This document shows positions 1 to 54,737 of a DNA stretch of 54,737 nucleotides, in pieces. The DNA comes from Candidatus Thorarchaeota archaeon. Its GTDB lineage: Archaea > Asgardarchaeota > Thorarchaeia > Thorarchaeales > Thorarchaeaceae. Where the stretch lies: NCBI GenBank assembly GCA_008080745.1, contig SHMX01000011.1, forward strand, positions 1 through 54,737, read 5' to 3'. The notes under the pieces are model-generated. The model had not been told where the DNA came from, searched no databases, and saw nothing but the letters and a program-made list of their open reading frames with translations. A program made the position numbers and the translations under genes. Each line of letters begins with the position of its first letter. The stretch's first letter is position 1.

Positions 1-2
1 TC

Positions 3-116
3 CCTGACCAGGACAGAGTTTCACCCAGTACCGTTGCCTGGGAGGACACCGCTCTGATGTCCAAGTTTGTCCATAAAACAATGAACGGTTTGAATCAATG
101 GATAAAAGTCTAATTG
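3..116 (+). CDS. C-terminal fragment of a repeated gene, cut by the left window edge
   Basis: An open frame runs from the window edge to TAA at 114-116 and reads like a protein tail. It contains the stretch W-E-D-T-A-L-M-S-K-F-V-H-K-T-M-N-G. At the right edge (minus strand) an independent frame reads W-T-D-Y-L-G-M-S-K-F-V-H-K-T-I-N-G. The two are about 80% identical over roughly 70 bases of DNA, with one indel. Both copies read inward and both are cut by the window ends, so this looks like the 3' end of a multicopy gene at which the assembly broke. I do not recognise the family. A mobile-element gene is possible but nothing visible proves it. Bases 117-245 hold no gene that I can see. Confidence 0.45.
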
Positions 117-245
117 GATGAGTTAATCACCTATGCTAGCTACCTAAATCCGTGACAGTTCAGTGTCAACAGTGTCCGCCACATCAACAAGCCTTTTATC
201 CATCTATTTCTCACGAATCTTGTCCTCGAACGTGAGGGATAGCTA

Positions 246-1091
246 ATGACTGAAACTGCAGCTCCCGTCCTAAAACATCCTATGGCGAAATACATCCGTG
301 AAGATCGCCAACCATGGATATACTGCCCTGGTTGCTCTATCGGAATTGCTACTAACATGATTGCTCGAGCTATTGACAATCTTGGACTTGATATGAGCAA
401 GGTCGTCGTTGTATCTGGTATCGGATGCACTGGCCGTGTGTCTGGCTATTTCCAGACAGGAACCTATCACACCACTCATGGTCGTGCAATTGCTTTTGCC
501 GAAGGCGTCAAGATAGCCAATCCCGAACTAGAAGTCATCGTGGTTTCTGGTGATGGTGATCTCGCCGCAATCGGTGGTAACCACCTTATCCATGCTTGCA
601 GACGTAATATCGACCTAACTGTTGTATGTGTAAACAACTTCAATTATGGCATGACAGGAGGACAGTTTGGGCCCACTACGGAACATGAGAGGTATTCCCA
701 GACCAGTCCTAGGCCGATAGGCAATGTGGAACACCCATTCAACCTGGTGAAGTTGGCTGCATCATCTGGAGCGACTTTTGTGGCCAGATGGACAGCAATA
801 CAAGCTAGGCGAGCCACCCGTTCGATACAGAAAGGAATAGCCAAGGAAGGATTCTCGTTTATAGAAATTATAGGAGCTTGTCCCACAGCATATGGAAGAA
901 TGAACCGACTGGGTGATGGAGTTGGAATGCACAAACATCTTCTAGAGGTTGCGGAGATTCAGAACGGATTACCCCCACACGAGGCCGAATTGATTTATGA
1001 CGAGCGAATTGTCTGTGGAGAATTCGTAGACATAGTAAAACCAGAATACACAAGGGTCTTGAGAGAGAAGACCTCAAAGGTCAGGGAGTGA
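246..1091 (+). CDS. korB: 2-oxoacid:ferredoxin oxidoreductase, beta (TPP) subunit
   Basis: This is the thiamine-pyrophosphate subunit of a 2-oxoacid:ferredoxin oxidoreductase, most like the 2-oxoglutarate type. The enzyme oxidatively decarboxylates a 2-oxoacid to its acyl-CoA and reduces ferredoxin. Visible signatures are the cluster cysteines C27-P-G-C30 and C61 in GIGC, the TPP/Mg motif GDGD (102-105) followed by N-N-F-N-Y-G-M-T-G-G (about 129-138), and a further conserved Cys in G-A-C-P-T near residue 212. The length of 281 aa is normal. ATG follows GTGAGGGA. korC starts 4 bases downstream, so the two are cotranscribed. No alpha subunit (korA) or ferredoxin-like korD lies upstream inside the window, so they must be encoded elsewhere. 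The exact 2-oxoacid cannot be fixed from the sequence. Confidence 0.9.
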   Translation: MTETAAPVLKHPMAKYIREDRQPWIYCPGCSIGIATNMIARAIDNLGLDMSKVVVVSGIGCTGRVSGYFQTGTYHTTHGRAIAFAEGVKIANPELEVIVVSGDGDLAAIGGNHLIHACRRNIDLTVVCVNNFNYGMTGGQFGPTTEHERYSQTSPRPIGNVEHPFNLVKLAASSGATFVARWTAIQARRATRSIQKGIAKEGFSFIEIIGACPTAYGRMNRLGDGVGMHKHLLEVAEIQNGLPPHEAELIYDERIVCGEFVDIVKPEYTRVLREKTSKVRE

Positions 1092-1095
1092 AGAT

Positions 1096-1653
1096 ATGGG
1101 AAGATTCGAAGTACGGATTGGGGGATTCGGAGGACAAGGTGTTGTGACCATGGCAGTGGTCATGGGCGAGACCCTTTCATTATACGATAACAAATATTGT
1201 GTACAGACCCAGTCATACGGACCAGAGGCTAGAGGAGGAGCTAGTAAAAGTGAGGTAGTCATCTCTGATGAAGAGATCGATTATCCAAAGGTTCAGGAAC
1301 CAGACGTATTCATAGCTATGAGTAGAGCTGCATATCTTGAATACATAGATGGGCTGAAGGATGATGGAATCCTCATAATCGATCAAGATTTGGTCGACAT
1401 AGAGGGTGACCTCCCAGAAACAGTAACGGTCTACAAAGTACCAGCAACTCGAATTGCAGACAAGGATGTTGGAACCAAGCTTGCGACAAACGTTGTGATG
1501 TTGGGGGCCTTTGCTGCAATCACAGGACAGATATCAGTTGAGGGTCTTCGAGCACAGATTGAAGAACGTTGGCCAAGGTTCGTAAAGACCAACTTGCTGG
1601 CTCTTGATTTGGGGATGAAGGCTGGAAAAGAAGCCAAGGCCTCGCAAGAATAG
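1096..1653 (+). CDS. korC: 2-oxoacid:ferredoxin oxidoreductase, gamma subunit
   Basis: This is the gamma (POR gamma domain) subunit that completes the active site with KorA and KorB. The N-terminus carries the glycine-rich G-G-F-G-G-Q-G-V-V-T nucleotide/CoA-binding loop (residues 9-18). The family signature Q-S-Y-G-P-E-A-R-G-G follows at about 38-47. At 185 aa it is a stand-alone gamma subunit, not fused to alpha. It starts at ATG 1096 behind GGGAGTGA, four bases after korB, and therefore belongs to the same transcript. The pair without korA nearby is somewhat unusual, because korDABC are often contiguous. Since the left window edge is probably an assembly break, the true upstream context is unknown. 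Confidence 0.9.
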   Translation: MGRFEVRIGGFGGQGVVTMAVVMGETLSLYDNKYCVQTQSYGPEARGGASKSEVVISDEEIDYPKVQEPDVFIAMSRAAYLEYIDGLKDDGILIIDQDLVDIEGDLPETVTVYKVPATRIADKDVGTKLATNVVMLGAFAAITGQISVEGLRAQIEERWPRFVKTNLLALDLGMKAGKEAKASQE

Positions 1654-1770
1654 ATGATTCCTCCTATCTCTGAGAGTCCATGTATTCCCCATCTTAGCAG
1701 AAGATAGATTGGTTATTAAAAAGCATAAAAGAGATATAGATGACAGACTCTATCTTTTGCCGTGTTAGGT

Positions 1771-2208
1771 ATGAGTTCGTTCTGGTCTAAATGGATGTTC
1801 ATTATATCAATTATCATCAGTATCACAGGTTTTTGTTTCTGCGTGGTTTTCACATATCTCATTCCCCAGGTGCTGGAGGTCTTTTTCAAGGAGATAACGG
1901 GAATAGGTTTTGCCGAAATATCAGACAATCAATTACGATTCATGTTTCTTCTATCCGTTGTGATAGGAGCCACCATGATGGGGTGGGGAGTAATGCTGAT
2001 ACTACTGTGCTGTAGACTTGTTAGAGGAAGAGATGAATGGATATGGACGGTAATAGCAGTGGGAATCTTGACATGGTTTGTAGTAGATACCTCCCTCTCA
2101 TTCATCCTGGGTAGTATGCTTAATGTTGCATTGAACACGATCATTTTCCTTATGACATTGCCTCCACTTATCGCCAATAGAAAGGTGTTATTCAAAACCG
2201 TGAAATAG
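1771..2208 (+). CDS. Four-helix integral membrane protein of unknown function
   Basis: A hydrophobic protein of about 145 aa with four predicted membrane segments (about residues 7-30, 51-78, 89-107 and 111-130). ATG 1771 is preferred; a GTG at 1762 in frame would add three residues. The pattern of M-G-W-G-V in the second segment, W-F-V-V-D-T-S in the third and N-V-A-L-N in the fourth resembles small BphX-like/DUF membrane proteins, but I hold that loosely. It stands alone on the plus strand between korC and the terminator of the hydrogenase operon. No function can be assigned. Confidence 0.7.
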   Translation: MSSFWSKWMFIISIIISITGFCFCVVFTYLIPQVLEVFFKEITGIGFAEISDNQLRFMFLLSVVIGATMMGWGVMLILLCCRLVRGRDEWIWTVIAVGILTWFVVDTSLSFILGSMLNVALNTIIFLMTLPPLIANRKVLFKTVK

Positions 2209-2256
2209 TGTGAACCATTTCAACTATGTCTTGACTGAATATTATTGGAATATAAT

Positions 2257-2292
2257 AAAAAAAGAAGAGAAGAGTCGGGAACAGTTCCCGAC
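2257..2292 (-). terminator. Hairpin terminator of the hydrogenase operon
   Basis: A perfect 8-bp stem (GTCGGGAA/TTCCCGAC, 2274-2281 with 2285-2292) and a 3-base loop lie 11 bases after the last minus-strand gene. On that strand the stem is followed directly by TCTTCTCTTC and seven T. The hairpin plus pyrimidine/T tail resembles a bacterial intrinsic terminator. Confidence 0.75.
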
Positions 2293-2302
2293 AATAGTAT
2301 TT

Positions 2303-2674
2303 CTAGTAGATGACCATGTCATCCCGACTTAGGTAAGCCATCTCGAATTCATCTGAGAGTTCCAAGACGTCTCTTGGACACGATTCCACACATTGGCCAC
2401 ATAGTAAGCATCTGTCAAAGTGGCAAATTGGGCGGAAACCAGTTCGAGTCTGTACATCTTCAGGTCTACATTCGATCATCTCGATTGCATCACTAGGGCA
2501 TACACGTTCACAAATCTTGCATCCAGTGCAATTATTGGGATTCTTGTAGACCCACTTCCCTCGAAGATCCGGTGGAACATTCAGGCCTTCCTTCGTGAAG
2601 GGATATATCACAGTAGCCTGCTTGGAACGTGCGCTTTTCAAAAGCTCTCTTTCCATTTTTCCTAGACTGGGCAT
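2303..2674 (-). CDS. NuoI/FpoI-like 2x[4Fe-4S] ferredoxin subunit of group 4 hydrogenase
   Basis: This is the electron-transfer subunit that would link the small subunit to soluble ferredoxin at the membrane surface. It has two [4Fe-4S] motifs: C49-x2-C52-x2-C55-x3-C59-P and C89-x2-C92-x2-C95-x3-C99-P. The 123-aa length matches compact NuoI/FpoI/HycF-type subunits. It is the last gene of the operon, 3 bases after the H subunit, with a strong hairpin terminator just beyond. The C-terminal tail after the second cluster is short. No NADH- or F420-binding partner lies nearby, so ferredoxin is the likely donor or acceptor; that is inference from family behaviour. Confidence 0.88.
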   Translation of the reverse strand: MPSLGKMERELLKSARSKQATVIYPFTKEGLNVPPDLRGKWVYKNPNNCTGCKICERVCPSDAIEMIECRPEDVQTRTGFRPICHFDRCLLCGQCVESCPRDVLELSDEFEMAYLSRDDMVIY

Positions 2675-2677
2675 ATT

Positions 2678-3778
2678 CTATACAACTCCTATAGCGGGAA
2701 ATACAAGATTCAGTACAATCTGAATCAGTAACATGTTAAATAATGCAATAGGTACCATGACCTTCCAACCAGCTCGGACAATCTGGTCAATTCGCCAACG
2801 AGCAAAGAGGGTCCTCATATTAGCAAGAACTAGAATTACCAAGGCGCTCTTAAACATAAACACAAGAGTGTAGTATAAGGCACCAAACCAATTGCTAGCC
2901 ATAAATAGACCAAACTCTTGGAAGATTGGAAGTGGAATCAACTCCAATAAGAACGGCCCACCAAGAAATAGTGTGGTTGCCATTCCAGCTCCAAAGACCA
3001 GAAGAATATCCTCTGCCATGTGAATCATAGCTAATTTCTTCCCACTGTACTCAACTTGCCATCCATGAACGATTTCGGTTTCTGCATGGCTTACATCAAA
3101 AGGTATCCGTTCTAACTCTGCTTGTAGAGAGATGATATATACTATGAACGGAATTATGAGTAACCATCCATAAGCCAATGATAGTCCAGAACCACCTCCA
3201 GTACCCAACATGGTATTCATGATAGTAGAGATGCTTAGACTTCCAGTAAGAATAGCTGGAGTGATAAGTGCAATTATGAGAGGAATCTCAAAACTGATCA
3301 AGAGCATTCCTGTACGAGCTGCCCCAGTTTGAGCATATGGACTTGACGAGAAATATCCACCAAGAACAATCAGGATAGCCATAAGAGTAGAAATGAAGAG
3401 AACAATCAGCAAGTCGCCTTCAAAACTGAGTATACCCTGTACACCTGGAGCAGGATTGAGATCAACAATTGGAAGGAACATGCAGAGAAGAATGCTAAGA
3501 ATAAGCATTATGACCGGTACTGCTGCAAAACTCCTCTTATCAGCACGTTTGGGTGTCAAGTCTTCTTTTCCTACTAGTTTTAGAAAGTCCGCCAGGGGCT
3601 GGAGTATCCCCCGCCAACCAGTGTGGAGAGGTCCCATTCTATTTTGTAAACGGGCATACACCTTTCTATCCATCCATTCCCATAGCAAAGCTAGAAATGT
3701 TATGAAAAAGATTCCAGGGAAGAAAAGAATCCAAAGTGCTGGGAATACCAATTCAGTCAATAGATTAATCTGCATCAT
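2678..3778 (-). CDS. NuoH/FpoH-like membrane subunit of group 4 hydrogenase
   Basis: Membrane subunit that anchors the hydrophilic arm and forms the ion channel next to the active site in complex I and in energy-converting hydrogenases. It is 366 aa with about eight membrane segments. Diagnostic features are D-R-K-V-Y-A-R-L-Q-N-R-M-G-P after the first helix (residues 37-50) and the central loop E-R-I-P-F-D-V-S-H-A-E-T-E-I-V-H-G-W with acidic residues. Its ATG overlaps the stop of the large-subunit gene by four bases (ATGA), indicating translational coupling. It is the only integral pump-related subunit here apart from the A-like protein. No L/M/N antiporter genes follow before the terminator. 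Confidence 0.92.
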   Translation of the reverse strand: MMQINLLTELVFPALWILFFPGIFFITFLALLWEWMDRKVYARLQNRMGPLHTGWRGILQPLADFLKLVGKEDLTPKRADKRSFAAVPVIMLILSILLCMFLPIVDLNPAPGVQGILSFEGDLLIVLFISTLMAILIVLGGYFSSSPYAQTGAARTGMLLISFEIPLIIALITPAILTGSLSISTIMNTMLGTGGGSGLSLAYGWLLIIPFIVYIISLQAELERIPFDVSHAETEIVHGWQVEYSGKKLAMIHMAEDILLVFGAGMATTLFLGGPFLLELIPLPIFQEFGLFMASNWFGALYYTLVFMFKSALVILVLANMRTLFARWRIDQIVRAGWKVMVPIALFNMLLIQIVLNLVFPAIGVV

Positions 3779-5007
3779 GCCACCCTCCTTGGATTTTCAG
3801 CGTACCATTTGTTAGCTCGGACACGTAGAGTATCAAGTGTGACTAATTCCATAGACTCGTCTTTCGAGTCAACTATAGCAACACGATCGGTGCAACTGAA
3901 GCAGGGATCAATTGCTGCAAGAGTAATCGGTGCATCGGCAATATAGCCACCACGTAGGGTGTGAGCCATACTCACCCAGTTCGCATGGGTTGGGGCTCGA
4001 ATCTTCAATCGGTCTGGCTTGTCAGTTCCATTGGTGATGAGATAATGTATGCACTCGCCACGAGGAGCTTCATATCGAGCAAGAACCTCATTAGGTTGGA
4101 TACGAGGTCGTACACGTTCACGAATAGGCCCATCGGGTAAATTATTCAAGAGCCACCTACACATCTGAATTGACTGAATGGTCTCAAGAACTCGTACTAC
4201 TGCACGTCCTGCAATATCACAACGATCAGAGAGTATCATATCGAACTCTCCACTATCCCGAAGATTGACATAAGCCATGGTAGGATCATTGAAACGAACA
4301 TCTACAGGAACATTGCTTCCACGAGCAGTGGGTCCAACAGCTGAGGTGCTCTTGGCAACACTGGTGGGAAGCATTCCAACACCATTGATTCGGTCCCAGA
4401 AGGTCTTCTCATAGATTGCAGTATCTCTATAATATTCCATTCTTTCTTCGAGATGGTCAAGTCCTTTGAGGTGCCTCTGTTTTAAATCATCTGAAACATC
4501 TCTGCGGACACCACCAACTGTATTCATAGCGTAGTTCACACGATTACCACTGAGGTCTTCGAGCATATCCATAACCACTTCTCGGTCACGCCAAGTGTAC
4601 ATGAAAGCCGTATCAAAACCAACTTCGTGAAAGGCAACACCCAACCATAGGATATGTGAATGAATTCTTTCAAGTTCCCATGTAAGCGTTCTGATGAATT
4701 TAGCTCTATCGGGAATGTCTACCTCTGCTGCAAATTCGCTAGCTTGTGCGAAGTTTCCGTTATGGGTAGCTGAACAGATACCACAGATTCGTTCAACTAG
4801 ATAGAGTATCTGAGTGAAGGTCTTCTGTTCTGCCAGTTTCTCAATTCCACGATGGTTATATCCAATATTGACTTCTGCGTCAATTATCCTCTCTCCCTCA
4901 ACAGTTAGTTTGAACATCCCAGGTTCTTTCAGAGCGGGATGTTGAGGGCCGATTGGAATAGATACACGTGGAGGAGTAATTACTTTTCGTTTTTCAGATG
5001 AGGTCAT
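3775..5007 (-). CDS. Group 4 [NiFe] hydrogenase large subunit (NuoD/FpoD-like), Ni ligands intact
   Basis: Catalytic subunit related to the 49-kDa complex I protein. Both hydrogenase cysteine pairs are present: L1 R73-I-C75-G-I-C78, and L2 D367-P-C369-F-S-C372-T-D-R. Complex I and Fpo proteins have lost these, so a nickel-iron site for proton reduction or H2 oxidation is expected. The length is 410 aa. The start is placed at ATG 5007, which follows GGAGGAACTCTAAG and sits one base after the C-subunit stop; an upstream in-frame start would overlap that gene by about 140 bases. The C-terminus continues about 38 residues beyond L2. Order and spacing show it belongs to the A-B-C-D-H-I operon. Whether it evolves or consumes H2 cannot be told from sequence. 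Confidence 0.93.
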   Translation of the reverse strand: MTSSEKRKVITPPRVSIPIGPQHPALKEPGMFKLTVEGERIIDAEVNIGYNHRGIEKLAEQKTFTQILYLVERICGICSATHNGNFAQASEFAAEVDIPDRAKFIRTLTWELERIHSHILWLGVAFHEVGFDTAFMYTWRDREVVMDMLEDLSGNRVNYAMNTVGGVRRDVSDDLKQRHLKGLDHLEERMEYYRDTAIYEKTFWDRINGVGMLPTSVAKSTSAVGPTARGSNVPVDVRFNDPTMAYVNLRDSGEFDMILSDRCDIAGRAVVRVLETIQSIQMCRWLLNNLPDGPIRERVRPRIQPNEVLARYEAPRGECIHYLITNGTDKPDRLKIRAPTHANWVSMAHTLRGGYIADAPITLAAIDPCFSCTDRVAIVDSKDESMELVTLDTLRVRANKWYAENPRRVA

Positions 5008-5008
5008 C

Positions 5009-5569
5009 TTAGAGTTCCTCCTTTGGCTTTGGGCCAGTTGTCTTCGAACGTTCCATAAGGCCTCGAGGATCTTCCCAGTCTTTACGAAGGGGGAATTCAT
5101 TATCAGGCCAGTTTTCGGGCAACTCACATCTTCGGGGTTTTGGATGTCCAACAGGAACTAAACCATAGAGTTCCCGAATCTCATTCTCCACGAATTCGGC
5201 TGCTGGAACTAGATCAGTTATTGATGGATATTCTGGTTTTTCCCGTGGTACATTCAGGCGGAAGGTGATTGCAATTTTCTTATCGTTAAAGAAGAAATGA
5301 TAACACGCCTGCAAATCATCACCTAGATCACGTCCCGAGAGAGTTGATAGTTGCCATAGGTCATAAGTATCTAACATGTACTGAACCACATCACGAATAC
5401 TCTCGGGCTTGATTTGGATGAAGAGCCTTCGAGGTTGTTTATGTACATATGACTCGGATGAAATTGCATAGTCAGAAAGCTCATCCATAAGACTATCAAA
5501 CAGCGCATATTCTTCTTTATACTGATCCTCTCTAGGAGCGGGTCTTATTTCCGATTCAGCATCACTCAT
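5009..5569 (-). CDS. NuoC/FpoC-like 30-kDa subunit of group 4 hydrogenase
   Basis: Hydrophilic connecting subunit, 186 aa. The conserved C-terminal signature E-N-E-I-R-E-L-Y-G-L-V-P-V-G-H-P-K-P followed by L-P-E-N-W and P-L-R-K-D-W is characteristic of the complex I 30-kDa family. The N-terminal 30 residues are acidic and low in conservation. Start ATG 5569 overlaps the small-subunit stop by four bases, and the gene ends one base before the large-subunit ATG. Position between B and D matches Nuo/Fpo order, whereas many hydrogenase operons have this domain fused to the large subunit. Confidence 0.9.
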   Translation of the reverse strand: MSDAESEIRPAPREDQYKEEYALFDSLMDELSDYAISSESYVHKQPRRLFIQIKPESIRDVVQYMLDTYDLWQLSTLSGRDLGDDLQACYHFFFNDKKIAITFRLNVPREKPEYPSITDLVPAAEFVENEIRELYGLVPVGHPKPRRCELPENWPDNEFPLRKDWEDPRGLMERSKTTGPKPKEEL

Positions 5570-6084
5570 GCTTCAACCTCCTCAACTTGTACCTCGACGG
5601 GTTCGGGAATTTTCTCTACTTCTTCCTTCTTTGGTGGAGCAACACCAAGAGCTTCAGCCAGAACCTCCAGGAGCTTATACGCACCAAAGGTGATTGCAGA
5701 CGGCTTGGGTGGACAACCCGGAATGTATGCGGTCACAGGAATAGCCTGATCAACGCCACCGAGTACATTATACCCTCCACGAAATACTCCACCACTACAG
5801 GCGCATGATCCGATAGCAACAACAAATTTCGGTTCTGCCATCTGGTCATATATTCGCTGTAGTCGTTCTTTGATTTGCTCAGTCACAGGTCCCGTAACAA
5901 GCATCACATCAGCATGCCGGGGGCTGCCTACGAGCTTCATCCCAAATCGTTCAATGTCAATTCTTGGCATGAGTGCAGCCACTATCTCGATGTCGCATCC
6001 ATTACAACTTCCACTATTGAAATGGAAGACATAAGGTGACTTCAGTCGTGCCTTATTGATTAGCCGTTGTAAAAATCCCATCAT
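5566..6084 (-). CDS. NuoB-like small subunit of group 4 [NiFe] hydrogenase
   Basis: Small subunit carrying the proximal [4Fe-4S] cluster. Likely ligands are C27-N-G-C30 (in S-G-S-C-N-G-C-D-I-E), C94 in I-G-S-C-A-C-S-G-G, and C124 in I-P-G-C-P-P-K-P. The CNGCDIE form is typical of hydrogenase small subunits; complex I NuoB has adjacent cysteines instead. The start is ATG 6084 (an immediate second ATG is at 6081), eight bases after GGAGGT; an upstream in-frame start would run into the A-subunit gene. About 172 aa, with a Glu/Pro/Val-rich C-terminal tail from residue 152 that has no obvious counterpart. It overlaps the C-subunit gene by four bases. Confidence 0.92.
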   Translation of the reverse strand: MMGFLQRLINKARLKSPYVFHFNSGSCNGCDIEIVAALMPRIDIERFGMKLVGSPRHADVMLVTGPVTEQIKERLQRIYDQMAEPKFVVAIGSCACSGGVFRGGYNVLGGVDQAIPVTAYIPGCPPKPSAITFGAYKLLEVLAEALGVAPPKKEEVEKIPEPVEVQVEEVEA

Positions 6085-6094
6085 TTTGTACCTC

Positions 6095-6427
6095 CTAATC
6101 CATACTCCCTGGAGCAACTGACAGATACGCTGCAGCAACAAGCGTTATGGCAAGATACCCTATTATCACAAGACCAGCATTGGCCCATGCAATAAACAAC
6201 ATGAAGCCAACGATATCAAATAACATGAAATAGAGTGCAAAATTGAACAATTCAAGATTGAATTGTACTTTGCCACCCAAAAACGCAGGTTCACCGCATG
6301 CGTAAGCGTCCACAACTGCACCCGTAGTACGAGCTTTTGGAGCAACAGCTCTACCAAGGAGGGCAATGACTCCTGCAAAAAGCAGGCTTAGTGCTATTAC
6401 TAATGTGAATCCAATCATAATATCCAT
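6095..6427 (-). CDS. NuoA/FpoA-like membrane subunit heading the hydrogenase operon
   Basis: Small membrane protein of 110 aa with three predicted helices (about 2-24, 53-75 and 80-103). The hydrophilic loop has the family motif Y-A-C-G-E, and the second helix carries F-N-F-A-L-Y-F-M-L-F-D-I, matching the NuoA pattern Y-x-C-G ... R/N-F-x2-A-L-x-F-x2-F-D. ATG 6427 follows AGGTGG; a GTG three codons upstream is the alternative. It is the promoter-proximal gene, 10 bases before the small subunit. NuoA-type subunits belong to complex I and Fpo, and I would not expect one in an ordinary Ech, Mbh or Hyc operon. That makes this operon look intermediate between hydrogenase and complex I. Confidence 0.85.
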   Translation of the reverse strand: MDIMIGFTLVIALSLLFAGVIALLGRAVAPKARTTGAVVDAYACGEPAFLGGKVQFNLELFNFALYFMLFDIVGFMLFIAWANAGLVIIGYLAITLVAAAYLSVAPGSMD

Positions 6428-6565
6428 GGGGGCCACCTATACACCTGCAGATGTCAAGTCGGAGCGCTTCATGGTTCACTAATATCCTTAATGGTTGCAC
6501 ACTAGAATTTTCACCTTGTAAAGGACATAAGAAACCCTGAATGGGCAACTTGATTGCACTTGGTC

Positions 6566-6592
6566 TATATACACATGAAAGTTCGTATGTGT
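6566..6592 (-). promoter_or_regulatory. Possible promoter and inverted repeat upstream of the hydrogenase operon
   Basis: TATATA (6566-6571) sits beside the inverted repeat ACACAT-N10-ATGTGT (6571-6576 and 6587-6592). On the minus strand it lies about 140 bases before the first hydrogenase ATG, so the repeat would flank the TATA box on its upstream side. A regulator-binding role is inference. Confidence 0.35.
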
Positions 6593-6669
6593 TCTAATGA
6601 ACCCTAGCATAGCGGACATGAAATTGAGTAAATATTATTGGTAGAAATACTAGATTAGTCGCCATTCTA

Positions 6670-7455
6670 TCACAGTTTGCTCTGTGCAATAACAGCTGCT
6701 CCCAATGCACCAGTGAATTGAGGGTGTTCAGGAATCCATAGATCAGACCCAATATCAGCGGCAAGATGATGTTGAAATGCTTGATTGAGAGCTACCCCAC
6801 CAGTGAGTGCCACTGGTGATACAAGGCCCACTCGGCGGGCGAGAGTTCCAACTTTTGATGCCATTGACTGATGTATTCCTGCTGCAATGTCTGAGGCGCT
6901 CTCACCAGATCCAATATGACCAACAACCTCGCTCTCTGCAAACACCGTACAAGTACTACTAATCGTAGATGGGTTGTTTGATTCTAGAGCTATGCTTCCA
7001 AGCATGTCAATAGTAACACCAAGAACTCCAGCCATGACTTCTAGAAATCTACCCGTGCCAGCACTACATTTATCATTAAGTTCAAAATCAGATGGCTTTC
7101 CATGCTCATTGACACGAATCACTTTTGAGTCCTGTCCCCCAATATCAATCACCAGACGTATTGAGGGATTGAGATGATGAATTCCCACACAATGACAGGT
7201 AATTTCTGTCAAAAATTTTTCTGCAAAATCTACTTGACGTCGTCCATATCCTGTACTGATGGTTATGGTATCCAAAAGGGGTAGGCCAGATTCTTGAGTC
7301 ATGATTTGAAATACATCTTGAGCAGCATCGGATGCAGAAGAACCAGTCGCACGAATGCGCTTTGTGATAATCATACCATCTGTAGATAATACCACACCCT
7401 TGGTTGTAGTAGACCCCACATCGATACCAACCGTATAAGATGGTGTTTCAGACAC
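6670..7455 (-). CDS. 2-hydroxyacyl-CoA dehydratase activator (BadF/BcrA/HgdC-type ATPase)
   Basis: ATP-driven one-electron donor ('archerase') for 2-hydroxyacyl-CoA dehydratases. It is an acetate/sugar-kinase-fold ATPase: phosphate-1 motif G10-I-D-V-G-S-T-T-T-K-G20, a second D-I-G-G-Q-D-S-K at about 104-111, and G-G-V-A-L-N near the C-terminus. The single [4Fe-4S] cluster shared across the homodimer is held by C130 (N-D-K-C-S-A-G-T-G-R-F) and C169 (S-T-C-T-V-F-A-E-S-E). The length of 261 aa is typical of HgdC-like activators. It is the last gene after the two dehydratase subunits, 11 bases downstream. It would draw electrons from reduced ferredoxin and pass them on with ATP hydrolysis. Confidence 0.93.
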   Translation of the reverse strand: MSETPSYTVGIDVGSTTTKGVVLSTDGMIITKRIRATGSSASDAAQDVFQIMTQESGLPLLDTITISTGYGRRQVDFAEKFLTEITCHCVGIHHLNPSIRLVIDIGGQDSKVIRVNEHGKPSDFELNDKCSAGTGRFLEVMAGVLGVTIDMLGSIALESNNPSTISSTCTVFAESEVVGHIGSGESASDIAAGIHQSMASKVGTLARRVGLVSPVALTGGVALNQAFQHHLAADIGSDLWIPEHPQFTGALGAAVIAQSKL

Positions 7456-7466
7456 GTTTTACCACC

Positions 7467-8678
7467 CTAGGCAAACATCTCGAGAAGAGCATCGACACGT
7501 GTCTGAATCTGTGCATCATTAAAGGCACGAGAATCAACCATATCGCCTTCAATAATCACACCAGGAACTCCAGTTTCTTCCGTAACTAATTCCTTCGAAA
7601 CCAATTGGCCAAGAGAATATCTCTTGCAGGATCTAACTGAAAACATAATGAATCCATCAAGATCGTAATCCCGAATTAGCTGACACATCTTCTCAACTTT
7701 GGCATCAAGGCCTTTGTTAAGGTACACATTACTATACAATTCAGCAACGTTTCTATAAAGATCTGTCCCTTCTATAGAACCTTGCCATGCATGTGTATAG
7801 GTATCAGCAGGAAAAACAACCCCACGTTTTGCTAGACCATTAAAGAATCGAAATATCTGAAACCAAGGCGGGATATTATCCCATAATAGACGGATCTTCT
7901 CATCTCTAATTGCTCCTATTCCCTGTTCTACTCGATCTTTGACCTCATCATATAGAGTCTGATAAAATTCAATTATGTAATCTGATCCACGTAATGCTAC
8001 TACTGGAGCCATGGTTAGAAACCGGTCAGCACAATTTAGAGGACTCGGTTTATTCTTGCATGCCTGCAAAGATTTGGTCCATAGGTCTATCGCAGTGGTA
8101 GAATTCTTTGCAACACTTCTCAGATGTTCTAATTCCATGGATGTGTCGAAAGTTGTAGAGATGAATTCAACCAATCTCTCAATACCCCTTTGAACATATT
8201 CTATATGATGTGGTGCTTGTTCTGCATCAATAGGAGGGGTATCTAGAAGAAACACTGGTGCATCGGTCATCTCGGATATTGCATCATACCACCTTAGAAC
8301 TGTGCCACAGATATTGTTACATGCAAGCAGTGCTTGTGGTGTTGGCAAACCCTCCATGGGACTGTTATCGGGCCTGTGCGTTGAGCCGATACTGGATCGC
8401 GCATATGAACACAGCTCTTGGGAATAACCCAATTCTTCTGCGTATCCACATAGGTCTGGACCTACCTTTTGAGATCCCACAACAGCACCATATTGTTCAG
8501 GGTAAGAGGGGGTTACTCCCATTGCAAGTGGTATCTCTACGGGGAAGCCCGATGTTACCCATGCAAGCTTTCCTTCTTCACTAGCATGCTGCCCCTCAAG
8601 CATGTAACGAAACATGACCTGTTGGAGATGAGTCTGAGATTCTAATGCACGATATGCTTTTTCTGTCTTATCAGCCAA
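7467..8678 (-). CDS. 2-hydroxyacyl-CoA dehydratase subunit, HgdB/BcrB-like
   Basis: One of two paralogous [4Fe-4S] subunits that remove water from a 2-hydroxyacyl-CoA by a ketyl-radical mechanism; the family also includes benzoyl-CoA reductase subunits. Candidate cluster cysteines lie in D-L-C-G-Y-A-E-E-L-G, in L-C-S-Y, in A-C-N-N-I-C-G-T, and in S-V-R-S-C-K-R-Y-S near the C-terminus. I place the start at TTG 8678: it is six bases after GGAGGTG and directly follows the stop of the upstream subunit. A TTG at 8702 would overlap that gene. About 403 aa. The substrate (2-hydroxyglutaryl-, lactyl-, phenyllactyl-CoA or other) cannot be read from the sequence. Confidence 0.88.
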   Translation of the reverse strand: MADKTEKAYRALESQTHLQQVMFRYMLEGQHASEEGKLAWVTSGFPVEIPLAMGVTPSYPEQYGAVVGSQKVGPDLCGYAEELGYSQELCSYARSSIGSTHRPDNSPMEGLPTPQALLACNNICGTVLRWYDAISEMTDAPVFLLDTPPIDAEQAPHHIEYVQRGIERLVEFISTTFDTSMELEHLRSVAKNSTTAIDLWTKSLQACKNKPSPLNCADRFLTMAPVVALRGSDYIIEFYQTLYDEVKDRVEQGIGAIRDEKIRLLWDNIPPWFQIFRFFNGLAKRGVVFPADTYTHAWQGSIEGTDLYRNVAELYSNVYLNKGLDAKVEKMCQLIRDYDLDGFIMFSVRSCKRYSLGQLVSKELVTEETGVPGVIIEGDMVDSRAFNDAQIQTRVDALLEMFA

Positions 8679-8679
8679 T

Positions 8680-9879
8680 TCAAACACCTCCAATGGTTTC
8701 AAGAAAACTTTGTATTCTTGTGATGATACGCTGTTCGTCCGATAGTTCCGGGTCTAAAGGCAGCCTAAGTGCTTTGATTCCCAACTGATTAGCAGCTCCT
8801 TTCAGGGAGGGAGCCTCAAATTGATCAGGATCGCAAAATGACTGCTCACAAATTATTATACCATCGACATCGATGGCCGTAAATAGATTCTTCACATACT
8901 CTATTCTTTTGGGGAGACCCTCTTGTGTGGGCTCTAGTGGAGCACTAAGAATACTTTTTGCCAATTCAACGGACCATTCACCATTAGTATTGCAAGGAGG
9001 TGTAAAGATGGTTTTGAAACCGAGTGACAATAAATCCATCACAAGTTCATGAGGGTGGGTATTGGATACTGAATCAAATAGATTTGCAATAGTAGAGGGA
9101 GATATCATACCCCCAACAACCACAAGTCGTGGTGGTGATGCATTCGTTGTGAGTTTTTGTTTCCAAAAATTCCCAGTCAGAAGGGCACGATGTGCTTGTT
9201 CTAATGAAAGAGCTGATTCATCCTTCATTTCGATAGCCAAGTTGTGGGTTATTTCCTTCGCTTCCGTTGCTTTTTCATGACAGGGATGATTGTAAAAAGT
9301 ATCAATCAATGAGGCTAGTTGCAGATATGAAATTAGTTCTGGGTGTACCAGTCTTATGGTGTAGAGCTGTTGTATTGCGAGCCGCCACATATTTACTAGT
9401 TCTATCGCTTCACGAAACTGAGCATTTGTTGGACTAAAGCCATAGAGTCTTTGTAATTCTTTATTCAGTAAATCTAATTCAGCAGCGAAGAAAGCAATTG
9501 CATCATCATTTACCAGTCCAGCAGGATAAGTTAGCCGAAATACACGGTCGTCCGGAAAACGATACCGCCACACATCACCCATATTCTGCAGAGAATCACA
9601 TGTATTTCCTGGAAACACAATACCTGTTAATTCCCCCAATTTTCCAGATGCACGCTGACTAAAGATGTTACGAGAATATGCGCATGAGAATGTCTGCAGG
9701 CTTGATTCAAAACCACCCATAACACCTTTGATTGCAGTGACTAGTTTTGGTGTGAATCCATGTGCAATAAAAAGTTCAATTGGAGTGTGTTGATAGAGAT
9801 ATCCAATCATTTGTCTATTGGCATCCTCATCAGTATTCGACTTTAATCGAGCAGCATCCGTAACTTGACCATCACTCAC
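8680..9879 (-). CDS. 2-hydroxyacyl-CoA dehydratase subunit, HgdA/BcrC-like
   Basis: Partner subunit of the adjacent dehydratase protein. Visible family features are T-F-S-C-A-Y-S-R-N, F-P-G-N-T-C-D-S-L-Q-N (the N-T-C-D-S motif), T-P-P-C-N-T-N-G and I-C-E-Q-S-F-C-D-P in the C-terminal half. The start is uncertain. GTG 9879 has GAGAGGT eight bases upstream and is preferred; TTG 9927 would add 16 residues but lacks a ribosome-binding site. The order subunit-subunit-activator is that of a complete dehydratase operon. An acyl-CoA synthetase gene lies divergently about 150 bases away and could supply the CoA ester. Confidence 0.87.
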   Translation of the reverse strand: MSDGQVTDAARLKSNTDEDANRQMIGYLYQHTPIELFIAHGFTPKLVTAIKGVMGGFESSLQTFSCAYSRNIFSQRASGKLGELTGIVFPGNTCDSLQNMGDVWRYRFPDDRVFRLTYPAGLVNDDAIAFFAAELDLLNKELQRLYGFSPTNAQFREAIELVNMWRLAIQQLYTIRLVHPELISYLQLASLIDTFYNHPCHEKATEAKEITHNLAIEMKDESALSLEQAHRALLTGNFWKQKLTTNASPPRLVVVGGMISPSTIANLFDSVSNTHPHELVMDLLSLGFKTIFTPPCNTNGEWSVELAKSILSAPLEPTQEGLPKRIEYVKNLFTAIDVDGIIICEQSFCDPDQFEAPSLKGAANQLGIKALRLPLDPELSDEQRIITRIQSFLETIGGV

Positions 9880-10032
9880 AGTTCTAACCTCTCTCAAAGA
9901 ACTTGGCGTAACTAACAAAAGGTGCAATTGGTCTTATTTCTATCGAATTTGAAACGGATGGGAGTTTTTTACAAGCAGTAGAAGGAAATATCAGGTAGAA
10001 GTGTACAGAATAGATGTTCTAGGTCTTATAAT

Positions 10033-11808
10033 TTGGACCGGAAAGAGAGAGTAGAGCGTGAAAGAATGGACGAGATATGGCATAAACATAAATGGCCCCA
10101 AGATGTGGCCAAAAATCTTGACTACCCCAATGTTCCACTTTTTGAGATGCTTGATGTTACATCTTCTCGAAATGGAGATTTGCCTTATACAGTATATGAT
10201 GGGCAATCGTGGACATTTGATGAGGTAAAACGGAATTCAGACAGCATTGCGAATTTTCTCGCTAGTAAGGGAATCGGAAAAGGTGACAAGGTTGCAGTGT
10301 TCCTCCCCAATGTACCTCATTATCCACCTGTTTTCTTCGGGGCACTAAAAACAGGGGCAACAGTAGTAACTTGTAATCCGTCATACCGAGCAAACGAGCT
10401 AAATTTTCAATTGAATGACTCAGGGGCCAATGTGGTCTTTGTATTCGATCATCCAAAAATAACCCCCACCTGTTATGAAGCCATCAAAGGTACAGATGTG
10501 GAGATGGTTGTAGTATGCAGCATAAAACGATACTTGCCAAAAATCAAGGCTATTATTGGAGGGCTAGCAAAGAAGATTCCAAAGAGTCCGTATTATGAAG
10601 ATGACATAACCTACTTCTATGATGACATTGTCGATACATATGAACCGCATTCACCCGAGGTTGACATAGACTCACAGGATATTGCACTAATTCTGTATAC
10701 TGGAGGTACAACAGGAACACCAAAGGGTGCTGCCCTTAGACACAGTAACCTGTATTCAAATGTGCTTCAGATTTACGAGTGGGTTAATCTCTCTCCAGAG
10801 GATATCGATGCACCAAAGAAGATAGTGTATGGGGAGGAGGTCTTTGTTGGAGCACTGCCATGGTATCACAGCTATGGTCTAACTCTAACCATGCTGATGT
10901 CTACAAAATATGCATGCCAATTGGTATGTATTCCAGATCCACGAGCAGGAAATCCACCACTTTCTGATTTGCTTCGCGATCTTGAGAAGTATAGGGGAAC
11001 TGTTTTGAACTGTGTACCTGCACTCTATGCAGGAATAGTTAACCATCCTAATGTGGACAAATATGACCTCAGCTCAGTTAAAATCTGCAGCTCTGGTGCT
11101 GCTCCCTTGCCCCCTGAGTTAGCTAAGAGTTTCGAAGAGGTGACAGGAGCAATTCTTTTTGAGGGATATGGTCTGTCTGAAACATCTCCAGTCACACATA
11201 TTAATCCAACAAATAAACGGGACCGAAAATTTGGCTCGATTGGCCTTCCAGTTCCAGACACAATAGCTAGAATAGTGGATATTGAAACGGGAACAAAGGT
11301 GTTGGGAGTAGGAGAAACCGGTGAGATTGCCATCTCTGGCCCCCAAGTCATGGAAGGTTATTGGAATAAACTAGAAGAAACAGCAAATGTCATGCGGGAG
11401 ATAGATGGGAAAAGGTTCTTTCTAACTGGAGATATAGGTCACATGGATGAGGAGGGATACTTTGTGATTAGTGATCGAAAGAAGGATATGGTCAATGTAG
11501 GAGGTCTAAAGGCGTATCCAAGAGAGATAGAGGATATTTTCTATGAACATCCCAAGATTGCAATGGCAGCAGCTATCGGAGTACCCCGAGATGACGACCC
11601 CAGTAATGAATTTGTCAAGGCATTCATTGTTCTGAAGGAGGGAGAATCAGCTACCCCTGAGGAGTTCATCGAATGGGCCAGAGACAAGATGGCCGGATAC
11701 AAGAGGCCACGAGAGGTCGAACTAGTTGACGAATTACCTCTGAGCCAAGTTGGCAAGGTGCTTAGACGGGAACTTCGAAGAATGGAATTGGATAAGCGGA
11801 ATAGCTAA
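10033..11808 (+). CDS. AMP-forming acyl-CoA synthetase (fatty/aromatic acid type)
   Basis: ANL-superfamily ligase that activates a carboxylic acid to acyl-AMP and then acyl-CoA. Motifs appear in the normal order: the P-loop-like Y-T-G-G-T-T-G-T-P-K-G, the A5 motif G-Y-G-L-S-E-T, the A7/A8 motifs L-T-G-D-I-G and D-R-K-K-D-M-V-N-V-G-G, and the catalytic lysine near the end in G-K-V-L-R-R-E. The length is 591 aa. It starts with TTG at 10033, or possibly ATG 10066 (eleven residues shorter). It is divergent from the dehydratase operon and is followed by a long hairpin. Sequence suggests a long-chain or general fatty-acid ligase more than acetate; the exact acid is unknown. Confidence 0.92.
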   Translation: MDRKERVERERMDEIWHKHKWPQDVAKNLDYPNVPLFEMLDVTSSRNGDLPYTVYDGQSWTFDEVKRNSDSIANFLASKGIGKGDKVAVFLPNVPHYPPVFFGALKTGATVVTCNPSYRANELNFQLNDSGANVVFVFDHPKITPTCYEAIKGTDVEMVVVCSIKRYLPKIKAIIGGLAKKIPKSPYYEDDITYFYDDIVDTYEPHSPEVDIDSQDIALILYTGGTTGTPKGAALRHSNLYSNVLQIYEWVNLSPEDIDAPKKIVYGEEVFVGALPWYHSYGLTLTMLMSTKYACQLVCIPDPRAGNPPLSDLLRDLEKYRGTVLNCVPALYAGIVNHPNVDKYDLSSVKICSSGAAPLPPELAKSFEEVTGAILFEGYGLSETSPVTHINPTNKRDRKFGSIGLPVPDTIARIVDIETGTKVLGVGETGEIAISGPQVMEGYWNKLEETANVMREIDGKRFFLTGDIGHMDEEGYFVISDRKKDMVNVGGLKAYPREIEDIFYEHPKIAMAAAIGVPRDDDPSNEFVKAFIVLKEGESATPEEFIEWARDKMAGYKRPREVELVDELPLSQVGKVLRRELRRMELDKRNS

Positions 11809-11822
11809 AAAGAATGATAAAG

Positions 11823-11861
11823 GGCTCGGTGAATGTGACTGTGAGTCGTCATTCCTGAGCT
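11823..11861 (+). terminator. Long imperfect hairpin after the acyl-CoA synthetase
   Basis: GGCTCGG-TGAATG pairs with CATTC-CTGAGCT with one bulge, and GACT/AGTC pairs inside around a GTG loop, giving a nearly continuous hairpin. A weak T-rich stretch (GATTTTG) follows. It lies 15 bases after the stop codon, so a terminator is the simplest reading. Confidence 0.5.
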
Positions 11862-11988
11862 CGAACTGATTTTGTAAATGATTCAATTGCTCAAGGTTAA
11901 AAAGAAAAAATACTCCGGCCTTGATGTTGCAATATAGGATGATGAGAAGTAGGTCGAATGAAAATTAAAACTATGAGAGGACAAACTG

Positions 11989-13194
11989 GTGATTAGCAGA
12001 ACTGCAAATAGAATGGTAAGCAACTCTTTCTCATCATTAGAATATGAATACTGTGAAATTAATTGGGATGACTTTGTCACTACTGAAATAGGAATATACA
12101 TTCATGTGCCATTCTGTCCCCGATTATGCACCTTCTGTCCCTTCCATCGAGTACTATACAATAGAGAATTGAAGGATAGATATGTTAAAGCACTAATTAG
12201 AGAGATAGAGCTGAGAGAGCTTCAGGGAGAAGTTGAATGGGTCTATATTGGGGGAGGAACTCCAAATCTATTAGAGGCGGAAGAAATAGGTGCTATTCTC
12301 GACAAACTTCGCGAGTATGTAAGGATTGAAGATATAGCAATCGAGGGAAAGCCACGATATTTCACCAGAGAATATCTTGAGGTTCTGAACAGATACGATG
12401 TTAGCAAACTCAGCATGGGAGTTGAATCGCTTAAGGAAGAAAGCCTTGATTCTGTAGAACGAGATGAAACAGGTATTTCATTAATAGAGCAAATAGTAAA
12501 TGACGCCCATAACCATGACATGGTAGTGAATGCCGACCTAATGGTGGGATTGCCTATGCAGTATAGTGGAGACGTTATTTCAGATGTTACAACTCTTTCA
12601 GAGGTCGGGCTGGATCAGATATCTACCTATCCCTTCACTAAAGCTCCAGGTGCTAAACATAGAAGAAGAACAACTTCAAAACACATTTTCGAGATGATTG
12701 AAAAAGCTGCTGACACCATAGAAGAGGCGGGATACGTCAGAGAGAACATCTGGGTCTTTTCGAAACCAAGTCTAGCTAAAAAATCTCTTACTGAAGATCC
12801 AATAGAATATATTGGATATGGTCCGTCAGCATTCAGTGTTGCGGGAAATCTTCAGGTGGTCAACCCCCATATTGAGAATTATCTGGACTCAATAAGTCAT
12901 GAGAAGACAATGGGCTTCAAAATTACATTTGATGAGGGATTTAATGCGTGGAGAAAATTTGCACACCGGTTGTACGACTTGCGTGTCAGTGAGGACTTTC
13001 TTTCTACCATGCCGAGAAATATCCGGTGGGTTTTAAAATTACTGAGGCTGATGGGATATATCAAAGGGGACAAAGTCACTAGGAAGGGGAGATATTTCAT
13101 CCATGATCTGACTACAACAGTCATTGAGAAGTTGCCGTTTCCACTTGGCAATCCTGTTTCCAGAGGAGTAGCATGCATGAATATTTTCTTTTGA
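11989..13194 (+). CDS. Radical SAM protein, HemN/HemW-like
   Basis: Radical SAM enzyme with the cluster motif C-P-R-L-C-T-F-C (CxxxCxxC, about residues 43-50) and the SAM-binding G-G-G-T-P motif at about 87-91. The whole layout follows oxygen-independent coproporphyrinogen oxidase relatives, with H-V-P-F-C before the cluster, S-M-G-V-E-S around 140, and A-D-L-M-V-G-L-P near 185. In archaea such paralogues may be heme chaperones or unassigned radical SAM enzymes, so true HemN activity should not be assumed. GTG start at 11989 with GAGAGG eight bases upstream. 401 aa. No heme-biosynthesis genes are adjacent. Confidence 0.85.
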   Translation: MISRTANRMVSNSFSSLEYEYCEINWDDFVTTEIGIYIHVPFCPRLCTFCPFHRVLYNRELKDRYVKALIREIELRELQGEVEWVYIGGGTPNLLEAEEIGAILDKLREYVRIEDIAIEGKPRYFTREYLEVLNRYDVSKLSMGVESLKEESLDSVERDETGISLIEQIVNDAHNHDMVVNADLMVGLPMQYSGDVISDVTTLSEVGLDQISTYPFTKAPGAKHRRRTTSKHIFEMIEKAADTIEEAGYVRENIWVFSKPSLAKKSLTEDPIEYIGYGPSAFSVAGNLQVVNPHIENYLDSISHEKTMGFKITFDEGFNAWRKFAHRLYDLRVSEDFLSTMPRNIRWVLKLLRLMGYIKGDKVTRKGRYFIHDLTTTVIEKLPFPLGNPVSRGVACMNIFF

Positions 13195-13262
13195 TAAAGC
13201 AAATCGTGTGATTCTTTAGGATGGGGATATCATATCCCTTTGTTCAAATCAAGGTGACCTTT

Positions 13263-15020
13263 ATGAAATTCCGCTCCAGATATATCGCACTTATTGTACT
13301 TACGGGTGTCATCGCATCATCATTATTTGCATCAAGCACAAGCGAAAGAGCTTTTGGAGAAATCACCATTGAACGAACTTCTTTCGTACGACAGAATGGT
13401 CGAGTTGTACATTTCTCAATCTACAAACCAAGTGAGTACAACTATGGTGAGCCCATGCCTGCCGTTGTTACCATTCATGGGATTTCAGGGTCTCGTGAAG
13501 CCATGGAATCATACAATATTGAATTGGCTCGAAGAAACTTCACGGTGGTATCAGTAGATACTGCAGGGCATGGGGTCTCAACAGAGAAGTTTGGATTTGC
13601 ATCATTCATGGAAGCGGTAACAGATGCCTACGAGGCCGTGAGACATGTACAGATGATTGATCCCTTTACGGATGATTATACATACGGTGTCATCGGCCAC
13701 TCACTTGGGGCAGGAATGGCTTTGCTTTTTCAAGAAATGCCAGTTCTTCCAAATGCTACAGTCATCATTGGTGGAGGGATGGGAGATTCTTTTGGAGGTC
13801 TAGAGCTACCGCTCAATGAAACTAATCCAGCAAATCTTCTCATCGCTTCGGGAATATATGATGAGCTAATAGACTCTGCTGTTGCGTATGAAACTCTGAG
13901 GCAGTCAACAGGACTTGAAACTGTGGAGGAGGATATTGTCTACGGAAGTTTCCAGAATGGAACTGCAAGAAAGTTAGTTCTCAGTGCCACCAACCATCTT
14001 TTTGAAATTTCCGACCATCTTTTGATTGCCAACACCCTAGAATGGATGGGACTCTCCCTGCAAGAGAGCAAATATTCCTATAATAAATACAGTGCAAATG
14101 ATCATATCTATCAATATAGAGGATTTGCAAACTTTATTCTAATTACGGGATTAATACTATCAATTTTTCCTATTGTACTAATCACTCAATCTAAACTTCC
14201 CAGCCAATTCAGGCCAAAACCACAAGTTACTCGAGAGTATCCAATCAAATCCAAACGAGCAGTGCAAATTAGTTTCATATTGAGTCTTCTCAGCGGGATA
14301 ATACTACTGGGAGTCGTATTCTTAGGATTCGGGTTTGAATTTGGAGGAATATCACTTCTTCCGATAGCCTTTGGTTCAACTATAATCCTCTATTCAATCA
14401 TCATGTTCTTCGTGAATCTATTCATTCTGAGGAGAGAGTTGGGAGAGAATCTAGAACTCTATCATGGAACAATAGAAAATGGTATTCTATCTCACCTGAA
14501 AAGAAATATCCCACGAGGAATTGTACTATTAGTACCAGTCATAGTCTGGATGATTGTGTGGTCAGCAATATCCACCTATGCCTTGCATACCAGATTTACT
14601 CTGATATGGCCAGTTGAAGGAATTTCAGCACTATATCGTACCATGTATCTATTCATACTATTATTCTCATTAATACCCATCTTTTACAGCGAGAAAATTT
14701 GGATAAATGCAACTATGGGAGCCAATAGAGAATGGAGCGGATTCAAAGGATTGACTTTAGATGTTCTAAAGACCATTTTATATCGCCTTTCAGGAATTGT
14801 GGTTCTGCTTCTGATACTCTATGGGCCATTTCTCATGGGAATCAGATTTGGTTTTATCATGTTTATTGCACTCTTGATGCTGCCATTTACCTTGATACTT
14901 GGAATATGTGTGGTACTAAACCTCTGGGTGGGGCGAGTCACAAAAAACGACCTTGCATCTGCAATGACCAGCGCCTTGATACTAGCTCTGATCATTGCGG
15001 GGACATTTCAATTGCTCTGA
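13263..15020 (+). CDS. Alpha/beta hydrolase with C-terminal multi-helix membrane domain
   Basis: Two-part membrane protein of about 585 aa. An N-terminal signal/anchor helix (residues 6-24) is followed by an alpha/beta-hydrolase domain, then seven or eight hydrophobic helices from about residue 285 to the end. The hydrolase has H-G-I-S-G oxyanion-like residues, the nucleophile elbow G-H-S-L-G-A-G, and a late histidine in A-T-N-H-L-F as likely catalytic base. Given the N-terminal anchor, the catalytic part should face outside. ATG 13263 with GGTGA upstream is chosen over an ATG 14 codons earlier. A paralogue of the same architecture lies at 20258-21907. The substrate is unknown; peptide or ester hydrolysis at the cell surface is only a guess. 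Confidence 0.8.
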   Translation: MKFRSRYIALIVLTGVIASSLFASSTSERAFGEITIERTSFVRQNGRVVHFSIYKPSEYNYGEPMPAVVTIHGISGSREAMESYNIELARRNFTVVSVDTAGHGVSTEKFGFASFMEAVTDAYEAVRHVQMIDPFTDDYTYGVIGHSLGAGMALLFQEMPVLPNATVIIGGGMGDSFGGLELPLNETNPANLLIASGIYDELIDSAVAYETLRQSTGLETVEEDIVYGSFQNGTARKLVLSATNHLFEISDHLLIANTLEWMGLSLQESKYSYNKYSANDHIYQYRGFANFILITGLILSIFPIVLITQSKLPSQFRPKPQVTREYPIKSKRAVQISFILSLLSGIILLGVVFLGFGFEFGGISLLPIAFGSTIILYSIIMFFVNLFILRRELGENLELYHGTIENGILSHLKRNIPRGIVLLVPVIVWMIVWSAISTYALHTRFTLIWPVEGISALYRTMYLFILLFSLIPIFYSEKIWINATMGANREWSGFKGLTLDVLKTILYRLSGIVVLLLILYGPFLMGIRFGFIMFIALLMLPFTLILGICVVLNLWVGRVTKNDLASAMTSALILALIIAGTFQLL

Positions 15021-15027
15021 ATAAAAA

Positions 15028-15549
15028 TTACGAGCTTTCAGACTCTGCCTTGTGTTGTCTGGCCAGTTCAATGTAAAGTTCCGCATTACTCTTGAAGGAA
15101 TCTCGTAGGGTTGAAGGGACCTCCTTGATAACCTTACCAGGGATTCCAAGAACCAAAGAGTTGGGTGGTATTTCCGTACGTTCGGTAACAACCGCACCTG
15201 CTCCAATAACACTGCCCTCTCCGATTTTTACGCCCGATAAAACAATAGAACCAATCCCGACCACTGCATAGTCACCAATCTCTGCGCCATGAATCACACT
15301 GTTATGTCCAGCAGTCACATAGTCACCAATAACAGAGGGATTCATGAAATCGGTATGTACAGTAGCATTGTCTTGGATGGATGTACCTTTGCCAATACGG
15401 ATATAGTTCATATCAGCTCGGAGAACAGCAAACTCCCAAACACTTGACTCAGGACCTATTTCAATATCTCCAATCAATGAAGCTCTTGGAGAGATATATG
15501 CATCAGGGTCAATCTTAGGCATTTTTCCTTCAAATTTGTGTAATCCCAC
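15028..15549 (-). CDS. Gamma-carbonic-anhydrase-like left-handed beta-helix protein
   Basis: Hexapeptide-repeat protein of the gamma-carbonic anhydrase family, 173 aa, expected to be a trimer. The family N-terminal pattern F-E-G-K-x-P-K-I-D is present. The conserved R44-x-D46 (V-L-R-A-D), Q59-D60 and three zinc-ligand histidines H65, H82 and H87 (A-G-H-N-S-V-I-H-G) are intact, so metal binding is likely. GTG 15549 fits the family N-terminus; ATG 15522 is the alternative. It is convergent with the upstream hydrolase gene, only 7 bases apart. Many homologues (PaaY/YrdA/CaiE) have other or no measured activity, so carbonic anhydrase function is not certain. Confidence 0.88.
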
Positions 15550-15603
15550 AATCTACACCAGCATGCAATTATATCCAACTAACTATAAGCCTATTGTCAA
15601 AGA

Positions 15604-16638
15604 CTAAGAAAAAGTGCTAATGGTTTCTTGAAATACCGAGGGGAACTTGTTAGCACACTTATGAATTTCTCTGGTTAATTTTGGACTTGCACCGGAGAGA
15701 CCACATTGTGTGGAAACCATACAGGATTTGGATATTAAATCGATTGAAACTCCACTTTTTACAAGTGCAGAAATAGTTGCATCAAGTCCTGAAGACAAGG
15801 TCTCAATTATGGGCAGGTCATAGGCTTCGTCAACGTTGGGAAGAACGCCAAGAGCAAGACCGCCACCAATCTCTAGAAAGTTATTGATTTTCTCGGCCTG
15901 TTCTGAGTCAACCTTTGTTTCATATCTTACACAGTCTATATGAGCTAGTTTAGGAGGGGTGTCCCATAGTAGATGACGACCATCGTATTGTAGTTCTCGC
16001 CAATCATCACAATAATGATATGCAGGAATAACTTCATCTGGATAAACTCGGTTTATAGCTCGGAGAATTTGTTCAACCTTGAGTCCACCTGTTTTTCCAG
16101 CTTCAATAAGTTGGATAACGAAACTAACAGCTGGGTCATCCTGACTCAGAATTAGCTTAGAGCAAATAGGAGAGAGATGCTCTACTAACCCTTTTGCAAC
16201 TCGTTCCATAAGAGAAGTATAGAAACGAAGCATCTGTTCAGAAACAAGTTGGCGACCATCAGGACCACGTGTACTGAAACACATAGTAGCCGGTGCGGTC
16301 TGTTGAGTCTTCAGGGCGTCAAAAGGACCGTATTCAGGAAGGATATAGAGGCTATGTGAATGTGCTTCATCAGGAAGTAGAGGTTCATCATGAGAAACAA
16401 TTTCCTGATAGGTATACATATCAACCTCTAGAATGAAATCACCCTGCGTTTCAAATCCTTCTATGAGACTTGCAAATTGACGGACCATATCTTCCTCACG
16501 AATTTTGGGTACCTGATAGGTATAAGGGAGTTGAAGTTTGGAAACATACTCGATGGGCTTTAATGGATCTATTTCTCCAACACTGCCAACGGCAAAGAAA
16601 GCGCCAATCAAGTTCTCTGGTAACAACGTCTTTGGCAA
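15604..16638 (-). CDS. MetE/UROD-superfamily zinc methyltransferase
   Basis: TIM-barrel protein of 344 aa resembling the C-terminal catalytic domain of cobalamin-independent methionine synthase. Zinc-site residues can be picked out: H208-x-C210 (A-Y-H-Y-C-D-D), a Glu near 240, and C312 in S-T-Q-C-G-L-S-G, which matches the P-D-C-G-L element of MetE. A D-D-P-A element near 168 matches the substrate-binding motif of this superfamily. There is no N-terminal MetE half, as in archaeal core-MetE proteins. TTG 16638 follows GGAGAT. It lies beside a regulator and adenosylhomocysteinase, which points to homocysteine methylation. A corrinoid-protein methyltransferase role is the main alternative. Confidence 0.78.
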   Translation of the reverse strand: MPKTLLPENLIGAFFAVGSVGEIDPLKPIEYVSKLQLPYTYQVPKIREEDMVRQFASLIEGFETQGDFILEVDMYTYQEIVSHDEPLLPDEAHSHSLYILPEYGPFDALKTQQTAPATMCFSTRGPDGRQLVSEQMLRFYTSLMERVAKGLVEHLSPICSKLILSQDDPAVSFVIQLIEAGKTGGLKVEQILRAINRVYPDEVIPAYHYCDDWRELQYDGRHLLWDTPPKLAHIDCVRYETKVDSEQAEKINNFLEIGGGLALGVLPNVDEAYDLPIIETLSSGLDATISALVKSGVSIDLISKSCMVSTQCGLSGASPKLTREIHKCANKFPSVFQETISTFS

Positions 16639-16713
16639 CAGTCTATCTCCTGTAATTCAAAGCTACCTCTGAAACTAGATATTAATGTAGATGTCTATTC
16701 GAAGAGATATGTT

Positions 16714-17652
16714 TCAGGATTTTGCAGGAATATACCATTCTTCAAGAGAGATCTGGGATTGGGTATCGAGAATATCGGGATTTTGATATAACTTTCGTAG
16801 AAAAATATTGTAATCCCTTACACTTGGTATACGTACTGTAGCAAACAGACTGAATTCATCACCAACTCTCTGAAGGTCCCATATCTCATCAAATCCACAT
16901 ATACTCTGAGCCACTTGTGCAACCTTTCCCGGCCGAGAACGTATCCGAAGAAAGAATTTGATTGGTAACCCAATGTATGAAAAATCAATATCGATTGAAA
17001 ACCCCAGAATGCTACTATGTTTCTTTAGTTTCCTCAGAGATTTAGAGATAGCTGGTTGGCTTAGTTGATTCTCCATCATATCGCCAATATCCTGTTGAGT
17101 AGGTGGGAAAGGATGCTCAGTAGTAGCCTCACGTCTTCTAAGGATGCTCAAAAGTTCCCAATCGTTCTTCGATATGGATGGTGTCTTCAAATCAGTGATG
17201 GGTACGGGAAAACCATGCATTTTGTAAGTAGTTAGTACTTGTACAAGATTATAGGTCTGCATCAGAGACTTTGCAGTCACCTTGTCAACTACATCTAGAA
17301 AGTTCTCAAAGGCATGGGCATCTCTAAATCGGAATAAGCCAATTAGGGAATTTTCGCCTGAGAGACCATCCAACCACTCTAACTCTGACATTGCAAGCAG
17401 TGCTTGACTCACATCTGTTTCACGAGGATTTGTCTTTACTAGAAGTAGGCTACTGCGTTCGGCATACACGTAGGCAGGATTCAAAATCGTAACATAGGAA
17501 CGAAGAATATTATTTTGAACCAGTTTTTTTATTTTCCTGGATATCCAGTTTCTACTTTTATCCATACTTACCCCTAGTGATGAAATGCTTGAACGGGAAT
17601 TAGCCAGAAGTAAAACTAACAATTTTCTCTCACTATCAGTAATTTTTTGCAT
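16714..17652 (-). CDS. Tandem-module Lrp/AsnC-type transcription regulator
   Basis: About 312 aa made of two Lrp-like halves. Residues 1-55 and about 160-215 look like helix-turn-helix domains, each followed by an alpha/beta segment in the position of the ligand-binding RAM domain. Single-module Lrp proteins are around 150 aa, so this is a duplicated form. The start is uncertain: ATG 17652 or TTG 17676. It is divergent from adenosylhomocysteinase with a very short intergenic region and is followed in the same direction by the MetE-like gene. Control of methionine/SAM-cycle genes is therefore a reasonable inference. A second regulator of similar design is at 26426-27640. Confidence 0.75.
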   Translation of the reverse strand: MQKITDSERKLLVLLLANSRSSISSLGVSMDKSRNWISRKIKKLVQNNILRSYVTILNPAYVYAERSSLLLVKTNPRETDVSQALLAMSELEWLDGLSGENSLIGLFRFRDAHAFENFLDVVDKVTAKSLMQTYNLVQVLTTYKMHGFPVPITDLKTPSISKNDWELLSILRRREATTEHPFPPTQQDIGDMMENQLSQPAISKSLRKLKKHSSILGFSIDIDFSYIGLPIKFFLRIRSRPGKVAQVAQSICGFDEIWDLQRVGDEFSLFATVRIPSVRDYNIFLRKLYQNPDILDTQSQISLEEWYIPAKS

Positions 17653-17730
17653 ATTGAATGGACTGTATTCATGCAAATTATTCTTTACGGTGATGTAGGA
17701 TTGATATAGAGGTGAGAAACAAGGGATACC

Positions 17731-18996
17731 GTGATTACAATGGTAGATTACAAGGTAAAAGACATCGGCCTTGCAGACGAAGGCAGGATGTTAATCGAAT
17801 ATGCAGAAAAACATATGCCTGTTCTCATGCACCTTAGGAAGAAGTACTCGGAATCAAAACCCCTCAAGGGTATGAGAGTTGCTGGATGTCTGCATGTCAC
17901 AAAGGAAACAGCAGTACTGGTTGAAACGCTTCGCGCAGTGGGGGCGGAAGTAGCATGGTCAGGATGTAACCCATTATCAACCAATGACAAGGTTGCAGCA
18001 GGACTTGCAGCAAATGATGTTTCAGTTTTCGCTTGGCATGGTCTTAATACTGAGGAATACTATTGGTGCATAGAACAGACACTGAAGATGGAACCCACCC
18101 TAACACTTGATGATGGCGCTGATTTGATTTTCACATTGCACAATAAACATGAGGAATTAATACCCAAACTTCATGGTGGATCCGAAGAAACAACAACGGG
18201 AGTAATTCGTATTCGAGCAATGGCTGAGGATGGAGCACTAAAATATCCAATAATGGCCGTCAATGATGCAGATACAAAACATCTGTTTGATAACAGATAC
18301 GGAACTGGACAGAGTGTCTTTGATGGTGTCCTGAGAGCCTCAGCCATACTCATTGCAGGTAAGACTGTAGTAATTGGAGGATACGGTTTCTGTGGCAGAG
18401 GTATGGCTGAACGAGCAGAGGGACTCGGAGCTAATGTAATTGTTACAGAAGTGGACCCAGTTCGTGCCCTTCAAGCAAGAATGGATGGATACCGAGTCAT
18501 GCAAATGGATGATGCCGCTCCTGAAGGAGATCTTTTCCTTACTGCTACAGGAATGAAGGATGTCATTACTGGTGAGCACATGAAAGTCATGAAAGATGGA
18601 GCAATGATGGGTAATGCAGGACATTATAATGTAGAGATTAATGAACCACATCTCATCAAGCTGAGCAAGGGTAAACGACGTGTTAGGCATGCACTTGATG
18701 AATATGAAATGAAGGATGGAAGACGCCTCTATCTACTTGGAGAGGGACGTCTGGTTAATCTTGCTGCCGCAGAAGGTCATCCTTCAGAAGTAATGGACCT
18801 ATCATTCGCGGGACAACTCAATGCAATGATCTGGATGGCAAAACATGGCAAAGACCTGAAACCAGCCGTCTACGAGTTCCCAGAGGAATTAGACAAACAG
18901 ACCGCTTTGGCAAAACTCGAAACCATGGGCATCAAAATTGACAAGTGGACTCCGGAGCAGAAAGCCTACGCCAGAGCATATGCGGAAGGAACTTAA
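17731..18996 (+). CDS. ahcY: S-adenosylhomocysteine hydrolase
   Basis: Cytosolic NAD-dependent enzyme that splits S-adenosylhomocysteine to adenosine and homocysteine. Visible are the substrate-domain motif around L-T-L-D-D-G-A-D, the G-G-S-E-E-T-T-T-G-V segment, V-N-D-A-D-T-K with the catalytic Lys/Asp region, and the Rossmann motif G-G-Y-G-F-C-G-R-G. At 421 aa it is of the shorter type lacking the insertion seen in many bacterial and eukaryotic enzymes. GTG 17731 follows AAGGGA; ATG 17740 is possible. It is divergent from the Lrp-like regulator. With the nearby MetE-like enzyme it would recycle homocysteine in the methyl cycle. Confidence 0.95.
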   Translation: MITMVDYKVKDIGLADEGRMLIEYAEKHMPVLMHLRKKYSESKPLKGMRVAGCLHVTKETAVLVETLRAVGAEVAWSGCNPLSTNDKVAAGLAANDVSVFAWHGLNTEEYYWCIEQTLKMEPTLTLDDGADLIFTLHNKHEELIPKLHGGSEETTTGVIRIRAMAEDGALKYPIMAVNDADTKHLFDNRYGTGQSVFDGVLRASAILIAGKTVVIGGYGFCGRGMAERAEGLGANVIVTEVDPVRALQARMDGYRVMQMDDAAPEGDLFLTATGMKDVITGEHMKVMKDGAMMGNAGHYNVEINEPHLIKLSKGKRRVRHALDEYEMKDGRRLYLLGEGRLVNLAAAEGHPSEVMDLSFAGQLNAMIWMAKHGKDLKPAVYEFPEELDKQTALAKLETMGIKIDKWTPEQKAYARAYAEGT

Positions 18997-19037
18997 TGAG
19001 GGGACCTAAGCCACCTCAATTCTGATACAGGAGAGCT

Positions 19038-19337
19038 CTAAACTCTCTTGTACTCTTTTATTTTCATCATTATTTTGTAACCATCAATTCCGATAGCACG
19101 CAAATAGGTATCAAGAGGAAGGATATCGCCATCTTCTGAACTAATACCATCAAGATATTCAGTTACAACTTGAGTGACTTCACGAATCAGTCGTTTTTCT
19201 TTTCCAAACAGTTTTGCAAAGAAGCCCCAATCAAATATTTTCATGTGTTTTTTCAGAGAAGATGAGTCTTGATCGGTCTTCTTCTGAACTTCATTGATGA
19301 TATAATCGAGAAGATCTTGTTTAGATGACATTGTCAA
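19038..19337 (-). CDS. Small protein of unknown function
   Basis: A 99-aa soluble, charged protein with mainly helical composition and no recognisable motif. TTG 19337 is preceded by GGTGA at good spacing; an ATG two codons later is the alternative. It is convergent with ahcY, 41 bases apart. Lys and Asp/Glu are abundant in alternation through the first half, and one aromatic-rich patch (F-D-W-G-F-F-A-K-L-F-G) sits in the middle. I do not recognise the family. Confidence 0.65.
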   Translation of the reverse strand: MTMSSKQDLLDYIINEVQKKTDQDSSSLKKHMKIFDWGFFAKLFGKEKRLIREVTQVVTEYLDGISSEDGDILPLDTYLRAIGIDGYKIMMKIKEYKRV

Positions 19338-19443
19338 TGGGCATCACCGAATATTCAGACCATTCAAAACGATATAAGGAAACGTTGTTTCAAAGATTTC
19401 AAAAATAATTGTAAGTGTCAGCGTGGAACCGCTTGCCACCCAA

Positions 19444-19854
19444 TCAAATGATAACTATGAAAGAACTCCTTCGATGGATTGTACCATAGGGTATGCAACA
19501 GCTGATCAAAACGTGGACAAGCTTGGACATATATCAATTAACTCTTTGATATATTGACCTGTATACGGTATCCCCTGCAGCTCGGCTATCGGGAGTGTAT
19601 ACCTTGACCATCAGAAGAGGGGGGTTATTAGGAATCATGTCTAAGATAAGTATGCCGCCGTGAGTTGCACGGAGGCATAAAATGCCTGTGAAGAGGAAGT
19701 AAGACATCATCAGTCCTCTGTGACCAGTGATGCAGCCTCGATGAAGCAGGAACCAGACAGCAAATGAGGACTCCTGTCCACCTTTGTCCAAGTTCTGTGC
19801 AACGGCTGCAAATACAACAACACTCAGTATGCTGGTTACGATGCTCTCCATCAT
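19444..19854 (-). pseudogene. Probable decayed copy of the repeated gene found at the window ends
   Basis: A minus-strand frame from ATG 19854 runs to a TGA at 19534-19536. The same frame continues directly after that stop with Y-M-S-K-L-V-H-V-L-I. The window-end copies have M-S-K-F-V-H-K at the matching place, and DNA matches 16 of 17 bases there. The part before the stop contains P-D-S-R-A-A-G-D-T-V, comparable to P-D-Q-D-R-V-S-P-S-T-V in the left-end copy. The N-terminal part has one membrane-like segment. No good ribosome-binding site is seen. I read it as a degenerate relative. If wrong, bases 19338-19929 hold no gene that I can support. Confidence 0.3.
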
Positions 19855-19929
19855 AGAAGAATATCAAAATGTCAACGAGCAAAGCACTTTTGAGGGAGAG
19901 AATAAAATATAGTTAATGAGGTTAGAAAT

Positions 19930-20181
19930 TTGGGAGAAAAGAAGATTGGTGAAATCTCACAATATTTTCATAACATAAGTGTAGCAGCGATTATACTCGA
20001 AGACGAACTGAAAGAAGGCGACCAAATACATATCAAAGGTACAACCACCGACTTAGTCCAAGAGGTTAAGTCCATGGAAATTGATCGGGAATCCGTTGAA
20101 AAAGGTACAAAGGGACAAGAGATAGCAATCAAAGTCAAAGATAGAGTTCGTGAGAATGATGAGGTATATCTCGTCGAATAG
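19930..20181 (+). CDS. Translation-factor domain-2-like small beta-barrel protein
   Basis: An 83-aa protein that looks like an isolated EF-Tu/EF-1A domain 2 (oligonucleotide-binding-like beta barrel). It shows G-E-I-S-Q-Y-F near the start, L-K-E-G-D-Q-I-H-I-K-G (about 28-38), M-E-I-D-R near 50, K-G-Q-E-I-A-I-K-V and a final E-N-D-E-V-Y. Similar stand-alone 'elongation factor-like' proteins occur in archaea and bacteria. No GTPase domain is present, so it cannot be a factor by itself. TTG start with GAGGTT upstream. It is monocistronic and convergent with the next gene, with a shared hairpin between them. Its role is unknown. Confidence 0.75.
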   Translation: MGEKKIGEISQYFHNISVAAIILEDELKEGDQIHIKGTTTDLVQEVKSMEIDRESVEKGTKGQEIAIKVKDRVRENDEVYLVE

Positions 20182-20216
20182 ATAAAAGACTAGAACAAGT
20201 AGATAAGAAAGTTGAA

Positions 20217-20249
20217 TAATAAAAGATCGAGGGAAGATAAACTTCCCTC
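20217..20249 (-). terminator. Hairpin terminator between convergent genes
   Basis: Perfect 8-bp stem GAGGGAAG/CTTCCCTC (20229-20236 with 20242-20249) and 5-base loop. On the minus strand it is followed by GATCTTTTATTATT. It lies 9 bases past the hydrolase gene stop. Confidence 0.65.
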
Positions 20250-20257
20250 TGCTACTT

Positions 20258-21907
20258 CTATAACATAGCAAATAGCACGCCTTGAGGGAGAATTAGCATT
20301 TGCAAAAGGAATGCTTGAAATAAGGCTGTGAAAATGGTTCTGTTTCCTAACCTTTGAATGATGTTTCCACCGACCATTACAAGAGCTAAAATCAAAAGGC
20401 CCTGAAGTGATCCTATCATTCCAGATGTGGAGCCCAAAGCATACCATAATCCAGTTAGGAAGAAGAAAGGTAAGAAACCAATCAAAGTGTTCCATAGCAA
20501 CAGCCGTGACCCCTCAACCTCACGTTTTAATGCAATCTGAAATTCAACTTGTCCAACGTAGAATCCAAATGTAGTGAATATTGTGAAAATGATCAGCCAG
20601 ATGAACCGTTCATTTATTGGAAAGATATAGTAAATACCAGATCGTGCAAAAACGACAGACCAGAGAATAATAGCTACCGCGATAAGCAGAGAAAGTAGAA
20701 ACTTTTTACTCGTCAAAGAGGATATGTTTAGATTTCGGTTCAATTGGAAAGTTCCTTCTGTCCCTCCCACTTTTCCTCTCCAATATAATAAAACAAACAA
20801 AAGACCATAGCTTCCGATGAATCCAACATAGACTATATTGAAGACGGGAATGCCAAGAGGAATCATGAAAAATAGCAGTGCCAGCAAAAGAAAGATAGGT
20901 ATAGCACCTAACCACATGACTAGTTTTGTTTTGAGAAATTTTCTTTCCTCAATTATGTCAATTCCATATTCTCCACGTCCAGAATCATAGGCACTCAGGA
21001 GAGGATCCGCAACTCCCAATAGCAGGAAGACACCAACAATACCCATGAACCAGAAGACTACTCGTAGCAGTGCAGAAATAGCAGGTCCACCTGGGACCGA
21101 CAAAGAAAGGGATTCTGCAATGAAATCTTTAGAGATATCTATTGCCTGGGGGTTATATACCTCATAGTTATGAAGGAGCCATGGGAGAACGACTAGTTCT
21201 CGAGAGTATGATGACGTACCGCCTTCTGTCAGATTATTGAGAAGAATATTTGCAGATTGAGGAGGTAAAATATCGTCCAAGCTTCCAATCAATAGAAGAA
21301 TATCAGTTGATGGATTTGAGCTATTCAAAGCCTGAACCCATTCGAGGGCAGCATCTTGAACACCTGTAAAGAATTCTGATTGTATATTTGTTGCCAGATT
21401 GACTTGTGCACCAAACAATACCAAGCCAGCAACAGAAGCTGTGTCTAAGACCGCAGCTTGGAGTGCAACACGGGCGCCCATACTATGACCAAAGATTATG
21501 ATATCAGAATCATCCAAGCCTGATAATGTCTTAAATTGTTCTTTCGCCTCTAAAGCCTGTAATGCAAGCCTATCAGTAGCGGCATTGTCAAATTCAAGGG
21601 CCCCTGGAGACCGTCCATGTCCCGAGAAATCAAATGTGAAGATATGAAGCCCCATCTGATGGTATTCGGTGACCAAGCTTCTCAATGCAGTCTGATCACT
21701 CCCAAAACCTTCCAATAGAAGAACACCAGAAGATATTGAGCCCTCATAATAAAGCCCTACGAGTAAATCACCATCTGAATCTGTAAATTGAACTTCTTGA
21801 GTAAGTGTAAGACCAGAGTCTATCGCTACAAGTCCAACAACAGAACTGACAGCTAACAATCCACCAATGAGGGAAATTAGAAATAAGGTACGTTTGGAAA
21901 TGTTCAT
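20258..21907 (-). CDS. Alpha/beta hydrolase with C-terminal membrane domain, paralogue of the 13263 gene
   Basis: About 549 aa with the same architecture as the protein at 13263-15020. An N-terminal anchor helix (about residues 5-27) is followed by a hydrolase domain and seven or eight hydrophobic helices from about residue 275. The hydrolase shows D-F-S-G-H-G-R-S-P, nucleophile elbow G-H-S-M-G-A-R, a likely acid in G-S-L-D-D-I-L-P and a histidine in L-L-H-N-Y. These line up with a complete Ser-Asp-His triad. ATG 21907 is preferred to GTG 21940 because it begins directly before the anchor. The paired paralogues suggest a lineage-specific family of surface hydrolases. The substrate is unknown. 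Confidence 0.8.
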   Translation of the reverse strand: MNISKRTLFLISLIGGLLAVSSVVGLVAIDSGLTLTQEVQFTDSDGDLLVGLYYEGSISSGVLLLEGFGSDQTALRSLVTEYHQMGLHIFTFDFSGHGRSPGALEFDNAATDRLALQALEAKEQFKTLSGLDDSDIIIFGHSMGARVALQAAVLDTASVAGLVLFGAQVNLATNIQSEFFTGVQDAALEWVQALNSSNPSTDILLLIGSLDDILPPQSANILLNNLTEGGTSSYSRELVVLPWLLHNYEVYNPQAIDISKDFIAESLSLSVPGGPAISALLRVVFWFMGIVGVFLLLGVADPLLSAYDSGRGEYGIDIIEERKFLKTKLVMWLGAIPIFLLLALLFFMIPLGIPVFNIVYVGFIGSYGLLFVLLYWRGKVGGTEGTFQLNRNLNISSLTSKKFLLSLLIAVAIILWSVVFARSGIYYIFPINERFIWLIIFTIFTTFGFYVGQVEFQIALKREVEGSRLLLWNTLIGFLPFFFLTGLWYALGSTSGMIGSLQGLLILALVMVGGNIIQRLGNRTIFTALFQAFLLQMLILPQGVLFAML

Positions 21908-21981
21908 CCTTGATTCACTAATAAAGCAGATACAACACACTATATGTCTATTACCTAATCAGGTACAGATAATTCCCTTGG

Positions 21982-22446
21982 TCATAATTTTGTTATTTCA
22001 CCAACATCTAAGCCCATAGGGCGAAAGCCTTTGTGGATACTATCAATCCAATATTCATATTCTTCTCTGGAGCGGAGCCCCTCTACCCTTGAAACCATCA
22101 TCCCTTTTTTGAAAGCAACAACAACTGGAACACCAAGTATATTGAACTCTTCCTGAACACCTTCAACTTCGTCTACATTGACTTTTCCGAAATATACACG
22201 CAAAGCAAATTCTTCCGCCAGGTCTTCCAAGATTGGAAGAAGACGTTCACAGAATGGACAATGAGAACGATAGAAGATAAGAACAGATGTCTTTATTTTT
22301 CGGATAAGATTCATGAAGGATGGTTCACGCATATCATGGACTTTTCCATCTGCGAGAGGCTCTTTTGAGGTTTCAATGGATGTTTCAAGCTTCTTCGCTA
22401 AAGAATCAAAATTTGATGCCTCGATTTTTTTAGGCAAAATGCTCAC
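21982..22446 (-). CDS. Thioredoxin-fold protein with CPFC active site
   Basis: A 154-aa protein. Residues about 45-150 form a thioredoxin fold with the redox motif C-P-F-C (in Y-R-S-H-C-P-F-C-E-R). The cis-proline element is L-G-V-P-V-V-V-A-F. The first 40 residues are a charged extension not found in classical thioredoxin. CPFC with a preceding histidine is nearer to glutaredoxin-like or protein-disulfide reductases than to CGPC thioredoxin. No signal peptide is seen, so it is cytosolic. Its neighbours give no specific partner. Confidence 0.8.
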   Translation of the reverse strand: MSILPKKIEASNFDSLAKKLETSIETSKEPLADGKVHDMREPSFMNLIRKIKTSVLIFYRSHCPFCERLLPILEDLAEEFALRVYFGKVNVDEVEGVQEEFNILGVPVVVAFKKGMMVSRVEGLRSREEYEYWIDSIHKGFRPMGLDVGEITKL

Positions 22447-22630
22447 CTCTATAATTCTAGCACTAAGCTACATTAGTTTTTTGTGAGGTCACTTGAAGGG
22501 ATTAAAGAAGCAGAGTTATTCAATATATTTGTTTCAATGAATGTATTGCAGTGTTCAAAGATATGGGATCGGATGGGAGTAGTATAGAGTTCCAGTACTT
22601 TTTATAGGTAGTAAATTCGCTTTGGTAGTT

Positions 22631-23035
22631 ATGAGCACCACCTCAAGCGCAAGAACGATATTGGTAATACTATTAGCAAGTTTTGGATTGCCATTGCTTT
22701 TTCTCCTCTTTCTCTTCGAGTACTTGGAAATCTCAGAATACGTATTGCCCATTTTGCTACCAATATTCGGATTTACATTACTAATGCTTATCGTCATATT
22801 CGGATTCATCTTTGGAGCTATCAAATGGGCATCAGGGAAAGCAGGTACTATGCAATACCAACATTCTCCACGCATTACAACCACAATGCATCATGCTCAA
22901 AGAAAGTTCTACTTGATTCCAGTAAACTGTCCACATTGCCAAAGTGAAATCGAGTTAGGGAGAGCAGAATGGCGAGATGACCGGACCATCATTTGCTCCC
23001 GATGTTTTACCGACATTGAGATTCAGAAGACGTAA
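22631..23035 (+). CDS. Two-helix membrane protein with C-terminal zinc ribbon
   Basis: About 134 aa. Two membrane helices (about residues 8-30 and 38-65) are followed by a cytosolic tail with a zinc ribbon: C-P-H-C, about 22 residues, C-S-R-C. ATG 22631 is chosen over TTG 22622. The ribbon resembles those in many archaeal small proteins and may bind protein or nucleic acid; no specific function is evident. It is divergent from the thioredoxin-like gene and convergent with the surface-protein gene. Confidence 0.7.
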   Translation: MSTTSSARTILVILLASFGLPLLFLLFLFEYLEISEYVLPILLPIFGFTLLMLIVIFGFIFGAIKWASGKAGTMQYQHSPRITTTMHHAQRKFYLIPVNCPHCQSEIELGRAEWRDDRTIICSRCFTDIEIQKT

Positions 23036-23049
23036 CAATATGCGATATT

Positions 23050-23091
23050 GGGAAAAAGAAGAGAAGGTATCTGTATAGAACATACAGATAC
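23050..23091 (-). terminator. Hairpin terminator of the surface-protein gene
   Basis: Nine-bp perfect stem GTATCTGTA/TACAGATAC (23067-23075 with 23083-23091), followed on the minus strand by CTTCTCTTCTTTTTCCC. It lies 13 bases after the stop and matches the layout of the hydrogenase-operon terminator. Confidence 0.7.
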
Positions 23092-23104
23092 ATACCAGTA
23101 TTAA

Positions 23105-24052
23105 TCAGCCGACTCCAACAACTTCAAAGTCATCGAAATCTTCAGGACCTGAATTGCGCTTCGCCAACATCACTACAACGCCAATGATGACTATAGCACC
23201 AACTACACCGATACCAACAATCATGATTTGTGAAGCGTCCATCACCAAGGGAGGTGGTGTGTCGCTTGTTGTGGTAGCAATTCCGCCAGATCCCTCGTTA
23301 ATATCAATACCATAAGAAATAGTGACTGTGTCGTCTTGGTCTAGAGCTGAAAATACACAATACCATGTTCCAGAGGTGGGGACCTCAAATGGACCGATGT
23401 CAGCCTGATGGTAATCATCCTTTATTGCAAAACCTGTAGCACTGCCACCAGTCGTCCAAGCATTGTAGTTACTTTCATCACAGATGAAAAAATAGATTCC
23501 ATCCGATGAGAACCAAGTTGAAAAATGACCGTCTATTTCATCACCAGCATCGAGATTGAATGAGGTATACCACCATTCATCGGTCTCAAGAGTTTCTCCA
23601 TACCTAGTATAATCCCAGTTTGATGGGTTATAATAAGGAGAGTTGTCATCATCTAGATCCACACCAATATCCACAGTTACAGTGGTAGAACCTTCAGCAT
23701 TACTGAATACGATATGCCAAGTATTAGTGGTCTGCACAGTAAAGGAGATACCCATGGTGTGAATTCCTTCACTTAGCTCATATACGGAGGCACTTCTTCC
23801 GGCTTCCCACTCGCCCATATTGTAATCGTCAGCTATGAAGAAGTCAAGACCCTGCGTTTCAGAATGGGTTTCAAAAAAGCCAGAGATATCTGTACCAGAT
23901 GAGAGGGATCCCGAAACATCGTACCATTCACCCGCATTAAGAATAACATTTGTGTATTCGTTGTCCCAATCTGACGCAGCTACGTGCTGAGTCGAACTTG
24001 ACGAAATGAGAATGAAAGAGAAAAACAACAAAATCAAGAATTTTTTATCCAC
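23105..24052 (-). CDS. Secreted, membrane-anchored protein with two repeated beta domains
   Basis: A 315-aa surface protein: signal peptide at residues 1-26, two homologous domains of about 100 residues (about 38-135 and 150-250), a Thr/Pro-rich linker and a single C-terminal membrane helix (about 275-298). The halves share E-W-Y/W ... G-x-I-S/D-G-x-F ... G-L/I-x-F-F-I-x-D ... W ... T-W-x-x-V-F-S and D-D-D/G acidic turns. This resembles pre-peptidase C-terminal (PPC)-like beta sandwiches; that family call is tentative. GTG start 24052 with AAGGTGA upstream. It stands alone with its own terminator. Likely a cell-surface binding or scaffold protein. Confidence 0.75.
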   Translation of the reverse strand: MDKKFLILLFFSFILISSSSTQHVAASDWDNEYTNVILNAGEWYDVSGSLSSGTDISGFFETHSETQGLDFFIADDYNMGEWEAGRSASVYELSEGIHTMGISFTVQTTNTWHIVFSNAEGSTTVTVDIGVDLDDDNSPYYNPSNWDYTRYGETLETDEWWYTSFNLDAGDEIDGHFSTWFSSDGIYFFICDESNYNAWTTGGSATGFAIKDDYHQADIGPFEVPTSGTWYCVFSALDQDDTVTISYGIDINEGSGGIATTTSDTPPPLVMDASQIMIVGIGVVGAIVIIGVVVMLAKRNSGPEDFDDFEVVGVG

Positions 24053-24200
24053 AGTAAATTCACCTTTGTAGGCTGTAAATAGGAAAGTAGATACAGAAAT
24101 AGATTTTGGATACGTGGAAGAAAACCATAACTGAGAGGAGCTTTCTTTTTGAGGCTAATTCAAACACGTAAGAGGTATTAATGACAAAATCCATTGATTC

Positions 24201-26429
24201 ATGGTTGCAATGAGTGAAGTTCCACCTGTATGGCAGATGATAAAGGAAGCAATTGATGCGCTCGATGGACGGGCTACTCATGCGGAGATACGTGAATACA
24301 TTCAGACGAAATATGGCGATATTTCGGATGCGATGATTAAGACCGAGATAAATTTCTGTTCCGTCAATAGTCCAACAAGAATATACGGTCCAGAGAATCA
24401 AGACCCACGAAGTACTAGGAATCCAGATGATAGATACGACCTTTTGTATCGTGTAGAACGTGGAACTGTAATGAAATATGACCCATATATTCATGGATAC
24501 TGGGAGATAGCCCAGGACTCACAGGGAAGAATGGTTGTCAGACAAGATGTGATGGACGATGCAGATGTATTCCTTGAAACTAAAGACCCAGAAGAATTAC
24601 GCAGAATAGGAGACCGTCTTGAAGAGCGACGAAGATATGTTGAGGCGGAGCTTGTCTATAGGATTGCCATCGATTTGGATGAAGAATACCATGCAGCATG
24701 GAACAATCTTGCTCTAGTTTTGGAAAAGCAAGGACGATATGAGGAGGCAAAAGAAGCCTACGAAAAAGCAATTTCTTTGAATCCGAATGACCCTGCAACT
24801 TGGAGTAATCTTGCAGATGCTCTAATTGAAATGAAGGCATTCTCTGAAGCAGAGAAAGCCTACAAGAAGGCACTGGAACTAGACAAGGAGAACCCGGTAA
24901 CATGGAATAACTACGGTCTTGCCCTTGAAGAACAGGGATTTTATGAGGAGGCAGAACGGGCTTTTCGAACATCTGTAAGAATCAATCCAGAGGATGCAGT
25001 TGCTTGGGGAAACCTTGGTGACCTTTTAGAACGTGATGACAGACTTGAAGAGGCCGAACATGCATATCGACGCTCCGTTGAATTAGATCCAGATAATGCA
25101 GACATCTGGTATATGTTAGGATGGACACTAGAACAGATGGACCGTTATGATGAGGCAATTGAAGCATATCGCTGGTCATCAGACATCGACCCAAATGATA
25201 TCGAGATTTGGAAGAAGTTAGGAGAGGTTCTGCAATATGTAAATCAATACGCAGAGGCATCCGATGCATATAGGAGAGCAATTAGAATAGAACCGAATGA
25301 TTCCAAATTGTGGAGGTCATTTGGTTGGGTGCAACTGATGGTCAACGAATTGAATACTGCTGAAAAATCATTTCTCAAAGCTATCAGTTACGAGTCGAAT
25401 GATGTGATGTCCCGAATCGGAATTGCAGTCATCCAAACAGAGGGGGAACAGTATAGTAGAACTATAAAGACATGTGAACAAATACTATCAATTGAGCCCG
25501 ATAATCCATATGGGTTGGTATTTCGTGCTATAGCCAAATGGAAACAAGGAGATATGGACGAATCTGAAAGAATGCTACATCATGCAACCGACCTTCATCC
25601 CGATTTTTATCTTGGATGGAGACACTTGGGAATATTCTACCAAGAAAAAGAAAGCTACTCAGAAGCAGAAGATTCACTCAGAATGGCCCTGGATCTTGAA
25701 CCTACCTATGCAGATTTGCACTATGAATTAGGAGTTATTCTTCTGGAACTTGATCAAAAAGAGGAGGCACTCAAAGAATTTCAAAGAGCGGTTAAATTGG
25801 ATGACGGATTCGTCCAGGCATGGGCAAGATTAGCCCTCATAGCAGACGAACTATCAAAATCAACCATAATGGAGTCAGCCAAACAGAAATACAACGAACT
25901 GTCGAAAGAGGGTAAAAAGACACGTTCACCAGTTCTAATTCCACCAGAAATAGCTGACTACGATGATGCGGAAGAGGTAGAAGAAATAGAAACTAGAAAA
26001 CGAACTCGACGAACTTCACTTCAAACAGAAATAGATGAATTGGATTCATCCCAGACATTCACGACCCAGCTAATGGAACTGTTTGTGGACTGGTTAAAAA
26101 GAAAGGGGGTCAGTTCTAGGCAAGAGCCCGATCATGTTGATGTAATATTCCAAACAGAGAATCATACTTATGCTGTAGAGGTGAAAGCACTACGAAATCC
26201 AATAGATGATATTCGGGATGCGGTGGGTCGGCTGCTTCAGTACAATTTACTACCGGAAAGACGTCCTGCGGATATCTGGATTATCCTAACAGATGAAAAA
26301 CCTGCAGATGCAGGACTTGTATGGATTCATAATCTAAGACAGAGAATGGGTAAAGAAAGTTTTCCAGTGTATCTGGGATGGCAAGAAGGTTCCGAGTTTA
26401 TTTTTGATGAGATAGAATTGAATCTTTAG
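24201..26429 (+). CDS. HTH - TPR array - PD-(D/E)XK-like nuclease fusion protein
   Basis: A 742-aa three-part protein. Residues about 5-115 look like a winged-helix domain of the kind found next to restriction enzymes (P-V-W-Q-M-I-K-E-A-I, later G-Y-W-E-I). Residues about 130-580 are twelve or thirteen TPR units of 34 residues, with W-N-N-L-A, A-x-x-A-Y-x-x-A and D/N-P-x-D consensus. After an acidic linker, residues 650-742 contain D-V-I-F ... Y-A-V-E-V-K-A ... D-A-V-G-R-L-L-Q-Y, matching the D ... E-x-K ... Q-x3-Y pattern of PD-(D/E)XK nucleases. No ribosome-binding site is clear before ATG 24201. It is convergent with, and overlaps by four bases, a regulator gene. Function unknown; nucleic-acid cleavage guided by TPR partners is an inference. 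Confidence 0.8.
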   Translation: MVAMSEVPPVWQMIKEAIDALDGRATHAEIREYIQTKYGDISDAMIKTEINFCSVNSPTRIYGPENQDPRSTRNPDDRYDLLYRVERGTVMKYDPYIHGYWEIAQDSQGRMVVRQDVMDDADVFLETKDPEELRRIGDRLEERRRYVEAELVYRIAIDLDEEYHAAWNNLALVLEKQGRYEEAKEAYEKAISLNPNDPATWSNLADALIEMKAFSEAEKAYKKALELDKENPVTWNNYGLALEEQGFYEEAERAFRTSVRINPEDAVAWGNLGDLLERDDRLEEAEHAYRRSVELDPDNADIWYMLGWTLEQMDRYDEAIEAYRWSSDIDPNDIEIWKKLGEVLQYVNQYAEASDAYRRAIRIEPNDSKLWRSFGWVQLMVNELNTAEKSFLKAISYESNDVMSRIGIAVIQTEGEQYSRTIKTCEQILSIEPDNPYGLVFRAIAKWKQGDMDESERMLHHATDLHPDFYLGWRHLGIFYQEKESYSEAEDSLRMALDLEPTYADLHYELGVILLELDQKEEALKEFQRAVKLDDGFVQAWARLALIADELSKSTIMESAKQKYNELSKEGKKTRSPVLIPPEIADYDDAEEVEEIETRKRTRRTSLQTEIDELDSSQTFTTQLMELFVDWLKRKGVSSRQEPDHVDVIFQTENHTYAVEVKALRNPIDDIRDAVGRLLQYNLLPERRPADIWIILTDEKPADAGLVWIHNLRQRMGKESFPVYLGWQEGSEFIFDEIELNL

Positions 26430-27640
26430 TGTGTTCGAAGAGCAGCCAGAGGTACATCACGAACATAGCTTTGGTCTGTCTTCCATCCAATCTCATCATT
26501 GTGATTCTCATGATAGAAATAATAGGTAAAAGCTGAGTCAAACTGCATCTGGAGAACAGACACATTGTCGGCATGTTCCCATATAAACTCTGAAAATTCT
26601 GGAGCAAAGGAGGGAGACGAGGTAGTGAACAAAACAAAACTATCCTCGTCCGATACCAATTGACACTCGAAGGGAACAAGCTTGGATCGGACGAAATGAT
26701 GTAATGTCGAATTGTTCAATTCTGAATTCGGTCGGAAATAGCCAATAATCGCTTGTGGATATGTCAAATCGAATACAGACCGATCATAATAGAGTTGTTC
26801 ATCAGGGGCAACAGACTTGCGGATTTTCTTTACTCTGCGTGAAATAGTGGTCGGGTCACGATTATGATGATCTCCAAGATCTTTCTTAGGAATCTTGGAA
26901 TTGATGGTCAATTCTCGAAGAAGTAATTTGTCAAGAGAATCAAGGGAAACTTTCTTCTTCAATTCAAGAGCGGGAAGAGATGGAATCTCTTTTTCGTGTT
27001 CAATCATTTTGTCCCAGATAATATCAAGGGCACTCTGTTTTAATCCCGGTTCAGATTTCAGGGCAGATTCAATCTTCCATGTGTTTGACTTCTTATCCCA
27101 TTGACTAAAGTCAGCGGGAATTTTCGACGTATACAGTGAATTCTGAGTCTGAAAACTCTCGAAAAGACCCTGTTTCTGAAGGTCTTCAAACAGAGATTTC
27201 ATTTCATTTTCAGTTGCTGGAGGGATATCGAACTGAGCATAAAAAACAGCCCCACGCGAATATGCTACCGTGCGATAATGAGTGTATGGATGCTCATCAC
27301 ACAACAACTTCAATTTGTTCAAGCTTTTCCTATCAGGAACCTGATGGAAGAATACATGCTGACGCCTCAGACCGAGCTCATGTGGGAGGTAGACTACCTC
27401 TATCTCTGTCTGTATGCGTTTTCCAAGAATTGGATCTGTTATTTCCTTATCAACACGAAGGAAACCTTTCTCCTTCATCTGAAGCAGCCTAGTACGTACT
27501 GTTTCAATAGACACGGAAATCTCAGAGCTTGTATTCACAGCTGATTTAATCTCGTGAAGTGTAGATGATGGGTTATTCTTTAACTGAAGAAAGATTTCAT
27601 AATCCTTCATATCGAATTCATAACCCCTCCAAGCAACCAT
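26426..27640 (-). CDS. Two-module Lrp/AsnC-like transcription regulator
   Basis: A 404-aa cytosolic protein with two winged-helix segments (about residues 10-60 and 235-285). The second contains L-L-L-R-E-L-T-I-N-S-K-I-P-K-K-D-L-G and T-T-I-S-R-R-V-K-K-I, a good recognition-helix pattern. Each is followed by an alpha/beta region in place of a RAM domain. ATG 27640 follows GGTGA. It is longer than the tandem regulator at 16714 but of similar plan. It ends convergently inside the last codons of the HTH-TPR-nuclease gene. Targets are unknown. Confidence 0.65.
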   Translation of the reverse strand: MVAWRGYEFDMKDYEIFLQLKNNPSSTLHEIKSAVNTSSEISVSIETVRTRLLQMKEKGFLRVDKEITDPILGKRIQTEIEVVYLPHELGLRRQHVFFHQVPDRKSLNKLKLLCDEHPYTHYRTVAYSRGAVFYAQFDIPPATENEMKSLFEDLQKQGLFESFQTQNSLYTSKIPADFSQWDKKSNTWKIESALKSEPGLKQSALDIIWDKMIEHEKEIPSLPALELKKKVSLDSLDKLLLRELTINSKIPKKDLGDHHNRDPTTISRRVKKIRKSVAPDEQLYYDRSVFDLTYPQAIIGYFRPNSELNNSTLHHFVRSKLVPFECQLVSDEDSFVLFTTSSPSFAPEFSEFIWEHADNVSVLQMQFDSAFTYYFYHENHNDEIGWKTDQSYVRDVPLAALRTH

Positions 27641-27694
27641 TTAGTTTCACCTTTTCATCAATGTTCTGTCGTTCTTCTGTTTCTTGAGTTGTTA

Positions 27695-28195
27695 CTAGTA
27701 TACAACTAGTGTTGGTTCTCCACCAGGCGACCCTCCAGGAGGATCAAAGGTATGACTCACTGTGTCAGAGTCCCAGTATGGTGAGATAAGCAGTGCATCG
27801 ACATGAATCGTATAATCACCACTCTCAGTAGCATAATCAAAGAATACATTTCTGAGATAAATTGTGTCGGTCCATGCAAATACATGAACTTCATAACAAT
27901 ATGAAGCCCCAGAGGGCAATTCAAGAGTTATCCAGTAATAGTATTCGTAAATCCAAGAACTTGATAACTCGAATTTAATTACCGAGAATACATCATTTTC
28001 CATACCATCTCCATCCAGACAAGTGTAGTATGCTGTTTCGATAGATACAGCAATACGAGGACTGGTAGGATAAGCAGGATATGCACTAACACCAGATACC
28101 GTGGACATAACAAAAAACAGTGAGAAGAGAACACCAAATAGAACAACCCGAGGGCGAAGTGATCGGCCAGAGTTGGCTTTGTTGGTCTTTGTCAT
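27695..28195 (-). CDS. Small secreted protein of unknown function
   Basis: About 166 aa. A basic N-terminus (residues 1-16) and hydrophobic signal segment (about 17-38, ending V-S-A-Y-P) indicate export. The mature part is beta-rich with many Tyr and Trp, two Cys that could form a disulfide (T-C-L-D-G-D-G and S-Y-C-Y-E), and a Pro/Gly-rich tail P-G-G-S-P-G-G. No membrane anchor is visible at the C-terminus, so it may be released. ATG 28195 is preferred to an in-frame start 22 codons earlier, which would spoil the signal peptide. It is divergent from the subtilase gene, so the two may be coregulated. I do not recognise the family. Confidence 0.65.
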   Translation of the reverse strand: MTKTNKANSGRSLRPRVVLFGVLFSLFFVMSTVSGVSAYPAYPTSPRIAVSIETAYYTCLDGDGMENDVFSVIKFELSSSWIYEYYYWITLELPSGASYCYEVHVFAWTDTIYLRNVFFDYATESGDYTIHVDALLISPYWDSDTVSHTFDPPGGSPGGEPTLVVY

Positions 28196-28230
28196 GTTTC
28201 CCAGCTCTATAGTGCAGGAATTACAAAAGG

Positions 28231-28290
28231 ATATATATATCAATTCCGAAAAATCCCGCATGCCATTTTTTCAACATGTTTATATATAAT
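28231..28290. promoter_or_regulatory. Divergent promoter region between secreted protein and subtilase
   Basis: ATATATATAT at 28231-28240 lies about 35 bases before the minus-strand ATG 28195. TTTATATATAAT at 28279-28290 is the best TATA box for the plus-strand subtilase, leaving a leader of about 70 bases. That leader contains a small hairpin CCGAT-N8-ATCGG just before the ribosome-binding GGGAG. Confidence 0.5.
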
Positions 28291-28381
28291 ATTTGACATT
28301 CGTGCAAGATAAGAAACTGACCTGATTGGGACCACCAAGACGGTCACGCTTCCGATTAACAATGATCGGGAGCATTCGGTG

Positions 28382-30232
28382 ATGAGAATGAAGAACAGAC
28401 ACAAAATGGTGTTGTTCGCAGCCGTATTGGCAGCAGTACTTGTTTTTCCAAATCTATCTGCTATGCCCAATGCGACTGTTACAACAAGTTCGAATTATGT
28501 TGATGCTGTGATTATGTTTAATCCCGGTGTCGATGTGAATTTACAAGATTTTGACATTATTCACGAGTATAGCTCATTGAATGGTGTTACAGCAAGAATC
28601 CCCATGGTATTCTACAGAATACTGGAACAATCTTGGTTCGTATCAGCAATACAGATTGACCATGAAGTAACGATTTTCCAAGACACTCTAGATTGGGGTG
28701 TTGACGATGTCGAAGCAGAACGTGTATGGGGCGGTAGTGAGAACGCGATTGATGTCATCAGTGGTAATGTTGATGGTACCGGTATCAATGTAGCAATCTT
28801 AGATACTGGTATTGACTATACCCATCCTGATTTGGATGACATCTATGCTGGCGGTTATGACTTTGTCGAGAATGACAATGACCCCAAAGACGAAAATGGC
28901 CACGGTACTCATTGTGCAGGAATAGTTGCTGCAGAAGATAATGGACAAGGCGTCATTGGTGTCGCACCTCATGCCTCAATATATGCGGTACGAGTTCTTG
29001 ATGCACAAGGTTCTGGCTCTATCAGCGATATTGTTGCTGGGATTGATTGGGCTGTAAACAACAACATGGATATAATTTCCATGAGTCTAGGAGCTAGTTC
29101 GGGAGATTCATCCTTGGAGTCTGCAGTTGATCAGGCCTACAATGCTGGGCTTGTAGTGGTTGCAGCTTCTGGTAATGACGGACATAATGGAATCTCATAT
29201 CCGGCAGCATATTCAAGCGTAATTGCAGTTGGAGCTACCGATTCTAATCATAATCTGGCTAGCTTTAGCAACTATGGAGCTGAACAAGAGGTAGTTGCAC
29301 CAGGCGTGGACATCTATAGTACCATGCCAACATACAGAGTCACTCTGAACTCTTGGTGGTATGGTGGATTAAGCCAAGACTATTCCGAGATGGATGGTAC
29401 ATCAATGGCATGCCCGATGGTTGCTGGTGTTGCAGCACTGATTCTTGATGCAGATGCAACACTAAGTCCTTCAGAGGTAAGGGATATACTACACACTACT
29501 TCAGTAGACCTTGGCTCATCGGGTTGGGATAGCACCTATGGATATGGACTAGTCGATGCAGAGATGGCTGTTGAAGAGGCTGGCGGAGGAGGAACTCCAA
29601 CAGATGAGAAACCAACGGTTTCAATTGTTGATCCAAATAACGGTGAAACTGTTTCGGACACTCATAGAATCTACGTATCAGCCAGTGATGACAATGGTAT
29701 TTCAAAAGTAGAAATCAATGTTGATTCTGGAAACTGGATCGATATAACAAGCAATTTCGATGGAACATACTACTATTACGACTGGGACACCACTCAAGAG
29801 TCAGATGGTAGCCATACAATAAACGCTCGTGCCACAGACACAGCAAGTCAGACCGATACTGATTCAATATCCGTAACCGTGAACAACGGAGGTACTACTA
29901 CCGACACGATGCACGTTGCATCAATTGCAATGAGCTATGAAGAGGTACGCTGGTGGTTCTGGGTTATCGGATATGATGTATACACCGAGGTAACAGTACA
30001 TGATGGGAACGGAAACCCACTCGAAGGCGTAACTGTATACCTTGAAATGACTCTCCCAGATGGTTCAAGCGCAACTGGTAATGCTGATACCGGGTCTGAT
30101 GGAATTGTTACTTTTGTCTTAGAACAAGGTGATTCGGGAACCTACACTTCCACAGTGACAGACCTTCAGAAGACCGGATACAGCTACGTATCATCTGACA
30201 ACGTAGAAACCTCAGAAACTCTAACTATCTAA
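28382..30232 (+). CDS. Secreted subtilisin-like serine protease
   Basis: About 616 aa. Signal peptide (residues about 7-27), an inhibitor-like propeptide to about 105, then an S8 peptidase domain. The catalytic triad is complete: Asp in I-L-D-T-G-I-D-Y-T-H, His in N-G-H-G-T-H-C-A-G, Ser in G-T-S-M-A-C-P; the oxyanion Asn is in A-A-S-G-N-D-G. Two beta domains follow: an Ig-like one (about 410-510) and one near 520-616 with L-E-G-V-T-V-Y-L-E, carboxypeptidase-regulatory-like. No C-terminal membrane anchor is evident, so it is probably secreted. ATG 28382 is chosen among three close starts. A strong hairpin terminator follows. Confidence 0.95.
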   Translation: MRMKNRHKMVLFAAVLAAVLVFPNLSAMPNATVTTSSNYVDAVIMFNPGVDVNLQDFDIIHEYSSLNGVTARIPMVFYRILEQSWFVSAIQIDHEVTIFQDTLDWGVDDVEAERVWGGSENAIDVISGNVDGTGINVAILDTGIDYTHPDLDDIYAGGYDFVENDNDPKDENGHGTHCAGIVAAEDNGQGVIGVAPHASIYAVRVLDAQGSGSISDIVAGIDWAVNNNMDIISMSLGASSGDSSLESAVDQAYNAGLVVVAASGNDGHNGISYPAAYSSVIAVGATDSNHNLASFSNYGAEQEVVAPGVDIYSTMPTYRVTLNSWWYGGLSQDYSEMDGTSMACPMVAGVAALILDADATLSPSEVRDILHTTSVDLGSSGWDSTYGYGLVDAEMAVEEAGGGGTPTDEKPTVSIVDPNNGETVSDTHRIYVSASDDNGISKVEINVDSGNWIDITSNFDGTYYYYDWDTTQESDGSHTINARATDTASQTDTDSISVTVNNGGTTTDTMHVASIAMSYEEVRWWFWVIGYDVYTEVTVHDGNGNPLEGVTVYLEMTLPDGSSATGNADTGSDGIVTFVLEQGDSGTYTSTVTDLQKTGYSYVSSDNVETSETLTI

Positions 30233-30247
30233 GAGTTGTCTTCCCCT

Positions 30248-30279
30248 AAGCCCGATTCTTTCGGGCTTCTTCTTTTTTT
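30248..30279 (+). terminator. Hairpin terminator of the subtilase gene
   Basis: Perfect 7-bp stem AAGCCCG/CGGGCTT with loop ATTCTTT, followed by CTTCTTTTTTT, 15 bases after the stop codon. Confidence 0.85.
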
Positions 30280-31768
30280 ATTCGAATTGTGGCCTCTTCT
30301 TCTTTTTGAAAACGCCTCTTACACTTTCTAATGGAAGTTGGAGAGTATGCCGCAAGCCATCAACAGTAGAGAGGTTGCGTACATTTCTTCGAGTTTCAGC
30401 AATGATTGCATCGATTATTACCTTCTCCTCAACTTCACCCTGTTCCTTAACCAGAGCTAATCGATGAATTGCATAAACACCAATCAATACGGAGAATAGA
30501 AAGAGGAAATCAATGCCGGAGAGATAGATTGTGTTGAATATGATTTGGCCCATAGGATTGTTCCAAGTGAAGGTGAATATGAGTTCATGTTCTGCTAAGA
30601 GATCCGCCGAAATGCCACCTATGATTGGAGCCACTGATGCCGCAGAAGATATGACAACACTTCTTGTTGCAATGTAACCAGGAGCCTGCCCTCTGGGTGC
30701 GAGTTTCAACCCGATATTAGTGGATGTCAGGTTAACACCTGCAGCAGACAGGCCAGTAAGAAGATGAATAATAACAAGAAGGGGAATATCTAGAAAAGCT
30801 TCCTGAGCAACGGTGGTAAATGCCCAGAGAAGAGTGCCCACAAGAAACAGAGGTGCAGTTATTTGCAGAACCGATTTGTTGGTGAACCGATCAGACAGCG
30901 AACCCCAAAACCTGAAGAATACGATACTGACAATCTGGGTCAATGCAGAGAGGCCTGTTGCAATAGGTAATTCAAGTCCCAACCGAGTCAAGAGATATAC
31001 AGTAAAGAATGGTGCTACTAAACTGGTGCTGAAACTCCATAGACCAGAAAAAATCATGAGATTTCTAAAATTATCGTTTTCAAAGGGGTGACGGATTTGG
31101 TCTAGGAAACCGAGCTGTTTCTCCGACACCTCCATTTTTGGCTCAGGTATAGATTGAGTAAGAATAAGAGAAACAATTCCAAAAGAGAAGGCCAGAAAGA
31201 AAAGAAAACTGTAACTGTAAACGGTTAATCCAAAACCCCAATTACTCCACTCACCTACAATAATGCCACCGAGGAAAGTTACTATTACCGCTATAATGGC
31301 ATTATAGGCTAAACGCCGTGAGAAGAAACGTCCCAACTTGTTTAACGGTACCAAATCACGCAACCAAGAATTCCAGCTAGGAGAACCAATTGCGATGAAT
31401 GCAGATTGGATTGCCACAGTACCAATGAGAAAAATCAATGATAAGTCGGGGGTACTGAGAAAGGGAATCAAAGCCATAAATAGGATGGCAAGCCGACTAC
31501 CAATTGTGGTAATCGTGTTAATACGCTTACGTGTTCGGTATTTCTCCACAATATAGATCGAGGGGATTTGCAAGAACTGAGTGATAGAGGGAGTTGCAGC
31601 TAAAAGACCAATGACAGTATTAGGAGCCCCCAATAGAATAGCAAATGCTACTAAGAAGACACCTTCTGTAAGAGTGATTTTTACTTGAGAAGCTAAACCT
31701 TGTTGAAGGACTCTTCTAAGTGCCTTATCATCCACTATTGTAGAAGATTCTGTCACTTTATCACTCAT
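30278..31768 (-). CDS. MFS transporter
   Basis: Major-facilitator membrane protein of about 496 aa with some eleven or twelve helices and a cytosolic C-terminal tail ending in a basic cluster. MFS-like features are L-L-A-A-T-P-S near the start, a loop with R-D-L-V-P-L-N-K-L-G-R-F-F (the family's P-x-x-x-R-G/R-x-F element) after helix 5, and R-F-W-G-S-L-S-D-R-F as the second-half A-like motif. The substrate cannot be deduced. ATG 31768 with GGAG upstream is preferred over a start 39 codons earlier. A compact structured element lies 100-190 bases upstream on the same strand and could act in its leader. Confidence 0.85.
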   Translation of the reverse strand: MSDKVTESSTIVDDKALRRVLQQGLASQVKITLTEGVFLVAFAILLGAPNTVIGLLAATPSITQFLQIPSIYIVEKYRTRKRINTITTIGSRLAILFMALIPFLSTPDLSLIFLIGTVAIQSAFIAIGSPSWNSWLRDLVPLNKLGRFFSRRLAYNAIIAVIVTFLGGIIVGEWSNWGFGLTVYSYSFLFFLAFSFGIVSLILTQSIPEPKMEVSEKQLGFLDQIRHPFENDNFRNLMIFSGLWSFSTSLVAPFFTVYLLTRLGLELPIATGLSALTQIVSIVFFRFWGSLSDRFTNKSVLQITAPLFLVGTLLWAFTTVAQEAFLDIPLLVIIHLLTGLSAAGVNLTSTNIGLKLAPRGQAPGYIATRSVVISSAASVAPIIGGISADLLAEHELIFTFTWNNPMGQIIFNTIYLSGIDFLFLFSVLIGVYAIHRLALVKEQGEVEEKVIIDAIIAETRRNVRNLSTVDGLRHTLQLPLESVRGVFKKKKRPQFE

Positions 31769-31864
31769 TTCAGTTTTCTCCAAGAAACGACAACCATTAG
31801 ATGATACATTCAAACTAATGAACACTTGGTCTAAAATAGGAGTATAAATTGTGTTAGCGATAAT

Positions 31865-31959
31865 AAGTAGGTAGGCTTCCAGCAAGGCGCACTATTTGGG
31901 TGTGGTAACGAAGGAACATGTGTTACCATAATGTCCCCTGCCAGGGGGCCTACCCACCT
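31865..31959. ncRNA. Candidate structured RNA or leader switch upstream of the MFS gene
   Basis: The outer stem GGTAGGC (31870-31876) pairs perfectly with GCCTACC (31948-31954) and can extend inward by four pairs (two G-U). Inside are a 9-bp stem TGTGGTAAC/GTTACCATA (31901-31909 with 31922-31930) and the hairpin CCCC-TGCCA-GGGG (35-38 with 44-47 of 319xx). GGGG can pair either with CCCC or with the inward extension of the outer stem, a mutually exclusive arrangement like a switch. No known riboswitch or tRNA consensus was recognised. Strand is unknown; on the minus strand it would be the MFS leader. A small inverted-repeat element is the alternative. Confidence 0.45.
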
Positions 31960-32057
31960 CTTTATGGAATTTGTATGCACTAAAATTTTTTGACTAAACA
32001 AGAAATCAAGTAATACCACATGGTAATGTTTAGATGTGGCTTTAATACGCCAAACTC

Positions 32058-32348
32058 ATGACAAGGTGCAATACCATGGGTTGGTGTAATATGGTCAGAG
32101 GACCCTGCAAAGGGAATAAATGTGACTTTTGGGCAAGAGCCAAGCTCAAGAAAATGACAGTAGAGGATATAGTTCAGCGTATTCAGGACAGTGTAGCGGA
32201 ATGTGACTCTAGTAATGGAAAAGAATTAGAAGATGCAATAGAGGACTTCTGGACTGCATTTGGCATTAAAGATATGGACGTCTTGCGAGAAGAAGATATG
32301 AGCCTGTTCTCCAAAATCCAAGAGGCCGAAGAACAGGTCCGAGCATAA
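32058..32348 (+). CDS. Small protein with N-terminal four-cysteine motif
   Basis: A 96-aa protein. Four cysteines at positions 4, 10, 17 and 22 (C-x5-C-x6-C-x4-C) lie in the first 25 residues, a possible zinc or iron-sulfur site. The rest is acidic and helical. ATG 32058 has no ribosome-binding site; an ATG at 32076 would drop the first two cysteines' context. It is convergent with the FAD dehydrogenase gene, 8 bases apart. Family not recognised. The spacing of the cysteines does not match classical ferredoxins. Confidence 0.6.
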   Translation: MTRCNTMGWCNMVRGPCKGNKCDFWARAKLKKMTVEDIVQRIQDSVAECDSSNGKELEDAIEDFWTAFGIKDMDVLREEDMSLFSKIQEAEEQVRA

Positions 32349-32356
32349 TTTGAATT

Positions 32357-33994
32357 CTAGGGCTCTGGAATCATATTACCAGGATTGATGATCCATTTCG
32401 GATCTAATGCCCGTTTCACGGCTTGCATCTCTTCTATTCCTTCCTGTCCGTACATAACTGTTAGAAAATCACGTTTTAGCTTGCCTATCCCATGTTCAGC
32501 AGCAACAGTTCCACCCAGTTCAACAGCACGTTTTGCAAAAAGCATATAGTTATCCATTCCCTGTTTTACTTCTTCATTATTTCGAGGGATCATGTTCACA
32601 TGAAGATGGTTGTCTCCGATATGGCCAAATACAACGTACTCCATACCCTGCTCTTCCAGAGTTTCACGATAGAATTTCAAATAATCACGGAGTGCCTCAT
32701 CAGGGACAGCCATATCAGTACCAATTTTGTGAACCTCGTGATACTTTTGCTTCCTTGAGGCAATAAGTCCATTTACTGTTTCAGGAACGAAATGGCGAAC
32801 TGTTTTCATCTTCTCAAGTTCAGAACGGTCAAGGCCCGCCCAACTCGATTCAGATGATGAATTATGCGCATTCAACATCATCTCAAGACCCACTATTTTC
32901 TCTTCCATATTCTCCTCGGTATAAGCAAACTCAAAGAAAACAATTGCCTTGGTTTCATCAGTAAGAGCGGGTATACGAATTCCAGCAGAACTAGCTTTTT
33001 CACGGATCATTTTGAGTGCATTAGGACCAAAGTATTCCAAAAAGTCCATCTGAACAGGAGATTCTTCCGCACGGACATCATAAACAAACCCAACAGCATC
33101 ATCCTCACTTGGAAAGAACGCCATCACCGTCATGATGTTCTCTGGAAGAGAAACAAGGCCCAGTTCAGCCATCGTAATTACACCGAGAATGCCTTCAGAA
33201 CCTATGAACAAATCAATCAAGTCCATATCAGGTTTGGCAAAAAGACCAGCCGCATTCTTTGTTTCGGGCATAGTATAACTAGGAACCTGAACTTGAGTGA
33301 CATTTCCTTCAGGATGTACAATTTCGAATTTGCCATCTTTAGCTTTGTATTTTCCTCGCTCAATATCTAGGATATCACCTGTTGCGAGTACAACGCGAAG
33401 TCGGAGAATCCAATCTCTAACTGCACCATAGTGGAATGTTCGAGCGCCAGATGCATTACACGCAGTAATACCTCCAATCCAAGCACTCATCTCGGTGGGA
33501 TCGACAGGGAAGGTCATATCATCGGATTCCGAGAGAAAGCGTTCAAGAGCAGACTGCTGGTCAGAAGTACCCTTTCCTTTGAGAATTTCTAGGTCCTTTT
33601 TTGTCACTGCTTTGACTAAATCCTCAAGTAGAACACCTGACTCTGCAGCTATTGAATACCGTTTGTGTTCTTCAGAATATTTCATATACAGCAAATTATC
33701 CATTCTTTCAAGATTAAGTGCAATCCCGCCTAGTGGAACCGCTGCTCCCGTGAGACCAGTACGACCACCTTGGATTGTAACTGGTGTCCCTTTTTCGTGA
33801 GCTTGTCTAAGAATTAATGCAACGTGCTCTTCAGTCGAGGGGAAAAGCAGTTTGTCAGCATCCCCATCAAAGGAATGACTCTCGTCATCTAAATAAAGTG
33901 CATAAGTGTCCTTAATTTCAGCCTTATCGTCAATCACTTTGACCTCAGAAAGGTCAACGGATTCAGGGGAAGTAGCTTGAATGCGATTTGTCAT
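32357..33994 (-). CDS. FAD-linked 2-hydroxyacid dehydrogenase (GlcD / D-lactate dehydrogenase type)
   Basis: About 545 aa. The N-terminal FAD-binding PCMH domain has the pyrophosphate loop G-G-R-T-G-L-T-G-A-A-V-P. The C-terminal FAD-oxidase domain has H-I-G-D-N-H-L-H-V-N with the metal/substrate histidines, and A-A-E-H-G-I-G-K-L-K near the end. Such enzymes oxidise D-lactate, glycolate or D-2-hydroxyglutarate to the 2-oxoacid at the membrane or with ETF. There is no fused iron-sulfur domain and no GlcE/GlcF gene nearby, so the electron acceptor is open. ATG 33994 with GGAG upstream is chosen. A link to the 2-hydroxyacyl-CoA or 2-oxoacid pathways of this window is tempting but unproven. Confidence 0.9.
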   Translation of the reverse strand: MTNRIQATSPESVDLSEVKVIDDKAEIKDTYALYLDDESHSFDGDADKLLFPSTEEHVALILRQAHEKGTPVTIQGGRTGLTGAAVPLGGIALNLERMDNLLYMKYSEEHKRYSIAAESGVLLEDLVKAVTKKDLEILKGKGTSDQQSALERFLSESDDMTFPVDPTEMSAWIGGITACNASGARTFHYGAVRDWILRLRVVLATGDILDIERGKYKAKDGKFEIVHPEGNVTQVQVPSYTMPETKNAAGLFAKPDMDLIDLFIGSEGILGVITMAELGLVSLPENIMTVMAFFPSEDDAVGFVYDVRAEESPVQMDFLEYFGPNALKMIREKASSAGIRIPALTDETKAIVFFEFAYTEENMEEKIVGLEMMLNAHNSSSESSWAGLDRSELEKMKTVRHFVPETVNGLIASRKQKYHEVHKIGTDMAVPDEALRDYLKFYRETLEEQGMEYVVFGHIGDNHLHVNMIPRNNEEVKQGMDNYMLFAKRAVELGGTVAAEHGIGKLKRDFLTVMYGQEGIEEMQAVKRALDPKWIINPGNMIPEP

Positions 33995-34158
33995 AGTCCA
34001 ATTCTCCACAGAGTGACTTAGCATACACCGAACGATGAGAATATCAAAGTTCCCAAATAACACTAAAGGAAAACAAGGGAATGATTATCAAGGAAAAGAA
34101 AGTCTACGAAATATAATCTCTGGCAAACAGAAGACACGAAGCAAGAGGGAAAGAATTC

Positions 34159-35061
34159 ATGAAGATAGCAGCAGTTTCCGATATTCATGTAGCACCAGAT
34201 GGTAGTGATAAAGAACTAGTCAAAGAGATCCATGTAATAGCCAGCGATTATGAACCGGATGTCTTTGTAATTGCAGGAGATATCAGCGATGATAGTAAGA
34301 TTCTCTCTGAAACTCTTGCGACCTTACGACTGAAGAACTGCGTGAATCTCTATGTGCCAGGAAACCACGACATCTGGTTCGAGAAGGAAACCGGACTTAG
34401 CTCGTTGGATAAATACAGCACTGTGATAGGTAAAATTTGTCAAAAGACAGGATTTGCATATCTTCCAGACGAGCCAGAGATTGTGTCAGACACCGCGTTT
34501 GTCGGAAGTATTGGTTGGTATGACTATTCATTCAGAAGTGAGGAGTTTGATATTCCTGAAGAGTGTTTTGAGAGTAAGGAATTCAAAGGAAGTATTTGGT
34601 ATGATGTATTCAGCGTTGATTGGGAATTCTCAGATAGAGAGGCAACCGATCTATTCAATCGCAAACTACAATACGACCTCTCTGTACTCCCAGATGCTGT
34701 TGAAAAAGTAGTTTATGTTTCCCACCACCTTCCATTTCGGGAGATGACCCTGTACAAAAATATACTACCTTGGGACTTTTTCTCAGCTTTCATGGGAGCA
34801 ACATCAACAGGACAGATTCTACAAGAAGAGGAGAGGGTTGTGCTAGCTATAGCAGGCCATAGTCATATCAGAAAAATCCAAAAGATTGAACAAATCACTG
34901 CAATGACAGTACCCATTGGATATGGTAGACCGGAAAATGGAGAATATGAATCATTGGCAAAATCAGGGATAGCTCTTATTGATCTCAACAATGGGGTTGA
35001 GATTCTGGAGTTTGTGACAGGGGATATCTGTGAAGGGATGCCATATCAAAGTACCAGATAA
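34159..35061 (+). CDS. Calcineurin-like metallophosphoesterase
   Basis: A 300-aa enzyme with all five family blocks: D8-I-H (V-S-D-I-H), G-D-I-S-D (about 40-44), G-N-H-D (about 71-74), V-S-H-H-L-P near 190, and G-H-S-H near 235. These residues bind two metals and hydrolyse phosphate esters. ATG 34159 follows GAGGGA. The substrate is unknown; relatives act on phosphoproteins, nucleic acids or nucleotides. It precedes the ArsB/NhaD-type permease by 110 bases on the same strand, and no operon link is certain. Confidence 0.9.
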   Translation: MKIAAVSDIHVAPDGSDKELVKEIHVIASDYEPDVFVIAGDISDDSKILSETLATLRLKNCVNLYVPGNHDIWFEKETGLSSLDKYSTVIGKICQKTGFAYLPDEPEIVSDTAFVGSIGWYDYSFRSEEFDIPEECFESKEFKGSIWYDVFSVDWEFSDREATDLFNRKLQYDLSVLPDAVEKVVYVSHHLPFREMTLYKNILPWDFFSAFMGATSTGQILQEEERVVLAIAGHSHIRKIQKIEQITAMTVPIGYGRPENGEYESLAKSGIALIDLNNGVEILEFVTGDICEGMPYQSTR

Positions 35062-35171
35062 TACACCATTTCAAAGTCGAAGCATTAATGAGTAGGATAA
35101 CTAGCCAAAAGTAACTTGCAATAGCATCATTCAAGTGATAACCAAAATCGTAAACTGAGGAACACCTAAAG

Positions 35172-36479
35172 ATGAACGCCCTAGGAACAGCAATACTGAT
35201 TGTCTTTATTGGGACGTACCTAGTCATCTCCACTGAGAAGGTAAATCGTACAGGTATGTCCTTGCTAGGTATGGCAATTGCAGGCATTGTATTGTGGATT
35301 GCTTCAACCATGGGCATCCCCGGTGGTACCGACTTCGCCCACTATGCCGAACAGATTGAGTGGAGCACTATTCTATTTGTGTTAAGTATGATGATAATTG
35401 TGGCTGTTGCTGGAGCCTCTGGTATGTTCCAGTATATAGCATTGACATTATCCAGGCCTAGTGGAGGAGATCATAAACGACTTTTCATCACGTTTCTGGT
35501 ATTTGTATTTGGTATATCCCTGTTCTTTGATACAGTGTCAACCATGTTGATAATGGCCCCTCTTACCATTGAGGTCTGTAAAGCTTTGGATATTGACTTC
35601 AAGCCCTTTTTGATATGCGAGTCCATCACCTGTAATTTCTCATCTATTCCATCAATTGTAGGAGCTGTACCAAACCTAGTTATTGCTCAGGCAACCAACC
35701 TCAATGCAGGCTTTCTATTCATTTGTTTCATGCCGCTTTCGATAATTCTGTTCCTAGTTACACTTCCACTCTTTTTGAGATGGTATAAAAGCTCCTTTGG
35801 AGTTACAGAACAGTACCGGGTCGAGGCGGTCTTTGATATAGACCCAACAGTGATGATAAAGTCACGTCGCGACTTTTATGCTGCTGTTATTGCGATTGCG
35901 GTATTGGTCATTGGATTTTCCTTAGGACCTACATTCGGGCTTGAGCCGCCTCTCATAGCTCTGGGAATTGCGGCATTCATGCTTCTATTGTCCCATGAAA
36001 GAGCTAACGAGTTTCTGACAAAGGTTGGGTGGGATACCGTCTTCTTCCTTGTGGGCCTATTTGGATTGGTTGTGGCTCTTGAGATTACTGGACTCATTCA
36101 TGAGTTGAGTTTAGCTATTGAGAACTTCATAGGAGATGATGCTGTCGTAGCAACAGTATTCATGGTGTGGATACCTGCTATGCTCTCTGCCTTTCTTGAT
36201 AATCTTCCCGTTTCTGCTGTACTCTCCCCCATTGCTCTGCAATTTGCATCGGTCAGTCCAGTAATTCCTCTGGCGTTAGTATTTGCAGTCAATATTGGAG
36301 GATACATCTTTACGCCTCTTGGCTCACCAGCAAATATGATTGCCATCGCATACTCAGAGGGTGAACATGATCCAATATCATTTGCAGAATTCGTCAAACT
36401 GGGAACTACCGCGGGAATAATACACCTCACAATAGGATCGCTCTGGTTGCTAGGGATCGGAGTACTACTTGGTGGGTAG
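35172..36479 (+). CDS. ArsB/NhaD/citrate-type ion transporter
   Basis: A 435-aa membrane protein of the ion-transporter superfamily with about eleven or twelve helices. Two inverted halves are suggested by F-F-D-T-V-S-T-M-L-I-M-A-P-L-T in the first half and F-L-D-N-L-P-V-S-A-V-L-S-P in the second. Both are hairpin regions typical of ArsB/NhaD/DASS proteins, followed by F-T-P-L-G-S-P-A-N. It could move arsenite, Na+/H+ or a dicarboxylate; no ars genes lie near, so arsenite export is not favoured. ATG 35172 is preceded by GAGG at a long spacing. A GC-rich structured element begins at the very next base after its stop codon. Confidence 0.85.
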   Translation: MNALGTAILIVFIGTYLVISTEKVNRTGMSLLGMAIAGIVLWIASTMGIPGGTDFAHYAEQIEWSTILFVLSMMIIVAVAGASGMFQYIALTLSRPSGGDHKRLFITFLVFVFGISLFFDTVSTMLIMAPLTIEVCKALDIDFKPFLICESITCNFSSIPSIVGAVPNLVIAQATNLNAGFLFICFMPLSIILFLVTLPLFLRWYKSSFGVTEQYRVEAVFDIDPTVMIKSRRDFYAAVIAIAVLVIGFSLGPTFGLEPPLIALGIAAFMLLLSHERANEFLTKVGWDTVFFLVGLFGLVVALEITGLIHELSLAIENFIGDDAVVATVFMVWIPAMLSAFLDNLPVSAVLSPIALQFASVSPVIPLALVFAVNIGGYIFTPLGSPANMIAIAYSEGEHDPISFAEFVKLGTTAGIIHLTIGSLWLLGIGVLLGG

Positions 36480-36577
36480 CGGGCGGCGAATCCACTACGA
36501 AAAGACAGGTGGCGCCCTGTCCCGTGCATGCCGTTGCCGCCGGGAGGACGAACAACTACGGAGACTAGACGCCACTA
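36480..36577. ncRNA. GC-rich structured non-coding element after the permease gene
   Basis: Of bases 36481-36580, 61 of 100 are G or C, in contrast to A+T-rich flanks. Stems visible are GGCGGC (36482-36487)/GCCGCC (36536-36541), and GACAGG (36504-36509)/CCTGTC (36516-36521) with a six-base loop T-G-G-C-G-C. Loop bases can pair with CGCCA at 36570-36574, giving a pseudoknot. Alternative pairings CCCG/CGGG also exist. On the minus strand TTAAATAA lies just upstream and could serve as a TATA box, giving an RNA of about 100 nt that starts near 36576. It matches no RNA family I recognise. On the plus strand it could be a 3'-end structure of the permease message. Confidence 0.45.
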
Positions 36578-36742
36578 TTAAATACACATCCTTTATTTAA
36601 TTATGTTACGTATTGTGACTTTATATTATTAATTTGTTAAACTAATAGCCCCCAATTTTGAGTAAATCAGAGTGACAGACGTTACCACGAAATTTTTCAA
36701 TACGAGCTAGATAGACCATTCTATCCATGAGTGGTGTTCGTC

Positions 36743-37240
36743 ATGCCAAAACGCACAAGATGCCCGCATTGTGACCGTCTTTTTAGCAGAGATGTTATTG
36801 ATGAACACATCAGGAAATGCAGATATAGAGAATATGAGATAAGAACGAGAAGAAGGGTGCCAAGAAGGAAAAATGTAGTTATTGACGGAAACAACTTGGC
36901 ATATTATCTATCTCCTACTGGTACACCAAGATTGAGCAATATTATCAGAGCTCGAAATAGCCTGATCAATGCGGGATATCGACCAGTAGTTATTGTTTCT
37001 GCCGCTCTGAAGTATCGCATCGATGACCCAGACAAACTAAGATCCATGATTCAGGAGAGAAAAGTGATTGAAACAAGGAGAGGTACAAACGACGATCTTG
37101 CAATCATAAATTATGCTCTAAAATATAACACGGATATAGTAAGTAATGATCGATTCCTTGACTATCTTGATAGATATCCCTGGATTCCTGACAGACTAAA
37201 GAAATACCGAATGACTCCCTCTGGTTTAATCTTGATATGA
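36743..37240 (+). CDS. Zinc-finger plus NYN/Zc3h12a-like RNase domain protein
   Basis: A 165-aa protein. The N-terminus has a C2HC zinc finger (C-P-H-C ... H-I-R-K-C, residues about 8-26), then a basic linker R-T-R-R-R-V-P-R-R-K. Residues 43-165 form a PIN/NYN-type nuclease like Zc3h12a/Regnase: V-V-I-D-G-N-N-L-A (first Asp and Asn), a middle segment ending R-G-T-N-D-D-L-A-I, and I-V-S-N-D-R-F-L-D-Y with the last acidic pair. The acidic active site looks complete. ATG 36743 follows GGTG. It precedes the alanyl-tRNA synthetase gene by about 70 bases. Likely a metal-dependent endoribonuclease; its target is unknown. Confidence 0.82.
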   Translation: MPKRTRCPHCDRLFSRDVIDEHIRKCRYREYEIRTRRRVPRRKNVVIDGNNLAYYLSPTGTPRLSNIIRARNSLINAGYRPVVIVSAALKYRIDDPDKLRSMIQERKVIETRRGTNDDLAIINYALKYNTDIVSNDRFLDYLDRYPWIPDRLKKYRMTPSGLILI

Positions 37241-37309
37241 CCTCGTTGTGTACTCTTCGAAAGCATTAAAATTAGTACCGAAAATCAAACTTGAACGTCT
37301 TAGTGAGTA

Positions 37310-39109
37310 GTGAAGAAAATGAAAATCGACGAGTTACGCCAGAAGTATTTGGACTTTTTCAAAGAGAAGGATCACAAAGTCATAGGTTCGGCATCCCTGA
37401 TGCCTGAGAATGATCCCACTGTTCTCTTCACTACTGCAGGTATGCATCCTCTGGTTCCATTCCTATTAGGACAGAAGCATCCACAGGGAAAGAGACTGGT
37501 GGATGTCCAGAAATGTATCCGTACTACCGATATTGATGATGTTGGTGACACAACTCATCTTACATTCTTTGAGATGCTAGGAAACTGGAGTCTCGGCGAT
37601 TACTGGAAAGAAGAAGCTATAACATGGAGTTATGAATTCCTTACTTCCAAAAAATGGCTAGGACTGAATCCTGATACTTTATCAGTGACTGTATTTGAGG
37701 GTGATGACGATGCTCCTCGTGATGAAGAATCAGCAGAGATTTGGAAAAGGATAGGAATTCCTGAGGAACGAATATATTACTTACCAAAGAAAGATAATTG
37801 GTGGGGACCAGCGGGACAGACAGGACCATGTGGTCCTTGTACTGAGATGTTCATCGAAGTCAAAGAAATACCCAAATGCAGTCCAGATTGTAGACCCGGT
37901 TGTAGCTGTGGTCACTTTGTGGAAATCTGGAACGATGTGTTCATGCAATACAACAAGCAACAAGATGGTACATATGTCCAACTTAAGCAGAAGAATGTAG
38001 ACACGGGAATGGGCGTTGAGAGGACAGCAGCAATGCTCCAAGGAGTGCCTACAGTATACGATACTGATGCATTCACGCCTTTGATAGCGAAGATCAGAGA
38101 GCATTTTGAAAAAGAAGAAGAGTCTGAAGAGGACCTCAAATACATTCGAATCATCGTAGACCACGTTAAATCTGCAGTTATGATAATGGCTGATGATCGA
38201 AAGATTGCACCCTCAAACGTTGAACATGGCTACATTGTACGCAGACTCATTAGAAAAGCGATTCTTGGATTTGATAGATTAGAGATAGAGAATGATCTAA
38301 TGAAAGATCTCGCTGAAATTGTCATAGAGATGTACAAGGATGTCTATGACGAAGTTGAACGGAATCGCGATTTTGTTATGGAGAATTTAGATCGCGAAGC
38401 AAAGAAGTTTAGGAGAACCCTCCGAAAAGCGCTTAGAAAATTCAATCGTATCTACGATGATAAAGGAAAAATTACAGGAGAAGATGCCTTTCTGCTCTTT
38501 ACAAGCTTTGGTCTACCAATAGAAATGACAAAAGACCTTGCTGAAGAAAGAGGGTTCAAAATTGATATGCAGACATTCCGGGAGGAATTCGAACAACATC
38601 GAGATGTTTCAAGAAGTGGAAGTGAGAAGAAATTCAGAGGTGGACTTGCGGATCATAGTGAAATCATAACCAAACTTCATACTGCAACACACCTCCTTCA
38701 AGCAGCCCTAAGGAAAGTATTAGGTGACGCTGTAAAACAAAATGGGAGTAACATCACAAAAGATCGTCTCAGATTCGATTTCACCTTTCCCAGAAAACTT
38801 ACCACTGAAGAACTGAAGGAAGTAGAAGAGTTGGTCAACAAGGTCATTGATAGAGATTTGAAAGTGACCCAAAAATTCATGCCATTGGACGAAGCATTAG
38901 AGAAAGGAGCACTAGCGTTCTTCAAAGACACCTACGGAGAGGAGGTCTCAGTCTATTCGGTTGGAGATTTCAGTATGGAAGTCTGTGGGGGACCTCATGT
39001 CGAACATACATCGGTTTTAGGACATTTCAAAATCAAAAAGCAGGAAAACATTGGTGCAGGTCTAGTGAGAATCAGAGCAATTGTAGAGCCTGAAAAGGCA
39101 TCGGCGTAA
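37310..39109 (+). CDS. alaS: Alanyl-tRNA synthetase, short bacterial-type, lacking C-Ala domain
   Basis: Charges tRNA-Ala and edits mischarged Ser/Gly. The catalytic domain begins with the bacterial pattern D-E-L-R-Q-K-Y-L-D-F-F, then A-S-L-M-P-E-N-D-P-T-V-L-F-T-T-A-G-M and F-F-E-M-L-G-N-W-S. The insert C-S-P-D-C-R-P-G-C-S-C-G-H is also bacterial in style. The editing domain has H-T-A-T-H near 457-461 and C-G-G-P-H near 559-563, so its four metal ligands are present. The protein stops at 599 aa, 36 residues after the last motif. The C-terminal C-Ala domain of usual 850-920-aa enzymes is absent. GTG 37310 or ATG 37319 is the start. It lacks the Cys-rich N-terminus I expect for archaeal AlaRS, which suggests transfer from bacteria with compact AlaRS. 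Confidence 0.93.
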   Translation: MKKMKIDELRQKYLDFFKEKDHKVIGSASLMPENDPTVLFTTAGMHPLVPFLLGQKHPQGKRLVDVQKCIRTTDIDDVGDTTHLTFFEMLGNWSLGDYWKEEAITWSYEFLTSKKWLGLNPDTLSVTVFEGDDDAPRDEESAEIWKRIGIPEERIYYLPKKDNWWGPAGQTGPCGPCTEMFIEVKEIPKCSPDCRPGCSCGHFVEIWNDVFMQYNKQQDGTYVQLKQKNVDTGMGVERTAAMLQGVPTVYDTDAFTPLIAKIREHFEKEEESEEDLKYIRIIVDHVKSAVMIMADDRKIAPSNVEHGYIVRRLIRKAILGFDRLEIENDLMKDLAEIVIEMYKDVYDEVERNRDFVMENLDREAKKFRRTLRKALRKFNRIYDDKGKITGEDAFLLFTSFGLPIEMTKDLAEERGFKIDMQTFREEFEQHRDVSRSGSEKKFRGGLADHSEIITKLHTATHLLQAALRKVLGDAVKQNGSNITKDRLRFDFTFPRKLTTEELKEVEELVNKVIDRDLKVTQKFMPLDEALEKGALAFFKDTYGEEVSVYSVGDFSMEVCGGPHVEHTSVLGHFKIKKQENIGAGLVRIRAIVEPEKASA

Positions 39110-39128
39110 GATAGATGAGATATATCGC

Positions 39129-40022
39129 TCACTTGATTTCGCTATACGCTTGAAAGAAACTCTCTGGGCCATCAACAATGGTCTGAACCAGTTGATTACG
39201 TCCTAGTTTTTTATCAATGCTCTCAGCCATATGAGCGCCGGTGATGTACCACAGACGCTTATTGCGTCCACTCATTACCTCCAGGATTTCCATATCATCT
39301 GAAGTTAATTCACGAATAGGGGTGTCCTTCAGGTCACGATATGTCTTGAAATATTCATTTACACGTTCTTTACGTACTTTCGAATCAATGAGAGCCTGAT
39401 AATCCTCATGGCTAAGCCCCTTCTGTTCGAGGCGTATTGCCATTGGAGCATATACTGCAAGTCCCTCTAAATGTGTTGCATATCGTACAGCTGATAACAA
39501 ATCAGAGGTCTTTTTCAAATCTGCCAGTGTAAAAATAGGATTATAGTGGGTATAACCAGCATGGTGTAATTCATGCATTGACATGTACAGTAACTCACGA
39601 TGATCCTCTTGGAAAAAGCTATGTCCTAAATTGATGAGCGCAGATCCCTCAGATACAATTCCTATATCATAGCCAAAATTTGCATAAAGTGTGCAACTGA
39701 TAGATTTTGTTGAGGGAAGATATCTCTTCAATCGTCTGAATATCTCTTGGAGTTCATTATTGCTCTCTTCTAGAAAATTCACGCAATCACGAATAGCATG
39801 AACAATCGATTCATTTCCCAAATACCGATTTAGTATATCAGTCCAAAATTTATGAATATCATAATTGGTGTTTCCAAAATTCTTAGCATGGGTATACGTA
39901 TGTTTTGCTGCAGGATGACTCACAATTTTTTCTATCTGTGGTGAGCCAGAAAGATACTCTATCACAAACTCCGCAAATGAAAGGTCAACATCAATAACAA
40001 TGCCCAATTGGATATACCCCAT
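39129..40022 (-). CDS. Putative zinc metallopeptidase with HExxH motif
   Basis: A 297-aa soluble protein with M-H-E-L-H-H-A-G (HExxH, residues about 149-153). Near 184 H-L-E-G-L-A-V-Y may supply a third, glutamate, ligand, as in gluzincin-like DUF families. The first 25 residues are hydrophobic/acidic but do not form a clean signal peptide. It lies two bases after the upstream MBL-fold gene, so the pair is an operon. No substrate can be assigned. The spacing between HExxH and E-G-L-A is about 30 residues, compatible with the fold, but the call rests mainly on these two motifs. Confidence 0.65.
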   Translation of the reverse strand: MGYIQLGIVIDVDLSFAEFVIEYLSGSPQIEKIVSHPAAKHTYTHAKNFGNTNYDIHKFWTDILNRYLGNESIVHAIRDCVNFLEESNNELQEIFRRLKRYLPSTKSISCTLYANFGYDIGIVSEGSALINLGHSFFQEDHRELLYMSMHELHHAGYTHYNPIFTLADLKKTSDLLSAVRYATHLEGLAVYAPMAIRLEQKGLSHEDYQALIDSKVRKERVNEYFKTYRDLKDTPIRELTSDDMEILEVMSGRNKRLWYITGAHMAESIDKKLGRNQLVQTIVDGPESFFQAYSEIK

Positions 40023-40024
40023 TG

Positions 40025-40762
40025 CTATTCATAATTAGGAATCCTATGAATAAGCATATACGCTTTTGCTAATTTTCCAACTTTTTCAGCTTCTTCAAGA
40101 CAGAGATGGACCCGTCTTTTAGTTTCTGGCATTTCTAAGTGGGTCGCCTCTATTATTGCAATATCAGCACCCCGCACTCCAGCTTCCAGAGAATCACAAT
40201 GACGTGTATCACCACTATAGGCAACAATGCTCTGACCAATTCGAATCCTATATCCTAAAGCGGGCATGAAAATGTCGTCCTCGGTTATATTTTCGAGACC
40301 ATAGTGTTTGACTTCAAACGCACGAGTCTTGAAGAAATCAGTATCAAAACCCGAACCATCGAACAACTCATGATACCAAATATCAAAAGGTAAACTCTCT
40401 CGATAGTTGGATCGGAAAAAAGTGACAATCTCCTCTACTTCTTTACATCCCTTTGGAATTAGTATGTTAAGAGGTAGGGTACGGCCCATCATACGCATAT
40501 ATCCAAGTAATGTGTAGAGACCACCCATATGATCGAAATGGCCGTGACTAAAGGCAATAACATCAATCTCATTCACAATTCTATTCCCATATATGTCTAG
40601 AAGATCACGAGTTGTTCCATCTCCTGCATCCAACAACATCATTTTTCCTGTGAATTTAGAGTATAGAACTATAGTACTGCTTATTCCAGCAGCACTAAAT
40701 GGAACTGTTGCTTTTAGTTCATCATTTTCCCATTCCATATCATTTTCTTTGTTTTCTGTCAT
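40025..40762 (-). CDS. Metallo-beta-lactamase-fold hydrolase, RNase Z-like
   Basis: About 245 aa. MBL motifs are complete: motif 2 F-S-H-G-H-F-D-H-M-G-G, an Asp in Y-S-G-D-T-R-H, I-E-A-T-H and a late H in Y-M-L-I-H. This arrangement is that of RNase Z/ElaC-type or phosphodiesterase-type MBL proteins. The protein is shorter than most RNase Z and lacks an obvious exosite arm. ATG 40762 is chosen over GTG 40771. It is cotranscribed with the HExxH protein downstream. tRNA 3' processing is possible, but a small-molecule phosphodiesterase or hydrolase is equally likely. Confidence 0.82.
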   Translation of the reverse strand: MTENKENDMEWENDELKATVPFSAAGISSTIVLYSKFTGKMMLLDAGDGTTRDLLDIYGNRIVNEIDVIAFSHGHFDHMGGLYTLLGYMRMMGRTLPLNILIPKGCKEVEEIVTFFRSNYRESLPFDIWYHELFDGSGFDTDFFKTRAFEVKHYGLENITEDDIFMPALGYRIRIGQSIVAYSGDTRHCDSLEAGVRGADIAIIEATHLEMPETKRRVHLCLEEAEKVGKLAKAYMLIHRIPNYE

Positions 40763-40814
40763 GAATATCACGTAGACCTTGCAATGTAACTCAAATGAAT
40801 GAAATTACGATAGA

Positions 40815-40879
40815 GTCAAGAAAAAGAGGGAACATGAGGCAACAAAAACGTGTCGAATCACACGATGTTGCTACCTCAT
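40815..40879 (-). terminator. Stem-loop terminator of the zinc-ribbon membrane protein gene
   Basis: Two stacked stems: ATGAGG-CAAC pairs with GTTG-(CTA)-CCTCAT outside, and CGTGT/ACACG inside (40849-40853 with 40860-40864). On the minus strand the hairpin is followed by GTTCCCTCTTTTTCTTG. It starts 12 bases after the stop at 40891. Confidence 0.65.
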
Positions 40880-40890
40880 TTTGTAGAGAT

Positions 40891-42132
40891 TCATTCGTAG
40901 CCAAACTTTGGAATGCGTGCAAGCCAGTTCATGAAATAACCAATCAACACGGACACAACAAGTCCAGCAGCGGTTGTGAGTAATATATCAACCCAAGATG
41001 GTGTGGCTGCATAGAAGATTTGCATCCAGCTCCAATAGGATGCTGCTATTGTAAGTCCAGAGAAAGCTACCTTCTTGAGAGGAACTTTAACAGTCTTGGT
41101 CTGAAATACACCCATTTCCGTAAGAGCGGCTGCCAATGCTCCACCCTTGTCGGGTTTAAGCTTCAAAGCTTTTGAGAATTTGCCAACAGGAACCTTTGAC
41201 TTTGGTTTTACTACTCTGAGAGCTTTTGGCGCATATTCAGAAATATCTTCTGAGAAATACTGAATGGCTTCCTGCTTGTCAATGTGACACTTAGAACATT
41301 CAGACGCATCAGATTTCCATTTACTTCCACATTTTGGACATCGCTTCTCATTCCAAGCAGAGGAAGCTGCTTCACTTACTCTTGAAGCTAATTCATCTTT
41401 GCTGACTTTCTCAGCATCTTTCTTGGGTTTTCTCCTAAGAATAACAGCTTTTGGAAAAATACCAACTTCTGAAGCGCTTTCGGCGCCCCTCATTTTCCTA
41501 GCAGCCATAATTCCCTGTTGGAAGTCATCAAGGGCAAGTAGAAGAGAAAATACGGACATTACAGTAAATCCAACCGTAATCATACCAGCAACTGATGTGA
41601 GTGCACCAAGTCCCGTTTCACCAACATATAGAACAACATCATCTTGAATTGTCGTGTTGGTTCCGGTCACAGTTGACTCGGTGAAATTAGCGGTTGCATA
41701 TGTGATTATCACAGTTCCAACAACAGTACCACTGATGAGGTTAACCCCACCTCCAAGAAGATCGGTGAGTGGGAAACTAAAGTTAAACAATTCAGCTGAT
41801 GCAGCTGCAGGTAATATCTGAGATACATTCTCCTGTTGATTTACCAGGGGAATTGAGAGGTATTCAATTCTAAAGGCTAAAGAATAGAACATGACATCTT
41901 CTAATGGGTCTATAGTAAGACTAAGAGAGATATTCTCCGAGGGATTCACCTGAATAGGATTAGTGGTATTAGAGTCTGCTGCGGAAACTCCATTTGCTGT
42001 AAAGAGGAAAGCAAAATTTTCATCGCCGCTCCACCCAGCTGGGGGTTGTGCAATAACAGGAGTAAATGCAGCAGAACAGAGAACACACGTAATTGAGAAT
42101 ACTAATAGTAAATTAACGGTCTTCCATTGCAA
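40891..42132 (-). CDS. Signal-peptide membrane protein with internal zinc ribbon
   Basis: About 413 aa of unusual layout. Signal peptide (residues 1-29, ending V-I-A-Q-P), then an extracellular beta-rich region to about 180 with several N-x-S/T glycosylation sites. A membrane helix at about 188-210 follows, then a cytosolic basic region with a zinc ribbon (C-P-K-C ... C-S-K-C, about 267-288). Two more hydrophobic segments lie near 357-380 and 385-405. TTG 42132 is eight bases after GAGGAGGT and so is preferred to TTG 42150, which would overlap that site. It could link an outside domain to an inside zinc-ribbon domain. I do not recognise the family. Confidence 0.72.
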   Translation of the reverse strand: MQWKTVNLLLVFSITCVLCSAAFTPVIAQPPAGWSGDENFAFLFTANGVSAADSNTTNPIQVNPSENISLSLTIDPLEDVMFYSLAFRIEYLSIPLVNQQENVSQILPAAASAELFNFSFPLTDLLGGGVNLISGTVVGTVIITYATANFTESTVTGTNTTIQDDVVLYVGETGLGALTSVAGMITVGFTVMSVFSLLLALDDFQQGIMAARKMRGAESASEVGIFPKAVILRRKPKKDAEKVSKDELASRVSEAASSAWNEKRCPKCGSKWKSDASECSKCHIDKQEAIQYFSEDISEYAPKALRVVKPKSKVPVGKFSKALKLKPDKGGALAAALTEMGVFQTKTVKVPLKKVAFSGLTIAASYWSWMQIFYAATPSWVDILLTTAAGLVVSVLIGYFMNWLARIPKFGYE

Positions 42133-42196
42133 ATTATCTGACCTCCTCAATAGGATTAGTTACCTACAACATTGAATGATTTAATACTTTGGAGCA

Positions 42197-42498
42197 TTAG
42201 TTGTCGGCGCCAAGTATCCTCTGAATCGGTCTATCAAACATCTCATCTTCACCTTTTGGATCAAATACAGCATGTCTACGAGACCCCTTTTGTGTGGTTG
42301 GAGTCCAATTTAGCATAAGTCCAAGTGAAGACCACTCGCAACCGTTGATTGTTTCATGGTCAGAATAAAGAGATACATCATACGGTCAAATAAACGTATA
42401 TCACAACGACTGCCTAGCAAATAACCTACAAATACTCCAAAGCCCAACCCCGGAAATGCTACCAATTCACTCAGTTCCATGATAGTATGCTGAAACAT
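42197..42498 (-). pseudogene. Small membrane-protein gene interrupted by an apparent frameshift
   Basis: ATG 42498 has GGTGAT five bases upstream and opens a frame with one membrane helix (V-A-F-P-G-L-G-F-G-V-F-V-G-Y-L-L) followed by C-D-I-R-L-F-D-R. After that point the frame reads poorly to its stop at 42310. The -1 frame instead gives a natural soluble tail, Y-D-V-S-L-Y-S-D-H-E-T-I-N-G, then H-A-V-F-D-P-K-G-E-D-E-M-F and I-L-G-A-D-N before TAA at 42197. Joined, they make about 100 aa. A single-base deletion in the DNA or assembly is the simplest cause. Read unshifted, it is a 62-aa protein plus a 39-aa ORF starting at 42316. Confidence 0.5.
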
Positions 42499-42602
42499 AA
42501 TATCACCGATTTTATGAAATCAGGATTTACTGATTTTTTTATCAAAAAGAACAAGTAGTAAGAGTTTTACTTAACCAAGATAACCATTGAATGGTGTCTA
42601 AG

Positions 42603-43160
42603 ATGGCAGAGGGAAATCTAATACTAGACGAGATAATGAGAAGACGAAGTGGAAAGGCATTTTCTTCACGTCCGATTGAAAAAGACAAAATACAGTCAAT
42701 CCTTGAAGCAGGTAGATGGGCTCCCTCCTGTTCAAATACACAAGCATGGCAATTTGTGGTTCTGGAAGATAAGGACATCCTTTCAGAAGCTCACGAAGCA
42801 CTTAGTAGAGGAAATGCATGGGGGAAGCGAGCACCTCTTATGGTCTTAGTTACTGCAAAAGAAGATGGCGGCTGCCCATCACATGGACTCCCTTACTTTA
42901 TGATGGATGTTGGTCTATCTGTGCAAAATATGTTACTTCAAGCAGTACATGTAGGGCTTATGGGGCATCCAACTGCTGGATGGGACGAAAAACAACTGAA
43001 GAAGATAACGGGTGTACCAGAAGACTATCGAATTGTCACAGTAGTGTTCTTCGGATATGAGGGAAATATGGACAGTTTAGATGAGAGAACAAGAACGAAA
43101 GAAATGAAAAAATCTACTCGGAGACCCTTGGACGAAACAGTACACTGGAATAAATGGTGA
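42603..43160 (+). CDS. Nitroreductase-family flavoprotein
   Basis: About 185 aa FMN protein of the nitroreductase fold. It has R-R-R-S-G-K-A-F near the start for flavin phosphate, A-P-S-C-S-N-T-Q-A-W-Q-F (about 40-51), and G-L-M-G-H-P-T-A-G-W near 120. A catalytic-loop E-D-G-G-C-P-S sits near 84-90. ATG 42603 follows GGTG; an ATG four codons earlier is possible. It has its own hairpin downstream. Members reduce nitro groups, quinones, or dehalogenate substrates with NAD(P)H; the true substrate is unknown. Confidence 0.88.
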   Translation: MAEGNLILDEIMRRRSGKAFSSRPIEKDKIQSILEAGRWAPSCSNTQAWQFVVLEDKDILSEAHEALSRGNAWGKRAPLMVLVTAKEDGGCPSHGLPYFMMDVGLSVQNMLLQAVHVGLMGHPTAGWDEKQLKKITGVPEDYRIVTVVFFGYEGNMDSLDERTRTKEMKKSTRRPLDETVHWNKW

Positions 43161-43163
43161 TGG

Positions 43164-43186
43164 TGATTCACCAGGCTGGTGAATCA
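43164..43186. terminator. Hairpin between convergent genes
   Basis: Perfect stem GATTCACCA/TGGTGAATC (43165-43173 with 43177-43185), extended by one T-A pair at 43164/43186, with loop GGC. The plus strand continues with AACCCAATTTTAG. It lies between two convergent stop codons and may serve both. Confidence 0.6.
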
Positions 43187-43199
43187 ACCCAATTTTAGA

Positions 43200-43367
43200 T
43201 TATGATTTGACTTCCATATGAGCTCCACAGTGTTGTGGGACATCTTGATGCCCACAGGCGCGTCCCATCCAACATACGAGTTGGTCACCCTCCTGATGCA
43301 TCTCTTTTCCACAGTGTACAGGAACGTCAACTTCTTCTCCACATTTCACACAGACTAACTTTGCCAT
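43200..43367 (-). CDS. Small metal-binding peptide, duplicated HCG motif
   Basis: A 55-aa peptide starting at ATG 43367. C-V-K-C near the N-terminus, two copies of V-P-x-H-C-G-x-x-M (V-P-V-H-C-G-K-E-M and V-P-Q-H-C-G-A-H-M) and a C-W-M-G-R-A-C-G-H centre give six cysteines and several histidines and methionines. This suggests one or two zinc or iron sites. Similar tiny proteins occur in anaerobic archaea. It sits between nitroreductase and acyl-CoA dehydrogenase, so a rubredoxin-like redox role is conceivable, but the motif is not that of rubredoxin (C-x2-C-G pairs). Confidence 0.65.
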   Translation of the reverse strand: MAKLVCVKCGEEVDVPVHCGKEMHQEGDQLVCWMGRACGHQDVPQHCGAHMEVKS

Positions 43368-43461
43368 TGTATTCACACAATCCCGATAAGATATTCTATA
43401 ATAACTATTGTTAATCGCATTCATATTAACTTATCTTTATGATTGTTATCTGCGAGGAGTT

Positions 43462-44721
43462 TTACTTTGGAAGATATTTGTCAGATTCCTCACGATAGAC
43501 CTTTTCTTCAGTCTTATGCGCACCAGGAGTGTCGAGTTCAACATCTCTTTGATTTGATCGATCTTGAGAGAGAATATCCCTAAACACCTCATGTTGAATT
43601 ATCATGCGTTGGACCTCGTTGCTACCAGTCCAGATAGTAGCTAGTCTTGCATCCCGATACAATCGCTCAATGGGATATACATCAGTATACCCAATACCTC
43701 CTAGTATCTGCATTGCCTCGTGAACCGCTCTAAAACCAGCTTCGGTTGCATATACTTTAGCCTGGGAGACTTCTTTTCTGCACCAAGCACCGGTGTCAGC
43801 TACTTTAGCCGCCCGATATACAAGGCCACGAGCAGCATCTAATTCGGTGGCACAATCAGCAATTTTGAAGCTGATTCCTTCATATCGCCTTATAGAATGC
43901 CCAAATGCTTCACGTTTGTCAGCATAACGAGCCGCAATTTCCATGGCAGCCTGTCCCATACCAATTGGACCAGCTGCAGAGGTAAGACGCTCTGGAACCA
44001 TCATAGCATTAAACACATCTGCCCCCTCATTCAATTTACCCACAATCCTGGACTCGGGAACCACAAGATTGGTCATCACAATTCGTGCAGCACCCATTCC
44101 ACGGCAGCCCATCAACTCATATTCTTCCTCGACTTCAACACCATCATCACGTTCTACTATGAAAGCTGTCAGTGATTGGTGTGGTTTATTCTCAAAATCT
44201 GTACGAGCATAAATCAGAAAATAATCTGCACCAATGCCACCAGCTACAAACCGTTTCTGACCATTGATAATGAAAGAATCGTCATCCTTGATTGCAGTTG
44301 TGTTGGTGCCAAAGAAATCAGACCCACTTCGAGGCTCTGTGAGCCCCTCACCACATATCATTTCGCCTCTTATAGTGGGTGCCAGATAAGCCTTCTTTTG
44401 TTCTTCAGTGCCAAACTTATTGATTCCTTCTCCGATTATACTTGGGAGAGAATATGCACAACCAAGAGCAATCCCTAATACGCCAATCTCTTCGATAGCT
44501 AGCATCTCAGAGACCCAACCAAGTCCACGTCCCCCATATTCTTTGGGAAATCTAAGGCCAAGAATATTAGCTGATCCTGCAGCCCGAATAAACTCGTAAG
44601 GATATTCTTTCTCCTTAGAATCCATCTTCAATAGAAGAGACCGTTCTACTTTATCTCTAACAAAGAGTCGAATTTCGTTCCGAATTTCTCTCTCATCATC
44701 AGAAAGCAATACATCAAACAT
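43462..44721 (-). CDS. Acyl-CoA dehydrogenase with the base on helix G (IVD/LCAD-like)
   Basis: A 419-aa FAD enzyme that introduces a 2,3-double bond in an acyl-CoA. FAD motifs E-G-L-T-E-P-R-S-G-S-D and G-I-G-A-D-Y are present. At the usual catalytic-glutamate position the protein reads I-W-T-G-S-N-E, with Thr365 in place of Glu. Glu244 in P-E-R-L-T-S-A-A-G-P aligns with the catalytic glutamate of isovaleryl- and long-chain-type enzymes (E-R-L-V-L-A-G-G-P). So it should be active on branched or long substrates. ATG 44721 is chosen. It lies directly after a two-cluster ferredoxin gene (gap 24 bases). No ETF genes are visible. Confidence 0.92.
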   Translation of the reverse strand: MFDVLLSDDEREIRNEIRLFVRDKVERSLLLKMDSKEKEYPYEFIRAAGSANILGLRFPKEYGGRGLGWVSEMLAIEEIGVLGIALGCAYSLPSIIGEGINKFGTEEQKKAYLAPTIRGEMICGEGLTEPRSGSDFFGTNTTAIKDDDSFIINGQKRFVAGGIGADYFLIYARTDFENKPHQSLTAFIVERDDGVEVEEEYELMGCRGMGAARIVMTNLVVPESRIVGKLNEGADVFNAMMVPERLTSAAGPIGMGQAAMEIAARYADKREAFGHSIRRYEGISFKIADCATELDAARGLVYRAAKVADTGAWCRKEVSQAKVYATEAGFRAVHEAMQILGGIGYTDVYPIERLYRDARLATIWTGSNEVQRMIIQHEVFRDILSQDRSNQRDVELDTPGAHKTEEKVYREESDKYLPK

Positions 44722-44745
44722 TGTATCATCCCACAAGACCTAAGA

Positions 44746-45087
44746 TTATGCACCACGTAGTAATGAGTCTAGTGTATCATTGGAACCGGATGAACGTTTT
44801 ATATGAATAGCGTTAGTTGGACAAACAACCTCACAGACAAGACAAAGAATGCATTGGTCTTCACGAACAGGGTCTGCAAGACGCTCTCCAGCTGAAGAAA
44901 GCCAAACAGAAAACACCTTTGTAGGACAAGCAGGGATACATTTCATACAACCAGTACATGATTGAAGATGAACCCCAACTATCATGCCGTGAATGATTTC
45001 TAGACCATCAGGACTGGTCCAAATGGGATGGCCTACATGGTTGCCGGAGCGCTTCCAATGATCACGAAAGGTCTTATCAATTGGCAC
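44746..45087 (-). CDS. 2x[4Fe-4S] ferredoxin upstream of acyl-CoA dehydrogenase
   Basis: A 113-aa iron-sulfur protein with C-T-G-C-M-K-C-I-P-A-C-P (about 44-55) and C-I-L-C-L-V-C-E-V-V-C-P (about 79-90), two complete cluster motifs. The first 40 residues form an extension (H-W-K-R-S-G-N-H-V-G-H-P-I-W) that may dock a partner. GTG 45087 has no clear ribosome-binding site. It is followed by the dehydrogenase in the same direction, so it may take electrons from it in place of the FixX/ETF route. That is inference from position only. Confidence 0.82.
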   Translation of the reverse strand: MPIDKTFRDHWKRSGNHVGHPIWTSPDGLEIIHGMIVGVHLQSCTGCMKCIPACPTKVFSVWLSSAGERLADPVREDQCILCLVCEVVCPTNAIHIKRSSGSNDTLDSLLRGA

Positions 45088-45138
45088 ATTACGATAGATA
45101 GAGGTCTCATCTTATAGCATATACGGATGGAGAACCAG

Positions 45139-45564
45139 TTAGAAGTCTCCAAGACGATTTTCACCAGAAATTTTCTGGAGAGGTGTCAGATTGATAGTGA
45201 CCTCTAGAGTTCCAAGGTAATTTCCCTCTTCATCTCGTATAGCTAGATATCTAATCAAAAGTTTTCGAGGCGTATCATCTTCTGGGAGGTCGAGCCAAAA
45301 ATCAATCTGATCTCGTTCACCACTTTTGAGTTGCTTTAGGACTTTTTCTACCTTGTCGATACTTTCTGAAGGATGGCACATTCGAACATTGCGGCCAATT
45401 ACACCAGGGCCTCTTTTGAAAATCCTTACTCCGTGTTTGTTCCAGAATAGCACATTATCATCAGCATCAATTACAGAGAATTCTACAGGAAGTGTATCTA
45501 ACATGTGTGCAAGAAAATCTGTTTTCATCTCATCTAACGCCTTGAGAAGCGGTTCAATTGTCAT
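45139..45564 (-). CDS. PAS-domain protein (DUF438-like)
   Basis: About 141 aa. Residues 22-130 form a PAS domain: F-S-V-I-D-A-D-D-N-V-L-F-W-N, then R-N-V-R-M-C-H-P, and R-Y-L-A-I-R-D-E-E-G-N-Y-L-G at the end. The C-terminal T-P-L-Q-K-I-S-G-E-N-R-L matches the tail of DUF438 PAS domains. ATG 45564 is preferred to one 31 codons earlier. There is no output domain in this gene, so it would work through a partner or bind a small molecule or heme; H-P in the middle could be a heme ligand. The target is unknown. Confidence 0.78.
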   Translation of the reverse strand: MTIEPLLKALDEMKTDFLAHMLDTLPVEFSVIDADDNVLFWNKHGVRIFKRGPGVIGRNVRMCHPSESIDKVEKVLKQLKSGERDQIDFWLDLPEDDTPRKLLIRYLAIRDEEGNYLGTLEVTINLTPLQKISGENRLGDF

Positions 45565-45737
45565 ACTATTAACGATGATTATGGCTATTATTGTATCTTC
45601 GTATTTGAAAGATATTGAGTTTATGAGGAAAGATATGAGAATGGTAAATATTAGCACTCTAGAAGATTAGATTAGCAAAGTCTAGCACTCGAAATCATAA
45701 TACGAAACAAGTGATATTCTCTCTGATAATATTGCTG

Positions 45738-45995
45738 ATGAAGACCGAGCCAAATCCTGACAATCTAACTCATGAAGAGATCTTGTCTTTTGTGACCTTT
45801 TGTCCAATATGTGGTACGAAATGGCCAAGAAACCAATATATATGCGCCAATAGAGAGTGTGGAGTAAAAGTACGAATCGAGCCGAAAGCATACAATTGGT
45901 TCCTTTTCTATCCAAAACATAATGGTTGGGCATATCTTGAAAGGCGCCTACCTATTAAGCGAGAAAAAATGTTTACCCTTCAGAGAGAAGACTAA
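45738..45995 (+). CDS. Small zinc-ribbon protein
   Basis: An 85-aa protein with C-P-I-C-G-T-K-W near residue 22 and C-A-N-R-E-C-G about 16 residues later, a CxxC/CxxxxC zinc-ribbon-like pair. The rest is rich in Tyr, Trp and Lys (F-L-F-Y-P-K-H-N-G-W) and lacks membrane segments. ATG 45738 is chosen because the first nine upstream codons would add only a hydrophobic stub. It lies divergently from the PAS gene and 59 bases before the LRR gene. Family not recognised. Confidence 0.6.
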   Translation: MKTEPNPDNLTHEEILSFVTFCPICGTKWPRNQYICANRECGVKVRIEPKAYNWFLFYPKHNGWAYLERRLPIKREKMFTLQRED

Positions 45996-46054
45996 TTACA
46001 TGGATTACTTACACATATTATAACTTGAACGCGGAATATGCAAGGTGAGTACAC

Positions 46055-46543
46055 ATGGCTGATATTTTCATCCGGTATGAAACTACAACAGGAATGGAAA
46101 AAACAGCAAAATTTGATACTGATGAAACCAAAATCAACTTGGATCTGAGAGATATCTCCTCAATTGACCTTTTGCCCCTTGTATGGTGTGATAAGTTGGA
46201 ACACCTAAGTCTGAGGAATAATCGTTTAACGCATATTAGTTTGACACCACTTTCAAAATGTAGAAACTTGACATGTCTTGCATTGAGTAATAATAAGTTA
46301 GAGGAGATTGATTTTTCACCCTTAACAAGTTGCAAGAAGCTTGAGGAGTTATTTCTCAAGGGAAATAATCTCACCCGAGTGGATATCTCACCTCTTTTTC
46401 AATGTAGCAATCTTCAAGTCTTCGAGATTGATGAATCTGTATCCATGACCGCAAACATGCTTCTAAGAACAATTGGAAATTGGCCATCAGTGTTGGTACA
46501 ACAATATGGCAAGATTCTCTGGAAGGTTCCTCGAAGAAGTTGA
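46055..46543 (+). CDS. Leucine-rich-repeat protein
   Basis: A 162-aa intracellular protein with no signal peptide. Four leucine-rich repeats of about 23 residues cover residues 29-125. They share L-x-x-L-x-L-x-x-N-x-L-x-x-I/V-D/S-x-x-P-L and carry a recurrent C-x-x-L at the turn (W-C-D-K-L-E-H-L, K-C-R-N-L-T-C-L, S-C-K-K-L-E-E-L, Q-C-S-N-L-Q-V-F). The C-terminal cap contains a W-P-S segment. ATG 46055 follows AAGGTGA. Such LRR proteins are frequent in Asgard archaea. It is convergent with the phosphate transporter, 6 bases apart. Role: a protein-binding scaffold, partner unknown. Confidence 0.85.
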   Translation: MADIFIRYETTTGMEKTAKFDTDETKINLDLRDISSIDLLPLVWCDKLEHLSLRNNRLTHISLTPLSKCRNLTCLALSNNKLEEIDFSPLTSCKKLEELFLKGNNLTRVDISPLFQCSNLQVFEIDESVSMTANMLLRTIGNWPSVLVQQYGKILWKVPRRS

Positions 46544-46549
46544 CTTTAG

Positions 46550-47599
46550 TCAGAAGAATGGAAGAAAGACAAGACCTGTGAAGACCATCAATCCAAATAA
46601 TGCTGATATTGGTACTGTTATAATCCATGAAATGATTATAGAACGGACCTGTTCCTTTTTGACAGGAGTCTGTCCAATCCACCCTACAGCAATTAGCGCC
46701 GCAACAAGAACATGAGTGCCGCTAAGGGGTAAACCGAGATACGTCCCAACAAACATGACCATTGAAACCGAAACACTGGCTGAAAGAGCCGATGAGGGGG
46801 ACAGTGTGACCACTTCTGTTGAAAGAGTCTTGATGACTTTTCGTCCGACAACAATCAATCCAAAGGCCATACCAACTCCACCAACTAACAACGGAATTAC
46901 AATTCCAGGGAGAATCAATCCGCCAAGGACAAATGGCTCCTGAAATTCAGGTAGTGTGGTTAGAGGTGCGACTGCGTTTGCAACATCATTTCCACCTCTA
47001 CTTAGTGATGTGATAATCAAGAAGATAGCCAGCCCATAAGCAGCTAGTTCTTCTTGTCGCTCTCGTTGGGATAGACCTTGAGCACGAAATTGTATTCTTC
47101 GTACTCCCTTAAATACCAGAGCCGCAATGATGAAACCAACCACAGGAGACAGAACCCATCCAGCAAGGATTTGGAGTATCACATCCCATGATACTACATC
47201 CATTCCCCATCCGGTCATACCAAATAAAGGAGCAGAGGCGGCAACACCAATTACAGATCCCACGATACATTGGGTTGTACTAATGGGAAGCCCCTTGGTT
47301 ATAGAAGCAAGAAGAAGCCAGATTGCCATAGAAATGAGGACTGCAAAAGTCATGGTTGTTGTCAATTGCTGACCACTAATCAGGTCAGAACCGACCTTTT
47401 CTGAAACTCCACCACCGAGTGATAGAGCCCCAATAATGTTAATGATCCCTCCAATGATTACTGCCGTTGTAACAGAAAATACATGTGCTCCAACTGCAGG
47501 GCTCATTGTTTCATCATTACTACCAATAGCAAAGGCTACAATGAAGCCTATGACTAATAGAAGAACAAGTGTAAGAAATTCCACGTGGATGCCACCCAT
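46550..47599 (-). CDS. PiT-family inorganic phosphate transporter
   Basis: A 349-aa membrane protein with about ten helices. The two PiT signatures are present: A-I-G-S-N-D-E-T-M-S-P-A-V-G near the start (in place of the usual G-A-N-D-V-A-N-A) and R-G-G-N-D-V-A-N-A-V-A-P in the middle. It imports phosphate with Na+ or H+. ATG 47599 is used, though GTG 47584 behind GGTGG is possible. It follows the DUF47 gene at once (one base), the usual pair in archaea and bacteria. The altered first signature is a small oddity that could change ion coupling. Confidence 0.9.
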   Translation of the reverse strand: MGGIHVEFLTLVLLLVIGFIVAFAIGSNDETMSPAVGAHVFSVTTAVIIGGIINIIGALSLGGGVSEKVGSDLISGQQLTTTMTFAVLISMAIWLLLASITKGLPISTTQCIVGSVIGVAASAPLFGMTGWGMDVVSWDVILQILAGWVLSPVVGFIIAALVFKGVRRIQFRAQGLSQRERQEELAAYGLAIFLIITSLSRGGNDVANAVAPLTTLPEFQEPFVLGGLILPGIVIPLLVGGVGMAFGLIVVGRKVIKTLSTEVVTLSPSSALSASVSVSMVMFVGTYLGLPLSGTHVLVAALIAVGWIGQTPVKKEQVRSIIISWIITVPISALFGLMVFTGLVFLPFF

Positions 47600-47600
47600 A

Positions 47601-48260
47601 CTAAGAGTACTTCGTAGCTAGAGCACGAATATAATCAGCTGTTGCTTCAGTGCGTTCAGCAACAAGTAAAATTCGGTGTGACATTCCATGGAACAATAGA
47701 AGTTCGGATGGAGGGTATTCCTTCTCCGTCAGGAGTTGCCCCATCAGATCGAATTGAATATCACGTGCTTCCTCTCTTACATCTTCAACCCGGTGACAGA
47801 ACTCTACTGATTTTGAAAAGTCCTTAAACAAGAATTTGACAGCGTCTTGGAGTAAATCAGTGCTGTTCCAACACTTTTCCGTGATTTGGACTAGCTCTTC
47901 CGGAGGTTTAGATTTCCGACCAATGGCCATCATTCGAACAGCCTCCTCAGCAGCATCAACGATATCATCCATCATCTCAACTAGTTTGTGTCGCTCCTGA
48001 GTCTGTTGGGGAAGATAAGCATGCTGTGAGAATATTGATTCTACCAGCTCATCTTTCATTTCATCCGCACTTCGTTCGATTGTGATTATTTCTTCTTCAC
48101 GTGCGAGAAGGAGATCTAAATCGCCTTCAAACCAAGCTTGGGCACTTTGATGCAATTTTGCACTAGCTGCCTGCAGAGCTTTGCTAATCTTCAACATGAG
48201 ATCATCTGCTTGTTTCCGTAGTTCTTTATCACCACCACGGAAAATCCTTGAAAATGCCAT
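47601..48260 (-). CDS. DUF47/PhoU-like phosphate-transport accessory protein
   Basis: About 219 aa, all helical, of the DUF47 (TIGR00153-like) family. The acidic metal-binding PhoU-type patches E-x-x-A-D-E-M-K-D-E and D-D-I-V-D-A-A-E-E-A are visible around residues 62-72 and 98-108. Such proteins pair with PiT transporters and are thought to control them. Start ATG 48260 is preferred to one ten codons earlier. It shares the operon with the PiT gene downstream. Confidence 0.9.
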   Translation of the reverse strand: MAFSRIFRGGDKELRKQADDLMLKISKALQAASAKLHQSAQAWFEGDLDLLLAREEEIITIERSADEMKDELVESIFSQHAYLPQQTQERHKLVEMMDDIVDAAEEAVRMMAIGRKSKPPEELVQITEKCWNSTDLLQDAVKFLFKDFSKSVEFCHRVEDVREEARDIQFDLMGQLLTEKEYPPSELLLFHGMSHRILLVAERTEATADYIRALATKYS

Positions 48261-48322
48261 GATAATCACAACGTAACAGAATCCTTGCATTAATCACTTA
48301 TAATCTTCATCCAATCAACACA

Positions 48323-49321
48323 CTATATCTCAACTGCACCAAGAGAGGTCATATCCCCAACCACCTCAAGACCCGCGTTGGTGCCAGTTCCTTCAAAAAG
48401 TAGTCGACGTCCACTGCTAGTGAGTTCGTAAAAACGAATTCCAATCTCCGCAGTAAGGCTCTCAATAATACGTCCAGACATGGATCCACGTACTGGAGAA
48501 CGTAATGTCGCACCATCGGCTCGTGACGCATTAACTACAATGGCATGGTTCTTATCATGTACTTGGAAAAGTATGTTCTTCTCGGAGACCTGAATCTTTG
48601 ATAACCGAGCACCCGTGTAGGTTGTAAAACGGTATACCTTACCACCATACAGGAGACCAATCAGAAAACCTGCAAACTCAGTTCCAAACCAAGGGATTGT
48701 TGCAATTGAAGACGTAAACGAAATACCTTCTTCCCGGAAGTGATTTGATTGCATCCAAATCCATGATGTTGGAAATCCCTGTCCCCAGTCCTTTTCAAGA
48801 TAGCCACGACCCCCTGTGAAATCAATCTCGGAGCCATCAATAATCATCTTACCTTCTATCTGGTGGTCAAAGCTAAGGATTCCATGAAGGCATTGCATTC
48901 CAGGAATAAATCGGAATAGACCCATTGCCCCAGGAGATAGGAGATTTACCGGCCAGGGTATTATTCCTGAAAAGTGTAATTCACCCTCAACCTGCTGTTC
49001 ATCATTATTTACTGAGAGTGTGATTTTATCTAACGAAAATGTATTTTCATCAATTCGAACATGAAACGAATGTTTTGCACTTTCAAATGATGAGATTGGA
49101 AAACGATGATATGTAGCAGAAGCTGTATTGCCTGTTAAGACCTGGATAAAGGAATGCCGAGAGTTATCAAGCCCACCGAAACTCACCCCAGGAATTATTG
49201 CATACGAATTAGTACGGTCTTTATCAACCAATTTGAAATACCATCCCTCAAAATAGTCATTCATTTCAGGCCTTCCTTGATACATCTCAGGCTTCCAGTA
49301 GGTACGCAATGCATGAAACAT
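48323..49321 (-). CDS. Tocopherol-cyclase-like protein
   Basis: A 332-aa protein with the tocopherol cyclase family signatures: Y-F-E-G-W-Y-F-K near residues 23-30, and G-G-R-G-Y-L-E-K-D-W-G followed by P-T-S-W-I-W-M-Q-S-N-H at about 168-190. In plants and cyanobacteria the enzyme (VTE1) forms the chromanol ring of vitamin E. Archaea do not make tocopherol by any pathway visible here, so the archaeal protein probably acts on a different lipid or isoprenoid quinol. No signal peptide is present. ATG 49321 follows GGTG. It is the upstream neighbour of the DUF47/PiT pair on the same strand. Confidence 0.85.
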   Translation of the reverse strand: MFHALRTYWKPEMYQGRPEMNDYFEGWYFKLVDKDRTNSYAIIPGVSFGGLDNSRHSFIQVLTGNTASATYHRFPISSFESAKHSFHVRIDENTFSLDKITLSVNNDEQQVEGELHFSGIIPWPVNLLSPGAMGLFRFIPGMQCLHGILSFDHQIEGKMIIDGSEIDFTGGRGYLEKDWGQGFPTSWIWMQSNHFREEGISFTSSIATIPWFGTEFAGFLIGLLYGGKVYRFTTYTGARLSKIQVSEKNILFQVHDKNHAIVVNASRADGATLRSPVRGSMSGRIIESLTAEIGIRFYELTSSGRRLLFEGTGTNAGLEVVGDMTSLGAVEI

Positions 49322-49429
49322 TCTAACACCGTTCTTTTGAAATGGAACACGGTCTAATATCTACTATTTGGAAGGTACGCCGAACTCTTCATAGGTCAGT
49401 ACTTGCAATATAAAGAATGAGGATTTACG

Positions 49430-50245
49430 GTGGAAACTGGTCTGAAAGACAAACATGTTGTTATAACCGGGGCAGCTAGTGGAATTGGCCTAGAAACGAC
49501 GAAACGATTTCTTGCAGAAGGTTCTAGAGTGACAGCAACCTATCACAGTGATAAGAAGGGATTGGGAGATATTGTGGGGAACTGGACAAAACAACTTCAA
49601 ATTGTCAAAACAGATGTGACAGAGGAGGAGTCGGTACAGAACCTCTTCAACAGAGCAAATGATATCTTTGGCAGAGTAGATGTTACAGTTGCAAATGCCG
49701 GAATTGCCAATCATAAAGGTGTAGCAGTACAAGATATGGAACTTGCGCAATGGAAAGAGATTCTTGCCGTTAATCTAACTGGAGTCTTTCTTACAGCGAA
49801 ACATTTCTTCAAGAATCTAGAGAAGTATCCAAAAGAACATGGCACTCTCATCATGGTTGGATCCACTGCAGGGGTCTTTGGAGAAGCATGGTATTGTGAT
49901 TATGCATCAACAAAAGCTGGTCTTAGAGGACTTTTGCTAAGCCTCAAAAACGAGATACCCTATATCGCCCGAAAAGGAAGAGTCAATATCGTCAACCCAG
50001 GTTGGACAGTGACACCTATGGCGGAAGATGCACTTGATGAGGAGGAGAGTGTCATCAGAATACTTCAAACACTGCCTATGCGAAAAGTGGCTTTGCCGGA
50101 GGATATTTCAAATGCTATTTTGTACCTCTCCTCAGACCAACTAGCAGGACATATCAGTGGCCAATCCATCACAGTTGCAGGAGGAATGGAGGGGCGCGTG
50201 TTATTCAGTCCATCAGAAATAGATTCTTCCCGTGTAAGAGGTTAG
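49430..50245 (+). CDS. Short-chain dehydrogenase/reductase
   Basis: A 271-aa Rossmann enzyme with T-G-A-A-S-G-I-G-L (14-22), N-A-G near 90, catalytic Ser in V-G-S-T-A-G and Y-x-x-x-K (Y-A-S-T-K near 160). The cofactor-selecting region after beta-2 reads T-Y-H-S-D-K-K, which may favour NADP(H). The length is normal for a classical SDR. GTG start 49430 with GAGGA upstream. Only four bases separate it from the next gene, so it is cotranscribed with a methyltransferase. Substrate unknown. Confidence 0.9.
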   Translation: METGLKDKHVVITGAASGIGLETTKRFLAEGSRVTATYHSDKKGLGDIVGNWTKQLQIVKTDVTEEESVQNLFNRANDIFGRVDVTVANAGIANHKGVAVQDMELAQWKEILAVNLTGVFLTAKHFFKNLEKYPKEHGTLIMVGSTAGVFGEAWYCDYASTKAGLRGLLLSLKNEIPYIARKGRVNIVNPGWTVTPMAEDALDEEESVIRILQTLPMRKVALPEDISNAILYLSSDQLAGHISGQSITVAGGMEGRVLFSPSEIDSSRVRG

Positions 50246-50249
50246 AAAT

Positions 50250-51008
50250 GTGAGTTTCGATGAAGTTTCTATAGCATATGATAATTCGATAGATTGGAAA
50301 AAGAGACTTGATAGAGAGATACCATTCATCGTTAATACGCTACACGCTCCGGAGGAGAGCGAAATATTAGATATGGCATGTGGTACGGGACGTCATGCAG
50401 TAGAACTTGCTTCAAAAGGCGCAAATGTAACAGCATTCGATAACAGCATCTCTATGATTCATAGGGCAAAACACTTTGCTGAATTGCACAATGCACAGAT
50501 ACATTTTTTCGTTGCAGACATGATGAATATGAGTGAACATATTTCCAAATCCTTTGATTTGGTAATCTGCTTGGGAAATTCTTTAGCTCTCCTGAAAACG
50601 TGGAAAGAGGTAGAATATGTCATTCGTGTTGTTCATGATATCTTAGTGCAGGAAGGATCATTCATTTTTCAGTCTCTAAACTTTGAAGAGATTCTTCTTA
50701 GTGGGTTCAGATTGTTTCCTATGAAGAGTGGTGAAACACCCAGAGGAAATGAGGTAGTATTTGGACGATTCTTTGATCATATTCCCGGGTCTGATTATTC
50801 GCAATTGATTCTCTCATCATTCTTGAAGATGAGCAAAGACTGGGAAGTGAGAGTTGAAAATCGAAGAGTTCTTCAATTCAAAAGAGATCTTATTGAACCC
50901 ATACTAACCCGGACAGGGTTCAGAGAAATAGAGTTCTTTTCGGACTATTCAAAGTCCACATTTCATTCATCAAGCAGTCGTAATATGATTGTACAAGCAA
51001 AGAAATAG
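50250..51008 (+). CDS. SAM-dependent methyltransferase (class I)
   Basis: A 252-aa class I methyltransferase. Motif I is I-L-D-M-A-C-G-T-G-R-H (residues about 39-49), motif II acidic is T-A-F-D-N-S (62-67), and D-L-V-I-C-L-G-N-S is the motif IV region near 104-112. GTG 50250 follows GAGGT. It belongs to a two-gene operon with the SDR. The methyl acceptor is unknown; the SDR neighbour suggests a small-molecule substrate. It is convergent with the surface-protein gene, 4 bases apart. Confidence 0.88.
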   Translation: MSFDEVSIAYDNSIDWKKRLDREIPFIVNTLHAPEESEILDMACGTGRHAVELASKGANVTAFDNSISMIHRAKHFAELHNAQIHFFVADMMNMSEHISKSFDLVICLGNSLALLKTWKEVEYVIRVVHDILVQEGSFIFQSLNFEEILLSGFRLFPMKSGETPRGNEVVFGRFFDHIPGSDYSQLILSSFLKMSKDWEVRVENRRVLQFKRDLIEPILTRTGFREIEFFSDYSKSTFHSSSSRNMIVQAKK

Positions 51009-51012
51009 TCAT

Positions 51013-51945
51013 TCAATGATGATCAGATTGAAACTTTACTGCGATAACAATTACAACGGTAACTCCAATCCCGATAACTGCTATACGGGGGATATCAAAA
51101 AGAGGTGGTTGTCCCGGTGGAGTACTAGGCTGAGTTGTAGTTACAGAAGAGATATCAAATAAACCAATAGTGGGATCGTATTCTAAGGTATCTGAAAAGT
51201 AGGGAAAGCAGAAATATACCTGTTCACCATTATTCTGAGGGTTTGCACCATTGACACTAACATTTACTCCAACGTTTTTCGAATCGACTTGTGCTACTGA
51301 AGGATAGAGGAGATAGCCATTTCCAAAGGAAACATTTCCACTGCCCGGGTGAACTGTGGGTCGATTCATCTGACCAGTAGAATGTTGGCCCATACTGAGA
51401 ACAATTCCAAGGGCGAGACTATTGTTGGAATTATGCCATTCCCACCCAGATAGAATGATATCAAATTTCAAAGAGGCATTATTTGAAACATTAAGATGAT
51501 TAACCAAAGTTAGCTGAAGTTCAGGCTGCTGAGGGTAAAAAGTCCCGGATAAGCTAGTAAGTTGAAAATCTAACTTTACAACATCACCAGATTCCTCCTG
51601 TGTTACGAAATTGCTGAAAACCCATATTCCCGACTGTAGTGAAATGACAGGTCCAATCGGGGTATCAGCTGATTGAGTGTATACACCATCGTGGTTCGAG
51701 TCAGTATATTCAAACATTCGAACAAATAATACATGATAATCTGTATTATTTTCAACAATATCATAATAGGTGTAATGTGGAGAGTGAGAGCCCCTTAGAA
51801 AAAGTCCAAAAGCACCAAGTCGTGCATCAAGCCCCGATGAGTCTAATGTATACTGGATGGTAGTGGATGATGCAGCTACCAAAGGGAGCATCATCAAAAG
51901 AGTGAAAATGGTGACAGTATAGATCAACCTAGGTCTGGGGGACAT
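51013..51945 (-). CDS. Surface protein A, signal peptide plus C-terminal anchor
   Basis: About 310 aa. Signal peptide (about residues 8-25), extracellular beta-rich domain with many N-x-S/T sites, Thr/Pro-rich linker and a C-terminal helix (about 285-303). A D-S-N-H-D-G-V-Y turn resembles an EF-hand/dockerin calcium loop. It is paralogous to the protein at 53007-53951: shared T-D-Y-H-V-x-F, K-F-D-I-x-L-x-G-W-x-W, S-x-x-Q-H, F-G-x-x-Y, E-Y-D-P-T-I-G and I-G-V-G-V-T-V-V. ATG 51945 is chosen because a TATA box and palindrome end on it. It is divergent from the membrane winged-helix regulator. Function unknown; likely a cell-envelope protein. Confidence 0.75.
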   Translation of the reverse strand: MSPRPRLIYTVTIFTLLMMLPLVAASSTTIQYTLDSSGLDARLGAFGLFLRGSHSPHYTYYDIVENNTDYHVLFVRMFEYTDSNHDGVYTQSADTPIGPVISLQSGIWVFSNFVTQEESGDVVKLDFQLTSLSGTFYPQQPELQLTLVNHLNVSNNASLKFDIILSGWEWHNSNNSLALGIVLSMGQHSTGQMNRPTVHPGSGNVSFGNGYLLYPSVAQVDSKNVGVNVSVNGANPQNNGEQVYFCFPYFSDTLEYDPTIGLFDISSVTTTQPSTPPGQPPLFDIPRIAVIGIGVTVVIVIAVKFQSDHH

Positions 51946-51983
51946 AGTAACACACATTACTACCTTACTCAAATGCATATAAT
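51945..51983 (-). promoter_or_regulatory. TATA box and palindrome ending on the start codon of surface protein A
   Basis: On the minus strand the palindrome TAGTAA-TGTGTG-TTACTA (51962 down to 51945) ends with the A of the ATG start codon. The best TATA box (51976-51983) lies about 20-25 bases upstream of its centre, so the palindrome covers the expected transcription start. The paralogue has the same arrangement with another palindrome. An operator role is inference. Confidence 0.5.
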
Positions 51984-52040
51984 AAGAGTGCTTCCTGCGA
52001 GTTACAAGAGGAGTGGAACCAACTGGATAAAGATGCCATA

Positions 52041-52862
52041 ATGGACAAGATGTTTAGTGCTCTTGCCCATAAGGTTAGGCGAAAAATTATCGTCATGGTT
52101 GGAAATCAAGGTTCCGTGACATACACTGACCTTACCCAGTTAGGACTAGAACCAGGCACTCTTTATCATCACCTTGACATTCTTGTGAAATCTGAAGCAG
52201 CAATTCTCACCCAAGATAAGAATAAACAATACAGTCTCACCGACTTGGGGGAAGCTGCGCTAAATGTTATTATCCAGGGAGAGGATCAGACCTCATGGTC
52301 CATTAAGGAGAATAGCAGTTCCGATTCGATTCCTAGAATTGCAGCAGATATTATTGGAATGAAACCATTGGTGACAAGGGTGCAGAAGGACCCATGGAGA
52401 TTTCTAATCGAGATTCTTCTCTTCTTGAGCGTCTATGGTTACCTAGCATCGGAGGTAGAACTTCTACCATTTCTCTTGTTCTTTTTAGAAGGAAGCTATG
52501 TGTTGGGTCTAACGATTCTTGCATCTATTTCATCATGGATAATGACATATCTTCTGGTTGAATTCCTCTCCATTCTACTTCTAAAAAAGCGGGAACTGTC
52601 TCGCGGCCTATTCATGTCTGTACCGCTCGTATTTGTCCCCCATGTTGTAATCGAACTTATGTGGTTTATTGCTCCTACAAGTACTGCATTCACAGGATGG
52701 CCCCTTACAATCATATTGACAGGGATAATATCATGGAGTACCTACATACTTACTGTATCCGTTGCAAGAGCTAAAAAAGTGAGATTGTCAAGAGCAGCGA
52801 TGGTCACCTTGCTGGTCACTAATCTTAACCTGTTTATTCTGGCATTTATAGCAGGTTTCTGA
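52041..52862 (+). CDS. Membrane-bound winged-helix (ArsR-like) transcription regulator
   Basis: A 273-aa protein. Residues 1-80 form an ArsR/PadR-like winged helix (F-S-A-L-A-H-K-V-R-R-K-I-I, then L-E-P-G-T-L-Y-H-H-L-D-I-L as recognition helix and a beta wing at Y-S-L-T). Residues about 115-273 hold four to six membrane helices and no known sensor domain. Membrane-anchored one-component regulators of this type occur in archaea and could read membrane or surface state. It lies between two paralogous surface-protein genes, divergent from the first and 144 bases before the second, so it probably controls them. Signal unknown. Confidence 0.82.
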   Translation: MDKMFSALAHKVRRKIIVMVGNQGSVTYTDLTQLGLEPGTLYHHLDILVKSEAAILTQDKNKQYSLTDLGEAALNVIIQGEDQTSWSIKENSSSDSIPRIAADIIGMKPLVTRVQKDPWRFLIEILLFLSVYGYLASEVELLPFLLFFLEGSYVLGLTILASISSWIMTYLLVEFLSILLLKKRELSRGLFMSVPLVFVPHVVIELMWFIAPTSTAFTGWPLTIILTGIISWSTYILTVSVARAKKVRLSRAAMVTLLVTNLNLFILAFIAGF

Positions 52863-52964
52863 ATTTGTACGAGTAGAAATACAAAAAATCATGTTATTTT
52901 ACGGGTTTCGAGTCAACCTCGGGAAATCCCGAAGCGATGATTCAACAAATGCGGAATGGAACGA

Positions 52965-53007
52965 TTATATACTTATTTTAGTAAATATTATGTGGTGAAC
53001 CACCACA
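52965..53007 (+). promoter_or_regulatory. TATA box and palindrome ending on the start codon of surface protein B
   Basis: TTATATAC (52965-52972) is followed, about 20 bases on, by the perfect palindrome TGTGGTG-AAC-CACCACA (52991-53007). Its last A is the first base of the ATG start codon. It covers the expected transcription start and includes GGTGA, so it could act as DNA operator or as an RNA hairpin hiding the ribosome-binding site. Confidence 0.6.
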
Positions 53008-53951
53008 TGAAACACTCAAAAATTATGATTGCACTAGCAGCTCTTCTGCTATTAGCGACTGTCCCATTTGTTGCAGCACAGCAGAATGGCCCACAGTATA
53101 ATCACAGCAATGGTGTTGCCACCGTGACAACAGACAATCTTGGTCTAAAAGTCACTGCGGCAAATCAAGTACCACATTTCCACTTCTGGGATGCTAACGA
53201 TAGTACTCCTGGAACCGACTATCATGTTATGTTTAGCAAGTTTTTCGAGGCTAACGATACTGATGATGATGGTACATATACACCAGGGACTGACTCTAGA
53301 GTCTATGATCCACTAGTACTTCCATCATTAGGTTGGGAATTTAGTGGTTTTGAAACTGAAGGCGATCCAATTGATATGATACATTTCAATTTCACTTCAA
53401 CTGAAACCTTTACTCCCGGAGGACCTCCAACCTTAGCTGATAATGGACCTCCAGCGAGCATGGACATCACCATTAAGATTCTCGTACACATCGACCTAGC
53501 AAATGACAATGAAATGAAATTTGACATCATGCTAGATGGATGGGATTGGACCTACGATGATTCGATTCTGGTATTCCAATTCATAGTATCAGAGAGTCAA
53601 CATGGAGAGGAAAATGGTACTGCAGAGCCAACCAGCTTCCAACAAGAAGGAGCAACTTTCAACTTTGGCGAGGCGTACATGGAAGTAGCTCAAACAGCAG
53701 TTGCAGGTAATGAATCTTCCCCACAGACTGTTCAAGTTAGAGCTAGTCATGGAAGCTCAGCTGCAGAGGAAACAGGCGAATCTGTCTACATCTCCTTTGA
53801 AAACTTTGGTAATGAGTCATTATACTACGATCCAACTCTGGGCATAGGTTCAGATGGATTGGGTATTATTGATTACAATCAACTCTTACTCATTGGCGTT
53901 GGCGTGACAGTTGTTGTACTGATAGCCATTGCATTCAAGATGAGGAAATAG
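53007..53951 (+). CDS. Surface protein B, paralogue of surface protein A
   Basis: About 314 aa. Signal peptide (residues 5-25, ending V-A-A-Q-Q), extracellular domain with N-glycosylation sites, and a C-terminal membrane helix (about 288-309) followed by K-M-R-K. It shares blocks with the protein at 51013-51945, including T-D-Y-H-V-M-F, M-K-F-D-I-M-L-D-G-W-D-W, Y-Y-D-P-T-L-G and I-G-V-G-V-T-V-V. D-T-D-D-D-G-T-Y is a calcium-loop-like turn, and an E-S-Q-H segment is conserved. ATG 53007 is chosen because promoter, palindrome and signal peptide agree. It has a strong terminator. Function unknown. Confidence 0.78.
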   Translation: MKHSKIMIALAALLLLATVPFVAAQQNGPQYNHSNGVATVTTDNLGLKVTAANQVPHFHFWDANDSTPGTDYHVMFSKFFEANDTDDDGTYTPGTDSRVYDPLVLPSLGWEFSGFETEGDPIDMIHFNFTSTETFTPGGPPTLADNGPPASMDITIKILVHIDLANDNEMKFDIMLDGWDWTYDDSILVFQFIVSESQHGEENGTAEPTSFQQEGATFNFGEAYMEVAQTAVAGNESSPQTVQVRASHGSSAAEETGESVYISFENFGNESLYYDPTLGIGSDGLGIIDYNQLLLIGVGVTVVVLIAIAFKMRK

Positions 53952-53982
53952 TCTAATAAGACAAGATAGAACAATGTGATAA

Positions 53983-54028
53983 GACGGTCGAGGATTTCTT
54001 CGACTGTCATCACTAACTAATTTTTTTA
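53983..54028 (+). terminator. Hairpin terminator of surface protein B
   Basis: An 11-bp stem (GACGGTCGAGG with CTTCGACTGTC, two G-U pairs, 53983-53993 with 53998-54008) and a 4-base loop. A run of seven T follows at about 54021-54027. Confidence 0.65.
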
Positions 54029-54089
54029 ATTTATAACAAAAAATATTACGAGAGTAAAAACTCTCATAATATCTAGAGTAAGAATTTTA

Positions 54090-54374
54090 TCAGCGAAAGA
54101 GTACACTAAGTTGAATTCCAATCATAGATTCAGCTCCGTGCCTCTCGATAATGGTATGAGCAGCTTGAGATTCAACATTATAAAGCGTCTTTCTCATATC
54201 CATTAGATTAGGTATCCTGCAAACCAGACCCGTCTTGAGTAATCTTTTCAAAGCAAAAGCAACAGTTCTTGCAGGAATTCTAACCAATTCACGAATCTGT
54301 TTAGGATTCAATGGTCCTTTTCTAGCTAGTACATGAAGCACTTGGAAAGAACTATGAGGGAGGCTTTCAGACAT
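54090..54374 (-). CDS. Winged-helix transcription regulator (MarR-like)
   Basis: A 94-aa winged-helix protein. The core is V-L-A-R-K-G-P-L-N-P-K-Q-I-R-E-L-V followed by P-A-R-T-V-A-F-A-L-K-R-L-L-K-T-G-L-V, a helix-turn-helix plus recognition helix, then a wing with R-K-T-L-Y. ATG 54374 has GGAGGA seven bases upstream. It lies 12 bases after the small membrane protein gene, so the two are cotranscribed; a membrane protein coupled with a regulator. Targets unknown. Confidence 0.8.
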   Translation of the reverse strand: MSESLPHSSFQVLHVLARKGPLNPKQIRELVRIPARTVAFALKRLLKTGLVCRIPNLMDMRKTLYNVESQAAHTIIERHGAESMIGIQLSVLFR

Positions 54375-54386
54375 CCGTGATTCCTC

Positions 54387-54683
54387 CTATACAGCGGGTT
54401 TCGATAAAGACCTCACCCCCAGCCATAGAAAGGATATACCAGCAATGACAGTAATTACTGGCCCCCAAAGTGCAAATAGTAATTCAAAGCCAGTGGATCC
54501 AAGAATCAGTTCCAAGACCATGTCAAGATCTAAGATGGTGATAACTACGAGTACCATAATAGAGGACATCATTGCAAACATAGGTACCATGATAGATGTC
54601 ATAATATTTGCTTGATGTGCTGGAGATTTAGTGTCTTCATAATCGGGATTGTTCGCAGTAACCGTTGATTGTTTTATGGACAA
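54387..54683 (-). CDS. Small two-helix membrane protein
   Basis: Up to 98 aa with two membrane helices (about residues 27-52 and 60-90 from TTG 54683). The start is unsure: TTG 54683 lies inside the repeat-gene fragment that ends at 54637, so ATG 54602 may be the true start and would give 71 aa. It heads a two-gene unit with the winged-helix protein downstream. A sensory or accessory role for that regulator is possible but not shown by any motif. Confidence 0.6.
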   Translation of the reverse strand: MSIKQSTVTANNPDYEDTKSPAHQANIMTSIMVPMFAMMSSIMVLVVITILDLDMVLELILGSTGFELLFALWGPVITVIAGISFLWLGVRSLSKPAV

Positions 54684-54735
54684 ACTTGGACATGCCTAAG
54701 TAGTCCGTCCAGCAACGGTACTGGACTGATAGACG
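54637..54735 (-). CDS. C-terminal fragment of a repeated gene, cut by the right window edge
   Basis: From the window edge inward, a minus-strand frame reads W-T-D-Y-L-G-M-S-K-F-V-H-K-T-I-N-G-Y-C-E-Q and stops with TGA at 54637-54639. It matches the left-edge fragment in both DNA and protein, in inverted orientation. The upstream part is outside the window. Its stop lies downstream of the TTG start of the next gene, so the two reading frames overlap if that TTG is real. Confidence 0.45.
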   Translation of the reverse strand, partial: RLSVQYRCWTDYLGMSKFVHKTINGYCEQSRL

Positions 54736-54737
54736 TC

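Follow-up and report, generated by a model that had tools for sequence, protein, structure and literature searches.

A Membrane-Bound Winged-Helix Regulator and a Candidate Tandem Operator Associated with an Anchored Surface Protein Gene in Asgard Archaea

In the window analyzed here (the whole stretch of 54,737 nucleotides, positions 1 to 54,737 of contig SHMX01000011.1, assembly GCA_008080745.1) from a Candidatus Thorarchaeota archaeon with a genome of 3.16 Mb, two genes of surface proteins flank the gene of a predicted membrane-bound regulator, which raises the question of whether this regulator governs its neighbors and, if so, which of them and through which DNA sites. To our knowledge, regulation has hardly been studied in Asgard archaea. 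The initial annotation interpreted the locus as a plausible membrane-sensing switch which chooses between two envelope proteins by means of palindromes located at their start codons. The three genes are the following:

51013–51945, minus strand: surface protein A, 310 aa (from translation), an anchored, diverged paralogous copy
52023–52862, plus strand: membrane-bound winged-helix regulator, likelier start CTG at 52023 (ATG at 52041)
53007–53951, plus strand: surface protein B, 314 aa, anchored, a member of the surface protein family and the probable target of the regulator

The outer two genes, initially described as paralogous, indeed encode proteins with 29% identity over 311 columns (BLASTP, E = 1e-35), and each of them was found to have the KFDIxLxGWxW block, the signal peptide and the anchor at the C-terminus that had been ascribed to both. 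The trio is retained in six genomes of the window's family. In the nearest relative, G001, proteins B and A are 84 and 68% identical to those of the window, respectively; the other genome found of the window's genus is MAG RBin_111, deposited as 'Candidatus Lokiarchaeota'. The copies of protein A form a separate clade of six sequences in the tree (support 100/100), and protein A-type paralogs adjoin the regulator in family f1 only. A third paralog of the surface proteins, encoded elsewhere in the same genome (C1, L047, 8845–9816), forms a long branch and possesses neither the operator described below nor a regulator.

The product of the middle gene was modeled by AlphaFold (pLDDT 84) as an ArsR-like winged helix, short linker helices and five long hydrophobic helices (residues 118–138, 155–181, 188–210, 220–245 and 249–272, with a short hairpin after the first one), in agreement with the winged helix and membrane helices proposed at the outset. 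The absence of a known sensor domain, stated there as well, also holds, as neither HAMP nor a sensor domain was matched in Pfam and the model displays only the short linker helices. The Pfam domains HTH_20 and HTH_5 were recognized in 8/13 and 3/13 regulator members, respectively, while Foldseek aligned the winged helix with PagR, YodB, BigR and SmtB with a probability of about 1 over approximately 80 residues (E-values of 0.07 or higher), the ArsR-fold PDB matches being mostly repressors. By both Foldseek and Pfam the DNA-binding part is of the ArsR winged-helix type; the whole-protein score against the ArsR/SmtB family model NF033788 was 25.4 bits, below the cut-off of 55. The membrane part matched the Yip1 domain in one of the 13 members (E = 0.0017), and comparison of the regulator with solved structures by sequence gave no useful match.

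Two elements precede the regulator gene:

51975–51986: TATA element GCATATAATAAG, readable both ways, toward protein A (minus) and toward the regulator (plus)
52008–52013, plus strand: Shine-Dalgarno sequence GAGGAG of the regulator, 9 nt before the CTG at 52023

Translation of the regulator probably starts at CUG (52023), which is in frame six codons before the ATG at 52041. When the 5' ends of the regulator genes were compared (L057, L058, L061, L042 and L076), the same CTG was found in G001, G003, G008, G010 and G028, with ATG in its place in G011 and G021; in G008 there is no in-frame ATG at the later position. The element GCATATAATAAG is identical in G001 and, judging by its sequence, would serve as the TATA box in both directions.

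The palindromes, together with the ribosome-binding element of protein B, are located as follows:

51945–51962, minus strand: palindrome TAGTAA-N6-TTACTA, arms 6+6, spacer N6; real, not conserved
52990–53008, plus strand: palindrome ATGTGGTG-AAC-CACCACAT, 19 bp, arms 8+8, spacer N3; real, not conserved
52994–52998, plus strand: Shine-Dalgarno sequence GGTGA of protein B, within the left arm of the preceding palindrome

Both palindromes are present, end at ATG and have a TATA box upstream, as was originally noted, the second one being longer by one base per side than initially described. According to a first-order Markov simulation, the chance that a dyad would end no more than 2 nt from the A of the start codon is 1.3% (arms of at least 6) or 0.08% (arms of at least 8) per promoter, which is unusual, yet these cases were picked post hoc among about 60 starts. 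Both palindromes are missing from G001, and none of the other relatives compared has one at the corresponding place; such an absence had been named in the initial annotation itself as evidence against its interpretation. The sequence GGTGAT, complementary to the 3' end of 16S rRNA, is a Shine-Dalgarno sequence, and it or a close form stands a few bases before ATG in nearly all protein B orthologs, most of them without the right arm; in the window, the left arm GTGGTGA contains this element. The search for a family of such palindromes in the window's own genome returned one exact copy only, and approximate matches were no more frequent than on the reversed control. The palindromes were therefore rejected as operators, being unconserved in relatives and having a Shine-Dalgarno sequence as one arm; that they are two unrelated sequences also disfavors them as sites of a regulator. 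Another role conceivable for the palindrome at 52990–53008 is that of a lineage-specific RNA hairpin hiding the Shine-Dalgarno sequence and start codon of protein B, as GTGGTG, which includes the former, can pair with CACCAC up to ATG. However, judging from the position of the TATA box, transcription would begin within the left arm, around 52995, and no relative keeps the structure, so that this role appears hardly probable at all.

A different, conserved element, missed by the initial annotation, was revealed upstream of the TATA box of the protein B gene (positions 52907–52956) when the promoters of regulator-adjacent B-type genes were aligned at TATA:

52907–52912: extra upstream half-site TTCGAG (f1 consensus TCGAA), from the gapless alignment
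52918–52933: operator box A, CTCGGGAAATCCCGAA (consensus TTCGR-N6-YCGAA), from the promoter alignment
52941–52956: operator box B, TTCAACAAATGCGGAA (consensus TTCNA-N6-TNGAA), 9 bp upstream of TATATA
52965–52972, plus strand: TATA box TTATATAC of surface protein B, from the sequence and promoter alignment

The element consists of two tandem 16-bp dyads separated by 6–9 bp, box B ending 7–9 bp before TATA; the extra half-site is a feature of f1. A gapless block of 75 columns contained 63 bits over 13 regulator-linked f1 genes versus 24 bits over 22 other members, the latter including L051 (G047), which carries the element on a contig ending before the regulator's place. The same tandem dyads occur in families f3, f7, f9 and f13, whose surface proteins are 25–36% identical to protein B, and the operator marks 25 promoters in five families, most of them beside the regulator. 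In this set, complementarity of the outer pairs of box A amounts to 84–100%, and in genus g1 a paired change from A/T to G/C yields TTCGG...CCGAA. The window's own boxes are slightly degenerate, with one mismatch to the search pattern, and theirs is the single place in the genome with at most one mismatch; the next best places have two, none of them prominent.

The distribution of the element bears directly on the question of two targets. No operator was seen in the promoter comparison before the divergent paralog A (start 51945), and family f1 paralogs without a neighboring regulator also lack it; in G008, the linked surface gene carries the operator and the unlinked paralog located elsewhere does not. 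The regulator could still be imagined to choose between the two envelope proteins through the start-codon palindromes, which are exact and belong to a trio kept with both paralogs in six genomes. However, these palindromes are absent from all relatives and differ from each other, the conserved operator stands at the 53007 paralog alone, and most of the linked families have no protein A paralog whatsoever. We consider such a switch very unlikely; what survives of the initial interpretation is the genetic linkage of a membrane-bound winged-helix regulator, devoid of a recognizable sensor domain, with anchored surface proteins.

The specificity of the element was assessed by a blind scan of 228 Asgard genomes with the pattern TTCGN8CGAA-N6..9-TTCNAN6TNGAA, which gave 20 exact matches versus 3 on the reversed control. 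Fourteen of the 20 immediately precede a family member's surface gene, and two more are at close copies of such promoters, one adjoining a duplicated regulator (G121) and one preceding a TATA box and an unrecognized gene start (G217), which makes 16 in all; the remainder comprises three occurrences of one repeated unrelated sequence and one unrelated match. The duplicated regulator (L133, G121:C71:4627-6674) is a second copy that has an intact operator and a TATA box of its own, followed by no recognized surface gene. A sequence fitting the operator pattern, TTCGTCAATAGTCGAAATCCTTATG, is repeated in three genomes (L115, L116 and L117; G219, G224 and G025) away from the genes considered here and is possibly a mobile element or a coding repeat.

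The surface protein and regulator families were found in 125 and 127 of the 228 Asgard genomes, respectively, and members of the two are direct neighbors in eight Asgard families (f1, f3, f9, f12, f13, f18, f20 and f21), with at least 27 genomes showing this arrangement, most of the genomes being fragmented drafts in which some loci end at contig edges. In f1, all nine genomes with a full-length regulator have it beside a B-type gene carrying the operator. The f1 surface genes without an adjacent regulator form one clade (support 95/85), so that the joint loss of operator and regulator amounts to about one event and, as a number, carries little weight; deep conservation is the stronger evidence. 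Many regulator family members (e.g., those of f2) have no adjacent surface gene in the loci examined, hence the pairing is not universal. Among them, five-helix homologs from f2 and f6 (L092, L093 and L094) have no surface gene detectable nearby and likely have different partners.

The gene pair, its conservation, the operator, the fixed phase of the latter relative to TATA and its absence from regulator-less f1 paralogs are established at the level of sequence comparison, from which we infer that the adjacent regulator would be the protein binding boxes A and B. An alternative is that some other transcription factor occupies the dyads, the adjacent regulator having other targets: its direct binding to the dyads is a prediction from sequence, and regulator homologs do exist without adjacent surface genes. 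Against this, the operator is essentially unique to the regulator–surface protein locus and tracks the adjacent regulator; moreover, the dyad changes together with the recognition helix. A 5-N6-5 dyad is kept before the surface gene in f12, f20 and f21 (TTCGA/TCGAG, TTCAA/TTGAA and TTCTA/TAGAA), while the dyad read from the f18 promoters (L123, L124, L135, L136 and L137) is CTTTA-N6-TAAAG; the recognition helix is GTLYxHLD/E in the users of TTCGA versus GSLFYHLK in those of CTTTA. A possible specificity switch in f18, where half-site and helix appear to change together, lends indirect support to the neighboring regulator as the dyad binder, the number of independent changes of this kind being small. 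Participation of another factor is thus regarded as improbable.

Taken together, control of the adjacent gene by a one-component membrane regulator acting through the tandem dyads is the reading we hold to be likely. In such a mechanism, the five C-terminal helices would hold the regulator in the membrane, and its cytoplasmic ArsR-like winged helix would bind boxes A and B ahead of the adjacent surface gene's TATA box, presumably as dimers in tandem, and would set transcription of the single anchored beta-supersandwich protein upon a signal perceived within or by the membrane domain, the presumable sensor. The regulator may mainly activate: activation is preferred by position alone, the site lying upstream of BRE/TATA as with ArnR and EarA. 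Box B is close to the presumed BRE, which would suit repression too. The same regulator and operator could act in the opposite sense, occupancy of boxes A and B barring TFB from BRE until a membrane signal arrives; we regard this as a plausible but less probable variant, given that box B ends only 7–9 bp from TATA and that the nearest solved folds are ArsR-type repressors PagR, YodB and BigR, whereas the distance of box A upstream of BRE/TATA is typical of the sites of archaeal activators, ArnR among them, and the fixed TATA phase across five families suits contact with TBP/TFB.

Membrane-bound ArnR/ArnR1 of Sulfolobus acidocaldarius, which is phosphorylated by ArnC, activates the archaellin gene flaB, for which it requires two TCGAC-N5-GTCGA boxes arranged in tandem between -43 and -84 (PMC6396743). 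The Asgard regulator resembles it as a membrane-bound one-component archaeal protein with an N-terminal HTH, C-terminal transmembrane helices and a surface structure as the target, as well as in the presence, upstream of BRE/TATA, of a tandem pair of inverted repeats that contain TCGA and measure about 15 bp; in the Asgard promoters, the first dyad has TCGA cores and the distance to TATA is fixed. It differs in having five transmembrane helices and neither HAMP nor sensor, as opposed to HAMP, sensor and two helices in ArnR, in the arms (TTCGA-N6-TCGAA versus TCGAC-N5-GTCGA), in the supersandwich instead of archaellin target and in its Asgard-wide occurrence (PMC6396743). As HAMP/sensor and the two-helix layout were not found, we do not assign the protein to ArnR; the best reading, by analogy, is that it would work like ArnR while standing outside that family. 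EarA of Methanococcus maripaludis is likewise an archaeal winged-helix protein which binds upstream of the BRE of a surface structure promoter and is required for expression, but its target is the archaellum, its sites are different, and the source does not describe it as membrane-bound (PMC13286277). In the broad sense the regulator belongs with the transmembrane transcription regulators (TTRs), since a DNA-binding domain and at least one transmembrane region are predicted in one chain, with no separate kinase; most of the surveyed TTRs are single-pass, in contrast to the Asgard protein with its five helices, single partner surface gene and operator, and the text of that survey makes no mention of Asgard archaea (PMC10269533). 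No description of the system was found in the open-access literature on archaeal CUG starts or on the promoters and surface proteins of Asgard archaea. As a tentative suggestion, we put forward an ancient Asgard-wide envelope circuit in which a multi-pass domain without an extracellular sensor would directly read the membrane's condition or that of its own anchored coat protein and set the expression of this single protein via a tandem dyad, operator and recognition helix co-evolving between families. With a defined regulator, a defined operator and one target, retained across a large part of the phylum, promoter control becomes testable in vitro.

The presumed target, protein B, was modeled (pLDDT 89.8) as a signal helix, a large beta-sandwich and a C-terminal anchor. 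Its best PDB matches by Foldseek were the supersandwich domains of LacZ, GH38, alginate and heparin lyases, with E-values of 3.7e-4 to 1e-3 and a TM-score by query of only 0.33–0.41. The surface protein had no match in Pfam and NCBIfam and no useful match to solved structures by sequence. The tentative likeness to galactose-mutarotase-like domains (LacZ domain 5, GH38, alginate and heparin lyases; Foldseek E of 4e-4 to 1e-3) is one of predicted fold, with no sequence similarity, and protein B is a stand-alone anchored domain without an enzyme domain. The model predicts a beta-supersandwich, and carbohydrate binding is a guess that it allows. Protein B becomes one of the few Asgard cell-surface proteins with both a predicted fold and a predicted regulator. 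A relative of it is also encoded in the Thorarchaeota MAG SMTZ1-45.
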